Positions 1 through 64,000 of a stretch of DNA of 64,000 bases are shown here, piece after piece. The notes beneath the pieces are model-generated. The model saw only the letters and a program-made list of their open reading frames with translations. It made no database searches and was not told the DNA's origin. Each line of letters starts with the position of its first letter. Within the stretch, counting starts at the first letter, position 1. The translations under genes were made by a program, and so were the position numbers. The stretch is from Balneolaceae bacterium (lineage in GTDB: Bacteria > Bacteroidota > Rhodothermia > Balneolales > Balneolaceae), in NCBI GenBank assembly GCA_017640665.1, contig JAEPQE010000002.1, positions 558,001-622,000 of the forward strand, read 5' to 3'.

Positions 1-181
1 CGTCCATCAAAAACCCATTCGGGTTCTCTTGAGACTCGAACATCCGTTCTGTGCACACCGCTCCACCAATGGTATCTCTGCGCTCAAGTACTAAAACTTT
101 ATAGCCATTTTTTGCCAGATAACAACCTGTGGTAAGCCCATTGTGCCCTGAGCCTATAATAATTGCGTCGTAAGAATCCAT
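1..181 (-). CDS. FAD-dependent oxidoreductase, phytoene desaturase-like (partial, N-terminus only)
   Basis: Only about 60 N-terminal residues lie in the window; the rest runs off the left edge. The reading begins MDSYDAIIIGSGHNGLTTG, a Rossmann dinucleotide-binding loop of the form GxGxxG, followed by YKVLVLERRDTIGGAVCTE, the acidic end of beta-2 (Glu) and the GG motif typical of phytoene dehydrogenase and CrtISO-like FAD enzymes. A second CrtISO-like protein lies at 35150-36652. The substrate cannot be told from the N-terminus. It is divergent from the MBL hydrolase at 406. Confidence 0.8.
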   Translation of the reverse strand, partial: MDSYDAIIIGSGHNGLTTGCYLAKNGYKVLVLERRDTIGGAVCTERMFESQENPNGFLMD

Positions 182-405
182 AAGAAGAAAGATAAAAGGA
201 ATTGATTGAAAGCGAAGATTTATTAAGTTGTTTACCAGCTTGAGAACTAAAATACTAACGATGTCATTCAATGCCTGTCCGCTGTACGAGACTGTGGAAG
301 GCGGGCGAAGCGATGAAGCTGCATAATCAAGTTTTTATAAGATTAGTTCTGTGGATTCTTCGTCCCGTTTTATGTGGAATCAGGATGACTTTACGGTGAT
401 AGTTT
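182..405. other. Intergenic region between divergent genes
   Basis: This 224-bp spacer must hold the promoters of both the oxidoreductase (minus) and the MBL hydrolase (plus). The stretch around 262-330 is more GC-rich than its surroundings and contains a GGCGGGCGAAGCGATGAAGC string that resembles a degenerate copy of a dispersed intergenic repeat, but I cannot show copy number from one window. No convincing promoter hexamers or small gene were seen. Confidence 0.35.
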
Positions 406-1254
406 ATGAAAATAGGCCGCTTTGAAGTAGAACAACTCAGTGAAGGGATTTTTGATGTTTTTGATGACGGTACTTTTCAGAAGATTGGTGCCGATGAAAT
501 CACCGCAAAAAAGGAAGCTACCGATGTACCCAGAAGTTCTACTCCCATTGGAATAGATCCGATTCTTATCAGAGATGGTAAACATGTAATTCTACTCGAC
601 ACCGGGCTTGGTTGGGGTCTTGATGCAAAAAGTAGCTATACCGATACCTCCAATCTGAAAACTAACCTCGATATTTTTGGGCTTACGCCAGCTGATGTTA
701 CTCATGTAGTACTTTCCCACCTTCACTTCGATCATGCTGCAGGTTCCACGTTTGTTGATAATTCGGCAACCACCCAACCAACCATGCCTTATGCCAATTA
801 TTTTGTGCAAAAGCTGGAATGGCATTATGCAGTTCAGCGGGTTGGAGAACAAAACCCGGTAAAAGGAGCCGATTATGACCTAGATGAACTCTACAAGCTC
901 CATGCTGAGGAAAAACTGGTAATGATTACTGATACCTATTTCGAATTACTTCCCGGAATAACACTCATTAAAACGGGTGGCCATACTCCCGGGCACCAGA
1001 TTGTGAAAATTCAGGATGGTGGTGAAACCGCTTATTATTTGGGAGATTTGGTCCCGAGCGAAAATCACCTGAATCACTATTCGATGAAGAACATGGATGT
1101 CGACCCGATACAATCCAAGAAAGCTAAAACATTGATTTTGAGACAAGCCGTAAAAGAGAAAGCCGCGCTATTCTTCTATCACTCTATCCATGTTAAAAAC
1201 GGAGTGTTGGTACAGGATGAAGAAAAGAGATATGCATTATTGGAGGTTAAATAA
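406..1254 (+). CDS. MBL-fold metallo-hydrolase
   Basis: A 282-aa cytoplasmic protein without a signal peptide. The metallo-beta-lactamase zinc motif is complete: His105-x-His107-x-Asp109-His110 in SHLHFDHAAG, then His193 in GGHTPGHQ, Asp214 in YLGDLVPS and a distal His pair (259/262) in FYHSIH. The DTGLGWG element near residue 65 is the usual first strand-loop of the fold. The overall pattern fits the AHL-lactonase/RNase Z-like branch of hydrolases, but the substrate cannot be assigned; quorum-quenching lactonase activity is only one possibility. The ATG at 406 gives a natural N-terminus and is preceded by A/T-rich sequence without Shine-Dalgarno. Confidence 0.9.
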   Translation: MKIGRFEVEQLSEGIFDVFDDGTFQKIGADEITAKKEATDVPRSSTPIGIDPILIRDGKHVILLDTGLGWGLDAKSSYTDTSNLKTNLDIFGLTPADVTHVVLSHLHFDHAAGSTFVDNSATTQPTMPYANYFVQKLEWHYAVQRVGEQNPVKGADYDLDELYKLHAEEKLVMITDTYFELLPGITLIKTGGHTPGHQIVKIQDGGETAYYLGDLVPSENHLNHYSMKNMDVDPIQSKKAKTLILRQAVKEKAALFFYHSIHVKNGVLVQDEEKRYALLEVK

Positions 1255-1519
1255 CTTTAGGGCATTTTGTTTTCGCAAACGCATTTTTAAAATCCTGAAC
1301 TATCTTTTTTGTTATAGGAATCCATTGGATAGCAACATCGCTAAGAATCAATTGTTTACCGAGTAAAAATTATCCACATCAATCCTATTCTCAGAGAAAG
1401 CCATCCTGAAAGAGCCTAAAGAAAATTAAAGAGTGATGTTCACCTGTTGTATACAGGATGATTCAATAAACTATTTCTAACTTGATGGCGTATTCTTATT
1501 CATCATAAAAGTTAGAAAA
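1255..1519. other. Intergenic region upstream of the M43 protease
   Basis: No gene is apparent in these 265 bp. Two inverted repeats lie close to the downstream start codon: CCTGT-TGTAT-ACAGG at 1443-1457 and a longer hairpin at 1474-1518, listed separately. The rest is AT-rich sequence in which I see no clear terminator or promoter. Confidence 0.5.
1474..1518 (+). promoter_or_regulatory. Hairpin abutting the start codon of the M43 metalloprotease
   Basis: TTTCTAACTT at 1474-1483 and AAGTTAGAAA at 1509-1518 form a perfect 10-bp inverted repeat; inside it GATG (1484-1487) can pair with CATC (1501-1504), leaving a 4-nt bulge. The 3' arm ends one base before the ATG at 1520, so in the mRNA the ribosome entry region would be in the stem. 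This could be an RNA control element or, as DNA, an operator. The role is inference; the repeat is directly visible. Confidence 0.5.
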
Positions 1520-2410
1520 ATGATCAAGAGCGTTAAAACTTGCTATACATTATGTATCTGCATTCTTTTTATTTCCTGTAATGCTAATAACCCTATTCAG
1601 CCAGATGTTCCTGATCCAACGCCGGAAATAATTATACTACCAATTGTAGTTCATATTGTCCATCTGGGAGAACCTATAGGCGTTGGCACTAATCTTTCTG
1701 TAGAACAAATTGAGTCTCAGATTAGAGTTCTGAATGAGGATTTCAGAAGAAAAGAAGGTACAAGAGGATTCAATATTGATCCTGATGGTGGAGATGCCAT
1801 GATTGAGTTTACCCTTGCTACAAAAAATCCTGACGGCAATCCAACTGAAGGAATTGTAAGGATAGATGTAAGTGAAGAAGATACGATACGATTTGCCCGG
1901 TTTGATTACTACGCATCGTTAAGTTATTGGGATCCGGAATCCTACATTAATGTTTGGACTGAACCTTACCCGACTAAATTATTAGGGTTAGCATTAGGTT
2001 TTGCAACCGGTCCTGAAACTGATTTATTGGGCCGTAATCTTTTTCAAAAAGGAGAGCCGGAATACAGAGAAGGCATTCTTGTTAATTACGCTCATTTCGG
2101 CGAGTCGAATATAGAATCCGAATATAATCTGGGAAGAACATTGACTCATGAAATGGGACATTATCTTGGTTTGCTCCATCCCTGGGGTACCGGGGTGTGC
2201 GAGACTAACGATTTTGTAGAAGACACTCCTGCTGTTGATAAAGCCTACAACCCAACATGTGGAAATACCGCTTTGATAGAAAATTATATGAATTATTCTA
2301 AAGATAGAGACATGAATGTATTCACAAAAGGACAGATCCAACGAATGCATTATGTATTAAAAAACAGCCCATATAGGAACAGCCTGATTCACTCACCTGC
2401 ATTGAATTAG
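1520..2410 (+). CDS. M43-like zinc metalloprotease, lipoprotein
   Basis: A 296-aa secreted protease. The N-terminus has a short hydrophobic helix ending FISC-NANN with a probable lipid-acceptor Cys20, followed by a Pro-rich linker. The catalytic site is the metzincin motif HEMGHYLGLLH (His210, Glu211, His214, His220) and the Met-turn lies in NYMNYS (Met257). The segment QIRVLNEDFRRKEG near residue 67 is characteristic of family M43 (cytophagalysin/pappalysin). Cysteines 227 and 247 may form a disulphide. Unlike many M43 proteins of this phylum it carries no C-terminal T9SS sorting domain, so it probably stays on the membrane as a lipoprotein. Monocistronic, with a hairpin just before its ATG and a bidirectional terminator after it. 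Confidence 0.88.
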   Translation: MIKSVKTCYTLCICILFISCNANNPIQPDVPDPTPEIIILPIVVHIVHLGEPIGVGTNLSVEQIESQIRVLNEDFRRKEGTRGFNIDPDGGDAMIEFTLATKNPDGNPTEGIVRIDVSEEDTIRFARFDYYASLSYWDPESYINVWTEPYPTKLLGLALGFATGPETDLLGRNLFQKGEPEYREGILVNYAHFGESNIESEYNLGRTLTHEMGHYLGLLHPWGTGVCETNDFVEDTPAVDKAYNPTCGNTALIENYMNYSKDRDMNVFTKGQIQRMHYVLKNSPYRNSLIHSPALN

Positions 2411-2431
2411 ATAACCAGGATCAGAATCAAA

Positions 2432-2461
2432 AAAGTCCTGCCAATTACTCAGCAGGACTTT
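2432..2461. terminator. Bidirectional intrinsic terminator between convergent genes
   Basis: AAAGTCCTGC (2432-2441) and GCAGGACTTT (2452-2461) form a perfect 10-bp stem with a 10-nt loop. The A-tract on one side and T-tract on the other let it serve both the plus-strand protease ending at 2410 and the minus-strand carbonic anhydrase ending at 2484. Confidence 0.85.
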
Positions 2462-2483
2462 GGTCTAAGGAGATCAACATTAA

Positions 2484-3206
2484 TTAATCAAGAAAAGTGA
2501 CTTTACCAGTGTCGAGATCATAAAAAGCACCGGCAATCAGGATGTCGCCATTTTTTTCCAATTCAGCAATCATTGGACTGTTTTTTCTCATTTCTTCGAT
2601 AGTGAACCGAACATTGTTTTCAACAACGTGAGTTACATAATCACTATTAGCATTTGATTGCTCGCCATCAAAGTCGTCAGACATTTCAATAGCTGGTTTA
2701 ATGTTTGAAAGTAGCGCGGTAATATTGCCTACTTGTACATCATCAATTGCAGACTTAACAGCTCCACAAGATTCATGTCCCATGATAATTACAACTTTTG
2801 AACCAGCAACTGCAGTTCCAAATTCAATACTTCCAAGCATATCGGTATTTACATTGTTACCAGCAATACGGCCTACAAATACATCCCCTACGCCTTTGTC
2901 AAATACCTGCTCCACAGGTACACGGCTATCCAGGCAGGAAATGATTACTGCTTCAGGAAATTGTCCGCCAGCAGTAGCAGCTACTTGAGCCTGCCAGTCG
3001 CGCGGAGTTAGATTATTGTTAACGAAACGCTCATTACCTGCTTTAAGCCCATCTAATACTGCTTGAGGTGTTAAAGCATCTTGTTTTTCTTTAGTTAGTA
3101 CTTCTTTTACAGGAGCATCTTGCGAAATCGCATCCTTTTGAGTACATCCGATTAAAGCAATGGTTAGAAATAAAAAACCGAAAATGTTAATTCTACTATT
3201 TTTCAT
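2484..3206 (-). CDS. Beta-class carbonic anhydrase, exported lipoprotein
   Basis: A 240-aa zinc enzyme that interconverts CO2 and bicarbonate. The beta-class zinc ligands and catalytic dyad are all present: Cys91-x-Asp93-x-Arg95 in ISCLDSRVP and His144-xx-Cys147 in GHESCGAV. The N-terminus carries a lipoprotein signal, FLTIALIGC with lipobox cysteine 21, so the enzyme is predicted to act in the periplasm or on the outer membrane rather than in the cytoplasm, where most beta-carbonic anhydrases are found. It is followed by a bidirectional terminator. Its upstream region holds two perfect palindromes that may be operators. Family assignment is secure; location rests on the signal sequence. Confidence 0.93.
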   Translation of the reverse strand: MKNSRINIFGFLFLTIALIGCTQKDAISQDAPVKEVLTKEKQDALTPQAVLDGLKAGNERFVNNNLTPRDWQAQVAATAGGQFPEAVIISCLDSRVPVEQVFDKGVGDVFVGRIAGNNVNTDMLGSIEFGTAVAGSKVVIIMGHESCGAVKSAIDDVQVGNITALLSNIKPAIEMSDDFDGEQSNANSDYVTHVVENNVRFTIEEMRKNSPMIAELEKNGDILIAGAFYDLDTGKVTFLD

Positions 3207-3303
3207 TTTAGTATAGTTTTATAGTTATTGAGTTATTTTGATTTAGAAAAAATATTGTTGGTATAGTTTTAGTACAGACGAATGGTATTTCGCTTCAAAT
3301 CAT

Positions 3304-3318
3304 AGATGAAGTTCATCT
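3304..3318. repeat. Palindrome upstream of the carbonic anhydrase gene
   Basis: AGATGAA-G-TTCATCT is a perfect 7-bp inverted repeat with a single central base, about 100 bp upstream of the start at 3206. Its size and symmetry suit a dimeric regulator, but no regulator is identified. Confidence 0.4.
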
Positions 3319-3338
3319 GTATTTAGATAGATAAATAG

Positions 3339-3360
3339 GTAGATAGATATATCTATCTAC
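3339..3360. repeat. 22-bp perfect palindrome with GATA-type repeats
   Basis: GTAGATAGATAT and its exact reverse complement ATATCTATCTAC form an uninterrupted 22-bp palindrome. It sits inside a run of imperfect AGAT/GATA repeats that begins at about 3323. It lies 15 bp after the stop of the small gene 3376-3684 and about 130 bp upstream of the carbonic anhydrase, so it may be an operator or a cruciform-prone simple repeat. No T-tract follows on the minus strand, so it is not a typical terminator. Confidence 0.45.
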
Positions 3361-3375
3361 TGAGCTAGAGGTGAA

Positions 3376-3684
3376 TTATGAGAAGAGGTCCGGGGGAGGA
3401 ACAATTATATTTTGTTCAAAGACACTCTTTTGAATTTCTAAATGATTTTTTATGATTGTATCAGATAAATTATACCCATCAAAAATATCTTTAGGAGCAA
3501 TGTATTCCTGCATAAGATTCTCTTCTTGTATTTCAGGAATTGATGAATTATCAGTTCCTGTAACATGAGAATGTTCGATTGTGCTACCTTGCAATCCAAT
3601 AATTGCATGTGAAGCCAAATCGACTGCTAAGACAGAGCAGAGTCCGAGCAATATTGCAGATACGATATTTGTTTCGAGTTTCAT
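3376..3684 (-). CDS. Small membrane-anchored protein of unknown function
   Basis: 102 aa. I do not recognise a family. Residues 7-28 form one hydrophobic segment (IVSAILLGLCSVLAVDL) that could be an uncleaved signal anchor; the remainder is polar and acidic with no cysteine, ending in a proline-containing tail. It lies between rho and the carbonic anhydrase on the same strand, 53 bp downstream of the rho stop codon, and could be co-transcribed with rho. The opposite-strand reading of this region is less protein-like. Real coding status is likely but not certain. Confidence 0.5.
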   Translation of the reverse strand: MKLETNIVSAILLGLCSVLAVDLASHAIIGLQGSTIEHSHVTGTDNSSIPEIQEENLMQEYIAPKDIFDGYNLSDTIIKNHLEIQKSVFEQNIIVPPPDLFS

Positions 3685-3737
3685 CGCTTTCGAAAACTCA
3701 AAGAAAATCCCGAGAGTTCCCGGAAAATTTATTTTTT

Positions 3738-5390
3738 TTATTTATTCATCGAAATGAGGAATTCCTCGTTGTTCTTGGTGCCCTTTATCTTATCCAGAAG
3801 GAATTCTGCAGCTTCAAAGGAGTTCATGTTCGTCATATAACGACGAAGTAACACTACTTTTTCTCTCTCTGCATCACTTACCAGGAGCTCTTCACGTCGG
3901 GTTCCACTTCTGAAAACATCAATGGCAGGATAGATTCGACGATCCGAAATACGACGATCAAGTACAATCTCTGAGTTACCCGTTCCTTTGAATTCCTCAA
4001 AAATCACATCGTCCATTCGGGAACCGGTTTCGACCAGCGCAGTAGCGATAATGGTAAGCGAGCCTCCACCTTCTATATTACGTGCTGAACTGAATAACTG
4101 TCGCGGTACTTTAAGTGCCTCAGAATCTATACCACCAGTCATAGTTCGGCCTTTATTTCCTGCTCCAACATTATAGGCTCGTGCCAAACGTGTAATAGAA
4201 TCAAGAAGAAGCAGTACATCGTGGCCGCTTTCAACCAAACGCTTTGCTTTTTCGAATACTATTTCTGAAAGTCCGATATGGTTTTCAGGTTTTTCATCGA
4301 ACGTTGAAGCCACTACTTCTGCACCTTCAACTGTACGTTCCATCTCGGTTACTTCCTCGGGACGTTCATCAATCAGTAAAATCAGAATTTTTGCTTCGGG
4401 ATGATTATGTGAAACAGCATTCGCAATATTTCTCAGAATCGTGGTTTTACCGGTTTTTGGTTGTGCAACAATCAACTGACGCTGACCTTTACCAACTGGA
4501 GCAAACATATCGATAAATCGAGTTGTATACTCTCTTGGATTATATTCAAGTTTATACCGTTTGTCCGGGTGAATTGGAAGTAAATCATCAAACACTCCGC
4601 GGTTATCCATATCGGTTGGAATGCGTCCATTTACTCCTTCTACTCTTAGAAGTGCAAAATACCGTTCGCCCACTTTAGGCGGACGAATAATCCCTATCAC
4701 GCAATCTCCTTGCCGTAATCTGAATCGTTTAATCTGAGAAGGCGATACATAAATATCGTCAGGGCTTGCTTTATAATTATAGTTTAAAGAGCGAAGGAAC
4801 CCATAGCCATCTGGTAAAATTTCAAGTGTACCTTCATTAATCAAATACGGGCCAAGTTGATCTGAAATCTCATCCAACCGTTCCTGAAGTGTGGGTGCAT
4901 CCGAAGTAGGAAGCTGGTCGTGTTCGTGTCTTCGGTTGTTGTTCCTGTTATTATTTCGATTTTGATCTCTTTGCCTTTGTTGCTGTCTCCTCTTTTTTTC
5001 TTTTTCGTCTTCCTCTTCCTGATTATCTTTTTTGTAAGAAACAATGTGAGATGAACCACCATAGGTAGTCATTTCTTCTTCTTTTTGGCTGGTTCTTTTA
5101 GGCTCTTCCTGTTTCTCTTCAGGTTCATCATTTATTTCTTCTTCCGCCGGGACTTCGATACGTTCTTTTCTTGCGATTCTTTTTCGCTTTCTCTTTGGTG
5201 CATCACCATTTACTGAAGAAGTATTATTCCCGGCTTGTTCTTTAATCCGATCAATCAGATCACTTTTTTTAACTCCGGTAACTCTTTTAACGCCAACCGA
5301 TTTAGCAATTACTTGTAGTTCGGGTAATTTCTTTGATGATAGAGATTCCAGCTCTTCTGATGAAAGCCTGCCTGTCGTATTATCTGACAT
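3738..5390 (-). CDS. rho: Transcription termination factor Rho
   Basis: A 550-aa RNA-dependent ATPase hexamer that ends transcription. Domains in order: Rho_N helical domain (about 10-52, containing [14 protein letters not shown]); a 100-residue charged, low-complexity insertion rich in Glu, Lys, Arg, Gln and Asn (about 60-160); a cold-shock RNA-binding domain with the RNP-like [10 protein letters not shown] (191-201); and the RecA-type motor with Walker A QPKTGKTT (310-317), Walker [14 protein letters not shown] (335-347) and the R-loop KGRTMTGG (413-420). It is longer than E. coli Rho (419 aa) because of the insertion, a feature known from Bacteroidota and Actinobacteria. The gene stands alone, with 119 bp separating it from folC. 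Confidence 0.97.
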
Positions 5391-5509
5391 AAAATATGTG
5401 TGCTATTGCAAAAATTATACTTACTGAATTTGGGGTGAATGCTGAATTATCTAATATTGGATAATGTATTAAAGCACTCAATCAGGTAAGGATGAAAAAG
5501 AGTTGGTGG

Positions 5510-6769
5510 TTAAGATTTCGTACTCTGTTTATTTAGCCACCGCTTTATTGTGGGGTAAAAGTAAAAACTTCCTGCACAAATTACTAACTCTGTATTCAAT
5601 TCCTTTAAAATCGTTGTATAGTTGTTTTCATTAATTCTAACAATGGGCAGAACGGGCTCTATATCACTAAATTTTGCAGCCCGCTCACCTTCCTGTTCAT
5701 AATAGTAAATGCTCCGGAACACCCTGAACTTATTTAAAATTTCAGGTTTGGCTTTGTCTTTCATCATCGAAAGAATCAGGATTTTTTTTGAAGCTTCCAT
5801 TTTCTGAACGGCAACCAGCATGGCATCAATGGCTTGTTCGTTATGTGATCCGGAAAAATACCATTCCTTTTTGGGATGAAGTTTTTCAAAACGTGCGGGA
5901 ACTCCCGGAAACGATTCCAATGCTTCCTTAAACTGTGTTTCTGTAACTTCGAAATTATTCCTCAACTCGTTTACCGTAACATAACAGATGGCAACATTCC
6001 ATGAATTAACCGGCTCGATAAACTGAGTTCTGAATTCCTCTCCTGTTTTCTTAAAGACTATTTTCCCTTTATTAAATGAAGGAAGCAAATCCTCGGTATA
6101 GCTTAGGTTCGCTTTTTTAGATAATGCTTTTGATTCAATCACCTGCACTACTTCACCCGGTAGATCTCCAATCACTATCGGCTTTCCTGATTTGATAATC
6201 CCGGCCTTCTCTTTTGCGATGGATGCAAGTGTATTCCCAAGTATTTTCTCATGATCCATCCCAATACTCGTAATTATTGAGAGTTCAGGAGTAATAATAT
6301 TTGTAGCATCAAGTCGCCCACCTAAACCTGTTTCGATGATTGCAATATCAACCTTCTTTTTTGAAAATACCCAGAAAGCTATCGCTGTGCTGATTTCGAA
6401 ATAAGTTAATGAGACTTTTTCTAACGCATTAGAAGACATTTGAAAGAACTCAAGAATTAAATCATCTGCTACTTCCTCCCCTGAAACCCGAAACCTTTCG
6501 TTATACTTCAACAGGTGAGGCGAAGTAAACATACCGGTTTTAAATCCTGCTTTTTTGTACACAGCTTCAAGCAGGTAACAGACCGTGCCTTTCCCGTTAG
6601 TTCCAGCAACATGGATGCTTTTGAATGTATGTTGTGGGTTTCCGATCAGGTCACAAAAATCGGTGATGTTTTTCAGTTCAAAATTACCGGCTTTATCTCC
6701 CACTTTTGAAAACATAGGAATGGAATTCAGATACTCCCAAACATCATGGATGGTTTTGACGGCAGGCAT
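5510..6769 (-). CDS. folC: Bifunctional folylpolyglutamate synthase / dihydrofolate synthase
   Basis: 419 aa, a Mur-ligase-family enzyme that adds glutamate to dihydropteroate and to reduced folates in the cytoplasm. The ATP-binding P-loop is VAGTNGKGT (54-62), and the family signature IIETGLGGRLDATNII follows at about residue 145. FTSPHLLKYNERFRV near 80-95 is the folate-binding loop. Its ATG touches the stop codon of the upstream pabC-like gene with no spacer, which points to translational coupling and to a shared folate role. Confidence 0.95.
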   Translation of the reverse strand: MPAVKTIHDVWEYLNSIPMFSKVGDKAGNFELKNITDFCDLIGNPQHTFKSIHVAGTNGKGTVCYLLEAVYKKAGFKTGMFTSPHLLKYNERFRVSGEEVADDLILEFFQMSSNALEKVSLTYFEISTAIAFWVFSKKKVDIAIIETGLGGRLDATNIITPELSIITSIGMDHEKILGNTLASIAKEKAGIIKSGKPIVIGDLPGEVVQVIESKALSKKANLSYTEDLLPSFNKGKIVFKKTGEEFRTQFIEPVNSWNVAICYVTVNELRNNFEVTETQFKEALESFPGVPARFEKLHPKKEWYFSGSHNEQAIDAMLVAVQKMEASKKILILSMMKDKAKPEILNKFRVFRSIYYYEQEGERAAKFSDIEPVLPIVRINENNYTTILKELNTELVICAGSFYFYPTIKRWLNKQSTKS

Positions 6770-7618
6770 CTACTTGAGATTCCTTTTTTTGAAACGCTCG
6801 TATACCCTTCTAACGATTTCAATGGAATCGTGAGTGGAATCAAATCTTACTTCGTCAATTGAACTAACCAGCACAACTTCTCTCAAAGAATTCGTTGCAA
6901 AAACAGCTTCCGCCTTTTTAATTTCTTCAAGGGTAAACTGACCTTCAATCACATTTACTCCATTATGTTCTGTAAGCTCTTTTATCAGAATACTTCTAGT
7001 CACCCCGGGAAATAAATCACACTCTAAAGACGGAGTAAAGCAGGTGTTTTCCTTTATCCAGAAAAGATTAGCAATGGTTGTTTCGCTTACTTTTCCATTC
7101 GTAGTGAGCATTAATGCATCATCTGCTCCCTTTTTAAAAGCTTCCCTGGATGCAATGATATAATTGATTCCATTAGAGAGCTTAAATCTTCGGTCTAAGG
7201 CTTCAGATGGAATCGCGCGAGTGTTTACAGAAGCCAAGCTTATGGGCGCTTCTACAGGCGAATAAGGAGTACAGTGCGTAATCCAGTTTCCTTGTGATGA
7301 ATTGGTTCTATATCCACGACTTCCTCCTCTCCAACATTGAACACGAACCATTGCATCCTTATTCAAAAGTTCGTTGGCTTCGAGTAGTTCGAGGATTTTA
7401 ACTTTGAAACCTTCAAAATCAAACACAACATCAATCCCCAAATATTCTGCTGCGGCTTTTGTTCGTTCGAAGTGTGCCTCAAGGCTTAAAAATTTTGCTT
7501 TATAGGAACGGAATGTATCAAAGCAGCCATCACCATACATCATTCCTCTGTTTATAGGAGAAATCAACACCTCTTCTTCATGTACAAGTTGGCCGTTATA
7601 GACTACAAAGTTACTCAT
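6770..7618 (-). CDS. PLP-dependent class IV aminotransferase, aminodeoxychorismate lyase-like
   Basis: 282 aa. The fold-type IV signature is clear: INRGMMYGDGCFDTFR near the N-terminus, the putative Schiff-base Lys146 in RRFKLSNGINY, and GKVSETTIANLFW, whose Glu and Thr contact the PLP ring nitrogen and phosphate. Because it directly precedes folC (stop and start codons adjacent) the most likely role is PabC, which makes p-aminobenzoate for folate from aminodeoxychorismate. Branched-chain or D-amino-acid aminotransferase activity cannot be excluded, since the families share these motifs. Its first four bases overlap the stop of the upstream thioredoxin-like gene (ATGA). Confidence 0.85.
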   Translation of the reverse strand: MSNFVVYNGQLVHEEEVLISPINRGMMYGDGCFDTFRSYKAKFLSLEAHFERTKAAAEYLGIDVVFDFEGFKVKILELLEANELLNKDAMVRVQCWRGGSRGYRTNSSQGNWITHCTPYSPVEAPISLASVNTRAIPSEALDRRFKLSNGINYIIASREAFKKGADDALMLTTNGKVSETTIANLFWIKENTCFTPSLECDLFPGVTRSILIKELTEHNGVNVIEGQFTLEEIKKAEAVFATNSLREVVLVSSIDEVRFDSTHDSIEIVRRVYERFKKRNLK

Positions 7619-8139
7619 TCTGATGAAGCCATAAGCAGCTCACTTACTTTGCCTTCTTTATAGCCCACATGGGTAAACTTCAGCTCTCCGCTTTCATCCA
7701 GAAGGATGAAGCTTGGAATACCCGGTGCTCTCAACTCATTAAACAGAATGGTACCATCAATGTATTCAAAATCATGAGTAAGGGTTTCTTCATCAATGCT
7801 TTCCGTTGCATCTTTTACCAATGCAGCCACAACTTTGAAGTTCTCTTGTTGGGACTTTACCTCATCTAAGACCTTCATGATTTCCGCAGATTTATCAGAC
7901 CATGATGCCCAAAACAAAACTAATACCTGATTTCCTTTTAGGTCTCCAAGTCGCAAGCTATCGCTTTTGTTGATGTAGGGATGATTTTTGGTAAGTAGCT
8001 CGTTGTATTGCCTGGTGTAATCTGTAAAGCGTTCTTGTCTCCGTTCTGTAAAATTGAAGGAGGAAATCACTATAAAAAGCATGGTAAAAGCTGCGCATAC
8101 CAAGATAAACGGCACAAAATATTTCTGATCAAGTCTCAT
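7615..8139 (-). CDS. Membrane-anchored thioredoxin-fold protein lacking the CxxC pair
   Basis: 174 aa with one N-terminal membrane helix (about 9-28) and a TlpA/ResA-like periplasmic domain. The active-site region reads FWASWSDKS (77-84), where redox-active relatives have WCxxC, so both cysteines are replaced by serine; the cis-proline region GIPSFILLDESG is kept. It is therefore unlikely to be a thiol oxidoreductase and may instead bind a partner or ligand. It overlaps the pabC-like gene by 4 bp and is separated from the pullulanase upstream by 53 bp. Confidence 0.75.
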   Translation of the reverse strand: MRLDQKYFVPFILVCAAFTMLFIVISSFNFTERRQERFTDYTRQYNELLTKNHPYINKSDSLRLGDLKGNQVLVLFWASWSDKSAEIMKVLDEVKSQQENFKVVAALVKDATESIDEETLTHDFEYIDGTILFNELRAPGIPSFILLDESGELKFTHVGYKEGKVSELLMASSE

Positions 8140-8192
8140 GCGGATAAATTAAGAAACTTATCGTCGGGATAAATGGGGAAAATAAAGGAATT

Positions 8193-10502
8193 CTATTCAG
8201 ATTTAATTACAACCGCAGTCAAAGGGTCGACTATAACTTTACCCGATTCAATTCTTATCCCACTTAGTTCTGTTACTTTACTTATTCCTGCCTCGTCTGA
8301 ATCAACCAAAACTACAGCATTGGTCAGGTCATACGCCATACTAAATGAGCGTTCGCTCGAATCTGCATTGATAATTACAAAATATGTCTCACCTGTTGTA
8401 GATTCGGTTTTGTAAATGATTGCCAAATCCTCTTCACCTATTTCCGGGCTTTCTACCAGAGATACATTCTGTTGAATAAGTTCCTCAGTCCCTAATCTGA
8501 AGGCATCCGTTGATTTTCGTAACGCAATGAGACCCCGGGTATATTCCATTGTACGTTTGTGGATTCCCTCGTTTGTCACTTTATCCCAGTTAAACTTATT
8601 TACTGCTTCAGATGCATCGTAGGAATTCCGAATCAGATAAGGATATTCAAATCCTTCACCTTTGATGAACTCTCTTTCCGGCGGGATTGAAGAAAACCAT
8701 TGCTTTGTCCTGCCATATTCCTGTCCCGCATGGAGAAAAGCCACTCCCTGACTGGTTAACACCATTGTATTAGCTAATCTGATTCTTTTGTGGATTTCCA
8801 GCTGGTGATTTTTTGGATCTTTTTTAATTGAAAGTGCGATCATGTCATGGAGTGTTAATCCGTCGTGAACTGCAACATATTGGAGCACATCACCCGGATC
8901 ATCTTCCGTCATGTTTTCCGGCTTAGCAATAATACTATTGAAAATCGTTTCAACAGACCTGGCTCCTCCCGTTAAAAATCGAGGCTCGCCTTCAATTCCG
9001 TGACCTGATTTCAATTCATCTCTGATTTCATCTGAAAAACAGGAAACACTATTTGTCTGATTCATCCAGTCCTGATCGGCCGATACTACCTGGTCACCAT
9101 CATCCCCGGCATACGTTCTCCAGCATTCACCTACCATATGAACATCAGGATTAATTTTTTGAGCTTCATCGAAAGTCATTTGAATAGTTTCCCCATCAAG
9201 ATCTCCCATCAAATCGTAACGAAAACCATCTACTTTATACTCACTGGTCCAGAATTTGATGGAGTCGATGATTAATTTACGAGTCATGGCATGGGTAGAA
9301 CCGGGTCTTCCTCCACCATAACTTTCTTTTGGAGTTCCTTCAGCATCCATAAAATGATAATAGCCCGGCACTATGTCTTCCAGAAATGTCAATTTTGCTG
9401 TATGATTATAAACTACGTCAAGCGTAACACCCATCCCTGCCTTATGAATTGCATTAACGAGCTCTTTTAATTCTTTGATTCTGAGTTCCGGATCAGTTGG
9501 ATCAATAGAATATATTCCATCTGGTGAAAAATAGTTATCCGGACCGTACCCCCAGTTATAATTCGCTCCTAGTTTGTATTCCGTTCGATCCGGATTTCGA
9601 TATAATTCATCTGAATACGTATAACTAAGAACCGGCAAAAGTTGAATGTGTGTAACGCCAAGATTTTTGATGTACTCGAGTCTCTCAGTAAACGCATTAT
9701 ATGTTCCGAATGGAGCTTCTGTTTTAATATTCGGATCAGAAGTAAAATCTGAAACATGAACTTCCCAAATAATAGCGTCCTCTCGTTTCTCAAAACCCTC
9801 AATGCTTGCAAAATCAAGATCTGGACCAATTGCAGAGGGATTAACAATGGCACCTTTTGGATTAAAGAAATTCTCTCTGGTTGTAACTGCTAAGGATTTA
9901 GCGTAGGGATCTAAGGCTTCTTTAGTTTCTCCATAATTGGTAACAGAATAGGTATAGAACTTTCCATAGATCTCTTCTAATAGTTTAACGGACCAAACTC
10001 CTTTCTCTCCTTTATACAATGAAATTGTATCAGAAGGCGAGTCATCTTGTCCGTCTTCATAAATATTAAGGATTACCTCAGAAGCAAGAGGAGCCCAAAG
10101 CTTGAATTCAATTTCATCTTCGTAGAAAAGTATTCCAAGTTCTCCATCATAAGTATAAAGCTCATCAATGGTTTTCCAATGAGGACGAGCTACGGTTTCG
10201 GATCCTTTTGTTTTGACGGAATAGGTCTTCGTGAAGTCCAGATTTTCTTTGGTGTAAAGAGTAAATAAACCATCTCCTCCTTTCATTGATTCGATCGTTA
10301 TTTCCTTACTGTTCTCTTCAATTATTACAGGAACTGAACCTTTAGTTAACACATTGATTGTTTTTATTTCCTTTTGCCCGATAATGAAGGCTACCTGAAC
10401 AGGTTCAGAACTCTGAGCAAGAATCTTACTGCCAAAAAATACAGTCGGGAATAAAAAAAGCACCAATGTATTCACCAGTGCTTTAAAGAAATTTCTTTTC
10501 AT
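8193..10502 (-). CDS. pulA: Type I pullulanase (GH13), exported
   Basis: 769 aa, hydrolyses alpha-1,6 branch points of pullulan, glycogen and limit dextrins. A cleavable signal peptide is seen (residues 1-30, ending ILAQ). A CBM48-like domain with FKLWAPLASEVILNIYED follows at about 130-200. The type I pullulanase signature YNWGYGP is at 315-321. Catalytic residues by family comparison are Asp430 in VDGFRYDLMG and Glu459 in MVGECWR, with the transition-state region VAVHDGLTLHD near 548. A C-terminal beta-sandwich ends the protein without a T9SS sorting motif, so a periplasmic location is likely. It is the last gene of the amylolytic locus, 17 bp after the transporter. Confidence 0.93.
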   Translation of the reverse strand: MKRNFFKALVNTLVLFLFPTVFFGSKILAQSSEPVQVAFIIGQKEIKTINVLTKGSVPVIIEENSKEITIESMKGGDGLFTLYTKENLDFTKTYSVKTKGSETVARPHWKTIDELYTYDGELGILFYEDEIEFKLWAPLASEVILNIYEDGQDDSPSDTISLYKGEKGVWSVKLLEEIYGKFYTYSVTNYGETKEALDPYAKSLAVTTRENFFNPKGAIVNPSAIGPDLDFASIEGFEKREDAIIWEVHVSDFTSDPNIKTEAPFGTYNAFTERLEYIKNLGVTHIQLLPVLSYTYSDELYRNPDRTEYKLGANYNWGYGPDNYFSPDGIYSIDPTDPELRIKELKELVNAIHKAGMGVTLDVVYNHTAKLTFLEDIVPGYYHFMDAEGTPKESYGGGRPGSTHAMTRKLIIDSIKFWTSEYKVDGFRYDLMGDLDGETIQMTFDEAQKINPDVHMVGECWRTYAGDDGDQVVSADQDWMNQTNSVSCFSDEIRDELKSGHGIEGEPRFLTGGARSVETIFNSIIAKPENMTEDDPGDVLQYVAVHDGLTLHDMIALSIKKDPKNHQLEIHKRIRLANTMVLTSQGVAFLHAGQEYGRTKQWFSSIPPEREFIKGEGFEYPYLIRNSYDASEAVNKFNWDKVTNEGIHKRTMEYTRGLIALRKSTDAFRLGTEELIQQNVSLVESPEIGEEDLAIIYKTESTTGETYFVIINADSSERSFSMAYDLTNAVVLVDSDEAGISKVTELSGIRIESGKVIVDPLTAVVIKSE

Positions 10503-10519
10503 AATGCTAGGAAATTTTG

Positions 10520-12040
10520 TTAGACAGCTGTTGCACCTTCAGATTGTCCCTGATCGTCTACTCTCAAACATAGAATTCCAGATAGTATCATTGAAACTCC
10601 TCCTAATACAAGAATAAGGATCGTTTGTCCCCCAAAGAGTGAGGTCAGCATAAAACCTAAAACGGATGCTGCTAAAATCTGGGGAATCACAATAAAGAAA
10701 TTAAATACTCCCATATAATATCCCATCTTATCAGCAGGAATTGATCCTGATAAAATAGCATATGGCATTGATAAAATACTTGCCCACGCAATCCCAACAC
10801 CTACCATACTTAGCCAAAGCATACTTGGATTACTTATAAAGTAGATTGAGATCAGTCCAATACCTCCTATTACCAAAGCCATCATGTGTGTGACTTTTCT
10901 GCTGGTTTTTCTTGCTACCCAAGGAAGCATTATGGCGGCCAGAGCCGCGATCCCGTTGTACCCACCGAATAAATTACTCACCATATCAGCTCCCTGATTG
11001 TATAGCAAAGAGGTAGTGTCTGTTGTTCCATAAATATGAGAGGTTACCGCAGAGGTTGTATAAATCCACATTGAAAAAAGAGCGAACCAGGTAAAGAACT
11101 GTACTACTGCTAACTGTACCATCGTTTTTGGCATTGTATTGAAATCCTTTACGATATGTACCAGTGCGGATCTGGTTTTTCCGCTTTTCGTTAATGAAGA
11201 GCCAATAAGATGAACCAATCCAAAGAGGATTAAGCCCCCGCCTAAAACGTGAAGTTGTTGATCGATTCCTGTGAGAGCTACAAAACCGGAAAAAACTGCA
11301 CCGGCAAGTAAATACATCAATCCAATTCGGCTAAACTTATTGGCAAACATTGACTCATTTTCGCTTGGCATTGCCGGCTCGTCATGTTCTTCGTCTCCTT
11401 CAGGAGGATACTCCTTAGTAGTAAATACCGTCCACATCACCGTTATAAAATACATTGCCGCACCAATATAGAATGAGTATTTAACAGATGGAGGAATCAC
11501 ACCCTCAGGTGCTGTATTTGGTATGTCTAGCCAGTTCGCAAAAATCCAAGGAAGGAAGGAAGCAACCAGCGCTCCAATCCCAATAAAGAAACTCTGCATC
11601 GCAAAGCCGGATGTTCGTTGATCTTCAGGCAGTAAATCACCTACAAAAGCTCTGAAAGGTTCCATGGTAATATTGATGGAAGCATCCATAATCCAAAGTA
11701 CACCAACCGCAATCCAAAGTGCTGCAGAGTTAGGCATTGCAACCAGTGCTATAGCCCCTGTTATTGCTCCAAGAGCAAAATAAGGTCTTCTTCTGCCCCA
11801 TTTGGGAAGCCAGGTTCTGTCTGAATAGTAACCAATAATTGGTTGTACAATTAGCCCGGTAACAGGTGCTGCAAGCCAATAAATCGCAAGGCTCGATGTA
11901 TCTGCACCAAGAGTCTCAAAAATTCGACTGGTATTAGCATTCTGTAATGCGAATCCCATTTGAATACCTAAAAACCCGAAACTCATATTCCAGAGTTGAA
12001 TAAAGTTAAGTCTTGGTTTTCTTTGCGGTGTGTTAGACAT
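10520..12040 (-). CDS. MFS sugar transporter (SLC45/GPH-like)
   Basis: 506 aa with about twelve hydrophobic segments. The loop after TM2-3 reads DRTWLPKWGRRRPYF, close to the cytoplasmic signature of the SLC45 and plant sucrose-proton symporter group, which Bacteroidota-type genomes often place in maltose loci. Internal conserved acidic residues such as in GVLWIMDASINI support proton coupling. Given its place between two amylase genes and the pullulanase, it most likely carries maltose or malto-oligosaccharides across the inner membrane. The substrate is inferred from context only. Confidence 0.85.
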   Translation of the reverse strand: MSNTPQRKPRLNFIQLWNMSFGFLGIQMGFALQNANTSRIFETLGADTSSLAIYWLAAPVTGLIVQPIIGYYSDRTWLPKWGRRRPYFALGAITGAIALVAMPNSAALWIAVGVLWIMDASINITMEPFRAFVGDLLPEDQRTSGFAMQSFFIGIGALVASFLPWIFANWLDIPNTAPEGVIPPSVKYSFYIGAAMYFITVMWTVFTTKEYPPEGDEEHDEPAMPSENESMFANKFSRIGLMYLLAGAVFSGFVALTGIDQQLHVLGGGLILFGLVHLIGSSLTKSGKTRSALVHIVKDFNTMPKTMVQLAVVQFFTWFALFSMWIYTTSAVTSHIYGTTDTTSLLYNQGADMVSNLFGGYNGIAALAAIMLPWVARKTSRKVTHMMALVIGGIGLISIYFISNPSMLWLSMVGVGIAWASILSMPYAILSGSIPADKMGYYMGVFNFFIVIPQILAASVLGFMLTSLFGGQTILILVLGGVSMILSGILCLRVDDQGQSEGATAV

Positions 12041-12056
12041 GTTTTTGCGCCTTAAA

Positions 12057-13430
12057 TTATTTAGTAGCTAATATAAACCAACGGTGTGGAGGTAATTCGA
12101 AATCGTATGTATTACCATTTTCAGCGTTTATCTCACCTTCTGTCACCCCATATTTTGCATATGTACTTGACGACCACAATGGCACAGAAATCTGTTTTGG
12201 TTCATCAGAATTATTGATTGCAACAATAACCTCATCAGTCCCTTTTTTGCGTGAGAAAGCATACGTTTCTTCCGGGGATGAAATACGTTTGAAGTCCCCT
12301 CCATAGGCTCCATTCCAGAGAGCCTGATTACTTGTATTAAGATCTAGCAGTAACGTATAAAAATTCTGATAGGAATAACTTTTCCAGGGAATTTCATCTT
12401 TTTCAAAAAACTCGAGTTGTTTATCAAGAACCGACTCTTGTCCGTTATAAATCAGAGGCATGCCCTGAACCGTAGCTGAAAGCACTGCGAAGTTTTCGAA
12501 GTTGTCTCCATACATGCCCGGATCGGTACCATTCCATGAGTTTTCGTCATGATTTGAGGTGAAGTACATTCGGTACGAGTTTTTTGGGAATCGTTTTGCA
12601 TCTCGTTCAAACAGAGAATCTAAATCCGCAAATGATTGCTCTCCTTTTGCAATCTCCCGAATTACATGAGCATACTCCCAAGCGTAATTCATATCAAACG
12701 CTTCAAACAGCAATTCAGGTTCACCATCCTCTGCCAACATGAATACATCTTTTATTTTATCTAATTCTTCATGTGCAGTAATCCAGAAATCAACCGGGAC
12801 CATCCCTGCTACATCGCAACGATATCCATCGATTCCAAACTCATCCACCCAGTAAACTAAGGCGTCAAGCATAGCTGCACGCATGTCCTCGTTTTCATAA
12901 TTCAGATCAATCACATCGCTCCAGTCTGCTACTGGTGGCTGGAAGTTTCCGTCTTCGTCTAAGGTGTACCAATCTTTGTTTGCCGTCCATGGATTATCCC
13001 ATGCCGAATGATTCGCTACCCAATCCAGAATCACCTTAAAACCCATTTCATGCGCTTCATCAACCAGTGCCTTGAAATCTTCTTTGGTCCCAAATTCGGG
13101 GTTAATCCCTTCATAATCTTTAATAGAATAATAGCTCCCAAGTGTACCTTTACGGTTTAATTCGCCGATAGGCTGAACAGGCATGAGCCACAAGATTTTA
13201 ACCCCCATCTCTTTTAAACGGGGAAGGTCTTCACGAAAAGCATTAAAGGTTCCTTCCGGGGAATATTGCCGAATATTTACCTCGTAAATATTTGCGTTTT
13301 TGCTCCATTCAGGATGTTCAACGGTACTTAACCGGGGAGCTTCTGATTTTTTTTCAGGGGTTCCACAGCTTGCAAATACAACTCCTATTAAGAGAGTAAC
13401 TAACGCTATTTTTTTTGAATAAGAATTCAT
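12057..13430 (-). CDS. GH13 alpha-amylase lipoprotein
   Basis: 457 aa. The N-terminus is a lipoprotein signal, LLIGVVFASC with Cys22. The (beta/alpha)8 barrel motifs are present: region I DWVANH (136-141), region II DGYRCDVAGM with nucleophile Asp206, region III LAEDGEPE with acid/base Glu234, and region IV TSNHDENSW with His294-Asp295. A small C-terminal beta domain ends at the stop codon. It is short for the family and has no carbohydrate-binding module, suggesting a membrane-attached maltodextrin-trimming enzyme. Spaced 7 bp from the upstream amylase gene and 16 bp from the transporter. Confidence 0.93.
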   Translation of the reverse strand: MNSYSKKIALVTLLIGVVFASCGTPEKKSEAPRLSTVEHPEWSKNANIYEVNIRQYSPEGTFNAFREDLPRLKEMGVKILWLMPVQPIGELNRKGTLGSYYSIKDYEGINPEFGTKEDFKALVDEAHEMGFKVILDWVANHSAWDNPWTANKDWYTLDEDGNFQPPVADWSDVIDLNYENEDMRAAMLDALVYWVDEFGIDGYRCDVAGMVPVDFWITAHEELDKIKDVFMLAEDGEPELLFEAFDMNYAWEYAHVIREIAKGEQSFADLDSLFERDAKRFPKNSYRMYFTSNHDENSWNGTDPGMYGDNFENFAVLSATVQGMPLIYNGQESVLDKQLEFFEKDEIPWKSYSYQNFYTLLLDLNTSNQALWNGAYGGDFKRISSPEETYAFSRKKGTDEVIVAINNSDEPKQISVPLWSSSTYAKYGVTEGEINAENGNTYDFELPPHRWFILATK

Positions 13431-13437
13431 GAGTGAT

Positions 13438-15792
13438 CTATTCTAATGTTAAAATTTCGAATGAATTTGCCGGTAGTTGAATGCTTAACTCTGTGCCATT
13501 CACTTCAAACTCGTTTCCAAAAGTGGCTTCCAGAGCTGAGTAATCAAAGTCATCCCGTAAACCTACTGAGACATTTTGTGTACGCCCTGACTTATTAAAG
13601 ACTACCACAACCTGGTGGTTGAAATAAGCCCGCGAATAAGAAAGGATATCATCTTCTGTTAAGTGAAACTTAAAGTCTCCATACAAAAGTGGTAGTGAGG
13701 AATTTCTAAGATCGGTAAGAATACCATAGATGGTTCTGTTTCTCAGCTCAAATGCATTCAGTTCATCTTCTTCAAATTCCATCCAACGTCGGTTATCCGG
13801 ATCGTTAGCTCCTGGCTGACCGTATTCGTCTCCCTGATAAGTGACAGGGATACCGGGTATGGTTAGGTTCCAGGCATGGAGCATACTGAGTTTATCATAA
13901 GCAAATTCCTGTGGGTCTCCGATTTCGCGGGTCCAACCAGCAAGTTTTGCATCTTCTCCCCACACTACTTCGCCACTTGTGTAGGTGATGAACCGGGCTT
14001 TATCGTGATTGCCAGAAATGTAGCCCATCAGGTTATGATAGCCGTAGTAATTGAAACTCTCCTGTAGCTGATCTCTTAATCCTGTGAATGAGGTATTCTG
14101 GCCAAAGGCATTTACAGCGGCATCATACATCCCAAAATCAAACTGAGAATCTAACATCCCGGAATTGATATAGCTTGAAATCAACTCCCGGCTTCCGTAA
14201 GTCTCCCCTACCTGATATACCTGCTTACCGGTTTCGAGCGTAACTTCTTCTTTAATTTTACGGGTGAGTGTTCTCCAGAATTCAAGCTGTATATGTTTGG
14301 TTGCATCGTGACGGAATCCATCTAGGTCGAACTCTTTTACCCAATAAAGAGCTGAATCCGTCATTGTCTCAATCACTTCAGGATTTGAGAAATCAAGGCT
14401 GGGCATGAAGGTATCGAACCAAGTGGTTAGACGTTGTTCATCCCAAAGTTGGGTATTCATCGTTCCATCTGGTAGGTACAAATCTGTTGCCCAGTCAGGG
14501 TTATTCTGATATACAGGATGGAGTTCGTGTACGTGATTAGCCACATAATCTAAAATCACATTCATCCCGTTTTCGTGTGCTACATCGAGTAATTCCCTGA
14601 ATTCCTCTTCTGTTCCATATCGGTTATCAGTTTTTGAAGATGAAATAGGCCAGTAACCGTGATAACCAGAAAACTTAGTTACCGGTCCACCCTGATCCCA
14701 AAGTCCATAGGCAGTTTCCGGATTTTGTGTGATTGGAGAAAGCCAGAGAGTATTTACTCCAATCTTTTCAAAATAACCGCTTTTGATAGTTTGTGTGATA
14801 CCGGAAAAATCACCGCCATAATAATTTGCTTTGGGATGAATATCAGGATCATCAACTAAGCGGGTGTTAGCTTCATTCCCATCCTTAAAACGATCAATCA
14901 AAACGAAATACATATTCCATGTATGGAAATCGTGACGCGTAAGCTGATTTGTATTCTCTACAACGTTTCCATTTTGTAAGGGAATCAGAACATCATTTGA
15001 AATCTCTGAATCATTATATGCCCAAGCCCTGATGTATGAGCGATCTAAACTTCCAGCTTCTAAAGGTATTGTTACCTGTAGCCCACCGTCCGTTTCTGTG
15101 ACTTCAAGCATTTTATTTTGCCAGAAAACAATCAATCCTGATGCATCTTCATGGTTAAAAGTTACTTTATTCCCTTCGAAAGAACTGGTATATAGCGTTG
15201 GTTTGGCAGCCTCAGATTCACCAACAACCAATAGAGAGTTTCTTCCCCCCATCCCATTAGAAACGCTAGTTGGATTAGACGGATCAATAGTTTCCACCCC
15301 ATCAACAACAAAGAGATACTGGTACATCCCTTTGTTGATCAACATAGATGTTTTCCAGACATCGCCTTCCTTTTCTAACTCAGTTGATCCTGGATTCCAG
15401 TTGTTCATCTCTCCTTTAAGCTGTACGGTCTGGTAATCGTTACCCTTAGCATCAAAAACTAATTCGATTTCTTCTTTAGCTGATTTTTTTAGCAGGATAG
15501 CGTACTCTTCACCCAAAGCTGTAATAGTAAGAGCATCAACTGGTGTAGAAATTGAACCCTGAAGAGTTAAAATGCCTTTTTCAGATTTTGAGACCGTTAT
15601 TCCTTCCGGTGCATCTATAGTACTAATCATATCAGCATCTATAAAAAAGTCTTCGAGAACAATCTCTGTAGTTTCAAAACCCAAATTTATTGGACTTGCC
15701 AACCCAATGATCTGCGAACCTTTGTATTCTACTGGCTTCTGACAAGCAAGAATAAGAATGGGCAGTACAATCAGAATCCGGAGCTTTTTCAT
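13438..15792 (-). CDS. GH13 amylase lipoprotein with N-terminal starch-binding-type module
   Basis: 784 aa. Lipobox LILAC (Cys17). After an N-terminal beta domain, residues about 112-190 form a CBM20/48-like sandwich, with LKGEMNNWNPGS and YQYLFVVDG matching the glycogen-binding family seen in AMPK-beta. The catalytic barrel follows from about residue 290: LDYVANH (414-420), DGFRHDATKH with nucleophile Asp496, VGETYGS with Glu530 and SGNHDKARF with His596-Asp597. This layout resembles cyclomaltodextrinase or SusG-type outer-membrane amylases. It lies between the T9SS amylase and the smaller amylase with very short spacers, so it belongs to the same transcript. Confidence 0.92.
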   Translation of the reverse strand: MKKLRILIVLPILILACQKPVEYKGSQIIGLASPINLGFETTEIVLEDFFIDADMISTIDAPEGITVSKSEKGILTLQGSISTPVDALTITALGEEYAILLKKSAKEEIELVFDAKGNDYQTVQLKGEMNNWNPGSTELEKEGDVWKTSMLINKGMYQYLFVVDGVETIDPSNPTSVSNGMGGRNSLLVVGESEAAKPTLYTSSFEGNKVTFNHEDASGLIVFWQNKMLEVTETDGGLQVTIPLEAGSLDRSYIRAWAYNDSEISNDVLIPLQNGNVVENTNQLTRHDFHTWNMYFVLIDRFKDGNEANTRLVDDPDIHPKANYYGGDFSGITQTIKSGYFEKIGVNTLWLSPITQNPETAYGLWDQGGPVTKFSGYHGYWPISSSKTDNRYGTEEEFRELLDVAHENGMNVILDYVANHVHELHPVYQNNPDWATDLYLPDGTMNTQLWDEQRLTTWFDTFMPSLDFSNPEVIETMTDSALYWVKEFDLDGFRHDATKHIQLEFWRTLTRKIKEEVTLETGKQVYQVGETYGSRELISSYINSGMLDSQFDFGMYDAAVNAFGQNTSFTGLRDQLQESFNYYGYHNLMGYISGNHDKARFITYTSGEVVWGEDAKLAGWTREIGDPQEFAYDKLSMLHAWNLTIPGIPVTYQGDEYGQPGANDPDNRRWMEFEEDELNAFELRNRTIYGILTDLRNSSLPLLYGDFKFHLTEDDILSYSRAYFNHQVVVVFNKSGRTQNVSVGLRDDFDYSALEATFGNEFEVNGTELSIQLPANSFEILTLE

Positions 15793-15796
15793 ATAC

Positions 15797-18751
15797 TTAT
15801 TTTAGCAATGTCATTTTTTGAGTTTGAATAATCTGCCCTGCCCGAAGTCTTACAAGATACATTCCGCTGCTTAATGAAGAAGCATCAAAAGTAATAGTAT
15901 GAGTTCCTGCTGGTTTAACTTCATTTACCAGCTCTGCAACTTTTCTACCAACAATATCATACACTTCCAGAGTGATCTGACCCGATCTTGCTATGTCAAA
16001 AGTTATGTTTGTTGCGGGGTTGAATGGGTTCGGATAGTTTTGATAGAGCTTAAATGAAGTTGGCTGATCTTCCTGATAATTACCTTCGTTTGAAACTGAA
16101 ATACCTTCTTCAGGAGTTTCAAATTCTTTCGTAGTAAATATTTTGAATTCACCAGGGTTCAGGAATACTTTCTCTTCAACATCTGAAACCTCAACTTCTT
16201 CTCCTGTAAAGTAATCATACCATGTTCCTGTTTTGGTATAATCAACCGAGACATTGGATGAAGTAACTTTAAAATTCCCAATTATAACAACATCCGTGTC
16301 TTCGTGTGTTAAAGTAATACGTTTTACAACATTACTTAAAGCATATAATGCAGTTTCCGGATTCGTAAAAGCAGGGCTACTCTTCCTTAATTTTAATAAT
16401 GCCGACCAAGTTTTATAAAGATTGATTCGTTCTTCTGTATCTGGGTTATTCCAATAATCCCAGCGAATCGGCTTATTACCAACTCTATCAGCTACGCTTG
16501 GGGCACAATCACCATTGCTATCACCCCCCGGCTTTAAACATTGTTCTCCATTATTTCCATATCCATAGCCTAATTCACCAAATTGCCAAATCATTTTGGG
16601 GCCGGGTAAAGTAAAAAAGAATGCACCGGCTAGTTTTTGTCTGCCCAATGCAGTATTCAAATCTCTAACATTATAAGAACCGGGATCAGTTTCACAACCA
16701 TTTCCACCACTCGGAAAGCTCTCACAAGCTCCGAAGCTTCGGTTTTTAAACATCAACCATTGCTCGTCATGACTTTCCATATACCCTACTAAATGTTGCT
16801 TCTCAAAACTTCTGGAAGCAGCCAATACCCCAAAAAGGTTAGAAGTATATCCCATGGTGGCTTCGTTATACGCACCATTCATATTCCCCCAAAGCATAAT
16901 TCCTTTTCCTTCATCTATGCGATAATTTGCCCACTGACTTTCTTCCTGATCTGTTCCCAGGTGTTCAAAAATCACATAAAAATCAGGATCAACAGCCCAT
17001 TGGTAATCAGCATATTTTTTGAGGAGATCTACCCGATCTTGTTGATAAGAACTGGTGCAACCATTTGGTTCCGGTGTACAGTTTTGGGTAAATCCTTTAG
17101 TCAAATCCCATCTGAATCCATCGACCTTATACTCATTTATCCAATGCTCGATCATTCTTTTGTTATAGTATTGGGTACCAGAATATTGATGATTAAAGTC
17201 ATTAAATACATTGAATTCATGTTTTGGTGAAGTATTGAAATACGGATTCTCTCCAAAATCGTATAATTGATATAATGGATGTCTGCCCGTTGCATGGTTC
17301 ATCACCACATCTAAAATGACCGCAATACCTCTTTTATGAGCTTCGTCAACAAATTGCTTGAAGGCTTCAGGTGTCCCATAATATTTATCAAGAGCGATAT
17401 GTGAGCCGGGGTTATACCCCCAACTTTCGTTTCCATCAAACTCACTTACAGGCATTAGTTCGATAGCATTAACTCCCAAACGTTCTAAATAATCCAGAGA
17501 ATCGATAAGTGAATTAAAACTGTGATCTGAGAGGAAGTCCCGAATCAACAATTCGTATATAACTAATGATTCTTTATCTGGCTTTTCAAAATCTGTTACC
17601 TCCCATTGATATTCCGATTTTCCAGGTTCCAGAATACTCACATAGCCAGAGGTTTTACCAGTTGGGTACTCTTTCAAATTTGGAAATACAGAAGATGAAA
17701 TTCCCTGATCCTCACTTGGGTGTAATAATAACCCGGAATATGGATCTGCAATAACCCTTTCCTGGTCAACATAATATTGATACCCATATTGTAGCCCCGG
17801 AGTAAGTCCCTCAATTTCTAGCCAAAACCATACACTATCGGCATTAAGTGAATCCCTTTTCATCTGGTAATCAAAATCAATCCCCCAGTCGTTAAAGTCT
17901 CCTATTACAAAAACGTTCTTTTTCTCCGGAGCAAATAAAGACAGTGTAACTTTTGTAGGATCTGCTTCTGAATAGGTGATTCCATCTTTCAGACCTGCAG
18001 GGCGGGCTTCATCCACCGTAACAAGTTCGCCGATATACTGAAATAATGTTGAATCAAGTTGTATAATCCCAGCATCGGTTATTGTCTTTATTTTAAACTC
18101 GTTTTCACCATTAACGAGCAAATCAAGAACAGCAGGGGCACTAACTGCATCAAAGTTCAGAAGACTTGATACTGAATCATACTTATTCTCAAAGGTACCA
18201 AGAAGTGTATCATTAATATAAACTTCAGATAAAGTCTCATCTACTGGGTCTGATGATTTAGCAGAAACATTAACCCAAAACTCTAATTCATCTTCTGTGA
18301 TAAGGTCACTATTTCCAGGTTGCATCTGAAATACTAAGGGGTGAACTATCTTCAGAAATGAGTCACTATTAGGTCCTACAGTTAATGGATTTCGTGGATC
18401 TGAAAACCATTCCCAGCTTGTCCCGGCTCCGTTATAATGCTCATGAAACTTATATGCATACCCTGTTTCGCTTTCTCTGGTAGTTGTTCCACCTCCTACA
18501 CGTAACCGAATGGTTTTGTACCAAAATCCGGCCTCGGCATTTTCTGTCATTAGTGATGGCGCGGTTGTTGCAATTTCACCGGCGTTGTTTGGTCCCCATC
18601 CGTTAAACTCTCCGGGAACAAACCCCCTCACTGCATTATCATTTGGATAATATCTGAATGTAACGTTTAAAGAATCCTGAGCTACGGTAATAGTACTTAA
18701 CAGGAATAGATTAGCAAATAGAAAAGTTGATAAGAAGACTTTTTTTTTCAT
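15797..18751 (-). CDS. Secreted multidomain GH13 amylase with T9SS sorting domain
   Basis: 984 aa. Signal peptide (1-24, ending TVAQ), then two CBM48-like E-set modules: about 28-140 (PGEFNGWGPN) and 262-370 (VFVIGDFNDWGIDFDY). The GH13 barrel spans about 390-760 with DVVMNHA (481-487), DGFRWDLTKG (nucleophile Asp549), VIFEHLG (Glu596) and MESHDEQW (His661-Asp662). Several cysteines between 556 and 700 may form disulphides, as expected outside the cell. The last 80 residues are a T9SS type A sorting domain: LYQNYPNPFNPATNITF, then a beta-sandwich ending KMTLLK. This is probably the cell-surface or released enzyme that starts polysaccharide attack. Confidence 0.94.
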   Translation of the reverse strand: MKKKVFLSTFLFANLFLLSTITVAQDSLNVTFRYYPNDNAVRGFVPGEFNGWGPNNAGEIATTAPSLMTENAEAGFWYKTIRLRVGGGTTTRESETGYAYKFHEHYNGAGTSWEWFSDPRNPLTVGPNSDSFLKIVHPLVFQMQPGNSDLITEDELEFWVNVSAKSSDPVDETLSEVYINDTLLGTFENKYDSVSSLLNFDAVSAPAVLDLLVNGENEFKIKTITDAGIIQLDSTLFQYIGELVTVDEARPAGLKDGITYSEADPTKVTLSLFAPEKKNVFVIGDFNDWGIDFDYQMKRDSLNADSVWFWLEIEGLTPGLQYGYQYYVDQERVIADPYSGLLLHPSEDQGISSSVFPNLKEYPTGKTSGYVSILEPGKSEYQWEVTDFEKPDKESLVIYELLIRDFLSDHSFNSLIDSLDYLERLGVNAIELMPVSEFDGNESWGYNPGSHIALDKYYGTPEAFKQFVDEAHKRGIAVILDVVMNHATGRHPLYQLYDFGENPYFNTSPKHEFNVFNDFNHQYSGTQYYNKRMIEHWINEYKVDGFRWDLTKGFTQNCTPEPNGCTSSYQQDRVDLLKKYADYQWAVDPDFYVIFEHLGTDQEESQWANYRIDEGKGIMLWGNMNGAYNEATMGYTSNLFGVLAASRSFEKQHLVGYMESHDEQWLMFKNRSFGACESFPSGGNGCETDPGSYNVRDLNTALGRQKLAGAFFFTLPGPKMIWQFGELGYGYGNNGEQCLKPGGDSNGDCAPSVADRVGNKPIRWDYWNNPDTEERINLYKTWSALLKLRKSSPAFTNPETALYALSNVVKRITLTHEDTDVVIIGNFKVTSSNVSVDYTKTGTWYDYFTGEEVEVSDVEEKVFLNPGEFKIFTTKEFETPEEGISVSNEGNYQEDQPTSFKLYQNYPNPFNPATNITFDIARSGQITLEVYDIVGRKVAELVNEVKPAGTHTITFDASSLSSGMYLVRLRAGQIIQTQKMTLLK

Positions 18752-18766
18752 AAATAGTAAGTAGTA

Positions 18767-19756
18767 TCAGTCTGTGGAGGACCGATGAATTAACTCTGGC
18801 GAATAGATTGTTTGGGAAATAGCTTTCTCTTGATTTCTCATGCGTTCAACTAAACTTTGAGTCGCATAAAACCCCATATCTCGCATAGGCTGCCTGATAG
18901 TAGACAAGCCAATATATTCTGAAAGTTCGATGTCGTCATATCCAATAATTGGCATATGTTTTCCGATATCTTTCATTGCCTTTAGGGCGCCAACGGCTTG
19001 AATATCTGAAGCACAAAAACAGGCATCGGGAATTTCTTCCATATTTAACATCTTAATCATTCCTTCATAACCACCTCTCTCTGTAAAACCGTCTCTATAT
19101 TGAGACTCTCCGGAAATAATCAAGGATTCACAAAAAGGGATTCCCTTTTCGGCCAAGGCTTTTTTGTACCCAATTAAGCGGTCGCGAATAGGTTTTGAGG
19201 ATTTTAATGCAGCAAGCATTGCCACTCTTCGAAATCCTTTGTCGAGTAAACTTTTCGTAGCCGTGTACGCACCCTGAATATTGTCCACACTCACGGAATC
19301 AAAACCTTCATAGTGCTCATCAACGAGTGTAATCGGGACATCATATCGTTTAAGCTGTTTCCATTGTTCTTCTTTAAGATGAATAGAGATGAAAAGATAT
19401 CCTTGTGCCCAACGACGCTTTATAACATGCTCTACTTGCCCAAAGAGATTATCGTCAGCTGTTACATTAAAAATACTAAGTTCATAACCCAGTTGTTGTA
19501 GCTTATCCTGAACGCCTCCAAGTACTTCCATAAAAAAGTAGTTCGAGATTACAGGTACAACAACCATAATAGTATTACTTTTTTTGCTTGCAAGACCTTG
19601 AGCGTACGCTTGTGGATGGTAGCCTACTGCTTCAGCTACATCCAATACTTTCTTACGGGTACGATCAGAAACACTATTGCTTTGATTAAATACCCTTGAC
19701 ACGGTAGCAATACTTACCCCCGCCTGCTTTGCTATGTCGTAAATAGTAGAAGCCAC
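18767..19756 (-). CDS. LacI-family transcriptional regulator of the amylolytic locus
   Basis: 329 aa. The N-terminal helix-turn-helix and hinge are typical: TIYDIAKQAGVSIATVSRVF at 4-23, then KSNTIMVVVP as the start of the periplasmic-binding-type effector domain. The conserved VSRVF recognition-helix region fits the LacI/CcpA group that binds palindromes with a central CG. A matching operator is found at 32142-32157, ahead of the first gene. The gene lies inside the operon it probably controls, giving autoregulation; a hairpin at 19780-19805 separates it from the preceding gene and may tune its level. Malto-oligosaccharide as inducer is inference from the neighbours. Confidence 0.93.
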   Translation of the reverse strand: MASTIYDIAKQAGVSIATVSRVFNQSNSVSDRTRKKVLDVAEAVGYHPQAYAQGLASKKSNTIMVVVPVISNYFFMEVLGGVQDKLQQLGYELSIFNVTADDNLFGQVEHVIKRRWAQGYLFISIHLKEEQWKQLKRYDVPITLVDEHYEGFDSVSVDNIQGAYTATKSLLDKGFRRVAMLAALKSSKPIRDRLIGYKKALAEKGIPFCESLIISGESQYRDGFTERGGYEGMIKMLNMEEIPDACFCASDIQAVGALKAMKDIGKHMPIIGYDDIELSEYIGLSTIRQPMRDMGFYATQSLVERMRNQEKAISQTIYSPELIHRSSTD

Positions 19757-19779
19757 TGGCTAATTGTTTTTTTTAAATA

Positions 19780-19805
19780 CGCAGGTACCGATCAAGGTAC
19801 CTGCG
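19780..19805 (-). other. Intercistronic hairpin before lacI
   Basis: CGCAGGTACC and GGTACCTGCG form a perfect 10-bp stem around the 6-nt loop GATCAA. It lies 23-48 bases after the stop codon of the upstream gene. No T-tract follows on the minus strand (the next bases are A-rich), so it looks more like an mRNA 3'-end stabiliser or partial attenuator than an intrinsic terminator. It would separate high expression of the exported proteins from lower expression of the regulator and enzymes. Confidence 0.6.
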
Positions 19806-19827
19806 AGAAAAGAATTATTAAGTAATC

Positions 19828-22527
19828 TTATTTAATAAGAGTCATTCTCTTATTGCTTACAAAACTACCTGCTTCAAGTCGGTAAATGTAGATACCTGAA
19901 GCAAGAGAGCTTGCATCAAAAGAAACTGAATGAACTCCCTGAGTCATCGTTTTACCACTAATTAGAGTGGCAACCTTTTGACCTAACATATTATATACAG
20001 CAAGGTTTACATCAGCAGCATTCGGAAGCGTGAAACTGATATTTGTTGCCGGGTTGAATGGGTTAGGATAGTTTTGATCCAGTTTATACGCATTCACTTG
20101 CTCTTCAGTCTCATTAGAAGTAGAAATCATTGTATAATCTGGGGGTAAATCCCAAGGAAGATTATCTGCTTTCCAGGTTAACTGAGGCATAGTAAAGGTA
20201 GAAGGCCATGAAACATCCGGCAAATCATCTAAATCATCACCATCTTCTACAACAATAGGTTGTACATATTGATAATGTCTTCTTCCGGCAGCAAATCCAC
20301 CACCATTTGCGAATAATGAACCTGTTTCTGAAGTAGGCTCTCCATAGGCAATTCTAAATCCAATATGGTTCAGCGTTGGCAACATAAGCTCAAGTTCCAA
20401 CTCGTAAACCATATCTTCATCATCATCTGTAAAGCGTAAACGCTCTCTTTCTTCAGCACTAGCAGTGATAAAGTTTTCTCCGTTATCTCCTGGAACAGTT
20501 ATATCATTCGTTAGCGCGAAGAATGGTGTGTCAACAAATAAGAAAACGGAATCAGATTCTGGCTTAAATGGCTGTGCAATGTTTTCTACAGCCGGCGCCA
20601 TGTCTACACTAAATGTAACAGTGATTGAACCACCATCTACATTTGCTGATGTCATAAGTGCCTGAAAAGGAACGCCATTATAAGATTCCTTTCTTAATTC
20701 CTGAGATTCATTGTCAGTGATTATAAAACTTCTATCAGCTCCACCTGTCACACCAGGTTCTTCCCACCCCGATCCATCGTGGGTAATGCCTGGTAGATAA
20801 AGGTCGCTTTCTTCGTTATCGCGCTCTTCACTCCATTTGATATAGTATTTATAAAGCACTTCAGCATCAACAGTAGATGTGAATGGGAGATTTAGTTTTT
20901 CATAGTTACCTGAAACATCACTGAAAGTCATTTGATCCTTTGAATTATTCCAGCTATTGAAAGTTCCGGTAACAAATACGGTATCAAAAGTAGCATTGAA
21001 ATAGCCTAGACCTTCAAGAATACCAACACTAACTTCAAAATTTAGCGCTGTATTAATAACAACTGCGTCTGTTGGAGGGGTACCAGAGAAGTACTTCCAG
21101 AATACTGTAGTATCCTGATCAGGGATAGCAGTGAACTCATCCGGAGTTGATTCCCAGGTAACTGCACCATCTGCAGCTTCGAGTACAAACTTGTAGCCAA
21201 CTTCACCTTCGATGTTAGCAACAGAGTCTTTATGCATTTTAGCAGAACCACCATAGAAGTAGTTATCTCCCTGTACAGAGGTTTGATCTAAGAAAAATGC
21301 GGTTGAACTCCAGTCACCAGGATTATCGAAGAAAGCAGGGTTACCACGTACACCAACTTTTCCTGTTTCCGGATCAAAGTCTCCTACCTGAACCTGTCCA
21401 CCAACATTAACTCGGAAGTAAACAGTTACACTATCTTCGTGTGAGTCAAAAGGCGCTTCTCGGGTTTCGTACCATTGAAGTGGTGCAGTAGAATCAGAAT
21501 TGGCATTCCAAGGAAGTTCGAAGTTGTTATTACCTCCACTTTCCCAGCCTTGCTCGCCACCATTAGTAAGCGGAGTATTTGCATCAGTACCAGCCCAGAA
21601 TTTGTAGTTAATTCCATCACCAGCAGCCATATCAAAAGATAACGTCCAGTAATCTCCACCTTGGTTCTCAGCAACTAAATCTGTGCTGCTATTCCAGTCA
21701 ATAGTTTGACCTAAGTATGGATTTGTTGACCCACCAGTAGGACTGTATACACCACCGAATACACCAATGTAATGATCTTCCATTAATGTATCTGGCATAG
21801 TAGCTGTGTTAACATTGAAAGTAACTTGTACAATATTCGCAACATCAGTAGAATCGAAAGGTAAAATTTGAACATCGCTGTTAAATCTTCCAAGAACTCC
21901 CAAAAGATTGAATCGCTCGGTTGGAGCCGGGGCGCCATCAAAGTATGATTCATCACGATCTATTCTAAGTACAAATGCACTATCACCTGATACTACATCA
22001 ACATTTACACCTGAACTTACCTGAGCATCTTCAGGCCAGGTTTCTCCATCAGCAAGACTTACGTCTGCCAATTTTACAATCATTCCCTGATATTTTGAAT
22101 CTGTAGAAAGATCTTCCTGAGTAATCCAAATTGGTGCCGGACGTGTGTTTCCTGCTCCAAGGATATCAATTCCATCTGGTGCAATTTGTACAGTACCACT
22201 GAATTCAGTAATAGATCCGGTAATACTTAGAGTATCGCCAGGAGTCCATCCCTTAAATGCAGAGCTGTCCTGATTATTAGCACCTCCAACGTCATTATAA
22301 AATACGTTAATACCTGCAGTCGAATCCTGTACATAGAACTGACCGTCATTAAAACCATAATCAGGCGTAGTCATAATTACCTCAATGGTAACAGTAGTAT
22401 CCACGCCCGCTAATGTTCTGGCATCGCGTACTTTGGTTACTTGAGACCATGCAGTAGTTGCCAACACGAAAGTCAGCACTAAACATGACATCAAGATTTT
22501 TGTAGCTTTGTTCATATAGAACCCCAT
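19828..22527 (-). CDS. T9SS-sorted surface glycan-binding protein (putative SusE/F analogue)
   Basis: 899 aa. Signal peptide; translation may begin at the internal Met5 (MNKATKIL). Residues about 30-230 form an OB-fold-like region (DGQFYVQDSTAGINVFY, YQGMIVKLADV) similar to lipoprotein nucleic-acid/sugar-binding OB domains of Bacteroidota. Several E-set/CBM-like units follow, including FVTGTFNSWNNSKDQMTF near 530, which has the GxFNxW pattern of starch-binding CBM48 modules. The C-terminus is a T9SS type A domain with YPNPFNPATNISF. No catalytic motif was found. By position next to the TonB receptor and amylases it probably binds starch at the surface, doing the work of SusE/SusF. Function is inference. 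Confidence 0.75.
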   Translation of the reverse strand: MGFYMNKATKILMSCLVLTFVLATTAWSQVTKVRDARTLAGVDTTVTIEVIMTTPDYGFNDGQFYVQDSTAGINVFYNDVGGANNQDSSAFKGWTPGDTLSITGSITEFSGTVQIAPDGIDILGAGNTRPAPIWITQEDLSTDSKYQGMIVKLADVSLADGETWPEDAQVSSGVNVDVVSGDSAFVLRIDRDESYFDGAPAPTERFNLLGVLGRFNSDVQILPFDSTDVANIVQVTFNVNTATMPDTLMEDHYIGVFGGVYSPTGGSTNPYLGQTIDWNSSTDLVAENQGGDYWTLSFDMAAGDGINYKFWAGTDANTPLTNGGEQGWESGGNNNFELPWNANSDSTAPLQWYETREAPFDSHEDSVTVYFRVNVGGQVQVGDFDPETGKVGVRGNPAFFDNPGDWSSTAFFLDQTSVQGDNYFYGGSAKMHKDSVANIEGEVGYKFVLEAADGAVTWESTPDEFTAIPDQDTTVFWKYFSGTPPTDAVVINTALNFEVSVGILEGLGYFNATFDTVFVTGTFNSWNNSKDQMTFSDVSGNYEKLNLPFTSTVDAEVLYKYYIKWSEERDNEESDLYLPGITHDGSGWEEPGVTGGADRSFIITDNESQELRKESYNGVPFQALMTSANVDGGSITVTFSVDMAPAVENIAQPFKPESDSVFLFVDTPFFALTNDITVPGDNGENFITASAEERERLRFTDDDEDMVYELELELMLPTLNHIGFRIAYGEPTSETGSLFANGGGFAAGRRHYQYVQPIVVEDGDDLDDLPDVSWPSTFTMPQLTWKADNLPWDLPPDYTMISTSNETEEQVNAYKLDQNYPNPFNPATNISFTLPNAADVNLAVYNMLGQKVATLISGKTMTQGVHSVSFDASSLASGIYIYRLEAGSFVSNKRMTLIK

Positions 22528-22548
22528 AGTTTTGGGTTAGTGTTTAAG

Positions 22549-23574
22549 TTAAAAGTAAATTTGAATGCTCAATTTGTTAACATCTCCCAGGTATTTATAC
22601 CCATGATATGTATAATTGAACCCTATTTTTAATGCATCACTGATTTGGTATTTCACTCCAAGTCCTGCATTAAATTTCTCGATTGAGTCTTCCTGTCCAA
22701 TGTAAGGAACACCGGCACGAATTTGAATTTGTTCGTTTAATAATCCTACTTCTCCACCTATACTAATGCTTTGAACATTATTAGTAGGATTATTCCCATC
22801 CACAGATAGAGTTGCCCGTACATTTTCTGACTCAACTGCATCCCAGGCTAATCCAACTTTAAGCATTAGCGGTAAATCGAATGCATCTGTTGCCAGATTC
22901 GCATCCGGCTCATAGTTTCCTTCGTTTGATCTGTCGGGGTCAGAACTAATAATTAAGTCATTACCCTGCATCTGTAATTTGGACCCAAAATTAGTAACAC
23001 TTACTCCAAATCTAACTCCATAAAATGGAGTGTCATACATAGTCCCAATATCAAAAGCTACTGTCGAGGCTGAACTTTTAGCAATTGTCTCATACACTAC
23101 TTTTGCTGTACCTCCTATAGTAAATTGAGGAATTAGATATTGAGCATAGGAAATTCCAAACGTGATGGAGTAGGCGTCAAAAGTTCTACCTGTTAAACCT
23201 TGAGCTTCGGCAGTGGTTTCTTCAAACTCTCCATAGTTTAGTGCTAATACATGTACACCCGCCACTCCTTTTTTAGTTGGTACGGCGACACCCATATATG
23301 TGTGTGTAATATCCAGATACCAATCAGTTACTTCTACAAGTAACTCGTTTTGTTCGAGATCAGCCAATCCCGCAGGATTCAAAATCATAGCAGAGGGATC
23401 ATTTACTGTGGCTGCATAGGCACTCATAGCAGAGGAACGCGCTCCTACGGGGATTCGAAGAAACTCCGCCGCTGTAGTTCCAACCTTAGATAACTGTGCT
23501 TCTGCTCTCTCTGTACTGAATACTATTCCGATAACTAAAAGAGATAATATTATTTTCTTCATATTCTTAATCAT
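22549..23574 (-). CDS. PorV/PorQ-family outer-membrane protein
   Basis: 341 aa. Signal peptide, then AAEFLRIPVGARSSAMSAYAATVNDPSAMILNPAGL, written here in part: GARSSAMSAYAATVND is the conserved N-terminal hatch region of PorV/PorQ (FadL-like) barrels. The rest alternates polar and hydrophobic residues as in a beta-barrel and ends with an aromatic residue (IQIYF). PorV proteins carry T9SS cargo to the outer membrane. Here the gene overlaps the 1273-aa protein gene by 4 bp (ATGA), which suggests that this copy is dedicated to that partner or to the T9SS cargo of the locus. Confidence 0.82.
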   Translation of the reverse strand: MIKNMKKIILSLLVIGIVFSTERAEAQLSKVGTTAAEFLRIPVGARSSAMSAYAATVNDPSAMILNPAGLADLEQNELLVEVTDWYLDITHTYMGVAVPTKKGVAGVHVLALNYGEFEETTAEAQGLTGRTFDAYSITFGISYAQYLIPQFTIGGTAKVVYETIAKSSASTVAFDIGTMYDTPFYGVRFGVSVTNFGSKLQMQGNDLIISSDPDRSNEGNYEPDANLATDAFDLPLMLKVGLAWDAVESENVRATLSVDGNNPTNNVQSISIGGEVGLLNEQIQIRAGVPYIGQEDSIEKFNAGLGVKYQISDALKIGFNYTYHGYKYLGDVNKLSIQIYF

Positions 23575-26500
23575 TTGATCACTGCAAATTTGCCAACTTT
23601 CTCACCAATTCCGGGCGCTTCTATATGGTAGAGGTAAATACCATAGGATATCTCCAGATTATCCTTTGTAAGCATATTCCAGATATATGAACCTCCGTAC
23701 TCACTGGTTAAATCGTTAGGCTGAATATCAATTTCTCTAACAAGTACACCCGATACAGTAAATATCCTTAATGTGGACGGTGCAGGTATTCCTGTAAAAT
23801 GTAGTTCCCGATTCTGTTGAAGGTTTGTATTTGTTGTAGCACCCTCAAAGATATTTGAAACTTTATACGGGTTTGGAATAACAAGAATATCATCCAGCTC
23901 CGACCTGGCTGTATCAGCATCTATTCTTGGAATGTTATTTTCATCAAACATAAATACAAACCGATCATTTTCGGTAAATGGTTTGTTTGTAAAAATCTGA
24001 AGGGTATCTCCTGATTGAGGATGAGACGATACTAGTGCTCCATCCACATTTTGAGCTGAAAAACTTACTCTGAATGTAGTTGTATCTTCTACACCTCTGT
24101 AATCCTCAATGAAATAGATTATATCCGAACATCTTCCACTAAATCCGGAAACAGCTGAAAGCTGTCCTGGTGCAGGATTCTCGTAATTATCTGGAGGAAA
24201 GAATGTTGGATTACATCTCTGTTGTGCAGAGGAAGGATTATTTAAATCAAAGAAAGCATATTTAATCTCGTTCCCTTCTAATGTATTAAATACTTTAAAA
24301 TTAGTTTCAACAGATGGCAATACCTGGAAAGAACCCGGAGATACTTCAATTTCTTTCTCGGTGGATTGCCCAAAACCTACATTATCACCTATGACAATAT
24401 CATAATCGGCAACTTTTGGAGCACTCTGTGTCACAAATACAAACTGATGTGGTGTTAACTCATGGTCGAATTTCCAACCTGACAAGGTTTCATTCAATCC
24501 AAACTCATTCACATTATTTAAAGTAATGGTAAATCCTTCTGTGTTTGGATTATTCTCGCCGTTAAAGTTAGAAGACCTTGAAATAAGTGTATCAAGTACC
24601 CCTCCGGTCACATTTCGAAGCGTAAAACTTTGAGTTTTAATAGTATCAGGATCAGCTCCGCCACTTACTAATGTATCCTCAAAAACAACATCATAAATAT
24701 TTTCCGGCTTTAACACTGATGGATCTAAAATCTCCACTTGAACGGTTCCTCCCGGAGCTCCCGAAGCGAGGCTTGCCATAGGATTTTCGGGACTAATGTA
24801 GCCCGCAATATCTTTCGATGGTCGTACTTCTATGACATTCTGTCCAAAGGTTACTGTACCATCAGGGTTTAGTGAGATTTGAACCGGAGATTCGGAAGGA
24901 CTAATACCTCCGGCTTCGAACCCTCTATCGTAAGCGGTTACCGCGTAGTAATATTTCCGCCCATTTATTACGTCTGTATCTTCAAAAAATCTCTTTAATC
25001 CGGTATCATTACCTAAGTTAAACTGAGTTCCATTGGTTGCAACAGGATGGAAGCCTGATATACCATTATCTTTATCTATAATTGCTATTGGGCGCAAGTA
25101 TAATGGGGAACCTGTAGCATCAGTAATGTCGAAAATATCCTGAAATGAAACATCTGTAGTTCTATAAATTTTATATCCTTCAAAATCGAAGCCATCTCCA
25201 GTTTGAAGATTGATATATCGGTCGAATGATTCTTCGGAACTCGCATCCCAATACAATGTAACTTTTCCATTGGATGGTACTGCTGATAAAATTGGAGGCG
25301 TTGGCGCAACTGCAAATTGATAATCTGCCTCATAAGCTGTAGTAGCATCGTCTAATCTTTCATTTATTTTTTGCCGGTCTGCAGTAGGAGTACCATTTTC
25401 CTGAGCGGCAGTGATAGCAACTGCAAATCGCTCAGATGCTCCTTTTGCAAGAGGGAACAGTCCGGATGAGACAAAAATGTCTGAATCGGTTCCTACTTCT
25501 TCTACAAAAGTTCCCGGAATAAGGTAGGTTAGCCAGATGTTGGCATCCTGATCTACTTGAAGTGCCCCCGCATCAAAAATCCGAACTCTGGAAACCCCTA
25601 TCAAATCGGTCTCACTTACATCAGTTTTATCTATACTGGATTCTCCCGGGAAAGAAGTTCCTGCCCCTGAAGTAGGGAATCCATCATTCTGTCCCTGACT
25701 CGGAGTTTCCGGATCACCTTCGATTCCCACATCATCAATAAGCACATTCCAGTCATCATCGTTATCAAAAAAGTCATCTCTTGCTTCGTCGATCATGGGA
25801 GCACTTGTAAAGTGATTCTTAAAGCGTCCGTTATGAGCTACGTTTACGAGTTCTTCGAACGAAGGATCGTTATTCATCCTATCTCTGATTTCCTGATTCG
25901 ATACAATAAGCCCACTTTGTAATGTATCACCGGGCTCAAAATTCAAATAATTGATAAAACGTACCGAAAGAACTTGTGCCACTCCATTTATAAAGGTGGA
26001 TTTTGTTAAATGATTAGGTTGGTTTTCGTCAATTAAGCCATCAAAGTCATTATCAATCCCATCAATATGAATACCAAAATCTTCATCTGTTTGTGGCAGT
26101 ATATCTTCAAAAGCGGAAAAACTTGCTGCGCCTTCAAAATCATAAGTAACTCCCTGGCTAATAAAGGGGCTACCGTCGTACGTAGCAATTATGCGACTAT
26201 TGTCATTCTGAATTAATACAATTTTATCACCCTGATTAATGGTCCTTTCTTCGAAATCTTCTGCAACAAAAGGTTTAATTACAGTATCTCTTAAAGTTTC
26301 ATAAGCATAGAATCCTCCACCATTAGAGGTAAGGGGGGTAAATAAGTCCTTGTTATCTACTTCATATCTTGCCTGGCGAATTGGCTCAGCTGGAACTGGC
26401 AGAGGGTTGTAGGTATCACTATCTCCATCATTATCAATCCCATCTATTGCGTTTCCTGGCGTTTCAAGGAATTTAAGCCCCATCTCTCCAATAAGTCCTC

Positions 26501-27392
26501 CATCAAATGCACTTCCACCACTTTGTCTGTCGGTGTCTGTTAAATATGCAATCGAACGAATGTTATCGAAAACAGGCTCATCGGTTGGCCCTCCGCCACC
26601 AACGAAATCGGCAATCCATAATCCAAAAGCCATTCTTGGATAATCATAGCTACCATCATTAGTAATTTCGAATAAGTTAAAATGAGTTGCATTAACTAAT
26701 GTTTGAGACCAGGCAAGAATTCTTGTATCCAGGATTATTCCTAATCCTCCTCGTGAAGGGTCTGTCTCATCCGGTTGAAAACGACTTACGTACCTTATAT
26801 AGGTATCGTCTCCGGCTTTGTAATAAAACTCTACATCAGCATTAAATTGATCTCTCCCAAAAAAACCATTCCATGAACCAGCCCATCCATCTCCTCCATT
26901 CTCAAATTTATCGGGCCAAGTATCAGGCCAAGTGTTTCCGAGTGGTGATGTGGGACCCCTGTCGCTCCTTGCCATTTCATCAGAATCGTCTCGTACATAA
27001 CCAACAATTGGATTTAAAGACCAATTAGTTCTTCCATCTCTGCTCGTTTTATAAGAAGCTACATCAACGATTGGAAAAACATCGTCTTCGGGTGTACTGT
27101 TGTCAGGAACTTCGGTACCAAACATTACACTCATAAAGTACATGTATTCCCGATTCGTATTTCTTGGGTACTCAAAAATAAGTTCATCTAAACTACTACT
27201 ATTTCTTCGTCCTGCATGACCGGTATTATGATATGTTGCTCTAAGTAAGTTCCCGTCCATTGTTGAGGTCTTTCTTCTTTCGAAAGAAGATCTTTCCTCG
27301 CTAGGTTCATGCTCCTGGGATTGAACAGGGAATGCGCCTAAAAGAATAATGAAAAAACAGGCTAGTAAGGTTTTCATGTATTGATTATTCAT
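23571..27392 (-). CDS. Large exported protein with calcium-type Asp repeats, FN3-like domain and C-terminal sorting domain
   Basis: 1273 aa; not assignable to a named function. Signal peptide ends at VQSQ (about 26); translation may start at Met6. Three Asp-rich loops resemble thrombospondin type-3/calcium sites: IDGIDNDGDSD (316-326), IDGIDNDFDGLIDE (443-456) and DNDDDWNVLIDD (543-554). A fibronectin-III-like unit begins at about 699 (PPILSAVPSNGKVTLYWD). The C-terminal 90 residues (VIPNPYKVSN, then LRIFTVSGVLVREID and GIYLYHIEA) form a T9SS-like sorting sandwich. Located between the TonB receptor and the PorV-like gene, exactly where a SusD would be expected, it may be the receptor's surface partner. 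That role is inference. Confidence 0.7.
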   Translation of the reverse strand: MNNQYMKTLLACFFIILLGAFPVQSQEHEPSEERSSFERRKTSTMDGNLLRATYHNTGHAGRRNSSSLDELIFEYPRNTNREYMYFMSVMFGTEVPDNSTPEDDVFPIVDVASYKTSRDGRTNWSLNPIVGYVRDDSDEMARSDRGPTSPLGNTWPDTWPDKFENGGDGWAGSWNGFFGRDQFNADVEFYYKAGDDTYIRYVSRFQPDETDPSRGGLGIILDTRILAWSQTLVNATHFNLFEITNDGSYDYPRMAFGLWIADFVGGGGPTDEPVFDNIRSIAYLTDTDRQSGGSAFDGGLIGEMGLKFLETPGNAIDGIDNDGDSDTYNPLPVPAEPIRQARYEVDNKDLFTPLTSNGGGFYAYETLRDTVIKPFVAEDFEERTINQGDKIVLIQNDNSRIIATYDGSPFISQGVTYDFEGAASFSAFEDILPQTDEDFGIHIDGIDNDFDGLIDENQPNHLTKSTFINGVAQVLSVRFINYLNFEPGDTLQSGLIVSNQEIRDRMNNDPSFEELVNVAHNGRFKNHFTSAPMIDEARDDFFDNDDDWNVLIDDVGIEGDPETPSQGQNDGFPTSGAGTSFPGESSIDKTDVSETDLIGVSRVRIFDAGALQVDQDANIWLTYLIPGTFVEEVGTDSDIFVSSGLFPLAKGASERFAVAITAAQENGTPTADRQKINERLDDATTAYEADYQFAVAPTPPILSAVPSNGKVTLYWDASSEESFDRYINLQTGDGFDFEGYKIYRTTDVSFQDIFDITDATGSPLYLRPIAIIDKDNGISGFHPVATNGTQFNLGNDTGLKRFFEDTDVINGRKYYYAVTAYDRGFEAGGISPSESPVQISLNPDGTVTFGQNVIEVRPSKDIAGYISPENPMASLASGAPGGTVQVEILDPSVLKPENIYDVVFEDTLVSGGADPDTIKTQSFTLRNVTGGVLDTLISRSSNFNGENNPNTEGFTITLNNVNEFGLNETLSGWKFDHELTPHQFVFVTQSAPKVADYDIVIGDNVGFGQSTEKEIEVSPGSFQVLPSVETNFKVFNTLEGNEIKYAFFDLNNPSSAQQRCNPTFFPPDNYENPAPGQLSAVSGFSGRCSDIIYFIEDYRGVEDTTTFRVSFSAQNVDGALVSSHPQSGDTLQIFTNKPFTENDRFVFMFDENNIPRIDADTARSELDDILVIPNPYKVSNIFEGATTNTNLQQNRELHFTGIPAPSTLRIFTVSGVLVREIDIQPNDLTSEYGGSYIWNMLTKDNLEISYGIYLYHIEAPGIGEKVGKFAVIK

Positions 27393-27395
27393 AGC

Positions 27396-30300
27396 TTAAA
27401 AAGATATTTGCACTCCAAGTTGTACTCTTCTTGGTTCAGCATAAAAAGTTGGGTCGTTATAAAAATCGGGATGAGCTCCATCAATTACACTTGCAGGAAG
27501 TGGTCTTGTTGGCAGCCCTGAATCTGAATAGACTGAATTCACAATTTTGGTATCAAGAATATTGTAGACATTTAGAAATACCTGTAAGTCATTTCCTCCA
27601 ACATCGAAATTCTTATATGCATTGATGTCTACTGTAAATCTGGAAGGAAGTCTTGCTGTATTTCTGAGGTTTTTATTGGAAGCTACCTCGCCAACAGTAA
27701 CTCCTGGAATATTTCTGGCAGGTGTATAAGGAGTACCAGAACTAAACCGGGCTAAAAGATTCGCACCCCAATCATTCCCGGTATAAAACATTGATCCGTT
27801 AAGAATATGAGTCCTATCCCAATCTAAAGGTTGTACCAGTTTAGTCAGCGCAATTTCCTGAGAAGTTGAATCAATTGACCCACCCTGCCCTTTAATATTG
27901 AAATACTCAGCGCTTGGATCTGAATTACTCCCTTCAACAACACCAAAGGTATAATCTATACCAAAATTGAATTGTCTACTTACGAATTGGTTAAACGCAA
28001 AAGTCATTCCTAATGATTTTGAATAATCGCGATTAAAGTAGATCCCATAGTTGATAGATCCTAAACCAGTAACCTGTGGGCGACTTGACACATAATCCCT
28101 TGTATCCTTGTAGTATCCGGTAAGCTCAATAGCAGTACCTTCGAAAATCTCTTGTTTAAGACCTAATTCATACTGCACACTTCGTTCAGGTTTCAGATCA
28201 GGATTACCAAAAAGTCCTTGTTCTCCACCTCCTTGTGATAGCAAAATCTGACTATTTGTATATAGTCTTTCGTAAGAAGGCATTTGGAAGAAATATCCAT
28301 ACGAGAAATAGATCACCCCACCATCATTAATTGGATAGGCAACTCCGATTCTTGGACTTATTTGATATTTAACAGAAGCATCTTTCCACCAATAAGCAGC
28401 CCTGTCTTCAACTGTTAATGAAGGTTCATTAGAATCCTGCTGACCATTCCCGTTTAAATCATTGTATTGATTCTCGGTTTTAGTTGGGAAGAAAATGTCA
28501 GGATCTTCAGGATCTGAAGGAACCTGGGTATTAGGATCAAAGTAGTCGAATCTCAAGCCCACATTTATGATCAAATTATCGTATTCGATTTTATCCTGAA
28601 TAAACGCACTTAAATTAATTGGGTTTTCTGAATATTTCTGAAACCCAGGTGTGTTTTCTTCCGGAATCCCAAGCTCAAGACACGGGTACTGATAATTTAC
28701 TTCCGCACATACCACTCTAAGTTCATCAGGAGTTCCTTCAGGGAAGTCAACCCCTTCATCAACAAGTGGAGTAAGGCCTAGGCTCTCGAACCTGATCTCA
28801 TCAAACTGAGCACTTAAACCTGCTTTTATGAAATGATTTTCAGATACCTGACTGGAAACGTCTGCCTTAACAATATAACTGTTTGTAGACCTGAAAAACC
28901 TGCTGTTGTTAGTTCCATAAGTTGCAAATTCTCCGGCATTTGGAATCTGGTTTCCATAAAGAACATTAGGAGTACCAAACAAAGGATCAGAAAGATTATC
29001 GTAATTAAAATAGCGTGGATCCCAGGGGTCTTCGTACAAATAGCTTTGGAACTCGTTATAACGACTGGCAACATTTATGGTTAAAAATGTTTGAGCAGAT
29101 GGCGTAATTGTCGTTTTCAGGTTTAATGAGTAATTATCCCGGAAATTGCTATTCTGACCGCCTGGTACAAACCGACTATTGAATCCATAACCACCACTTT
29201 CTTCGGTAGCTATTGATCCTATGAGGTTAAACTTCAGAAAATTGGAAAATCTCCATTCTAAATTTCCTTGAAAACTCAGAGTCTCAAAACGATTCATATC
29301 AATAAGAGAGCTATCTCTGGTACCATCATCTCTGATTTCAAGAAAGTCTGTACCTGATACAGTTACAGTATCTATAGAATACCAAGGAAGGTTTAAATCC
29401 ACCTGTTCATTGTAAAGAGTCCGATAACTCGAAAGGTCTGTGCCTAGCGGTACTCTGTCTACATATTTACCGTGCGGAGAGTACAGGTTTCTACCCGTTA
29501 AGTACCCATTATTTACAAACCTTCTTGCAGTGGTAAAAAATGTGAGTTTATCTTTAATAATAGGTCCTGAAACAGATCCATTGAAATTATACATCCGAGT
29601 TGGATTAAGGGACTGAAAACTGGTTCCAATCCCATCATATAATTCCGTTTTATTGGTAGCCAGATAACTTCCACTCCAAGCTCTAACCGAAGCGTCAAAT
29701 TGATTTCCTCCAGATTTAGTCACTACATTTACTATTCCTGATAAAGCCTGACCATGTTCTGCATTAAATGACCCCGAAATTACCTGAAGTTCCTGAATAG
29801 ATTCATTTTCAAGGCGTATACCATTACTACCATCATAATCATCTGTTACCCGGATTCCATCTACTACATAAGAAACCTCCGATGTACGTCCTCCCCGAAT
29901 ATGAATCCCTCCATCATTTCCAACATTTACACCTGCTTGAAGTTGAATAACATCTGTTATTTCCTGAACCGGAAGTTTTTCAATTTCATCACTACTTACT
30001 CTGGCTTCTGAACTCGTAATATCTTTAATCACCGTTTGCCTTTCAGCAACAACTACCAGCTCTTCTCCTTCAAAAGATTCTGGAGCTAATTCAAAGTCCT
30101 GAGTAGTAGTTAGATCAGTACGAACAATTACTTCTTGAACTACTACTGTGGCATACCCAATGTAACGCGCAACTAAAGTATAAGTACCAGGTGCAACATT
30201 AAGCATCAAATAATTGCCGTCAATATCTGTGATGGCACCTTTCGTTGTTCCCTGAATACCAACGGTAGCGCCAATTAATGGCTCATTAGTTTCCGCATCC

Positions 30301-30398
30301 AGTAATATTCCCTGGATTTTACCTGATTGGCCAAAAACCAAGGCTGGCATTATTAATAAAAATAACAGCACTAAATATATATGATTAACCTTTTTCAT
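27396..30398 (-). CDS. TonB-dependent outer-membrane receptor (SusC-like architecture)
   Basis: 1000 aa. Signal peptide (1-23, ending VFGQ); CarboxypepD_reg-like domain at about 25-105 (GKIQGILLDAETNEPLIGAT, DIDGNYLML); plug domain at about 125-235 (IQLQAGVNVGNDGGIHIRGG, SGSFNAEHGQALSGIVNVVT); then a 22-strand barrel ending in an aromatic C-terminus (VQLGVQISF). This is the nutrient pore for TonB-driven uptake. It is followed after 3 bp by the 1273-aa protein and preceded after 9 bp by the foldase. Maltodextrin as substrate comes from the amylases in the same transcript. No SusD gene accompanies it. Confidence 0.93.
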   Translation of the reverse strand: MKKVNHIYLVLLFLLIMPALVFGQSGKIQGILLDAETNEPLIGATVGIQGTTKGAITDIDGNYLMLNVAPGTYTLVARYIGYATVVVQEVIVRTDLTTTQDFELAPESFEGEELVVVAERQTVIKDITSSEARVSSDEIEKLPVQEITDVIQLQAGVNVGNDGGIHIRGGRTSEVSYVVDGIRVTDDYDGSNGIRLENESIQELQVISGSFNAEHGQALSGIVNVVTKSGGNQFDASVRAWSGSYLATNKTELYDGIGTSFQSLNPTRMYNFNGSVSGPIIKDKLTFFTTARRFVNNGYLTGRNLYSPHGKYVDRVPLGTDLSSYRTLYNEQVDLNLPWYSIDTVTVSGTDFLEIRDDGTRDSSLIDMNRFETLSFQGNLEWRFSNFLKFNLIGSIATEESGGYGFNSRFVPGGQNSNFRDNYSLNLKTTITPSAQTFLTINVASRYNEFQSYLYEDPWDPRYFNYDNLSDPLFGTPNVLYGNQIPNAGEFATYGTNNSRFFRSTNSYIVKADVSSQVSENHFIKAGLSAQFDEIRFESLGLTPLVDEGVDFPEGTPDELRVVCAEVNYQYPCLELGIPEENTPGFQKYSENPINLSAFIQDKIEYDNLIINVGLRFDYFDPNTQVPSDPEDPDIFFPTKTENQYNDLNGNGQQDSNEPSLTVEDRAAYWWKDASVKYQISPRIGVAYPINDGGVIYFSYGYFFQMPSYERLYTNSQILLSQGGGEQGLFGNPDLKPERSVQYELGLKQEIFEGTAIELTGYYKDTRDYVSSRPQVTGLGSINYGIYFNRDYSKSLGMTFAFNQFVSRQFNFGIDYTFGVVEGSNSDPSAEYFNIKGQGGSIDSTSQEIALTKLVQPLDWDRTHILNGSMFYTGNDWGANLLARFSSGTPYTPARNIPGVTVGEVASNKNLRNTARLPSRFTVDINAYKNFDVGGNDLQVFLNVYNILDTKIVNSVYSDSGLPTRPLPASVIDGAHPDFYNDPTFYAEPRRVQLGVQISF

Positions 30399-30407
30399 AG
30401 ACTGATA

Positions 30408-32111
30408 TCAAATTTGAACGGTAAGTTCTTGAAGTTTTTGAAGATTAATTTCGGCATCATGCTTTTCTTTCACTTGATCTATTGTAGAAGCACGCAACTC
30501 ATTCAATTTCTTTTTTGTCAGAAAACTATCGACCATATCCCGGGCTTCAGAAAAAACCATTGCACGAGCCTCTACCCTGTTTAAACATTTGTAGATATGG
30601 AACTCATTCTGTTGATATTGAATGACCCCACTTACTTCATTAACCTGAAGTTTTGCTAATTGATTAGCACTAAATCCAAAATCCTTAATACTCCTTAACC
30701 CAAGTTCCCCATTAACAAAGCGATCTTCATTATTAACAGTGTATTTATGAACTAAGTCATCAAATGAGGTTCCTTTCTCCAATTCTGCGAGAACCCTTTT
30801 TGCTTCATTTTCTGAATTAAGAACTATTCTTGATAAATTTATTTCAAGTGGTTTTGAAAAGTTATCTGGATTGTTCGAAAACTCGTTGTAGAGTTCAGCA
30901 GGTGTATTTACGATTTTCTTTGATAGGTAATTATTGGTTTCATCAGCAAGAAAGTGATAATAAGTCTCCTCTATCGATTCCTGAACTAAAGACTGCTGAT
31001 CAATTCCTATAGCCTTAGCCTCCTGGAGTAAAAAAGAACGGTAAGCAACGCCTATTACAAACTCTCTTAAACTATACTTATTCTGAATCGTGTTAAGCAT
31101 TGGCATACTACTTATAAGATATTCACTAGCAAAATCACTCACATTGAAACTAAAATCTTTGTACCTGGCCAAAGTCTGGTTATCAGAACTAATCGATGAT
31201 AGGAATTCGGGATCCTTGCTTAGCATCCCTTCATAATTTTGATCAATAGATTCCCATAAGTTCTCCAGCGAGTTTTGCTCTATAGAAATATTCTCAGAAA
31301 ATTTCTCTATATGATTTCTGGTGGCTAATTCTTTCTTTTTTTTCAGAACATAAGACTTGAGCTGACTTCTTTTTTGAGCAAAATCATATTCAGTTAGAAT
31401 AGGTTTAGTTACACGCTCAGTAAGTTTAACAATACTATATCCTTGAGCAGTCTTTACCGGTTCAGAAATCTCATTTAATCTGAGCGAAAATGCAGCGTTT
31501 TCGAAAGCAATATCCAAATCATCGGTAGTAAATCTTCCTATATCTCCCCCATTCTCTGCCATATATGAATTTTTAAAAACTTCTTTAGCCAAATCTTCAA
31601 AACTTTCGCCTCCGGCAAGACGATTTCTATATTCCTCGATCTGCTGCTCCGTTCTGGCGAAAATATGCGAAGCCCTAAGTTGTGTATTAAACCTCAAAAA
31701 GTATTCCTGTAACTCTTGTTCTGAAACTTCTACCTCTGATAAAATTATCTGATTTAAATACTCTTCATTGATAACCCTTCTTTTTATGGCTTCTTTTTTT
31801 TGAATTGCTTCTTCAGTTTTATCGATTCCAAGATCCTGAGCAAAAGCAGCTAATACATAAGTATTAAATTCAGTATCCAGAATCGCCTTTTTTGTATCGA
31901 AGTCCTGATTTAAAACTTGTCCAGTTCGGTAGTAGTATTCTTTGAAAGCATTTTCAAATTGATTAGTTGTTACGGACATGCCTTTTATGCTGGCGAGTAC
32001 TAACTCATCATTTTTTTCCTGTACAGAAGAGCATTGAGCAAATATTATTACGAAGAACAAAAGCCCAAGAGAGCTAATTGCCGCTAACAATGTTTTTTTA
32101 ATAGTTGGCAT
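30408..32111 (-). CDS. Parvulin-type peptidyl-prolyl isomerase lipoprotein, first gene of the amylolytic locus
   Basis: 567 aa. Lipoprotein signal, FFVIIFAQC with Cys27. Two parvulin-like regions are visible. The first, about 143-232, has RASHIFARTEQQIEEYRNRL, GESFEDLAKEVF and the NGGDIGRF motif. The second, about 420-510, has NLSRIVLNSENEAKRVLAEL and NGELGLRSI and is more divergent. The SurA/PrsA-like layout suggests a periplasmic chaperone for outer-membrane proteins. Being the promoter-proximal gene ahead of a large barrel and T9SS cargo, it probably serves their folding. It begins about 18 bp after the predicted transcription start. Confidence 0.85.
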   Translation of the reverse strand: MPTIKKTLLAAISSLGLLFFVIIFAQCSSVQEKNDELVLASIKGMSVTTNQFENAFKEYYYRTGQVLNQDFDTKKAILDTEFNTYVLAAFAQDLGIDKTEEAIQKKEAIKRRVINEEYLNQIILSEVEVSEQELQEYFLRFNTQLRASHIFARTEQQIEEYRNRLAGGESFEDLAKEVFKNSYMAENGGDIGRFTTDDLDIAFENAAFSLRLNEISEPVKTAQGYSIVKLTERVTKPILTEYDFAQKRSQLKSYVLKKKKELATRNHIEKFSENISIEQNSLENLWESIDQNYEGMLSKDPEFLSSISSDNQTLARYKDFSFNVSDFASEYLISSMPMLNTIQNKYSLREFVIGVAYRSFLLQEAKAIGIDQQSLVQESIEETYYHFLADETNNYLSKKIVNTPAELYNEFSNNPDNFSKPLEINLSRIVLNSENEAKRVLAELEKGTSFDDLVHKYTVNNEDRFVNGELGLRSIKDFGFSANQLAKLQVNEVSGVIQYQQNEFHIYKCLNRVEARAMVFSEARDMVDSFLTKKKLNELRASTIDQVKEKHDAEINLQKLQELTVQI

Positions 32112-32135
32112 CCAGGAGGTTTTAAGAGCTCAAAT

Positions 32136-32165
32136 AAAATAATGAAAGCGCTTACATTTTTTCAA
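32136..32165 (-). promoter_or_regulatory. Promoter and LacI/CcpA-type operator of the amylolytic locus
   Basis: On the minus strand a -35-like TTGAAA (32165-32160) and a -10-like TATTTT (32141-32136) are 18 bp apart. The spacer is almost entirely ATGTAAGCGCTTTCAT (32157-32142), a near-perfect palindrome around the core AAGCGCTT that fits the catabolite-responsive-element consensus WTGNNARCGNWWWCAW at every position. A LacI-family dimer bound here would block RNA polymerase. Transcription would begin near 32129, giving a short leader to the ATG at 32111. Confidence 0.75.
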
Positions 32166-32296
32166 CCAAAAAAGGGCTTTTTTTTGAGAAATATCTACAC
32201 TTAATCTTCTATTTATTTTCAGCAGAATAGGGGTAACATGTTTTTTTTCAAATTATTATACTTTACACATACTTTTATTGACTCGTTTTGAGTGTT

Positions 32297-32344
32297 TTTT
32301 GAGAAAAAATCAAAAAAATTTATTAAATGTAAGAGGTTACATTT
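32297..32344 (-). terminator. Probable terminator after ispG
   Basis: AAATGTAA (32325-32332) and TTACATTT (32337-32344) form a perfect 8-bp stem with a 4-nt loop. On the minus strand it is followed by AATAAATTTTTTTGATTTTTT, a T-rich tail. The stem is AT-rich and so weak for an intrinsic terminator; an operator role is the alternative. Confidence 0.45.
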
Positions 32345-32412
32345 TAATGTGTAAATGAGCAGAATTTGAGCATGAAAAGAAATTGAAACACTAATACTTC
32401 TCAGTGAAGAGG

Positions 32413-33633
32413 CTAGTTCTTCTTGCTGTAGTTTTCGATTATATAATCGTTCAGAATTTTTCTGAATTCTTTCCCGATATGATCTCCCTTTAATGTAGTA
32501 GCATGCTCTCCATCAATATAAACCGGAGCTTTAGGTTCTTCGAATGTGCCTGGCAGAGATATCCCAATATTTGCAGCCCTTGATTCTCCGGGTCCATTTA
32601 CCACACAGCCCATCACAGCTACATCCATCTCCTCGACTCCCGGATATACTTCCCGCCATACAGGCATCGAATCAGAAATATAATCCTGAATCTCTTCCGC
32701 TAATTCCTGAAAATAGGTACTCTTGGTTCTTCCACAACCAGGGCAAGATGTTACCTGAGGCAGGAAACTTCTGATTCCCAGCGATTGGAGAACCTGTTGT
32801 GCAACTTGTACTTCTAAAGCTCTATCGGCACCGGGCTGTGGAGTCAGTGAAACCCTGATGGTATCCCCTATTCCGCGTTGCAGGATTACGGAAAGAGCAG
32901 TTGAACTCGCTACTATTCCTTTCATTCCCATTCCTGCTTCCGTTAAACCTACATGCAGTGGATACGGGACTACTTCTGCGATTCGTGTATATACTTCAAT
33001 TACATCCTGTACACCCGACATTTTACAACTTATGATAATTTTATCGGATCCAAGCCCAACTTCTTCAGCTAAAGCTGATGAGCGCTTTGCACTTTCAACC
33101 ATGGTATCGAGCATCACTTCTTTTGCCGACTTTGGAGATGAAAGCTCATTGTTCGCATCCATCTTTTGCGCTAAAAGCTGCTGATCCAATGAGCCCCAGT
33201 TAACCCCAATTCTGACGGGTTTGTCGTATTTAATAGCCTGCTCTACAATAGTGGTAAAATTCTTATCCCTGGCTTTGGTGCCGGTATTGCCCGGATTAAT
33301 TCTTAGTTTTGCCAGTGACTCAGCCATATCGGGGTACTTGGTAAGCAGAACATGCCCATTATAATGAAAATCACCAACAATGGGCACATTCACTCCACGA
33401 TTAAGCAGCTTCTCCTTAATATAAGGCACTGCTTTTGCCGCCTGATCATTATTAACAGTAATACGAACAATTTCAGAGCCGGCAAGATGGAGATGATCGA
33501 TCTGATCCACAGTTTCATCAATATCAGCCGTATCGGTATTGGTCATAGACTGCACCACTATAGGTGCTTTTCCACCAACTGGGACATCTCCCACCATTAC
33601 CCGGATTGAGTCTCTTCGTTTAATTACCGCCAT
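32413..33633 (-). CDS. ispG: 4-hydroxy-3-methylbut-2-en-1-yl diphosphate synthase (IspG/GcpE)
   Basis: 406 aa, an iron-sulphur enzyme of the MEP isoprenoid pathway that converts MEcPP to HMBPP. The [4Fe-4S] ligands are visible as Cys297 and Cys300 in SCPGCGRT and Cys343 in [10 protein letters not shown], whose Glu350 supplies the fourth ligand. N-terminal [11 protein letters not shown] and INPGN motifs are those of the TIM-barrel half. The short bacterial form without the plant-type insertion is present. It is 7 bp after the rhomboid gene and shares its transcript; the upstream CrtISO-like oxidoreductase gives an isoprenoid/carotenoid link. Confidence 0.97.
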
Positions 33634-33640
33634 CTTTGCC

Positions 33641-34501
33641 CTAATCTTTTTTACTTAATTCAAACAATTTCTTTTTCTCTTCTTTTGAAAGAGCGTCATA
33701 ACCCTTCTTAGAAATTTTCTCCAGAATCTCATCTAATTCACTTTGATCAACTTCCTCAATCACATCGGCATCACTTACTATGCTCATCTTTTTGTTCCGC
33801 TTTTTAGTCTTTGGAGCCCCTGAAGGTTTAAATTTTCTGTAGAGGTATTCAAAGTAGCGAGGGATCAGACTCAAGTCGAAACCGTTTTTGTGAGCACGCA
33901 TCAATAAAAAACCGCCAAGTGCTCCACCTAAGTGAACTAATCGAGCTACTTGCCCACCACTATTGAGGAATATAATGTCTAAAGCTATCAATCCACCTAC
34001 CACGTACCTGGCTTCAATAGGAGGAAGCAAAAACAGCATAATCGGGGTTCTTGGAAAAAGCATCGCAAAAGCTACCATCACACCAAATACTGCACCAGAA
34101 GCTCCAATTACTAAGGTAGTTCCCGCGGCAAAACTCAGCGCTACATCTACCAAAGCTCCTGCTAAACCAGCTCCAAAATAAATCGTTAGAAAACTACGCG
34201 GGCCAAGTCGTTCTTCTACCGGGCGTCCCATCCACCATAACCAAAGCATGTTGAATATAAAGTGGAACAGGTTTCCCATAGAATGGAGAAACATGTACGT
34301 AACAATCCTCCATGGCTGGGTTATAGTAATTACTATATTTGTATTGAGACCGAGATACGTTGAGAGGTCTATTCCGAAGAATGCAAAGAAAACAAACTGT
34401 GCAACGAATGTAGCCGTATTGAGCAAAATAATTGCACGTAATGCATCCGGCATTGCCGCGAATCCTCTCTTCACCGAGTATCCAAACGAATTAGTTGCCA
34501 T
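33641..34501 (-). CDS. Rhomboid intramembrane serine protease with cytoplasmic tail
   Basis: 286 aa with six or seven membrane helices. The catalytic dyad is Ser135 in IGASGAVFG and His190 in VHLGGALGG; the oxyanion-helping His/Asn appear in [13 protein letters not shown] (72-84). After about residue 205 a charged tail of 80 residues ([24 protein letters not shown]) resembles the small C-terminal domain found in many Bacteroidota rhomboids. Substrates are unknown. The second rhomboid lies 7 bp upstream on the same strand. Confidence 0.92.
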
Positions 34502-34508
34502 CTTCTAC

Positions 34509-35153
34509 TTAATTACCGTGAGGTTTTTTAATCTTCCAGAGTTTGATCAGTATAAACCCTACAACCAAACCACCCAGGTGAGCAAAATGAGCTACCCCGC
34601 TGTCTGATCGTGACAGCCCGGAAAACAATTCAAAAGCGCCGTAAATTCCCACAAAATATTTTGCTTTGATGGGAATAGGCGGGAACAGAAGAATGATGTA
34701 TTGATTTGGAAACATCATCCCAAAAGCCAGTAGAATTCCAAATACTGCTCCCGATGCACCAATGGTGTAAGTAAAATATCCACCTACTAACATGTGGATA
34801 ATCGCAGCTCCAATTCCTGTAAGGAAATAATAGACTACAAAACGACGGGTTCCCCAGAGGTTCTCTATAGCTTGCCCAAAGATCCAAAGGGCAAACAGGT
34901 TAAAGAAGATATGGCTTAAGTCTGCGTGCAGAAACATGTAAGTAACCAATTGCCAGGGCATAAACGAGGGTAAAGAACTTCCTCCTCCTAAAGACCATAA
35001 TGCAAAATATTGAGCAAATATTTCACCAATCGGAGTCCAGCCACCCGTAAACATACTTTTAGTGATAAGAAAGATAATACCGTTAGCTATGAGCAGGTAT
35101 TTGATAGCAGGTGGAAATATCGAGAATTGGGTATTTGGCTGAAATTGATTCAA
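34509..35153 (-). CDS. Rhomboid intramembrane serine protease, compact form
   Basis: 214 aa, essentially only the six-helix core. Catalytic Ser134 in [12 protein letters not shown] and His192 in HFAHLGGLVVG; the conserved FLHADLSHIFFN (74-85) forms the L1/TM2 region. It is similar to the neighbour in these motifs but lacks its C-terminal tail, so the pair is probably an old tandem duplication with divergence. It overlaps the oxidoreductase gene by 4 bp (ATGA). Confidence 0.92.
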   Translation of the reverse strand: MNQFQPNTQFSIFPPAIKYLLIANGIIFLITKSMFTGGWTPIGEIFAQYFALWSLGGGSSLPSFMPWQLVTYMFLHADLSHIFFNLFALWIFGQAIENLWGTRRFVVYYFLTGIGAAIIHMLVGGYFTYTIGASGAVFGILLAFGMMFPNQYIILLFPPIPIKAKYFVGIYGAFELFSGLSRSDSGVAHFAHLGGLVVGFILIKLWKIKKPHGN

Positions 35154-36652
35154 ACGGAAACAGGTTTTTTGTGATTTTTTAAAACGCGATAATATACGTT
35201 TATCCCACTTAAAGTTACGCCCGGAATTCCTTGTCCGGGATAGGTGGTATCGCCTACAAGGTATAACCCTTTAAATGGAGTTTTATTCGGAGACCAATTT
35301 AGCAAGCTTCGTGCCATGCTTTGGGGGATTCCTCCTACCCTGCCTTTTTTTCGGTACACCCAGTTTTCCCAGCTTAATGGGGTAGCTGTATCTGCTATTT
35401 TAATTTCTGATTTAGCAAATCCGGGAAGTTTCTCTTTGAGTTGTGCAAGGATAAACTGATGAACCTCTTTTTTGCTGGCTTCATATTCATCATCCATACC
35501 AAACCAAACTTCAGGGCTTGAGTGGCATGAAACATTCAATGTTCGTTCCCCTTCAGGAGCTCGTTCTGAATCTCCACGCTTTGACATGGATACAAAGATT
35601 GATTCTGAGTTAGTGTGTGGGACTTTCTTTCCTCCCAGATGAATTTGATGGTGAATTCCGAGATTATCTGGATAAGTATCAGTGGTCGCAATACCCATGG
35701 TAATAGCGCCCCAGGCTTCATCGAAGCCAGCAGCTTCTTTTTCGAAATAGGATTTAATCTTTCCCAGGGTGATATCCGGCATATTCCAAATCGGGATATT
35801 GGAAATAACTATAGGAGCTTTATAAACGCGATCTTTTTTTGTTTTGATTACAAACTCTCCACTTTCCTGAACAATTCCAGTTACGGCTTCTTTTGTTTGA
35901 AGCGCTCCTCCCTTTGCTTCCACATATTTTTTAATGGTGTTTATCATCTCTATCAATCCACCGGGGACGTAAAAATTTGAGTAATTGGTATAGGTTAGTC
36001 CGGGCGCTCCAAACAAAAAAGGAGTATCCTTTGATTTAGCCTGAGCAGTAATCATTAGTTGCTCATCCAGAAAACGCAAAAATTGTTCCGAGTCCACTCC
36101 ACATTTTTGGGCGACTTCCTTTACTGATTTGAAAGCGTATTTTAAAACCCATACATCTTTAGGAGAGTTTGATGTTGCAAGTCGAAACCAATCCTGGGTA
36201 TTCAAAGGTGGAAAAGTGGGGTTTTTGAGAGAAACCTTCCAAACTATTTCAGACAAATTAAACGCCAGATTCCAGAACTTTTTTTGTCCTTTTCTATTCC
36301 CAAACACCCGGACTGCTTCTTCGATCCATTCAAACCGATCTTTATAACGGGTAATAGCTCCTCCATCGAACCACACCTTCATAGACGGGTTTAATTCATC
36401 ACGAGGAATTCGAATCCCGGTCTCTTCTTCGAGTTTCCTAAGCGGCTGATTTTCATCAAACCCGATTAGGGTAGTCGCGCCGGATTCAAAGATATATCCC
36501 TTCCTTGGATAGGAAGAACTGCACCCTCCTGGGTGTAAAGCTGCTTCAAGAATAAGCACCTTATATCCATCTTTAGCTAGCATTGCAGCTGCGCTCATTC
36601 CTCCCATACCCGAGCCAACGATGATAGCGTCAAAATTTGAATTAATAGTCAT
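35150..36652 (-). CDS. FAD-dependent carotenoid isomerase/desaturase-like oxidoreductase
   Basis: 500 aa from the ATG at 36652, which gives MTINSNFDAIIVGSGMGG; a further in-frame ATG at 36676 would add eight unusual residues and is less likely. The dinucleotide-binding loop GSGMGGMSA and the EAALHPGGCSSS element place it with CrtISO/phytoene dehydrogenase-like flavoproteins. The C-terminal GLYLVGDTTYPGQGIPGV is the second FAD-binding signature of this family. It heads an operon with two rhomboids and ispG, and is divergent from the lipoprotein at 36697. Carotenoid substrate is inferred from family and from ispG. Confidence 0.88.
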   Translation of the reverse strand: MTINSNFDAIIVGSGMGGMSAAAMLAKDGYKVLILEAALHPGGCSSSYPRKGYIFESGATTLIGFDENQPLRKLEEETGIRIPRDELNPSMKVWFDGGAITRYKDRFEWIEEAVRVFGNRKGQKKFWNLAFNLSEIVWKVSLKNPTFPPLNTQDWFRLATSNSPKDVWVLKYAFKSVKEVAQKCGVDSEQFLRFLDEQLMITAQAKSKDTPFLFGAPGLTYTNYSNFYVPGGLIEMINTIKKYVEAKGGALQTKEAVTGIVQESGEFVIKTKKDRVYKAPIVISNIPIWNMPDITLGKIKSYFEKEAAGFDEAWGAITMGIATTDTYPDNLGIHHQIHLGGKKVPHTNSESIFVSMSKRGDSERAPEGERTLNVSCHSSPEVWFGMDDEYEASKKEVHQFILAQLKEKLPGFAKSEIKIADTATPLSWENWVYRKKGRVGGIPQSMARSLLNWSPNKTPFKGLYLVGDTTYPGQGIPGVTLSGINVYYRVLKNHKKPVSV

Positions 36653-36696
36653 GGCTGTGTAACATCCCAAAAACACTGTGCATTCCAGAACTCACA

Positions 36697-37491
36697 ATGA
36701 TTTTGAAACCAGCATCCTTAATACCTTTCGTCCTTTTTCTAATATTTTTCATAGCCTGTGAGAAAAGTGTTGATGGTGAACCAGAAACTGTCATCAATTC
36801 TCTGGAGATCATAATGAATGACATGACCTTGCCGCATGAAGGATATCCCAGCGGACTTCCTGAATCGATGGATTGGGCACATGGTCCAAGAATAAGCTAT
36901 GGTAATAATCCTCCGGATGATTGGACGGCGGTGATTCCCTGGGGCCAAATTTATGCAGATAGTGCCGGAAATCCTGCTACAAATGCAAGGTTTCAAATCA
37001 GAAACATGCAAACCTGGTATCTCAGCAAGTCAGACGGAGAATGGAAACGATGGATTTTGACCTCTGATATCGATGGCGCTAACTATGCCGAAGATTTTCA
37101 AGATGATATAAATATTCCAGCCGATATTCGCCCGGAATCTGACGGAGGTGGCATTTCTGCTTCACTGCAACCAGGCTATAATTTCCACTTTTGGTCTTCT
37201 TCAGGTAGAGTTGAAATAGATCCAAACGACATAGCCGGAGTTTGGTCTTCTATGGAATCTCGTTTGATTATTGCTGATAACGAACTCCCAGATGATAGAG
37301 ACAAAGCCCGGCTGATGTTTAGTGCAGGAGCTGATTACTGGGAGAGTTTGGATGCAGAGTGGGATCAATGGAAAACCAATGGGGATATTGCAATCGGGCG
37401 TTTCCGGTTTCTGACGAAAGACTGGCAGGCATTTAATATGCATACCTTAACTTTAGAGCAGCTCAGAGACAATCCTCCTCCTTTTGAATAG
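36697..37491 (+). CDS. Lipoprotein of unknown function
   Basis: 264 aa; I do not recognise a family. The signal ends FLIFFIAC-EKSVDGE with probable lipid-acceptor Cys21. The mature part is rich in Trp, Asp and Gly and predicted to be mostly beta (AVIPWGQIYADSAGN, FQIRNMQTWYLSKSDGEWKRW), as in carbohydrate-binding or jelly-roll domains. It is 61 bp ahead of a T9SS glycoside hydrolase on the same strand, so it may bind or sense the same glycan. That link is inference. Confidence 0.75.
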   Translation: MILKPASLIPFVLFLIFFIACEKSVDGEPETVINSLEIIMNDMTLPHEGYPSGLPESMDWAHGPRISYGNNPPDDWTAVIPWGQIYADSAGNPATNARFQIRNMQTWYLSKSDGEWKRWILTSDIDGANYAEDFQDDINIPADIRPESDGGGISASLQPGYNFHFWSSSGRVEIDPNDIAGVWSSMESRLIIADNELPDDRDKARLMFSAGADYWESLDAEWDQWKTNGDIAIGRFRFLTKDWQAFNMHTLTLEQLRDNPPPFE

Positions 37492-37552
37492 TTAAAGATT
37501 TTCTCACTTTTGTTTTAAGTTTGAAAAACTTTTATTGGGTTAATATAAATAC

Positions 37553-39124
37553 ATGGCTTTTATGAGACTTTATGGGGTATTCTTCTTATTCGTTTTTTTA
37601 TTAACTACTCATCTGATTCAAGCACAAACTGTAGGTGATTCTCATTTTGGATTTCTTGGACCTGGCGATCCATCCTATAACCCAAATTATTATACCGAAT
37701 ACACTAATCTCGGCGTACTGTTAGACCGACCCCACCCTGGACCATTTGTTTGGGAAATCGTAGAATCGGAGCAAGGCTCTTACAACTGGAATAAAACAGA
37801 TTCTCTGGTCAGATCAGCTCAGGAAGCAAATGTACACATGCTAGTAACAATCTGGCCTTATGCAGAATGGGATCAGGAATTCTGGAGACAGCAGGCTAAT
37901 TGGGAAGCTTCCGGGGGATTTGAAAAGGATCTCCCTGAAAGTCGGTACAAACCAAATGATTCCACTGCTTACAAAAACTGGATTGCCGCTATGGTAGAAC
38001 GCTATGATGGAGATGGTACTGACGACATGCCCGGACTTACCCTTCCCTTAAAATACTGGGAAACTATCAATGAACCCGAATCTGCCGACTGGGAAGAATT
38101 GAACTTTTTTAAAGGGGATGAATCAGATTATTTTGATGTACTCCGCTGGACATACAATGCAATTATTGAGGCTGATGAGAATGCAATTATTCTGCATGGT
38201 GGATCAACCGGTGTTGGAGATGAATACTGGCAGCAAGTATTTAATATGGGAGGGGTCGATTATTTCCATATTTCGAACACACATGCCATTACTCCTCCTC
38301 CTCAAGTAACTGATTTACGAGCCAATCAATGGGCTACCTTGATTTCGAATTTTGGTATTGAAGATTTCTGGGTTACTGAGGTTGAAATCGCTCAAAATGG
38401 AGAACAATCCTATTCTCAGAGAGAAGTTGCAGAGCAAATTATTAAACAATATGTAAAAGCATTCGAAGCCGGAGGCGATAAAATTTTTTATGCTCACATT
38501 TATGGCGATTCTGATTCCCCCGATTTCCTTGAGGCCGCTTTAATCGAAGTATTGGATTATGAAAACTGGCAGGAAGAAAAACGAGAAGCATATTATGCTC
38601 TTCAAACCCTGATTTCAAAAATAGATTTTTTTGACGCTGTTGAAGCTCTTAACGAAACCCAGATAAAATTCACCGTTGGCGAACAAACTGTTTATGTTCT
38701 TTGGGGAAATGGAATGGTTCCTAATGAAATTCAAGGTTCGGTTACTGTAACCGACTATCTGGGAAATGAAAGCCAGATGGAGGCTTCTAATATTCAACTT
38801 AATTCGAGCCCGGTTTTTGTTGAGGCTTCAGTAAGTACTTCCAATGAATGGACTGAGAACCCAGCTTCTTTTAAACTGAATGCTTATCCCAATCCGTTCA
38901 ACCCAAACACGAATATCTCTTTTACGATACCTGAAAGTGATCGCGTTACTCTTTCAGTGTATGATATTACCGGGAAGCATGTGCGAACTATTGTAGATAA
39001 TATTCTCGTTTCCGGAGATTATGATTACAAGTTTAATGCGAACGGATTATCTAGTGGAGTGTATTTTTACAGGATTACTACTTCAACTCGTATCGAGACA
39101 CGCAAATTTACCTTATTGAAGTAA
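37553..39124 (+). CDS. Secreted clan-A glycoside hydrolase with T9SS sorting domain
   Basis: 523 aa. Signal peptide ends LIQAQ (about 25). The TIM-barrel features of clan GH-A are clear: WETINEPES, with acid/base Glu174 after the Asn, and FWVTEVEIA, with the likely nucleophile Glu276 at the end of a later strand. The N-terminal GPFVWEIVESEQGSYNW resembles the GH39/GH42-type opening, but I cannot fix the family. The final 75 residues (LNAYPNPFNPNTNISFTIP, then GLSSGVYFYRI) are a T9SS type A domain, so the enzyme is exported. Start could be Met1 or Met4, both before the same signal. Confidence 0.85.
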   Translation: MAFMRLYGVFFLFVFLLTTHLIQAQTVGDSHFGFLGPGDPSYNPNYYTEYTNLGVLLDRPHPGPFVWEIVESEQGSYNWNKTDSLVRSAQEANVHMLVTIWPYAEWDQEFWRQQANWEASGGFEKDLPESRYKPNDSTAYKNWIAAMVERYDGDGTDDMPGLTLPLKYWETINEPESADWEELNFFKGDESDYFDVLRWTYNAIIEADENAIILHGGSTGVGDEYWQQVFNMGGVDYFHISNTHAITPPPQVTDLRANQWATLISNFGIEDFWVTEVEIAQNGEQSYSQREVAEQIIKQYVKAFEAGGDKIFYAHIYGDSDSPDFLEAALIEVLDYENWQEEKREAYYALQTLISKIDFFDAVEALNETQIKFTVGEQTVYVLWGNGMVPNEIQGSVTVTDYLGNESQMEASNIQLNSSPVFVEASVSTSNEWTENPASFKLNAYPNPFNPNTNISFTIPESDRVTLSVYDITGKHVRTIVDNILVSGDYDYKFNANGLSSGVYFYRITTSTRIETRKFTLLK

Positions 39125-39281
39125 GTACCAAATAAATTAAACAATCTCGTTTTTTTATCTGCTTCTCCGTACCTTTAAAACCGCTTTCAATAACAAGATT
39201 TGATTATCAATCGAACCATTTTTAAGCAAAAAGCATTACACCTTTCAAAGACTTAAATAATCCGTACGAGGAAACTACCCC

Positions 39282-42200
39282 TTGAAATCACTTGAAGCCA
39301 TCTTCGGCCCGAATTCAGCATTAGTAGAAGAACTTTACGAGCAGTACAAAGATAACCCCGGTTCAGTACCAGATCACTGGAAAAGATACTTTGATGAACT
39401 TAATGGCATAGAACCCGGGAAGACTTCTCCAGTGCAACAACCAACTGAAGTTCCAAAAGCCGCCACACCTACCAACGGAACCGCTGCTAAAGAAAAAGCT
39501 GAAAAGGAAGAGAGAAAAAAAACGCAAGCTCCCAAAAATGCTAATCTGCAAAAAATCAAAGGAGTAGCTACCAAGATTGTTGAGAACATGGACCAAAGCC
39601 TGGAGGTTCCTACTGCTACCTCCCTGCGTGTTCTTCCTGTAAAGATGATGGTGGAAGACAGAACCATCATAAATCGACATTTGATTAAACGGAATGAACC
39701 TAAAGCTTCATTCACACATTTTATTTGTTGGGCAGTTATTCAGGCTATTAAAGAATTCCCAACCATCAATCACACGTACCATTTTGATGGTAAGGATCAT
39801 TTCAGAGTAGTGCCTGAACAGGTGAATCTGGGAGTTGCTGTTGATCTGCCTAACAAAGATGGTTCCAGAAATTTGGTAGTACCGAATATTAAGGGGGTAG
39901 ACAAAATGAACTTCAAGGAGTTCCTGTATGCCTTTGCTGAGCTTGTTGATAAGGCCAGAAATGGAAAACTTCAGATTGATGATTTCCAGGGAACCACCAT
40001 AAGTATCACTAACCCAGGGACAATAGGTACCGTTTCTTCAGTTCCAAGATTAATGCAGGGACAGGGTGCAATTATCGCGACTGGAGCTATAGATTATCCA
40101 GCTGAATATCAAAACATGTCCCGCGAAGTGTTGAATCAGTTGGGTATCAGCAAAGTGATGACCATGACCTGTACCTATGATCACCGAATCATTCAGGGAG
40201 CAGAGTCTGGTTCATTTCTTCAGAAAGTAAGTACTCTTTTAAGTGGAGAGACTGATTTTTATCACCAAATTTTTTCAGATCTTGAGATTCCTTACGATCC
40301 GATTCCTTATGGAGAGGATAACTACTCGGCTCTCTTTGCTGGTGCAGGGAATACATTAGCTCAGGATCGTCGCGCCATCGGTGTTTGGAGGCTTATCAAC
40401 ATGTATCGAATGCGCGGACATGTACTCGCGAATCTGGACCCTCTTGAAAAAGAACCCGGACATAACCCGGAATTGGATCTGGATTATTACGGACTCTCTT
40501 TATGGGACTTAGATCGTGAGTTTTACTGCGGCGGTCTTGGTGGAAAAGAAAAAGCTTCTCTTCGTGAAATCATCAAATTACTTCGTGATACCTATTGTGA
40601 ACATATTGGTGCAGATTATATGCACCTGCTTGATCTGGAAGAACGTCGCTGGTTGCGCGAACGAATGGAATCTACAGGAAATGAACCTGATCTGACCAAA
40701 GATGACAAGAAACAGATTCTCCATAAGCTGAATCAGGCAATGGCTTTTGAGGAATTTCTCCACAAAAAATACATAGGTCATAAGCGATTCTCACTGGAAG
40801 GTAATGATACCCTCATCCCGATGATTCACTTCCTGCTGGAAGATGCCGGAAAGACAAATATTGAAAAGATTTTTATGGGTATGGCTCACCGTGGCCGGCT
40901 AAATATGCTCGTAAATATCATGAACAAACCTTACCACAGAGTATTCGCTGAATTTGAAGGAAATGTGGATCCTGATTCGATTCAGGGTTCTGGAGATGTG
41001 AAATATCATCTTGGAGCAAAAGGAAAACATGAAACTGCAAGCGGAGCGGAAGTTGAAATCGAGTTGATGCCAAATCCAAGCCACCTTGAAGCAGTAAGCC
41101 CGGTTGTAGAAGGAGCTGCCAGAGCAATTCAAGATCATCACGAGTCTGATGAAGCTGGCAAGAAGATTCTACCGGTACTTATGCACGGAGACGCCGCTTT
41201 TGCGGGACAAGGAGTGGTGGCAGAGACATTAAATATGTCTCAGCTTGAAGGATACAAAACCGGTGGTACCATTCACATCATTATTAATAACCAGATAGGA
41301 TTTACTACACTTCCTAAAGATGGGCGGTCAACAGAGTATGCTTCAGATCTCGCAAAAATGATTCTGGCCCCTATTTTCCATGTGAATGGAGATCGCCCTG
41401 AAGCTGCCGTTCACGCTGTCAAAATGGCTCTTGAGTATCGACAAGAATTCGGTAAAGATGTAATCATTGACCTTATTGGATACCGTAAACATGGCCATAA
41501 TGAAGGAGATGAACCAGCATTTACTCAGCCTGGTATGTATGAAGAAATTAACGACCATAAAACGGTACGGGATTTATACACTAATTCATTGGTGAAAAAT
41601 AATGAGCTTACGGAAGAAGAAACTCAGGCTATTTTTGATGAATTTGATGAGTTACTTCAGGCTGCTTTTGAGGATGCAAAAAAATCTCCAAATCTTGAGG
41701 TTACTAAAGATCTGATTGATCGTACCGAAACCGAACAATCAAACCGAAATGAGTTTCCTGATACAACCTATCCTGAGGAAGAACTCAATGATATTGCGGT
41801 CAAAATAAATACGGTTCCTAAAGACTTCGATGCTAATCCAAAGCTTCTCCGTCAGCTCGCCAAACGTGCAGAAACAGTTAAGAATAATGAGAAGAAAATT
41901 GACTGGGGTTTCGCGGAAGCACTCGCTTTCGGTTCCCTCCTGAAAGAAGGCAGAACCGTTCGAATAACCGGGCAGGATGTGGAACGAGGTACCTTTTCTC
42001 ATCGTCATGCTGTACTTCATGGAACTCAGACTAATCAGACCTTCACTCCTTTAAATAATCTGCAAGAAAATCAGGCAACCTTCCATGTGCATAACAGTTT
42101 ACTGAGTGAGTATGCTGCGCTTGGTTTCGAGTTTGGATACAGTGCTAAGAAACCCGATGCATTGGTTATTTGGGAAGCACAGTTTGGTGATTTCGTAAAT

Positions 42201-42920
42201 GGTGCTCAGATTATCATCGATCAGTTTATCTCCTCCAGCGAAGCAAAATGGGGACAAACAACCTCGTTGGTAATGAACCTCCCGCATGGATATGAAGGTC
42301 AGGGACCCGAGCACTCTTCTGCCAGACTGGAACGTTTTCTTCAGCAATGTGCAGAAGACAACATGCAGGTTATGAACCTCTCTACCCCCGCTCAATATTT
42401 CCACATGTTGCGAAAGCAGACATTGCAGGAACATAAAAAACCAGTGGTGTTGATGAGCCCTAAAAGTCTTCTCAGACACCCAAAAGCAACTTCAAGCACA
42501 GATGAACTAGCCAAAGGTAAGTTTATGCCTTTTATTGGCGATGATGAAATTGGAAGTAAGGCAAAAAGATTGGTCATCAGTTCTGGTAAGGTATACTACG
42601 ATCTCTTGAAATACAGAGAGGAGAATAATTTGAATGATGTAGCTATCGCCCGACTTGAACAGTTCTATCCATTCCCGGATAATGACATTAAGGAATACCT
42701 GAAATCGTTGAAGGATGTGAAAGAAGTAGTCTGGTGCCAGGAAGAACCAAAAAACATGGGGGCCTGGTTCTTTGTTGCCGAACGCTTTAACGAGATCTTA
42801 GCAAAAGGACAAAAACTCAGCTACTCTGGTCGACAAGCAGCAGCTTCCCCTGCTGCAGGCCAAAAGAAGATGCATGATGTGGAACAAGAACGTTTAGTTG
42901 AGGAAGCCATGAAAGGCTGA
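39282..42920 (+). CDS. kgd: Multifunctional 2-oxoglutarate dehydrogenase, fused E2-like acyltransferase and E1 (Kgd/OdhA type)
   Basis: 1212 aa, starting at a TTG codon; the next in-frame Met is about residue 103, far inside conserved sequence. Order: E1-type N-terminal peptide (LVEELYEQYKDNP), a Lys/Glu/Ala-rich linker (about 45-90), an E2 catalytic domain without lipoyl module (about 95-325, ending CTYDHRIIQGAESG with catalytic His301), and the TPP-dependent E1 decarboxylase (GMAHRGRLNMLVN, GDAAFAGQG at 636-644, HGYEGQGPEHSSARLERFLQ). This domain fusion is best known from Mycobacterium Kgd and Corynebacterium OdhA. The gene is monocistronic, with an intrinsic terminator after it. Confidence 0.95.
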   Translation: MKSLEAIFGPNSALVEELYEQYKDNPGSVPDHWKRYFDELNGIEPGKTSPVQQPTEVPKAATPTNGTAAKEKAEKEERKKTQAPKNANLQKIKGVATKIVENMDQSLEVPTATSLRVLPVKMMVEDRTIINRHLIKRNEPKASFTHFICWAVIQAIKEFPTINHTYHFDGKDHFRVVPEQVNLGVAVDLPNKDGSRNLVVPNIKGVDKMNFKEFLYAFAELVDKARNGKLQIDDFQGTTISITNPGTIGTVSSVPRLMQGQGAIIATGAIDYPAEYQNMSREVLNQLGISKVMTMTCTYDHRIIQGAESGSFLQKVSTLLSGETDFYHQIFSDLEIPYDPIPYGEDNYSALFAGAGNTLAQDRRAIGVWRLINMYRMRGHVLANLDPLEKEPGHNPELDLDYYGLSLWDLDREFYCGGLGGKEKASLREIIKLLRDTYCEHIGADYMHLLDLEERRWLRERMESTGNEPDLTKDDKKQILHKLNQAMAFEEFLHKKYIGHKRFSLEGNDTLIPMIHFLLEDAGKTNIEKIFMGMAHRGRLNMLVNIMNKPYHRVFAEFEGNVDPDSIQGSGDVKYHLGAKGKHETASGAEVEIELMPNPSHLEAVSPVVEGAARAIQDHHESDEAGKKILPVLMHGDAAFAGQGVVAETLNMSQLEGYKTGGTIHIIINNQIGFTTLPKDGRSTEYASDLAKMILAPIFHVNGDRPEAAVHAVKMALEYRQEFGKDVIIDLIGYRKHGHNEGDEPAFTQPGMYEEINDHKTVRDLYTNSLVKNNELTEEETQAIFDEFDELLQAAFEDAKKSPNLEVTKDLIDRTETEQSNRNEFPDTTYPEEELNDIAVKINTVPKDFDANPKLLRQLAKRAETVKNNEKKIDWGFAEALAFGSLLKEGRTVRITGQDVERGTFSHRHAVLHGTQTNQTFTPLNNLQENQATFHVHNSLLSEYAALGFEFGYSAKKPDALVIWEAQFGDFVNGAQIIIDQFISSSEAKWGQTTSLVMNLPHGYEGQGPEHSSARLERFLQQCAEDNMQVMNLSTPAQYFHMLRKQTLQEHKKPVVLMSPKSLLRHPKATSSTDELAKGKFMPFIGDDEIGSKAKRLVISSGKVYYDLLKYREENNLNDVAIARLEQFYPFPDNDIKEYLKSLKDVKEVVWCQEEPKNMGAWFFVAERFNEILAKGQKLSYSGRQAAASPAAGQKKMHDVEQERLVEEAMKG

Positions 42921-42940
42921 TCAACCTCCTATCTGATTTT

Positions 42941-42973
42941 AAAGCCTGGCTAATTTACAGTCGGGCTTTTTTT
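42941..42973 (+). terminator. Intrinsic terminator after the oxoglutarate dehydrogenase gene
   Basis: AAAGCCTGG and TCGGGCTTT can pair over 9 positions (two G-U) around the loop between them, followed at once by a run of T. It starts 21 bp after the stop codon. Confidence 0.85.
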
Positions 42974-43019
42974 ATTAAAGAAAGAGTAATTTAACAGTAC
43001 CATCAAAGTGATTTTCTTC

Positions 43020-43044
43020 TTAATTTAGAAACAGTCTAAATTAA
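43020..43044. promoter_or_regulatory. Palindromic operator candidate, DtxR/IdeR-like
   Basis: TTAATTTAGA (43020-43029) and TCTAAATTAA (43035-43044) form a perfect 10-bp inverted repeat around AACAG. The core TTTAGA-N5-TCTAAA resembles boxes bound by DtxR/MntR-type metal regulators. It lies 28 bp upstream of the TTG start of the exported chelatase, where it would overlap its promoter. The regulator type is inference. Confidence 0.5.
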
Positions 43045-43072
43045 AATAACAAAGAATTTCACGCTCTTAACT

Positions 43073-44023
43073 TTGAAAACTCTGAATTATCTCGCCTCTT
43101 TTCTCACCTTGTCTTTAGCCTTCTTTAGCTACTCCTTTGCTCAGGAAACAAAACTAATACCAAATAATCCTGAAATAGGTGTCTTACTACTCGCTCATGG
43201 GAGCATGGATAAGAACTGGAATAATTCCATTGAAGAAGTAGCAGCCCCTCTTAAAGAAGACTATCACCTTGAAGTAGCCTGGGGAATGGCTAACGCACTA
43301 AATATGCAGCCAGCGATAGATAAACTTGAAGAAAAGGGAGTTAAGACCATCGTCGCTGTTCAACTCTTCGTTTCTTCTTACAGCCCCATCATCCGCCAAA
43401 ATGAATACCTGCTTGGGATTCGTGATTCTCTTGCTGATGCTCCCATGCCAATGATGATCCATGATATGAAAAATCATCGCATGACAGTTACAATGCCTGA
43501 GAATCTACAACCTCTTAATTTCAATGCAGACATAATTCTAACAAACCCTCTGGATGATCATGAATTGGTTGCTGAAATACTGCTGGATCGAATTGAGAAA
43601 TTGAGTATAGATCCTTCAAAAGAAACCGTGCTCCTTGTTGCTCATGGTCCTAACAGAGAAAGTGATAATGATATGTGGATTAAAACCAGTAATAGTCTGG
43701 CTAACCAGATCAACCGACTTCAGGTAACGAATGGTGAATCGTTCAAAGATATAATCTCGCTTACTGTTCGGGATGATGCTGATGAAGCCACTCATGAAAA
43801 AGCCAGACAAGAATTCCGAAAAGCTGTTATCAAAGCAGATCAAAATGGAGATGCCTTAGTAATACCCCTCCTGCTTTCACAAGGTGGTGTAGAAAAAAAA
43901 TATCTCTCCCGTCTTGAAGGCTTAAATTTTAAATGGAGTGGCGAGACACTTCTTCCTCATTACAATATCTCAAGGTTTATTCAACTTTCTGTGGAAAAGG
44001 CATTAAATCATACACTTAATTGA
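43073..44023 (+). CDS. Exported CbiX/SirB-like chelatase-family protein
   Basis: 316 aa, TTG start chosen because MKTLNYLASFLTLSLAFFSYSFAQ forms a complete signal peptide. Two CbiX-like halves follow. The first contains LLLAHGSMDKNW, with the family's metal-site His42, and the second VLLVAHGPNRESDNDMW. CbiX/SirB proteins put cobalt or iron into sirohydrochlorin, but those are cytoplasmic; a signal peptide here implies a periplasmic protein that may bind a metal or tetrapyrrole without classical chelatase chemistry. A DtxR-like palindrome lies just upstream, and a c-type haem protein gene lies downstream. Confidence 0.8.
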   Translation: MKTLNYLASFLTLSLAFFSYSFAQETKLIPNNPEIGVLLLAHGSMDKNWNNSIEEVAAPLKEDYHLEVAWGMANALNMQPAIDKLEEKGVKTIVAVQLFVSSYSPIIRQNEYLLGIRDSLADAPMPMMIHDMKNHRMTVTMPENLQPLNFNADIILTNPLDDHELVAEILLDRIEKLSIDPSKETVLLVAHGPNRESDNDMWIKTSNSLANQINRLQVTNGESFKDIISLTVRDDADEATHEKARQEFRKAVIKADQNGDALVIPLLLSQGGVEKKYLSRLEGLNFKWSGETLLPHYNISRFIQLSVEKALNHTLN

Positions 44024-44143
44024 TTAGTTAGGTATACAAAGGGTAAACATCTCTCTAAAAACCCAGACAATCGGTAATCTTCTTCGTAAGGATTTGTCTT
44101 GAAAAGTATCTTACTTTGAAACACGAATCTTAACCACGAGAAA

Positions 44144-46717
44144 ATGAAACCTATTATTACGGTTTTAAGCATTGCCTTATTAAGTTTTTTGATGATGAAC
44201 TTTGCTTGTTCTACCAACCTATACGCACAAGATGAACAAGTACTGGAAAACCCACTCCTTTTTGCACTAGTACCTCCGCCGGTGCTCTCTAATGGATCTT
44301 ATGCACACCAACTGGAAACCTTTGGTAATCATATAACCACTATGAGAGCGGCTCCCAGAGGAGGAGATCTGGCTTTGATGGATGAATATGGGATTATCCG
44401 CCTCTTAACTAAAGAAGCCGGCTTTGGACTGGCATCGGGAGAAACTCAGACAGAACTGGGAATTGCTGTCAGGCAACCTGCTATTCACTGGGATGGAACC
44501 AGGGCTCTCTTTTCAATGATTATTGGAGGTCCGATTAAAGCCTTCGATCAAAGCTACCAGAATAATAAATGGCAGATTTATGAAATCACTAATCTGGATA
44601 AAGTACTGGAGGGAGATACTGCAATTATTGAGAAAGTACCTTTCCAACCTGAATACAATAATATTTCTCCTATTTACGGATCCGATGATCAGATTATTTA
44701 TACATCTGATGCTCCACTATTCGGGATGGAGCATACCTACCCCCCACTGGATGAATACGAATCCACTCCTATTAACTCAGGAATCTGGAAGCTAAATCCG
44801 GCTACAGGTACTGTTGTTCATCTTACCCATTCTCCAAGTGGTGATTTTGACCTTTTTCTGGCAAGTGATGGGCGGGTTATCTCAACAAGATGGGAGCACC
44901 TGAAAAGAGATCAGCAAACCGATGCCACACGAGCGGGTATTTTTGATTATCAACCAGTGCAATATGAAAGTGAACGTGCAGATGCAGCACCTATCGTTGG
45001 CCCAACTATGAAAGATGGCAAACCTTATGCAGATGAGAATGGGGTCCCCTGGGAAGTATTCCCAGAAGCCAGAGTTGAAAACGACCCCACTCGTAATCCC
45101 AATGAACCGCTACATGATTTTAATGAGTTCCTTGTTTGGGAAATCACTGAAAATGGAGAGCGACATCAGACCATGAACCATGTTGGTCGCCACGAATTCG
45201 GTGGTGTTTACCAGAACCCATCAAAGCTTGATGACCCGAATTTGGTATATAATCTGGGGGACTTATCGTCTAATGCATATAGAAACACCGTAGGATCGGA
45301 TGCAGGCATTTTTCAGATTAAAGAAGACCCCCGTCCCGGAAAAGAAGGTACTTTTTATGGAACATGGGCACGGGAATTTAGCCGGTTTGCATCAGGACGT
45401 ATATTTGAGTTTTCTCTTCCTATTGGTGCAAATCCACAGGACATGGAAATTGTAGACTGGACCAATCCAATTATTGATAGTGGCCAGGAAAATGATCACG
45501 GACACTATCGAAACCCTGTAATGTCTACTAATGGAACGATGTTGGTTTCCCATACTGATCAAACCGGGTTATTTAACAGGGACAATCCCTATCACTTTCA
45601 AATTAAAAAGATGATCTCATTAGAAGTGAGTGAATCTGGAACAGAACACTCTGCCGGACCGGCTTTAACAGGTGAAGGATTAGAAAAAGAAATTGTATGG
45701 TATGGCGATTTTGTTGAGCCTTTGCGCGATACAGTAAAGCTCCATGAAGTTGATATAGTTGAAGTAGTTGAACGGGGTCGCCCTGCTGCGCGTCTCAAAT
45801 ATGAGATTGCAGATATAGAAAAGGAAATCATTGAAGAAGAAGGTGTGGATGCTACAGAACTCAGAGAATGGATGATTGATAAAAACCTTGCAATGATTGT
45901 AATCCGAAACGCCACTGAGCGGGACGCAGGCGAAAGTCAGCAGCCTTTTAACTTACAGGTGTCTGGTGGAACCTCGACCATCCCAAAAGATGGAAAGGTG
46001 TACAATATCTCTCATTTTCAGATTTTTGGAGCAGAATTACTTCGTTCTTATGGTTCTAAAAATCATAACGGCAGGCGAGTATTAGCCGCTCCTTTACGAA
46101 ATGGAGAACATCATCCTGATATTGAAGAAGTAAATATGTTTGATGAAGAAGCAGCTCCGGCTTCTATTCCAATTCGCGAAGACGGTTCTATTGCTGCATT
46201 TGTTCCTGCAACCCGTGCGCTAACATGGCAAACGCTTTCACCTGAAGGTGAAGGAATAGTTCGCGAACGCCAATGGGTTACTTTTGCACCTGGTGAAATT
46301 CGCACCTGCGAGGGATGCCATGGAATCAATAATTTAAGCCAAGCGGGGAATATTGCCCCTCAGAATAAACCTCAGGCACTACGTGATTTGCTTACAGTGT
46401 GGAAAGAAATGGAAGGTAACACTACCGGGTCTGAAGAAAATACTGATGCCCCGGGTCGCTTTGAGCTTCACCAGAATTATCCGAATCCCTTTAACCCAAC
46501 CACTCAGGTTGGCTTTGATTTACCTACATCAAGTGAAGTTGAAATCAGGATTTATGATGCTAAAGGTAGCTTGGTACAAACTCTCGCTAATGATGTATTT
46601 ACTGCAGGTACTCATTCCCTGACGTTTGATGCATCAGGTCTTGCAAGTGGTGTTTATTTATATAGCATAAAAACGAAATTTGGTATCCATTCAAAACGCA
46701 TGTTATTAGCTAAATAA
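44144..46717 (+). CDS. HzsA-related c-type haem protein with T9SS sorting domain
   Basis: 857 aa. Signal peptide (about 1-29, ending LYAQ; an internal FAC could be read as a lipobox but a T9SS tail argues for cleavage). The N-terminal half is propeller-like. The later part (VSGGTSTIPKDGKVYNISH, GRRVLAAPLRNGEHHPDIEE, SIPIREDGSIAAFVPATRAL) matches proteins annotated as related to the hydrazine synthase alpha subunit, and one haem c site CEGCH is present (Cys722, Cys725, His726). The C-terminus is a T9SS domain with YPNPFNPTTQVGF. Hydrazine synthesis is not implied: the organism type and lack of partner subunits argue against it. The redox role is unknown. Confidence 0.8.
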   Translation: MKPIITVLSIALLSFLMMNFACSTNLYAQDEQVLENPLLFALVPPPVLSNGSYAHQLETFGNHITTMRAAPRGGDLALMDEYGIIRLLTKEAGFGLASGETQTELGIAVRQPAIHWDGTRALFSMIIGGPIKAFDQSYQNNKWQIYEITNLDKVLEGDTAIIEKVPFQPEYNNISPIYGSDDQIIYTSDAPLFGMEHTYPPLDEYESTPINSGIWKLNPATGTVVHLTHSPSGDFDLFLASDGRVISTRWEHLKRDQQTDATRAGIFDYQPVQYESERADAAPIVGPTMKDGKPYADENGVPWEVFPEARVENDPTRNPNEPLHDFNEFLVWEITENGERHQTMNHVGRHEFGGVYQNPSKLDDPNLVYNLGDLSSNAYRNTVGSDAGIFQIKEDPRPGKEGTFYGTWAREFSRFASGRIFEFSLPIGANPQDMEIVDWTNPIIDSGQENDHGHYRNPVMSTNGTMLVSHTDQTGLFNRDNPYHFQIKKMISLEVSESGTEHSAGPALTGEGLEKEIVWYGDFVEPLRDTVKLHEVDIVEVVERGRPAARLKYEIADIEKEIIEEEGVDATELREWMIDKNLAMIVIRNATERDAGESQQPFNLQVSGGTSTIPKDGKVYNISHFQIFGAELLRSYGSKNHNGRRVLAAPLRNGEHHPDIEEVNMFDEEAAPASIPIREDGSIAAFVPATRALTWQTLSPEGEGIVRERQWVTFAPGEIRTCEGCHGINNLSQAGNIAPQNKPQALRDLLTVWKEMEGNTTGSEENTDAPGRFELHQNYPNPFNPTTQVGFDLPTSSEVEIRIYDAKGSLVQTLANDVFTAGTHSLTFDASGLASGVYLYSIKTKFGIHSKRMLLAK

Positions 46718-46722
46718 TTCAA

Positions 46723-47196
46723 ATGCTGACCAACGGGAAAATCAAATTAAGCAAACTTGAAAGAAGTCATCGTCAGGAATTCAGTCAAATTGCCAATAAT
46801 CGAGAAATTTGGGTGAATCTCCGCGATGTATTCCCTCATCCTTATTCCAAAAAGGATGCAGATCAGTTTATTGATTTTATAAGTCAGGAATCGCCTCAGC
46901 TTACTTTTGGAATATTTTATAGAGATCATATTGCCGGGGTAATCGGTCTTTCTCCCTTCTCTGATATAAACCGGGTTAAAGCAGAAGTGGGATTTTGGCT
47001 GGGAAAACCTTATTGGGGAAAGGGAATCGCAACGTCTGCACTGCAATTGATTTGTGACTACGCTTTCAATGATCTAAGATTGATAAGGCTCGAAGCTTTA
47101 GTATTCGATTATAATGAAGCGTCAATCAGGGTTTTAGAAAAGAATGGATTCAATCTTGATGCAAAGTTGGAAAAATCCTCCATTAAAATGGAATAA
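46723..47196 (+). CDS. GNAT-family N-acetyltransferase, RimJ/RimL-like
   Basis: 157 aa, 5 bp after the haem protein gene. The acetyl-CoA-binding segment reads AEVGFWLGKPYWGKGIATSA, and the C-terminal NEASIRVLEKNGF is the usual motif B of the RimL branch that acetylates protein N-termini or small amines. No membrane segment or signal is seen. Substrate unknown. Confidence 0.9.
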   Translation: MLTNGKIKLSKLERSHRQEFSQIANNREIWVNLRDVFPHPYSKKDADQFIDFISQESPQLTFGIFYRDHIAGVIGLSPFSDINRVKAEVGFWLGKPYWGKGIATSALQLICDYAFNDLRLIRLEALVFDYNEASIRVLEKNGFNLDAKLEKSSIKME

Positions 47197-47236
47197 TCTA
47201 TGACCAGTACCTTTTTTCCAAAATCCTTTCCGAAGA

Positions 47237-47293
47237 TTAATCAATCGTATAACCGCTGGTGAATCCATCGGCGGTAAACTGTATGTTCAGTCT
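47237..47293 (-). pseudogene. Remnant of the 3' end of a VWA-lipoprotein gene
   Basis: Read on the minus strand this gives RLNIQFTADGFTSGYTID followed by a stop, nearly the same as the C-terminus of the VWA protein at 49820-50848 (KFTADGFTGGCTID). At DNA level 23 bases (47258-47280 and 49841-49863) are identical. Upstream codons do not continue the match and run into a terminator hairpin, so this is a decayed or partial duplicate, not a gene. Confidence 0.75.
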
Positions 47294-47301
47294 TAAAGAA
47301 G

Positions 47302-47329
47302 AAAAAAGCTCTTTTCAGGGAGCTTTTTT
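47302..47329. terminator. Bidirectional intrinsic terminator
   Basis: AAAAAAGCTC and GAGCTTTTTT form a perfect 10-bp stem around an 8-nt loop. It lies between the convergent acetyltransferase (plus, ends 47196) and the 242-aa protein gene (minus, ends 47364) and can serve both. Confidence 0.85.
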
Positions 47330-47363
47330 CGGGATATTTACATCACTTATCGCTTATGATAAG

Positions 47364-48092
47364 TTATTTGATCTCAAGGGGCAGATATTCTTTCATTTTA
47401 GTGATGAGCTGCTCATGATCTTTAGCTACTTCCATACGCTCTTTCTCTCCAATAGGTATTACTAACAACTTGTGAGGTCCGTTTCCATTGATAAAGGGTA
47501 GTCCACTAAACATGTGATTTTTCGTCCGCGTAACAGAACTTTCAAATCCAATTTCTTCTGCTGTCAGATATGGAGCGTAGATCATGTAATGTGGAATATA
47601 AGTCATCATCTCTCCTCTCACTTCTGTATCAGGCACATATACAACCGGGGAAAGCATGTATATCAATCCTGCCTTTTCAGGAGTAGGATATTCTCCGTTT
47701 CTGAAACCATTTGCTATCCTTCTTTGAACTTCGGCTTCTTCAACCCCTTGTTTACGCATATTCTGCGAATCGATATGAACTTTACCAATCGTTTTGGCTC
47801 CTATTTCATCGTAACAAATAGGTGCTACTATATCAGGGAAACGGGCATTTCCACGAACAACCAGGCAAAGAAATCCATTTGTCCCTTCTTTTGCTGTTTT
47901 ATATCCTGTTTCAGTCAGTACTAGTACCGTTGCTGCTTCACGAATTGCCTTTGGACCGGCACTTAAAGCCAATTCAATTTCAAGGTCTTCCGGTAAATAT
48001 GCAGGGAGTGATGCATCGTTTGCTGTTGCATACTCACTATTTAGCATTAGAGCTAAAAGTAAAATTAAGCTTACAGAAATAATTTTTTTCAT
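47364..48092 (-). CDS. Secreted protein of unknown function, probable LytTR target
   Basis: 242 aa. Signal peptide MKKIISVSLILLLALMLNS with cleavage near residue 24 (ATA-ND). I do not recognise a family; the mature part contains ALSAGPKAIREAATVLVL and GTNGFLCLVVRGN, suggesting a compact alpha/beta domain, and ends in an amphipathic charged helix. No catalytic motif is evident. Its upstream region carries a paired direct repeat (48189-48218) with the geometry of a LytTR-binding site, and the LytTR regulator gene lies next to it, so regulated expression is likely. Confidence 0.8.
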   Translation of the reverse strand: MKKIISVSLILLLALMLNSEYATANDASLPAYLPEDLEIELALSAGPKAIREAATVLVLTETGYKTAKEGTNGFLCLVVRGNARFPDIVAPICYDEIGAKTIGKVHIDSQNMRKQGVEEAEVQRRIANGFRNGEYPTPEKAGLIYMLSPVVYVPDTEVRGEMMTYIPHYMIYAPYLTAEEIGFESSVTRTKNHMFSGLPFINGNGPHKLLVIPIGEKERMEVAKDHEQLITKMKEYLPLEIK

Positions 48093-48188
48093 AAGTGTAG
48101 ATGTAGGTTCATGTTTTAATCCGAAGCAAGTGTTCGATCATTTCCGGCACAATACCTACTTTAAATAGCTTTGTTAAGCTAAATACTA

Positions 48189-48218
48189 CTGAATGGTCAT
48201 ATTTGAAAAACGAATGGG
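48189..48218 (-). promoter_or_regulatory. LytTR-type paired direct repeat upstream of the 242-aa gene
   Basis: On the minus strand CCCATTCGT and ACCATTCAG are separated by exactly 12 bp (start-to-start 21 bp, two helical turns). They agree at CCATTC. The site ends 96 bp before the ATG at 48092. The same motif, spacing, orientation and distance occur upstream of the dinB-like gene. Confidence 0.7.
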
Positions 48219-48234
48219 AAGCTTTTTCTTCTTT

Positions 48235-49056
48235 CTAAATTCCGCTAAGCCAGTTTTTTAATTCTTTACTCTTATATCTGCTCACAATTATTTCTTTATC
48301 ATGGCTATCCGAACCTACTAAGACTTTTAGCTTTCGGTTAAAATCTTTCTGGATATTCCGAATTGAGTCGCGGTGAATAATATATTGACGGTTGGCCCGG
48401 TAGAATAATTTATTAGGCAACCTTCTTTCTAATTCTTCCAGAGTATCGAACTGAGTATTAATTACCTTTTCATTTTTTAAATGGAAAACTACAATTCCAT
48501 GCTTTAACTCAACAAAAGCTATTTCTTTAATTTCTATCTGATAAGACTTGGAACCCGTTGGTACCAAAATCGTTTTCTTTTCAACTTTATCAATTTCCTC
48601 ATTTAGCCGGGCGTTGCTGATTAAAGTTCCATAAACAAGGAAGAGTAAGTTCTCGATTATAATCACACATAACGTGATAAAAAGGTACAGAAAATAGAAA
48701 GATATAGGGATAGGGAAGCCAACAATCAGAATAGAAAGAACAGTAAAGACAACAATTGCTACCAGGCTATTGTAGAATAGGAAACCTAGCACCCCTCTGA
48801 AATCAATCACTGAATTGATAAACAAACGTTCTTTAAAGTAATTTGAAAAAATCCAAGAACTTGTACAGACAATTAAGCCAAACACAAGACCGAAGAACAC
48901 AGATCGAACCGGGAAAGAATAGTCAGGGTTAAACGGCAACATCCCTATTCTAATGTGAGCATTAGCAAGTGCAAGTGCAGTTATAACTCCATATCTGAAA
49001 ACGGCAGTTTTCAATGAGTAGTTGAATATGCTCAGGTCAATGATTCGGTTATTCAT
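48235..49056 (-). CDS. Membrane-bound LytTR-domain transcriptional regulator
   Basis: 273 aa. Four hydrophobic segments occupy about residues 15-145 (for example FFGLVFGLIVCTSSWIF and YFLYLFITLCVIIIENLLFL). The LytTR DNA-binding domain follows from about 168: VPTGSKSYQIEIKEIAFVEL and FYRANRQYIIHRDSIRNI are its signature stretches. There is no receiver domain and no neighbouring histidine kinase, so this is a one-component, membrane-anchored regulator that could sense a signal through its membrane part. It stands between its two probable targets, the 242-aa gene and the divergent dinB-like gene. Confidence 0.92.
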   Translation of the reverse strand: MNNRIIDLSIFNYSLKTAVFRYGVITALALANAHIRIGMLPFNPDYSFPVRSVFFGLVFGLIVCTSSWIFSNYFKERLFINSVIDFRGVLGFLFYNSLVAIVVFTVLSILIVGFPIPISFYFLYLFITLCVIIIENLLFLVYGTLISNARLNEEIDKVEKKTILVPTGSKSYQIEIKEIAFVELKHGIVVFHLKNEKVINTQFDTLEELERRLPNKLFYRANRQYIIHRDSIRNIQKDFNRKLKVLVGSDSHDKEIIVSRYKSKELKNWLSGI

Positions 49057-49089
49057 TTCTTTTTGGATTATGATGTTTATTACTCTTGT

Positions 49090-49119
49090 ACCATTCGGTA
49101 AATCCTACAGACCATTCGG
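49090..49119 (+). promoter_or_regulatory. LytTR-type paired direct repeat upstream of the DinB-like gene
   Basis: ACCATTCGG occurs twice, at 49090-49098 and 49111-49119, with exactly 12 bp between. This 9-12-9 layout is that of sites for ComE, BlpR, AgrA and other LytTR proteins. It ends 101 bp before the ATG at 49221 and starts 33 bp upstream of the regulator's own ATG, so it could activate dinB and also affect regulator expression. Confidence 0.75.
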
Positions 49120-49220
49120 ATATATATAGAAGTTGAAATCAATAAATACATTTTTTTCTGATGTACAATTAGCACTGTTTCAATAAAGAATCAATACGGT
49201 TAATCACAAAATATATCATA

Positions 49221-49808
49221 ATGAAAAAAATAAACCTGCTTCTTGTACTTATTTTGAGCTCAAATTTTGTAAATGCTCAAACCGGAACACTTACTAACTA
49301 CGAACGTCAATTCCTGCTCGATAACTGGGAAGTAACCAAGACTGAACTACTTTCTGAAGTTAAAAAAGTACCTGATAACCAATGGACCAAACGACCTGCT
49401 GATGGAGGATGGTCTGTAGCGGAATGTTTCGAACATATCGTTATTGCTATGCCCGCGCAAATGGGAGGAGTGCAAAACTCCTTAAACAAGGCTGCGAACT
49501 CCAGTAAAGACATGACACATCTTGATGGTTATCTCCTCTCCCGAATGACCAACAGAGGTACAGCTTTCCCAACACCTCTCCCTCCACGTGAAAGAGATAT
49601 TTCGAAAGAAGATTTACTAGAGAGATTTCAGGAGCTCGATAAGCAATTTATTGCAATGATCAATAACCGGAATGCTCCATACAGAAATCACTACGGTCCC
49701 TCTCCCTTTGGCGAAGCTGATGCATATCAATTATTGCTACTTACCTCTGGTCATGTATTACGCCATACCTTTCAAATTAGGGAAGTGTTGAGAGAAATTA
49801 ACAGTTGA
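49221..49808 (+). CDS. Exported DinB/YfiT-family protein
   Basis: 195 aa. Signal peptide MKKINLLLVLILSSNFVNAQ. The mature protein is a four-helix DinB fold with the usual metal-binding histidines: His72 in WSVAECFEHIVIA and the HxxxH pair in LTSGHVLRHTFQI near the C-terminus. Cytoplasmic relatives include thiol S-transferases; export makes that cofactor use uncertain. It has a LytTR-type site upstream and is divergent from the LytTR regulator. It converges on the VWA gene with 11 bp between the two stop codons. Confidence 0.88.
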   Translation: MKKINLLLVLILSSNFVNAQTGTLTNYERQFLLDNWEVTKTELLSEVKKVPDNQWTKRPADGGWSVAECFEHIVIAMPAQMGGVQNSLNKAANSSKDMTHLDGYLLSRMTNRGTAFPTPLPPRERDISKEDLLERFQELDKQFIAMINNRNAPYRNHYGPSPFGEADAYQLLLLTSGHVLRHTFQIREVLREINS

Positions 49809-49819
49809 TGAACTACATT

Positions 49820-50848
49820 CTAATCGATGGTACAACCGCCGGTGAATCCATCGGCGGTAAACTTCGTTTTAAAGCTCCCGAATTGTTTTTCGTAATTCGC
49901 CCGTAGCTCAATAGTATGTTCACCTGAACGTTTTGGGGTACAATATTCCAGCACGTAAAATGATTTAGATTCGCTTTCTACTTTTTGGGCTACATCCAGA
50001 AAAACAGAATTCAGATCGAATGAATTTTCTGCAAGTTCAAAACCATCACGCCCAAAACTTTTCAAGATATCTTCATCGATTTCATCCCCAAGTCCAATGG
50101 TGAATACTGCGTTATCCTGTCCTGCATTCCGAACAGCATTTTGTGCTTCCCGGGTTGAAACCCTGCTAGCCTGATCGGTTCCGTCCGTAAAAATAACCAG
50201 AGATCCTGCTGCTGATAGATTTGGATTTAACCGCGCTTCGGTGAGCTTGGAGTTCATAATAGACAAACCCTGTACAACCGCACCATTCAAGTTTGTAGAG
50301 TTATCACTACTAATGTCTTCGTTAATGGAATCAATACTAGTAGCCAGAGAATCACGGTCGGCTGTGAAACCGATAAGCTGATGTACATCCTGCTCACCAT
50401 CAAACCAATAAATAGCCATTTCTTTTGAGCCATATAGCTCATTGCCTTCGTTAGGCATTACAGAGGAAATAAAAGAGTGTGCAGCACTTTTTACGTTTGG
50501 AAGCTCACTATCGTTTAATACGCTCCCGCTAAGGTCGAGCAGCAAAATGGAAGCAAAAAGAAACTCACCTTCTTCTCTTTGAATCTGGGCCTGAGACTCA
50601 AGCCTGGAGATTAACGAACCATCTTCGTAAATGTCAAAATCTACTGGTTCGAGGGTTTCGAAAAGCTTATCCTCACCAAGATCAACTTTAAAGAACAATC
50701 GTACTTTAGCAGGCATCTCTGCCTTGGCTTCAATAAGATCCATATCAAATCGTTTTGTTTCATCGTCTTTGCCACATGATGTAAGCAAGAACAACGAGCA
50801 AATACTTAGTAAAAGAACCTTCGGAAATGTAGAATTTGAAAATCGCAT
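49820..50848 (-). CDS. VWA-domain lipoprotein
   Basis: 342 aa. Lipoprotein signal SLFLLTSC with Cys25. The von Willebrand A domain spans about 97-290 with a complete MIDAS: Asp105-x-Ser107-x-Ser109 in LLLDLSGSVLND, and FTDGTDQASR supplying the later Thr/Asp ligand. Cysteines near the C-terminus (LEYCTPKR, GGCTID) probably pair. Likely a metal-dependent adhesion or binding protein on the cell envelope. A 3'-end fragment of a close relative remains at 47237-47293. Confidence 0.88.
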   Translation of the reverse strand: MRFSNSTFPKVLLLSICSLFLLTSCGKDDETKRFDMDLIEAKAEMPAKVRLFFKVDLGEDKLFETLEPVDFDIYEDGSLISRLESQAQIQREEGEFLFASILLLDLSGSVLNDSELPNVKSAAHSFISSVMPNEGNELYGSKEMAIYWFDGEQDVHQLIGFTADRDSLATSIDSINEDISSDNSTNLNGAVVQGLSIMNSKLTEARLNPNLSAAGSLVIFTDGTDQASRVSTREAQNAVRNAGQDNAVFTIGLGDEIDEDILKSFGRDGFELAENSFDLNSVFLDVAQKVESESKSFYVLEYCTPKRSGEHTIELRANYEKQFGSFKTKFTADGFTGGCTID

Positions 50849-50921
50849 ATCGGTATTTAGTTTTTTCTCTCTGAACTCCTACAAAATATCGAATTCAGAG
50901 TTTCAAGACTAACTAATTTGA

Positions 50922-51068
50922 AATTTCTGGAAGACTTTTCCTCCTTCTACCAAACAAGGAATACTGGAGTGGGTATTTGGTGCAAAACGAAAAGATACCC
51001 GTGCTAAGCAGATCGTCGAAACAGTAGAACAAGCCGAACAGAATATCCGGGCTATTCACTGGCGCTGA
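50922..51068 (+). pseudogene. C-terminal remnant of a YdeI/OmpD-associated family gene
   Basis: An open frame without start codon reads NFWKTFPPSTKQGILEWVFG, continues AKRKDTRAKQIVETVEQAEQ, and ends NIRAIHWR-stop. This is the typical end of YdeI/OmpD-associated proteins (LPPS..., AKRxxTRAKRIxxTVxxA...N). The N-terminal two thirds of the usual ~190-aa protein are missing and a stop lies immediately upstream, so only a gene stub remains. Confidence 0.7.
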
Positions 51069-51161
51069 TTTTATACTTGCTATAGCCAAACCATTACAAA
51101 AGAATCTACACTCCGTTCAAAACTCTTCCTTTCACTACCAATTATTCCGTAATTTCGGCTC

Positions 51162-52094
51162 ATGAATACACCCTTTTCAATTGCCATTCATGGTGGTGCA
51201 GGAACCATCCACAAACATCAAATGAGTAATGAGAAAGAACTCGCTTACAAAACAGCTCTTTCCACTGCCCTCAACAAAGGTTATGAAGCCTTAGAGCAAG
51301 GTAAATCAGCACTAGATGCTATAGAGATTGCCACTATTACTTTGGAAGATTCTCCTCTTTTCAATGCAGGCAAAGGCTCTGTTTTTACCAATAAAGGAAC
51401 TCATGAAATGGATGCGTCGATCATGGAAGGAGAATCGTTATTTGGTGGTGCTGTTGCAGGAATATCAGGGATAAGGAATCCCATTCACCTTGCCAGAAAA
51501 GTAATGGAAGAATCCGAACATGTATTCTTAGTAGGCGAGGGCGCAACTAACTTTGCAAAAGAGCAGGGATTCAGCTTTGAATCTGAGCAGTATTTCTATG
51601 ATGAACTTCGATATCAACAATGGCAGGAAGCGCTAAAAGCTGGTGTTGTACAATTAGATCACTCCCCTCTTAAAGAAGATAAATTTGGAACCGTAGGCGC
51701 TGTAGCTTGCGATCAGTTTGCGAACGTGGCTGCAGCTACTTCAACAGGTGGAATGACCAATAAAAAATATGGTCGGGTTGGAGACAGTCCCATGCTGGGA
51801 GCCGGGAACTATGCCAACAACAAAACCTGTGCTGTTTCCTGTACCGGAAGCGGAGAGTTTTTCATTCGAGGAGTAGTCGCTTACGACGTCAGTTGTCTCA
51901 TAGAATACAAAGGGCTTTCTTTAGCTAAAGCCTGTGAAGAAGTAGTTCAAAAAAGGCTGGTTAATATAAAGGGTGACGGTGGCTTAATCGCCGTTGATCC
52001 TCAGGGAAATGTATGCCTGGAATTTAACACAGAAGGCATGTACCGAGGAATGAAAACAAGTTCCGGAACCGAATTTATTGGAATTTATAGGTAG
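51162..52094 (+). CDS. iaaA: Isoaspartyl peptidase / plant-type L-asparaginase
   Basis: 310 aa, an Ntn-hydrolase that cleaves itself before the catalytic threonine and hydrolyses beta-aspartyl dipeptides. N-terminal IHGGAGT is the family signature; the autocleavage site is FG-TVGAVACD with nucleophile Thr177, and NAGKGSVF and GNYANN-type loops are present. Because cyanophycinase and cyanophycin synthetase follow, its probable role is to split beta-Asp-Arg released from cyanophycin. It converges on cphB, 49 bp away. Confidence 0.93.
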   Translation: MNTPFSIAIHGGAGTIHKHQMSNEKELAYKTALSTALNKGYEALEQGKSALDAIEIATITLEDSPLFNAGKGSVFTNKGTHEMDASIMEGESLFGGAVAGISGIRNPIHLARKVMEESEHVFLVGEGATNFAKEQGFSFESEQYFYDELRYQQWQEALKAGVVQLDHSPLKEDKFGTVGAVACDQFANVAAATSTGGMTNKKYGRVGDSPMLGAGNYANNKTCAVSCTGSGEFFIRGVVAYDVSCLIEYKGLSLAKACEEVVQKRLVNIKGDGGLIAVDPQGNVCLEFNTEGMYRGMKTSSGTEFIGIYR

Positions 52095-52143
52095 TTCTTA
52101 AAAGTCTCCCCTCGAGTGGAGGGCTTGTAAAACACAAGTTTAT

Positions 52144-53001
52144 TTAAATATACTCCGCATCTATTGGTGAGATACTCACTTTCCGGTTATCAATGGTGAA
52201 CTCATCATTATTCGCCAAGATATGAACGACCAGATTACCGAGGCTTATCGGAGTTCCTTCGGGTAAAATGCTATGGTTATTGTGCGTGAGTTTACTTGGA
52301 TCAAAAAGAAGCACCATCCCCGAACCGATTACCTTAAAATGATTCCGTTGTTCAATCACAATCCCGGTATCTTCTGCAAGTCCAAGTCCTAACAAATTCG
52401 GATGAATCGCCATTGCTTCAGCAACTCTACCAAATCGCCCTCTTCTGATAAAATGAGTATCAATAACCAAACCTTTTATAAATCCTAAGCCATTTCTCAT
52501 ATGAACAGCTCCCTTATTCATAGACTCCTGGCTGCTCCCTCCTGCAATCATGTGCTCGCTCATAGCCATAGCTCCCGCACTGGTTCCAGCAATCACAAAA
52601 CGTTCGTTCTGATACCGATCTGATAATATTTGGTGAGCTTTTGTATTCCCTATAAACTTGGCAATTTTACTTTGATCTCCCCCCGAAAACATAACTGCAT
52701 CTGCAGTCTCGAGTGCAGCAACTGTTTCTTTGGTTTCACTCTGTAATCGATTTCGGATATCCAGTACCTGAAGATTAGAACAACCTAGTTTACCGAATGC
52801 TCTCTCATAATTCCCGGCAACTTCTTTTGGAATGCTGGAAGCTGTTGGGATAATTACAATTTTTGAATCAACGCCACCTGCTTCTTTAACAACATGACTG
52901 AGTATGCTTTCTTCTACAAAATCGAGTGAATAATTCTCACTATGTTCCAATCCTTTATCTTCATTCCCACCAATTGGAATCAGTACTCCTTTTGCAATCA
53001 T
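52144..53001 (-). CDS. cphB: Cyanophycinase
   Basis: 285 aa, a peptidase E-like serine hydrolase that cuts cyanophycin (multi-L-arginyl-poly-L-aspartate) to beta-Asp-Arg. The nucleophile elbow is AGTSAGAM with Ser141; MFSGGDQSKI (104-113), IDTHFIRRGRFGR and GLAEDTG are conserved in the family. No signal peptide, so it acts in the cytoplasm. It is divergent from cphA (106 bp between starts), allowing opposite control of degradation and synthesis. Confidence 0.95.
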   Translation of the reverse strand: MIAKGVLIPIGGNEDKGLEHSENYSLDFVEESILSHVVKEAGGVDSKIVIIPTASSIPKEVAGNYERAFGKLGCSNLQVLDIRNRLQSETKETVAALETADAVMFSGGDQSKIAKFIGNTKAHQILSDRYQNERFVIAGTSAGAMAMSEHMIAGGSSQESMNKGAVHMRNGLGFIKGLVIDTHFIRRGRFGRVAEAMAIHPNLLGLGLAEDTGIVIEQRNHFKVIGSGMVLLFDPSKLTHNNHSILPEGTPISLGNLVVHILANNDEFTIDNRKVSISPIDAEYI

Positions 53002-53107
53002 ACGCTGACTTTCTTTTTGTCTATTTTTTATTATTTAGAAGAGTAATTTTATCTACTTTCCAAGCCAAGTATACGCAATTTATAAATCCTGAATTTAACT
53101 CAACTGC

Positions 53108-55759
53108 ATGAAAATTCGTGAAATTAACGCAATGCGTGGACCAAATTATTGGTCAATCCGTCGACATAAGCTAATAGTAATGGTATTGGATCTGGAGGAG
53201 CTGGAAGAGAAACCCACTAATAAAATTCCAGGATTTCGCGAACGGTTAGAAGAAATGCTACCTACATTGTATGAGCATCGTTGCTCGGTTGGAACTGCAG
53301 GTGGTTTCTTTGAACGTGTTGACGAGGGAACATGGATGGGGCATGTGATTGAACACATTGCGCTTGAAATCCAAACGCTTGCAGGAATGGATACCGGCTT
53401 TGGGCGAACTCGCGGATATGGTGAGAAAGGCGTGTACCATGTGGTCTTTTCCTATATGGAAGAAAAAGTTGGTCGTTTTGCGGCAAAGGCATCCGTTGCT
53501 ATCGCTGAAGCACTCATTGCAGGTGAAGAGTACGATCTGGAAGCAGATATTCAGCATATGAGGGAGCTCAGAGAAGGTGAACGTCTAGGTCCTTCTACAG
53601 GAAGTATCATTGAGGAAGCAGAATCAAGAGGAATCCCCTGGATTCGGTTAAACAAATACTCATTATGTCAGCTTGGCTATGGTAAAAACCAAAAACGAAT
53701 TCAGGCCACGGTAAGCAGCGAAACCAGCAGTATAGCCGTTGAGCTCGCCTGTGATAAAGAAGACACCAAATATATACTTGAACAAGCTGAAGTTCCCGTG
53801 CCCAAAGGTGACATTGTAAGAACAGAAGCCGGGTTAAAAGATGCCGTACGATATATTGGATACCCTTTAGTAATCAAGCCGATCAATGGGAATCACGGGC
53901 GTGGAATTACTGCCGATCTAAATAATTGGGAAGACACTCTTGTAGCATTTGACGCCGCCAAGGAAGTATCACGATCAGTGATTGTAGAACGCTTTATAGA
54001 AGGTGATGACTATCGATTACTTGTAATCAATTATAAACTGGTTGCTGCGGCTAAAAGAACTCCGGCTGGGGTTACGGGAGATGGAAAATCCACTATTCAG
54101 GAATTGATAGATGAAGTAAATGCCGATCCGCGCCGTGGATATGGTCATGAAAAAGTATTGACCCAGATCACTGTTGATGCGATGACTGAGGCAATTCTCG
54201 AAGATGCAGGCAAAACCCTCGAGTCTGTTCTGGATGAAGGAGAATGGCTTGCGCTTAAAGACACTGCCAATTTAAGTACCGGTGGCACCTCTACCGATGT
54301 AACCGATATCGTACATCCATTCAACGTATTTATGGCAGAACGAATTGCTAGAATTATTGGACTGGATATATGCGGAATTGATATAATGACTACAGATATC
54401 AGCTCCCCTCTTCACAAAACAGGTGGGGCTATTCTTGAAGTAAATGCTGGCCCCGGATTCAGAATGCACCTCGCTCCTTCTGAAGGTTTACCTAGAAATG
54501 TAGCCGGACATGTGGTAGACATGTTATTTCCACCGGGAGTTGAATCCCGAATTCCAATTGTAGCAATTACCGGAACCAATGGTAAAACTACTACCACTCG
54601 ATTAGTTGCTCACATCATGAGGATGAACGGAAAAAAGGTTGGGTATACAACAACCGATGGGGTTTATATTCAGAATAGGTTGATGATGACAGGTGACTGT
54701 ACAGGTCCGGCGAGCGCTGAGTTTGTGCTGAAAGACCCAACTGTTGACTTCGCTGTATTAGAATCTGCCCGTGGTGGTTTGCTTCGGGCTGGTCTTGGTT
54801 TTAAATCTTGTGATGTGGCCATTGTTACAAACGTTGCCCCTGATCACCTTGGACTAAAAGGGATCAATACTATTGAACAACTTGCCCGTGCAAAAGGGGT
54901 AATTCCTGAAACCGTTCATGCCGGTGGATATGCCATTCTAAATGCAGATGATGATTTAGTGTATGGTATGAGAAAAAGTGTTTCCGCCAATGTGGCCCTG
55001 TTCTCAATGGATGAAAATAATCCCCATATTAAATCTATTGCCAAAGTGGGTGGACTTTCTGCAGTTTATGAAAATGGCTTTATCACCATATGCCGCGGAG
55101 AATGGAAAATGCGTATCACTAAAGCGATAAATGTACCCCTTACTTTTGGCGGAAAAGCATCCTTTATGATCCAAAATGTTTTACCAGCTGCACTTGCAGC
55201 TTATGTTCGTGGAGTAAGCCTGGAAGACATTAAAGTTGGCCTGGAATCCTTTATTCCTTCCCCTTCACAGACTCCCGGCCGGTTAAACATGTTCGAGTTT
55301 AAGAACTTTTCTGTACTACTCGATTATGCTCACAACGTTGCGGGTTTAAAGGCTTTAAATAATATGCTCCAGAAAATGGACGCCAGCCCAAAAGTCGGAA
55401 TAATAGCTGGTATTGGTGATCGTCGCGAAGAAGACAACACTGGTATTGGCGAAATCGCTGCGGAAATGTTTGACGAGATCATTATCAGACAAGACAAACA
55501 TCTTCGTGGGAAAAAAGACACCGAGCTTATCGATATGTTGTCTGAAGGAATCAAAAAAGTTGATCCTGACAAAAAAGTCACCATCATACCTAAGGAAAGT
55601 GAAGCAATCGAACATGCAATAAAAAATGCAAAATCAGGTAGTCTGATTGTGATTTGTAGTGATGTTGTGCCTGACGCATTAGCTTTGGTTACTAAGTACA
55701 AAGAGATCGAGGCCAAAAATTTATACGATTTCACGAAAGATGATATTCCAAATCTTTAA
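53108..55759 (+). CDS. cphA: Cyanophycin synthetase
   Basis: 883 aa, polymerises aspartate and arginine with ATP. N-terminal domain (1-200) contains HRCSVGTAGGFFERVDEGTW-type sequence; an ATP-grasp domain (about 220-470) has VIKPINGNHGRGIT and EVNAGPGFRMHLAPS; a Mur-ligase-like domain starts at about 480 with P-loop GTNGKTTTT (489-497) and ends at 883. Length and order match CphA1. Expressed with the cupin gene 15 bp downstream. Confidence 0.97.
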   Translation: MKIREINAMRGPNYWSIRRHKLIVMVLDLEELEEKPTNKIPGFRERLEEMLPTLYEHRCSVGTAGGFFERVDEGTWMGHVIEHIALEIQTLAGMDTGFGRTRGYGEKGVYHVVFSYMEEKVGRFAAKASVAIAEALIAGEEYDLEADIQHMRELREGERLGPSTGSIIEEAESRGIPWIRLNKYSLCQLGYGKNQKRIQATVSSETSSIAVELACDKEDTKYILEQAEVPVPKGDIVRTEAGLKDAVRYIGYPLVIKPINGNHGRGITADLNNWEDTLVAFDAAKEVSRSVIVERFIEGDDYRLLVINYKLVAAAKRTPAGVTGDGKSTIQELIDEVNADPRRGYGHEKVLTQITVDAMTEAILEDAGKTLESVLDEGEWLALKDTANLSTGGTSTDVTDIVHPFNVFMAERIARIIGLDICGIDIMTTDISSPLHKTGGAILEVNAGPGFRMHLAPSEGLPRNVAGHVVDMLFPPGVESRIPIVAITGTNGKTTTTRLVAHIMRMNGKKVGYTTTDGVYIQNRLMMTGDCTGPASAEFVLKDPTVDFAVLESARGGLLRAGLGFKSCDVAIVTNVAPDHLGLKGINTIEQLARAKGVIPETVHAGGYAILNADDDLVYGMRKSVSANVALFSMDENNPHIKSIAKVGGLSAVYENGFITICRGEWKMRITKAINVPLTFGGKASFMIQNVLPAALAAYVRGVSLEDIKVGLESFIPSPSQTPGRLNMFEFKNFSVLLDYAHNVAGLKALNNMLQKMDASPKVGIIAGIGDRREEDNTGIGEIAAEMFDEIIIRQDKHLRGKKDTELIDMLSEGIKKVDPDKKVTIIPKESEAIEHAIKNAKSGSLIVICSDVVPDALALVTKYKEIEAKNLYDFTKDDIPNL

Positions 55760-55774
55760 CTCTTAATTAGAATT

Positions 55775-56134
55775 ATGATCGAGAAAATAAACTGGGATGA
55801 TGTCCCTGAAGAGCAAGTAAACCCAAAAATGAAACGAAAAATGATTTGGGGTGAAAAGATCATGATAGCTAAAATGAAATTTAAAGACGGATTTGTAGTT
55901 CCAATGCATGAGCATGAAAATGAGCAAATAACTCAGGTTCAAAAGGGAACTATCCGCTTTTGGTTTGAAGATGAAGACTCCGATCCGGTTGATTTACATG
56001 CCGGTGACTCAATAGTTATACCTGGAAATCTTCCACACAAAGCACTCATGATTGGCGATGTGGAAGAAACCGATACCTGGTCTCCTCCCCGCACCGACTG
56101 GATTGATGGAACCGATGATTATCTGAAGAGATAG
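55775..56134 (+). CDS. Cupin-domain protein
   Basis: 119 aa, a single cupin barrel. Metal ligands are plausible at His45, His47 and Gln51 or Glu50 in MHEHENEQ (motif 1) and His88 in IPGNLPHKA (motif 2). Close to cphA in the same direction, so probably co-transcribed; a role as an accessory or sensor in cyanophycin metabolism is speculative. Such small cupins also occur as isomerases or unknown binding proteins. Confidence 0.85.
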   Translation: MIEKINWDDVPEEQVNPKMKRKMIWGEKIMIAKMKFKDGFVVPMHEHENEQITQVQKGTIRFWFEDEDSDPVDLHAGDSIVIPGNLPHKALMIGDVEETDTWSPPRTDWIDGTDDYLKR

Positions 56135-56311
56135 GCAAAACAGGTCGTTCCGTTCCTCAACTGACGAACAAGACTATCAAGTAATCTCATCATCAGCGCC
56201 AAAACTCGAGATCGCTACATCGAAAAAATGACAATCAAAGTTCATTATCGGGAATCCTCGCGATGACCGATTCAATTTACTACTTTAAATTAATCTTAAA
56301 ACAAGCTTAGA

Positions 56312-57073
56312 ATGGATTTAGGAATCACAGGCCGAAAAGCGTTAATAATGGCTTCGAGTAAAGGACTTGGGAAAGCTGTAGCAACTGAGCTTGCCAATGA
56401 AGGCGTTGAGATTATGATTTGCAGTCGTAATGAGGAGCATCTTCGTAGTGCAAAATCAGAGATTGAAACGAAAACCGGAGGAGTTGTTCATTATGTGGTC
56501 GGGAATGTCACTGAACAATCAGGAAGAGAGAACATCATCCAGTCAGCCAAAGCCAAATTAGGAACCGTTGATATTCTTGTGACTAATTCCGGAGGTCCGC
56601 CAACAGGAAAATTTGAAGAGCATGACGCCAAAGCGTGGGAATCGGCTTATAAATTGTTGCTGGAAAGTACGGTAGAAATAATAAAAGGAGCACTCCCGGG
56701 AATGAAAACTCAGCAATGGGGTCGAATTGTGACCATTAGCTCGCAAGCCATTAAACAACCTGTGAATGGATTGATACTTTCTAACTCCGTGCGGGCCTCT
56801 CTTCTTGGACTAGTTAAAACACTCTCGAATGAACTCGGACCATATAATATAACTGTGAATAATGTGTTGCCTGGCTACACAGAAACCGAACGGTTAACTC
56901 AATTACGTGGCGATACGTCAAACTGGGATACCTTCACAAAGGATGTCCCTCTTGGAAGGGTTGCACAACCAAAAGAATTTGCTGCGGCTGTTACCTTTTT
57001 ATGCAGCCAAAGAGCGAGCTACATCACCGGAATTTCGCTTCCTGTAGACGGCGGCTGGATTAAGGGGATTTGA
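56312..57073 (+). CDS. Atypical short-chain dehydrogenase/reductase lacking the YxxxK motif
   Basis: 253 aa, Rossmann fold. The cofactor loop reads ASSKGLGKA (14-22) and NSGGPPTGK (92-100); Ser143/Ser144 lie in TISSQAIKQP. Where classical SDRs have Tyr-xxx-Lys, this protein has LSNSVRAS, with Ser157 and Arg161 at the expected positions. This exchange defines a known SDR subgroup whose activity is poorly understood. C-terminal GISLPVDGGWIKGI is typical. The gene is separate, with 177 bp before it and 217 bp after. Confidence 0.88.
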   Translation: MDLGITGRKALIMASSKGLGKAVATELANEGVEIMICSRNEEHLRSAKSEIETKTGGVVHYVVGNVTEQSGRENIIQSAKAKLGTVDILVTNSGGPPTGKFEEHDAKAWESAYKLLLESTVEIIKGALPGMKTQQWGRIVTISSQAIKQPVNGLILSNSVRASLLGLVKTLSNELGPYNITVNNVLPGYTETERLTQLRGDTSNWDTFTKDVPLGRVAQPKEFAAAVTFLCSQRASYITGISLPVDGGWIKGI

Positions 57074-57132
57074 GTTGGAGTAAATATATGTTTGTGCTTT
57101 AAAATTAAACGAGTTTATTCCTCATATTCCTT

Positions 57133-57257
57133 TGATGGAGAAGAATTCGCTTCGCTCTTCTTCTCCATCATGCCAGGCTAAGTTCAGAAGCTGCAAAGCA
57201 ACTCTTCTCAACCCTCACTAAATTCAATAGGTAAAACCAACTGAACTTAGCTCGGCA
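57133..57257. repeat. Two adjacent inverted-repeat structures in an intergenic region
   Basis: First, TGATGGAGAAGAA (57133-57145) pairs perfectly with TTCTTCTCCATCA (57158-57170), a 13-bp stem with a 12-nt loop. Immediately after it, GCTAAGTTCAG (57177-57187) and CTGAACTTAGC (57241-57251) form an 11-bp inverted repeat 53 nt apart, extended by TGCC (57171-57174) and GGCA (57254-57257). No open frame is seen. It could be a structured RNA or a small non-autonomous repeat; no T-tract for termination. Confidence 0.5.
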
Positions 57258-57290
57258 CGTTTATTCAATAAGTCCAAACAACCTGCTTAA

Positions 57291-57866
57291 ATGCAAAATA
57301 TCCTATTTGATTTTATATCCAGATACGTTGATCTAAACGAAGACGAAAAAAATGCGCTTATTGAACTCGACATTTTTAAATCATTTAAAAAGGGAACAGT
57401 TCTTTTGGAGCAGGGTCAGAAATCATCGGATGGATACTTTGTGCTGGAAGGTTGTCTGAGAACTTATTATGTAATTGATGGAGAGGAAAAAACGACGGCG
57501 TTTTATACCGAACTGGAAGGGATTACTCCACATTGCGTACTTACCAAAGAACCATCCGAATATTATGTGACTTGTGTGGAAGACTGCATTTTGAGTGTAG
57601 CCAACCCGGATATGGAAGTTGAAATTTTTACGAAATTCCCCAAGTTCGAAAAAATGTGTATGGTTCTATCTGAAGAACTGTTAGTTAAGCAACAGATAGA
57701 TTTTGATGCATTTAAAACTTCTTCTCCCGAACAAAGATATCTGAATCTTCTGGAAAAGAGACCTGATTTGATTCAACGTGTTCCTCAACATCAACTGGCA
57801 AGTTTTCTTGGAATAACTCCACAGTCTTTGAGTCGGTTACGTGCCAGACTGCAAAAGAAAAGATAA
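57291..57866 (+). CDS. Crp/Fnr-family transcriptional regulator
   Basis: 191 aa. An N-terminal cyclic-nucleotide-binding-like beta-roll (FKSFKKGTVLLEQGQKSSDG, GYFVLEGCLRTYYVIDGEEK) is followed by a C-terminal winged helix (HQLASFLGITPQSLSRLRARL). The roll lacks the strict cAMP-binding RxS signature, and there is no N-terminal cysteine cluster, so the effector is unknown. Probably controls genes elsewhere. Confidence 0.9.
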   Translation: MQNILFDFISRYVDLNEDEKNALIELDIFKSFKKGTVLLEQGQKSSDGYFVLEGCLRTYYVIDGEEKTTAFYTELEGITPHCVLTKEPSEYYVTCVEDCILSVANPDMEVEIFTKFPKFEKMCMVLSEELLVKQQIDFDAFKTSSPEQRYLNLLEKRPDLIQRVPQHQLASFLGITPQSLSRLRARLQKKR

Positions 57867-57957
57867 CCCAGCTAGTTCATTTCTTAACTTAAGTTAACTT
57901 CTTACCAACCTTTCGTCCTTAAATTTCTGCAAACGCTTAAAATTAGACCAATAGTTC

Positions 57958-58575
57958 ATGCAGATTAAAATATTAGTGAGTATAGCTTTACTCCTCTTTA
58001 CTTTCTCCTCAATTACAAAAGCTCAGTATACTGAACGAGATCATCCGCAATCCGGATTCTTTATAGGTAGCACATTAGCATTATTGGGCAATCTGGATAC
58101 TAAGTATAGCCCTGAATTCGCACAACTGAACATGGGGTACCGTGTTTCTGATAACGATGCAATATCCTTGGAATTGAAAACCTGGAAATATGAATGGTCA
58201 TTAGGTGTACCATTAACTTCATTCCAAAATCCGGATGAAAAGTTTCCAGGATATATCAGAGAATATGGATTTGCTTTCGCTTATCAACGGTTTCTGTGGA
58301 AAGGGTTCTACTCTGCAATTCACGTAATGAACGCCTGGCAATTATTTATAAATGAATCCAACAATAAAATTGATAACGGTTTTCAAATATTTAACACCTA
58401 TCGAATCGGATATCACGTAAAACTGTTTGAAGGCAAACTTTTTATTGAGCCGTCATTAGCAATTACCCATCGCCCTTATCATACAGAAATGCCTCCTTCA
58501 TTTAAGCGATTAGATGATAAACGTCCAAAGTACTTTTTGGGAGAACCAGGTTTTCACTTTGGTTATAATTTTTAG
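57958..58575 (+). CDS. Exported beta-barrel-like protein of unknown function
   Basis: 205 aa. Signal peptide ends ITKAQ (about 22). The mature part alternates aromatic and polar residues (SLELKTWKYEWSLGV, YGFAFAYQRFLWKGFYSA) and ends FGYNF, an aromatic C-terminus as in small outer-membrane barrels. No named family recognised. It follows the Crp/Fnr gene by 91 bp on the same strand. Confidence 0.75.
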   Translation: MQIKILVSIALLLFTFSSITKAQYTERDHPQSGFFIGSTLALLGNLDTKYSPEFAQLNMGYRVSDNDAISLELKTWKYEWSLGVPLTSFQNPDEKFPGYIREYGFAFAYQRFLWKGFYSAIHVMNAWQLFINESNNKIDNGFQIFNTYRIGYHVKLFEGKLFIEPSLAITHRPYHTEMPPSFKRLDDKRPKYFLGEPGFHFGYNF

Positions 58576-58609
58576 TTAGATTAAGCCTAATTCAATCTAA
58601 CTATCGTTT

Positions 58610-58996
58610 ATGGTCTCTTTCGAAATTTCAGCATTTTTTCCAGTCTCCTCAGAAGAACTTTATTCAGCCTGGCTGGATAGCGAACAACATTCTGCCATTA
58701 CAGGCGGAAAAGCAATTTGTAGCAAGAAAGAAGGTGAGGCCTTTACCGCTTGGGACGGATATATAACCGGTATAAATCAAAAACTAGTCAAAGGGAAGGA
58801 AATAATTCAAAGCTGGAGAACTTCTGATTTCAACGATTCGGATTCCCACTCGCTCCTTACTTTGAAGTTTAGTAAAACAGACAATGGCTGTGAATTAACC
58901 CTTATCCATTCTGAAATTCCTGAGGGACAACCCGATTATGAGCAAGGATGGGAACAACATTACTTTGAACCTATGAAGGAATATTTTTCTAAGTAG
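58610..58996 (+). CDS. AHSA1/SRPBCC-domain protein
   Basis: 128 aa. Helix-grip fold signs: FPVSSEELYSAWLDSEQHSAITGGKA at the N-terminus, AWDGYITGIN as the mid strand and WEQHYFEPMKEYF as the final helix that covers the ligand cavity. Related to the AHA1 activator of Hsp90 and to small-molecule-binding START-like proteins. Ends 1 bp before the convergent aldehyde dehydrogenase gene. Function beyond fold unknown. Confidence 0.88.
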   Translation: MVSFEISAFFPVSSEELYSAWLDSEQHSAITGGKAICSKKEGEAFTAWDGYITGINQKLVKGKEIIQSWRTSDFNDSDSHSLLTLKFSKTDNGCELTLIHSEIPEGQPDYEQGWEQHYFEPMKEYFSK

Positions 58997-58997
58997 A

Positions 58998-60359
58998 TCA
59001 CTCCACCCAAACCGTCTTAGTATTCACAAACTCACGGATTCCGTAGCGACCTAATTCTCTTCCATATCCGGAGTTTTTAATTCCACCAAATGGAAGTCTC
59101 GGATCTGACTTCACGTATTCGTTTACAAATACGCAGCCTGCTTTAAGTTGGTTTACAGCAATTTGTTCTGCCTTCTCTCTGTGAGAGGAAAAGACAGCCG
59201 CTCCTAATCCATACTGAGTATCGTTTGCAACCTGAATCGCTTCTTTAGTGTTTTTTACTTTAATGATGGAAGCTACAGGTCCGAATAACTCCTCGTCATA
59301 AGCAGGCATGCCTTTGGTTACATCTGTGAGAATACTTACCGGATAATAGGCTCCATCTCCCTTCGTTTTTTTGCATCCAATTAAAGGTTTTGCTCCAAGT
59401 TCTATACTTTTGATAACCTGATCATGCAAAGTGTCTCTAAGGTCTTTTCTTGCCATAGGCCCTACATCTGTTCCCTCTTCAAAAGGATCGCCAACCGTTC
59501 TCTTTTCCAATTCAAACCTGAAAGCTTCTAAAAATTCATCGTACACTTTTTCGGTGACTATAAATCGCTTTGCGGCGATACAGCTCTGTCCGGAATTAAT
59601 AAGCCTTGAAGTGGCACAGGTTTCTGCTGCTTTTTGGATATCGGCATCTTCGAGGATCAGATAAGGATCACTTCCTCCTAATTCGAGTACCGTTTTCTTG
59701 AGGGCTTCTCCAGCCTGACTCGCAACAATTTTACCTGCTTTAGTGCTCCCGGTTAAGGTAACAGCTGCAATACCTTCGTGTTGAATAACAGGCTTCATGT
59801 CGTCGTTTTCAATCAAAATGGTTCGAAATAAATCACTCGGAATACCAGAATCATGAATGATTTCTTCTATCTTCAAAGCGCAACCTGTGGTGACTTCAGC
59901 GTGCTTCAAAATCACAGCATTTCCCGCCATCAGCGCCGGAGCTCCAAATCGAAATAACTGCCAGAATGGGAAGTTCCAGGGCATAATAGAAAGTACGGTT
60001 CCGAGAGGCTCAAACGAAACATAACTTCTGTTTGCTTCCGTTTTGATGAATTTTCGATCCAGAAATTTTGAAGCTTTTTCAGCATAAAATCTACACACCC
60101 ATGCACACTTTTCGACCTCTCCAACTCCCTGAGCAATAGGTTTGCCCATTTCCTGAGCCATCAATTCTGATAACTCATTCTTTTGTTGTTCGAGTATATC
60201 AGCAATCTTCCTCAGATAGGGAGCTCTGATTGGATAATTTAGATTAGACCATTGTTCCTGGGCTTTATTTGCTTTGAATACAATTCCTTCAAACTCCTCG
60301 AAACTAGTATTCGCATATTCTTTGATAAGTTCTCCGGTGGCAGGATTAGTAGTCTTCAT
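58998..60359 (-). CDS. NAD(P)-dependent succinate-semialdehyde dehydrogenase-type enzyme
   Basis: 453 aa aldehyde dehydrogenase. Catalytic Cys260 in NSGQSCIAAKR and general base Glu226 in LELGGSDPY; the MPWNFPFW cofactor motif is at 126-133. The short N-terminus (TTNPATGELI) is that of the GabD/Sad group. With the upstream class III aminotransferase a 4-aminobutyrate shunt is possible, but the two genes are separated by a 310-bp structured spacer and the substrate is unproven. Confidence 0.9.
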   Translation of the reverse strand: MKTTNPATGELIKEYANTSFEEFEGIVFKANKAQEQWSNLNYPIRAPYLRKIADILEQQKNELSELMAQEMGKPIAQGVGEVEKCAWVCRFYAEKASKFLDRKFIKTEANRSYVSFEPLGTVLSIMPWNFPFWQLFRFGAPALMAGNAVILKHAEVTTGCALKIEEIIHDSGIPSDLFRTILIENDDMKPVIQHEGIAAVTLTGSTKAGKIVASQAGEALKKTVLELGGSDPYLILEDADIQKAAETCATSRLINSGQSCIAAKRFIVTEKVYDEFLEAFRFELEKRTVGDPFEEGTDVGPMARKDLRDTLHDQVIKSIELGAKPLIGCKKTKGDGAYYPVSILTDVTKGMPAYDEELFGPVASIIKVKNTKEAIQVANDTQYGLGAAVFSSHREKAEQIAVNQLKAGCVFVNEYVKSDPRLPFGGIKNSGYGRELGRYGIREFVNTKTVWVE

Positions 60360-60669
60360 AGATTGATTATTTGTTAATCGTTAAATGGAATCTAGTTTTT
60401 GTATATAAAGAAAGGATTACGCAATAGTTTTTGTTCCATTTTATCTCTTCTTCCTCATATATCGCCCATGTGGATGTCAAATAGTTCGTTGACGAAGTAG
60501 TATCAATACATCGACTCTAACTGAGTTGAATATACATAGCTCCTAATAAGTTCAGGCGCTATGTACGTTGAATTCTTTCAGGGTTAAGTCAACGAACCAG
60601 CCCTTCTTACCACTGGCAGGCTGTTACCAGACAGGTTATCTGACATCTACAGTAATGACAACTTGCTTA
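60360..60669. other. Intergenic region with nested inverted repeats
   Basis: No gene in 310 bp. GTTCGTTGAC (60484-60493) and GTCAACGAAC (60588-60597) form a perfect 10-bp inverted repeat that encloses a hairpin, TACATAGC (60533-60540) with GCTATGTA (60558-60565). This suggests a structured RNA or remnant mobile repeat. The promoter of the aldehyde dehydrogenase should lie at the left end. Confidence 0.5.
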
Positions 60670-61857
60670 TCAACTATGCTGCTCAATACTCATCATAATC
60701 ACAGTAAGAACATCATTTAGCAGATCTTCTTCAATGATAAGTGGCGGGGCCAGCCGGATGAGTGTTTCTGAATGAAGGGTCCATCCAAGTAATATTCCTA
60801 ACGAGAAACACTGTTTCACCACTTTTTGCGTAAGCTCTTTACTCTCCAGTTGTAGTCCCAGCATCGCTCCTTTTCCCCGAACTTCCAGAATTCCTTTTCC
60901 TTTCAGTTTCTCTTTCGACTTTTTTTCGATCAGTTTAGCTTTTTCAAGATAATCTCCTGAAAGTAACTCATTCAGGTTGGCTAATGCTGCTGCACAACTA
61001 ACAGGATGACCACCAAAGGTAGTCACATGATTGAGTGGAGGGTTATACATAAACGCCTCGAAAATCTCTTTTGAAGCAACAAAGGCACCCATCGGCATCC
61101 CACCAGACATTGCTTTAGCAAGACATAAAATATCAGGGGCAATCCCGTAATGTTCAAATGCAAACATCTTACCGGTTCGACCAAAACCAGATTGAATTTC
61201 ATCGTAAATCAACAGAGCGCCGGAATCATTGCATCGTTCTCTGATTTCTTTTAACCACTTTTCATCCGAAGGAATAATCCCTCCTTCACCTTGTATCGGT
61301 TCCAGAATTACGGCAGCGGTTTTATCATCGATAACGTCCTCCAATCCTTCAAAAGAATTGAACTCCAGAAAATGAACATCTGGCAATAGCGGAAGATATG
61401 GATCGCGATACACATCCCTGCCTGTTACACTCAATGAGCCGTGTGTATCTCCATGGTAGCTGTTTTTAAACGCTACAAGCTTTGAACGTCCGGTATGTTT
61501 TTTTGCGAGTTTAAGCGCTCCTTCATTTGCTTCAGTTCCACTGTTAACAAAATAGACCTGATCCAGTTTGTTCGGTAAAATACTAGTAAGCAACTCGGCG
61601 AATTTCAGCTGTGGCTTCTGAACGAATTCCCCATATACCATCACATGGAGGTGTTTATTAATCTGCTCCTTTATTCCTTCGATCACCTTTGGATGTCGGT
61701 GACCAAGACTGCTTACGGCTATCCCCGAGATAAAATCCACATAGCGCTTACCATTGGTCGTATACAAATAGGGACCTTCTGCATGACTAATTTCCAGTCC
61801 CATAGGTGCATCACTTGTTTGAGCTATGCTATTCTTAAACTTGTCTAAGTTAGTCAT
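60670..61857 (-). CDS. Class III PLP-dependent aminotransferase (ornithine/acetylornithine type)
   Basis: 395 aa. PLP-binding landmarks: VNSGTEANEGALKLA (104-118), the Asp in LLIYDEIQSGFGRTG (216-229) and the Schiff-base Lys248 in LCLAKAMSGG. Family members act on acetylornithine, ornithine or 4-aminobutyrate; I cannot choose. Links could be with the downstream semialdehyde dehydrogenase or with arginine from cyanophycin 9 kb away. No membrane or signal segment. Confidence 0.9.
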   Translation of the reverse strand: MTNLDKFKNSIAQTSDAPMGLEISHAEGPYLYTTNGKRYVDFISGIAVSSLGHRHPKVIEGIKEQINKHLHVMVYGEFVQKPQLKFAELLTSILPNKLDQVYFVNSGTEANEGALKLAKKHTGRSKLVAFKNSYHGDTHGSLSVTGRDVYRDPYLPLLPDVHFLEFNSFEGLEDVIDDKTAAVILEPIQGEGGIIPSDEKWLKEIRERCNDSGALLIYDEIQSGFGRTGKMFAFEHYGIAPDILCLAKAMSGGMPMGAFVASKEIFEAFMYNPPLNHVTTFGGHPVSCAAALANLNELLSGDYLEKAKLIEKKSKEKLKGKGILEVRGKGAMLGLQLESKELTQKVVKQCFSLGILLGWTLHSETLIRLAPPLIIEEDLLNDVLTVIMMSIEQHS

Positions 61858-61920
61858 CTAGTTAATTTGCTAACACCAGCTTTAAAAGTAAAACATCCAA
61901 TGTTAACAACTCAATAAATC

Positions 61921-62538
61921 TCAGACTTGCATTAATACTGATGCAAACTCGTTCTGAGAAGTTTTTCCTTTATCTCTGGCATACCAGATATGCAGATTTT
62001 TGGCGGCTTCTTTCGCTCCGATTTCAGGTTTGCCCCGTTCATCCAGGTACCGCTTCTGTGTTTCTAAAGGTCTGGGCCCCCAATCCCCCAGAACTTCCAA
62101 AGTTTCTGTATCCAGAACGATAACTTTCGGAATCGAGCGACTTTTTCCATCAGTAAGAAAGGCATCCATTACTTCAGGATATTCATTTCTCAGAATCACT
62201 TTTAATGTAATTAGCGAATTTAACTCTGCCATTTTGTTAATAAAGGGAAGAATCTGAGCCGAATCTCCGCACCAGCCTTCGGTAATTACCAGCCAGGTTT
62301 GTGATCGGTTTATATTCCTGATCATTTCTTCCACTTCAGTAAGAATGATTCCGCGTTTATCCCAGCGTGATGATCTCTGAATATTGAGTTTAGTGTAGTT
62401 CAGGTTGCTTTCCGTGTTATTCTGATCCGTGACTTCATCCCTTTCAAATAGCTTTTCCACGATTGAATTAAAGGTGGAGTAGGAATATGCCTGATCAATG
62501 ATATCCTGAGTGATTGGTGAAATAATAGTAGTACTCAT
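61921..62538 (-). CDS. Thioredoxin-like protein with a WCGDS active site
   Basis: 205 aa cytoplasmic protein. Residues 84-120 form the thioredoxin-type strand and helix, with WCGDS (89-93): the first cysteine (Cys90) is kept and the second is Ser93, as in monothiol thioredoxin-fold proteins. The cis-proline segment SIPKVIVLDTE follows at about 154. The N-terminal 75 residues are an additional helical region found in Bacteroidota homologues. It is upstream of the aminotransferase with 63 bp between. Confidence 0.82.
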   Translation of the reverse strand: MSTTIISPITQDIIDQAYSYSTFNSIVEKLFERDEVTDQNNTESNLNYTKLNIQRSSRWDKRGIILTEVEEMIRNINRSQTWLVITEGWCGDSAQILPFINKMAELNSLITLKVILRNEYPEVMDAFLTDGKSRSIPKVIVLDTETLEVLGDWGPRPLETQKRYLDERGKPEIGAKEAAKNLHIWYARDKGKTSQNEFASVLMQV

Positions 62539-62590
62539 AACAGTTTATAATAATTTTGAAAGCCGATTAAATATACAAACTGTATTCATG

Positions 62591-63472
62591 TTAAATCATT
62601 GATTTGATCAATAGTGTTGATAGAATGAATGCTACAAAACTGAATGAAGCGAGAAATTTAATTTTCATCACGAGCCCATATTCTTCTTGCTTTCCTTTCA
62701 GCTTGAATAAAATGATTGAGACTCCCGAGAAAGCAAGCATTCCCAATCCACCAAAAATTAATCCGAGAATTGGATTAGTTTTGTAAAGAAAAGAGGCGAT
62801 AATCCATGTGCCGGTTAAAAACATAATGGTGTAGAACACTCTGACTCCTGATAATCCAAATTTCATCGCAAAAGTATGGTCGCCTCGTGCTTTATCTTCT
62901 TTCATCTGGTAAATTTGTGATGCTGGATATAAACTTAGAATGATACAAGCCACACCAAATGCGATAAATCCTTCAGTTACGGAGAGTGATCCACCCCCTC
63001 CGGCAAGAAACCCCAACAAAAAAGAATTAGTCCCGGTGCTGATTCCAATAGCAAACAAGCTTAAAAAAGGATTCCCTTTCCAGCGCGCCACTGGTGTTGA
63101 ATACAACCAGAATAAAATCAGACTGACCAGATAAATAATGGCAAAGCTCATTCCAACTGATAAAGCCCAAGCCAAACCAGCCCATTGCATTCCCATCGAT
63201 ACCACCCACATCCACCGGGTCATCTTCGGAGGATTTTTCAATCCACCAATTGGTCCTTCGTCTTTATCCCAATAGGAATTGTAGGCCGTTGCCCCTCCGA
63301 ATAACAATATATGCACATTCAAAAATTGAAGTGAAAATAAAGTCCATTCAACTTGTTCCAGGAAAAGTGATGATAGCAGATATCCCCCCGAAAGGATAAA
63401 AAACTGATAATGCAGCCGAAGATGCACAAAGAAGTGCCAGAGTTGAGTAGTAAGTGATGTAGATGGAGTCAT
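62591..63472 (-). CDS. UbiA-family prenyltransferase
   Basis: 293 aa with eight or nine membrane helices. The first Asp-rich site is NSYWDKDEG (65-73) and the second DKARGDHTF near 193-201, both needed to bind the prenyl diphosphate through magnesium. Family members attach prenyl chains to quinone, haem or chlorophyll precursors; substrate not assignable. It is 52 bp upstream of the thioredoxin-like gene on the same strand, and the divergent gene at 63602 follows a short repeat. Confidence 0.87.
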   Translation of the reverse strand: MTPSTSLTTQLWHFFVHLRLHYQFFILSGGYLLSSLFLEQVEWTLFSLQFLNVHILLFGGATAYNSYWDKDEGPIGGLKNPPKMTRWMWVVSMGMQWAGLAWALSVGMSFAIIYLVSLILFWLYSTPVARWKGNPFLSLFAIGISTGTNSFLLGFLAGGGGSLSVTEGFIAFGVACIILSLYPASQIYQMKEDKARGDHTFAMKFGLSGVRVFYTIMFLTGTWIIASFLYKTNPILGLIFGGLGMLAFSGVSIILFKLKGKQEEYGLVMKIKFLASFSFVAFILSTLLIKSMI

Positions 63473-63546
63473 AATTTCTATTTCCCCTACCCCCTTTTTC
63501 TAAAGGATTGGAATTGCTCAAATGATACAAAACTTTTTAAAAAGTC

Positions 63547-63567
63547 CTCCTCCTTACCAAGGAGGAG
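63547..63567. repeat. Short REP-like hairpin
   Basis: CTCCTCCTT and AAGGAGGAG pair perfectly around the 3-nt loop ACC, followed by GACAGAGGAGGTC. Similar short GC-rich palindromes are often dispersed in genomes of this group, so this may be a REP-type repeat between divergent genes. A copy count in the genome would be needed. Confidence 0.45.
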
Positions 63568-63601
63568 ACAGAGGAGGTCAAAAATCATTATCTTTAGCGC
63601 A

Positions 63602-64000
63602 ATGATTACCCAATCTCACATAACACTTCAACAAGTTCTTACCGAGCAGGAATGGCAGATTCGTAAAACCAACCACGAACAGCGTGTGGATAAACTTATT
63701 GGCGATTACCTGAAAGCTCGTTCTGCTCATAAAAAGCAGCCTGTGATGGATTTTCTGTTTGAGTATTATGCCTTTCGTCCCTCGGCTCTAAGGCGATGGT
63801 CTCCGGGACTGGAAGTTGGGTTAGAAGTTTCTGATCCTAACCAACTCCCGGAACTTAGTGAGTTGGTGATGGAAGATGGAGTGGCTTTTCTGAATCAGGA
63901 TTTATTTCCTGAGAAACGAATTAAGTCCACTCGATGGATTCTGGAAATGCTGCAAAACACACAAAACAAAAAACCGATGTTCGGTTGTTTTGGGATGCAC
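63602..64000 (+). CDS. Uncharacterised protein (annotated as 3-methyladenine DNA glycosylase in relatives), partial
   Basis: The first 133 residues lie in the window and the gene runs off the right edge. Translation from the ATG at 63602 stays open to the end. The segment PVMDFLFEYYAFRPSALRRW is typical of a Bacteroidota/Balneolota family that databases often name after a DNA glycosylase, without proof. No signal peptide. No catalytic motif can be judged from this part. Confidence 0.7.
   Translation, partial: MITQSHITLQQVLTEQEWQIRKTNHEQRVDKLIGDYLKARSAHKKQPVMDFLFEYYAFRPSALRRWSPGLEVGLEVSDPNQLPELSELVMEDGVAFLNQDLFPEKRIKSTRWILEMLQNTQNKKPMFGCFGMH

Follow-up and report, generated by a model that had tools for sequence, protein, structure and literature searches.

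Direct repeats on both sides of a membrane-anchored LytTR gene in a Balneolaceae bacterium: predicted operators with counterparts beside related regulators in two other families

The locus described here raises the question of why two direct repeats of equal geometry flank a single gene for a membrane-anchored LytTR protein, and whether they are the sites through which that protein controls its two neighbors. In this study, we analysed a stretch of 64,000 nucleotides from a Balneolaceae bacterium (the window; positions 558,001 to 622,000 of contig JAEPQE010000002.1, assembly GCA_017640665.1). We consider it highly probable from sequence comparison (a probability of roughly 0.87) that the repeats are operators of the adjacent membrane-anchored LytTR one-component regulator, which probably activates the gene of a 242-aa protein on one side and a gene of the DinB_2 superfamily on the other.

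Two repeat sites and the genes around them

Site 2 (48189..48218, minus strand) is a direct repeat of the form CCCATTCGT-N12-ACCATTCAG facing the 242-aa gene, and its upstream half-site CCCATTCGT (48210..48218) and downstream half-site ACCATTCAG (48189..48197) were both read on the minus strand of the window sequence. A gap of 96 bp separates it from the start codon of the 242-aa ORF (48092). Site 1 (49090..49119, plus strand), a repeat of the form ACCATTCGG-N12-ACCATTCGG, faces the DinB_2 gene and ends 101 bp before the ATG of that ORF (49221). The two sites flank the 273-aa LytTR gene (48235..49056, minus strand). With regard to autoactivation of the LRS type, site 1 precedes the start codon of the divergent lytTR gene by 33 bp but is oriented toward the DinB_2 gene. 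An earlier note on this DNA had reported the sequence, coordinates, strand and 96-bp distance of site 2, as well as a twin of the same geometry 101 bp before its neighbor, and all of these were reproduced. Its argument that two sites of equal geometry are unlikely to arise by chance also held, as the window contains two pairs of the form CCATTC-N15-CCATTC where shuffles predict 0.02, and none of 100 dinucleotide shuffles of the window contained two such pairs. Canonical LytTR sites consist of paired 9-bp repeats 10 to 13 bp apart (PMC11347149), and both window sites are built in this manner, with 12 bp between the repeats.

The regulator has a hydrophobic N-terminal domain and a C-terminal LytTR domain (residues 170-270) which matches PF04397 with 63.7 bits against a cut-off of 22.6 (E 2e-17). 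Its N-terminal residues, about 150 in number, are mostly hydrophobic, with hydrophobic stretches within residues 24-149, and a structure model of low confidence (pLDDT 46) places four long helices ahead of the strands of the DNA-binding domain, the helix count being uncertain. LytTR was the sole domain found in the Pfam scan of the regulator, which gave no receiver domain and no match to MHYT. A histidine and a Y-x-F-P motif of the membrane part are invariant in an alignment of 11 proteins, which is consistent with one homologous membrane domain shared by these sequences. Since transmembrane segments and a DNA-binding domain are present in one chain, the protein can be counted among the transmembrane one-component regulators (TTRs). 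It does not fall into the LRS type, which comprises a soluble LytTR regulator and a separate membrane inhibitor, because the regulator itself carries the membrane segments; moreover, no separate membrane inhibitor gene was seen at the locus, where the neighbors are the DinB_2 and 242-aa proteins.

The predicted target of site 1 (49221..49808, plus strand) encodes a 195-aa protein that matches PF12867 with 51.9 bits. The name dinB given to this gene in the earlier note had to be corrected, as the product is a DinB_2-superfamily protein and not DNA polymerase IV. The predicted target of site 2 (47364..48092, minus strand) encodes the 242-aa protein, for which no Pfam or NCBIfam family was found. 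Both products have N-termini that resemble signal peptides by eye, and it is possible that both are exported effectors. A search of solved structures by sequence gave no usable match for the regulator, the DinB_2 protein or the 242-aa protein, and no function could be taken from structure for the 242-aa protein, as its model is of low quality (pLDDT 39). Scattered homologs (L109-L117) place this protein in an unnamed family, and several of them have signal-peptide-like N-termini. This family was considered as a conserved partner of the regulator and rejected, its distant homologs having neither a LytTR neighbor nor a site.

Occurrence of the repeat in its own genome and in a sister genome

When the whole genome (3.80 Mb in nine contigs) was scanned for CCATTC-N15-CCATTC, exact matches were not found at random positions without enrichment upstream of genes. 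There are five of them: two are sites 1 and 2, two further ones sit within ORFs of 710 and 275 aa, and the fifth is at the 5' edge of a DUF72 gene. Sites 1 and 2 alone are both conserved and outside long ORFs. The DUF72 match (L001) was considered as a third regulon member and rejected, since the orthologous positions in two genomes of the same genus (G040 and G039) are without the repeat. Near matches elsewhere in the genome (L004, L005, L183 and L189) were also rejected because they lie within ORFs by their coordinates; two of these, L183 and L189, are the extra matches obtained at up to two mismatches.

The sister genome, Balneolaceae bacterium ih13 (G040; CP051242.1), was matched at the locus and has the same gene order. 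It was the only genome recovered when contigs were searched with the regulator as query, and no full-length match to the regulator was found in G039, a genome of the same genus. The regulator is 69% identical between the window and the sister, and the DinB_2 and 242-aa proteins are each 73% identical. The sister sites read ACCATTCAG-N12-ACCATCCAT and TCCATTCAA-N12-ACCATTCAG with the 21-bp period of the window, and both have been retained while the spacers have diverged. At up to two mismatches, these two sites are the only matches in the sister genome. Together with the roughly one match in each of 26 genomes of a second family (see below), this supports the suggestion of the earlier note that the regulator and its sites form a self-contained regulon.

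The same site beside related regulators in two other families

Relatives of the transmembrane LytTR protein, about 20-32% identical to it, were found in two other families (here f28 and f46); in f28, full-length ones were recovered with a profile of two regulators, those of the window and the sister. Their loci were scored with a matrix made from eight Balneolaceae half-sites and nothing else. In the first four f28 loci, the top match lay between the regulator and the next gene, and when the sample was enlarged to 27 TM-LytTR loci (L119-L145), it lay at the regulator gene in every one of them, with a period of 22 (N13) and half-sites of the type ACYATTCAG / ACCATTCAG. In 26 of the 27 loci the site follows the regulator stop and precedes a gene whose product has a protease-family-like N-terminus; in these protease-linked loci, the top-scoring site is downstream of the regulator gene, and all four of the proteins that were run against Pfam matched PF02517 (CAAX-type protease). 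At L145, the regulator gene and a DinB_2 gene diverge, and the site is in the gap between them, ahead of the DinB_2 gene, whose product is 31% identical to that of the window. The end of the site is 73-76 bp from the target ATG in all 27 loci, whereas the distance from the regulator stop to the site varies from 2 to 22 bp, which ties the site to the promoter of the target. A comparison of 9-mers that did not use the matrix, in f28 regions aligned at the site, gave as its best repeat one of period 22 at this same site (0.88 identity).

In f46, the matrix top match was at the regulator in 23 of 23 loci, again with a period of 22 (N13) and of the type ACCATTCAT / ACCATTCRT. The scores range from 17.5 to 28.1 bits (at least 18 in 19 of the 23), the gene facing the site mostly encodes a member of a membrane-protein family, and in 22 loci the site is 71-93 bp before the next gene. 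The information content of the f46 half-sites is 1.69 bits per column and that of their spacer 0.63; overall, half-sites have 1.69-1.75 bits per column, compared with 0.63-1.12 in spacers. In 19 of the 23 f46 loci (L247-L269), the site starts at the last base of the regulator stop codon, a one-base overlap.

Control loci behaved differently from these. None of 69 other LytTR loci, taken from the genome of the window (19), from other Balneolaceae and from other families of the phylum, reached 18 bits (best 17.8), compared with 26 of 27 f28 loci, and 16 bits were reached by 5 of 270 Markov-resampled loci. At up to two mismatches, the motif occurs about once per genome in the 26 f28 genomes (24 of 26 have a match), nearly always at the regulator, while a reversed control pattern gave two matches. 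The matrix scan found no strong site at the remoter TM-LytTR relatives L216 and L147. L147 and L242 (G639) are two TM-LytTR genes arranged in tandem, and the upstream gap contains no more than a weak repeat of 14.9 bits. The regulator tree groups the CAAX-protease-linked regulators in a supported clade (100/99), and the pair of the window joins the DinB-linked L145 only weakly (85/54, with a long-branch warning). The f28 loci are not independent events, given their shared ancestry and partly conserved spacers.

Proposed mechanism, alternatives and relation to known systems

The reading of the repeats as LytTR operators, put forward in the earlier note, is strongly supported by footprinting within the genus and by two other families, in which motif, spacing class, orientation and placement beside homologous regulators recur. 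The geometry fits that of a canonical LytTR site, and the simplest reading is that the membrane protein binds both neighboring operators and activates both genes. In this proposal, the regulator would have a LytTR DNA-binding domain joined in one chain to about four transmembrane helices, and two LytTR domains would bind two half-sites of the type ACCATTCRG which, being 21 bp or about two helical turns apart, would be exposed on the same side of the double helix. Once bound, the regulator would stand ahead of the promoters of both targets, the 242-aa gene at site 2 and the DinB_2 gene at site 1, and it would most likely recruit RNA polymerase when its membrane domain, presumably the part that senses a signal, is active. 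Site 1 may in addition adjust transcription of the regulator itself from its position before the lytTR start codon.

Activation is in accordance with the fact that most LytTR regulators bind upstream of the -35 element and activate (PMC11347149; compare PMC6193735). It is a probable rather than an established reading, because the candidate promoter elements near the window sites, including TAGGTATTG about 30 bp past site 2, were picked out by eye and are spaced differently from those in the f28 loci. The repeats could instead be operators of this same regulator acting as a repressor, the bound membrane protein keeping the target promoters inaccessible until a signal releases it. CoxC, a membrane LytTR one-component regulator, does repress from an operator overlapping the -35 element (PMC11347149), and site 1 is close enough to the lytTR ATG that it could block the promoter of the regulator. 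However, the repeats lie 73-101 bp before the target ATGs, which leaves room for a promoter downstream of them, and the repeats of LytTR activators are likewise found just upstream of the -35 element (PMC6193735). We therefore regard repression as unlikely, if still worth weighing. It is considerably less probable that the operators are bound by a different LytTR protein of the genome. There are 22 LytTR domains above the Pfam cut-off in the genome of the window (G000), but the motif stands at the gene of this one subfamily across three families, and a comparable site was seen at none of the 69 other LytTR loci, 19 of which are from that very genome. Chance, or a conserved element with another role such as an mRNA structure or processing site, is hardly credible: about 60 one-mismatch versions are dispersed in the genome, but 0.02 pairs were expected in the window, the sister retains both sites, the 9-mer pair recurs at homologous regulators only about 25% identical in protein, and orientation and target distance are fixed.

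Like the canonical LytTR operators of AgrA, YpdB and AlgR, the sites are direct repeats with half-sites of 9-10 bp separated by about two helical turns. Their core, CCATTC, is similar to CCGTTCGTC of AlgR (PMC4064291) and, loosely, to GGCATTTCAT of YpdB (PMC4847170). AgrA, YpdB and AlgR are soluble response regulators, whereas the present protein combines a membrane domain and a DNA-binding domain. Unlike in those systems, the predicted operator here adjoins the regulator gene, and AlgR sites are often unpaired where these are paired. CoxC (MHYT-LytTR) is also a one-component protein with an N-terminal membrane and a C-terminal LytTR domain, and has a direct-repeat operator at intervals of about two turns (PMC11347149). 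It differs in its seven-helix MHYT domain, compared with about four predicted helices here, and in repressing from three repeats TTNNNGCN over the -35 element (PMC11347149), compared with two ACCATTCRG repeats. The LRS and the Bacteroides LRS-like operons are local LytTR circuits as well, whose direct repeats, 11-13 bp apart, immediately precede the promoter, and the Bacteroides regulators also have transmembrane segments (PMC6193735). However, an LRS includes a distinct membrane inhibitor besides its regulator and is autoregulating, and the Bacteroides repeats are of the TCCGGTATTCA type with N11, whereas the operator predicted here faces a neighboring target gene. Tethering of a DNA-binding domain to the membrane is shared with the TTRs, which are enriched in Bacteroidota (PMC10269533); the parts of that account consulted describe neither the present family nor its operator or targets.

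Neither membrane LytTR proteins nor LytTR direct repeats are new in themselves. In the literature searched, we found no description of the present family, in which an unchanging operator adjoins the regulator and target genes vary by lineage. We think it reasonably probable that these proteins are an undescribed membrane LytTR family whose regulators and operators move together, as a portable switch. In this reading, the operator would stay constant in its place next to the regulator gene (at its stop codon or between divergent genes), and the gene under control would have been exchanged across three bacterial families: a CAAX-type protease, a membrane protein, an exported-looking DinB-like protein or the exported-looking 242-aa protein. 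This would suggest that a membrane-tethered regulator can retain its DNA site while the target gene changes. It would also provide a ready assignment of regulator, operator and target for a membrane transcription factor family in dozens of the genomes sampled, and link proteins of unknown role (the exported-looking DinB-like protein, the 242-aa orphan and the CAAX-type protease) to one kind of membrane regulator. Since the operator is nearly unique per genome and adjoins its target, one reporter could test both output and signal.

Two observations concern the surroundings of the locus. A 43-bp stretch is present at 47238-47280 and at 49821-49863 of the window (39 of 43 positions identical); one copy is the 3' end of a VWA-domain gene (49820-50848, minus strand), and the other, between the GNAT and 242-aa genes, looks like the remnant of a duplicated end of that gene. 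At 44144-46717, the window encodes an 857-aa protein with a match to the hydrazine-synthase-alpha middle domain (PF18582) and a Por secretion tail (PF18962).
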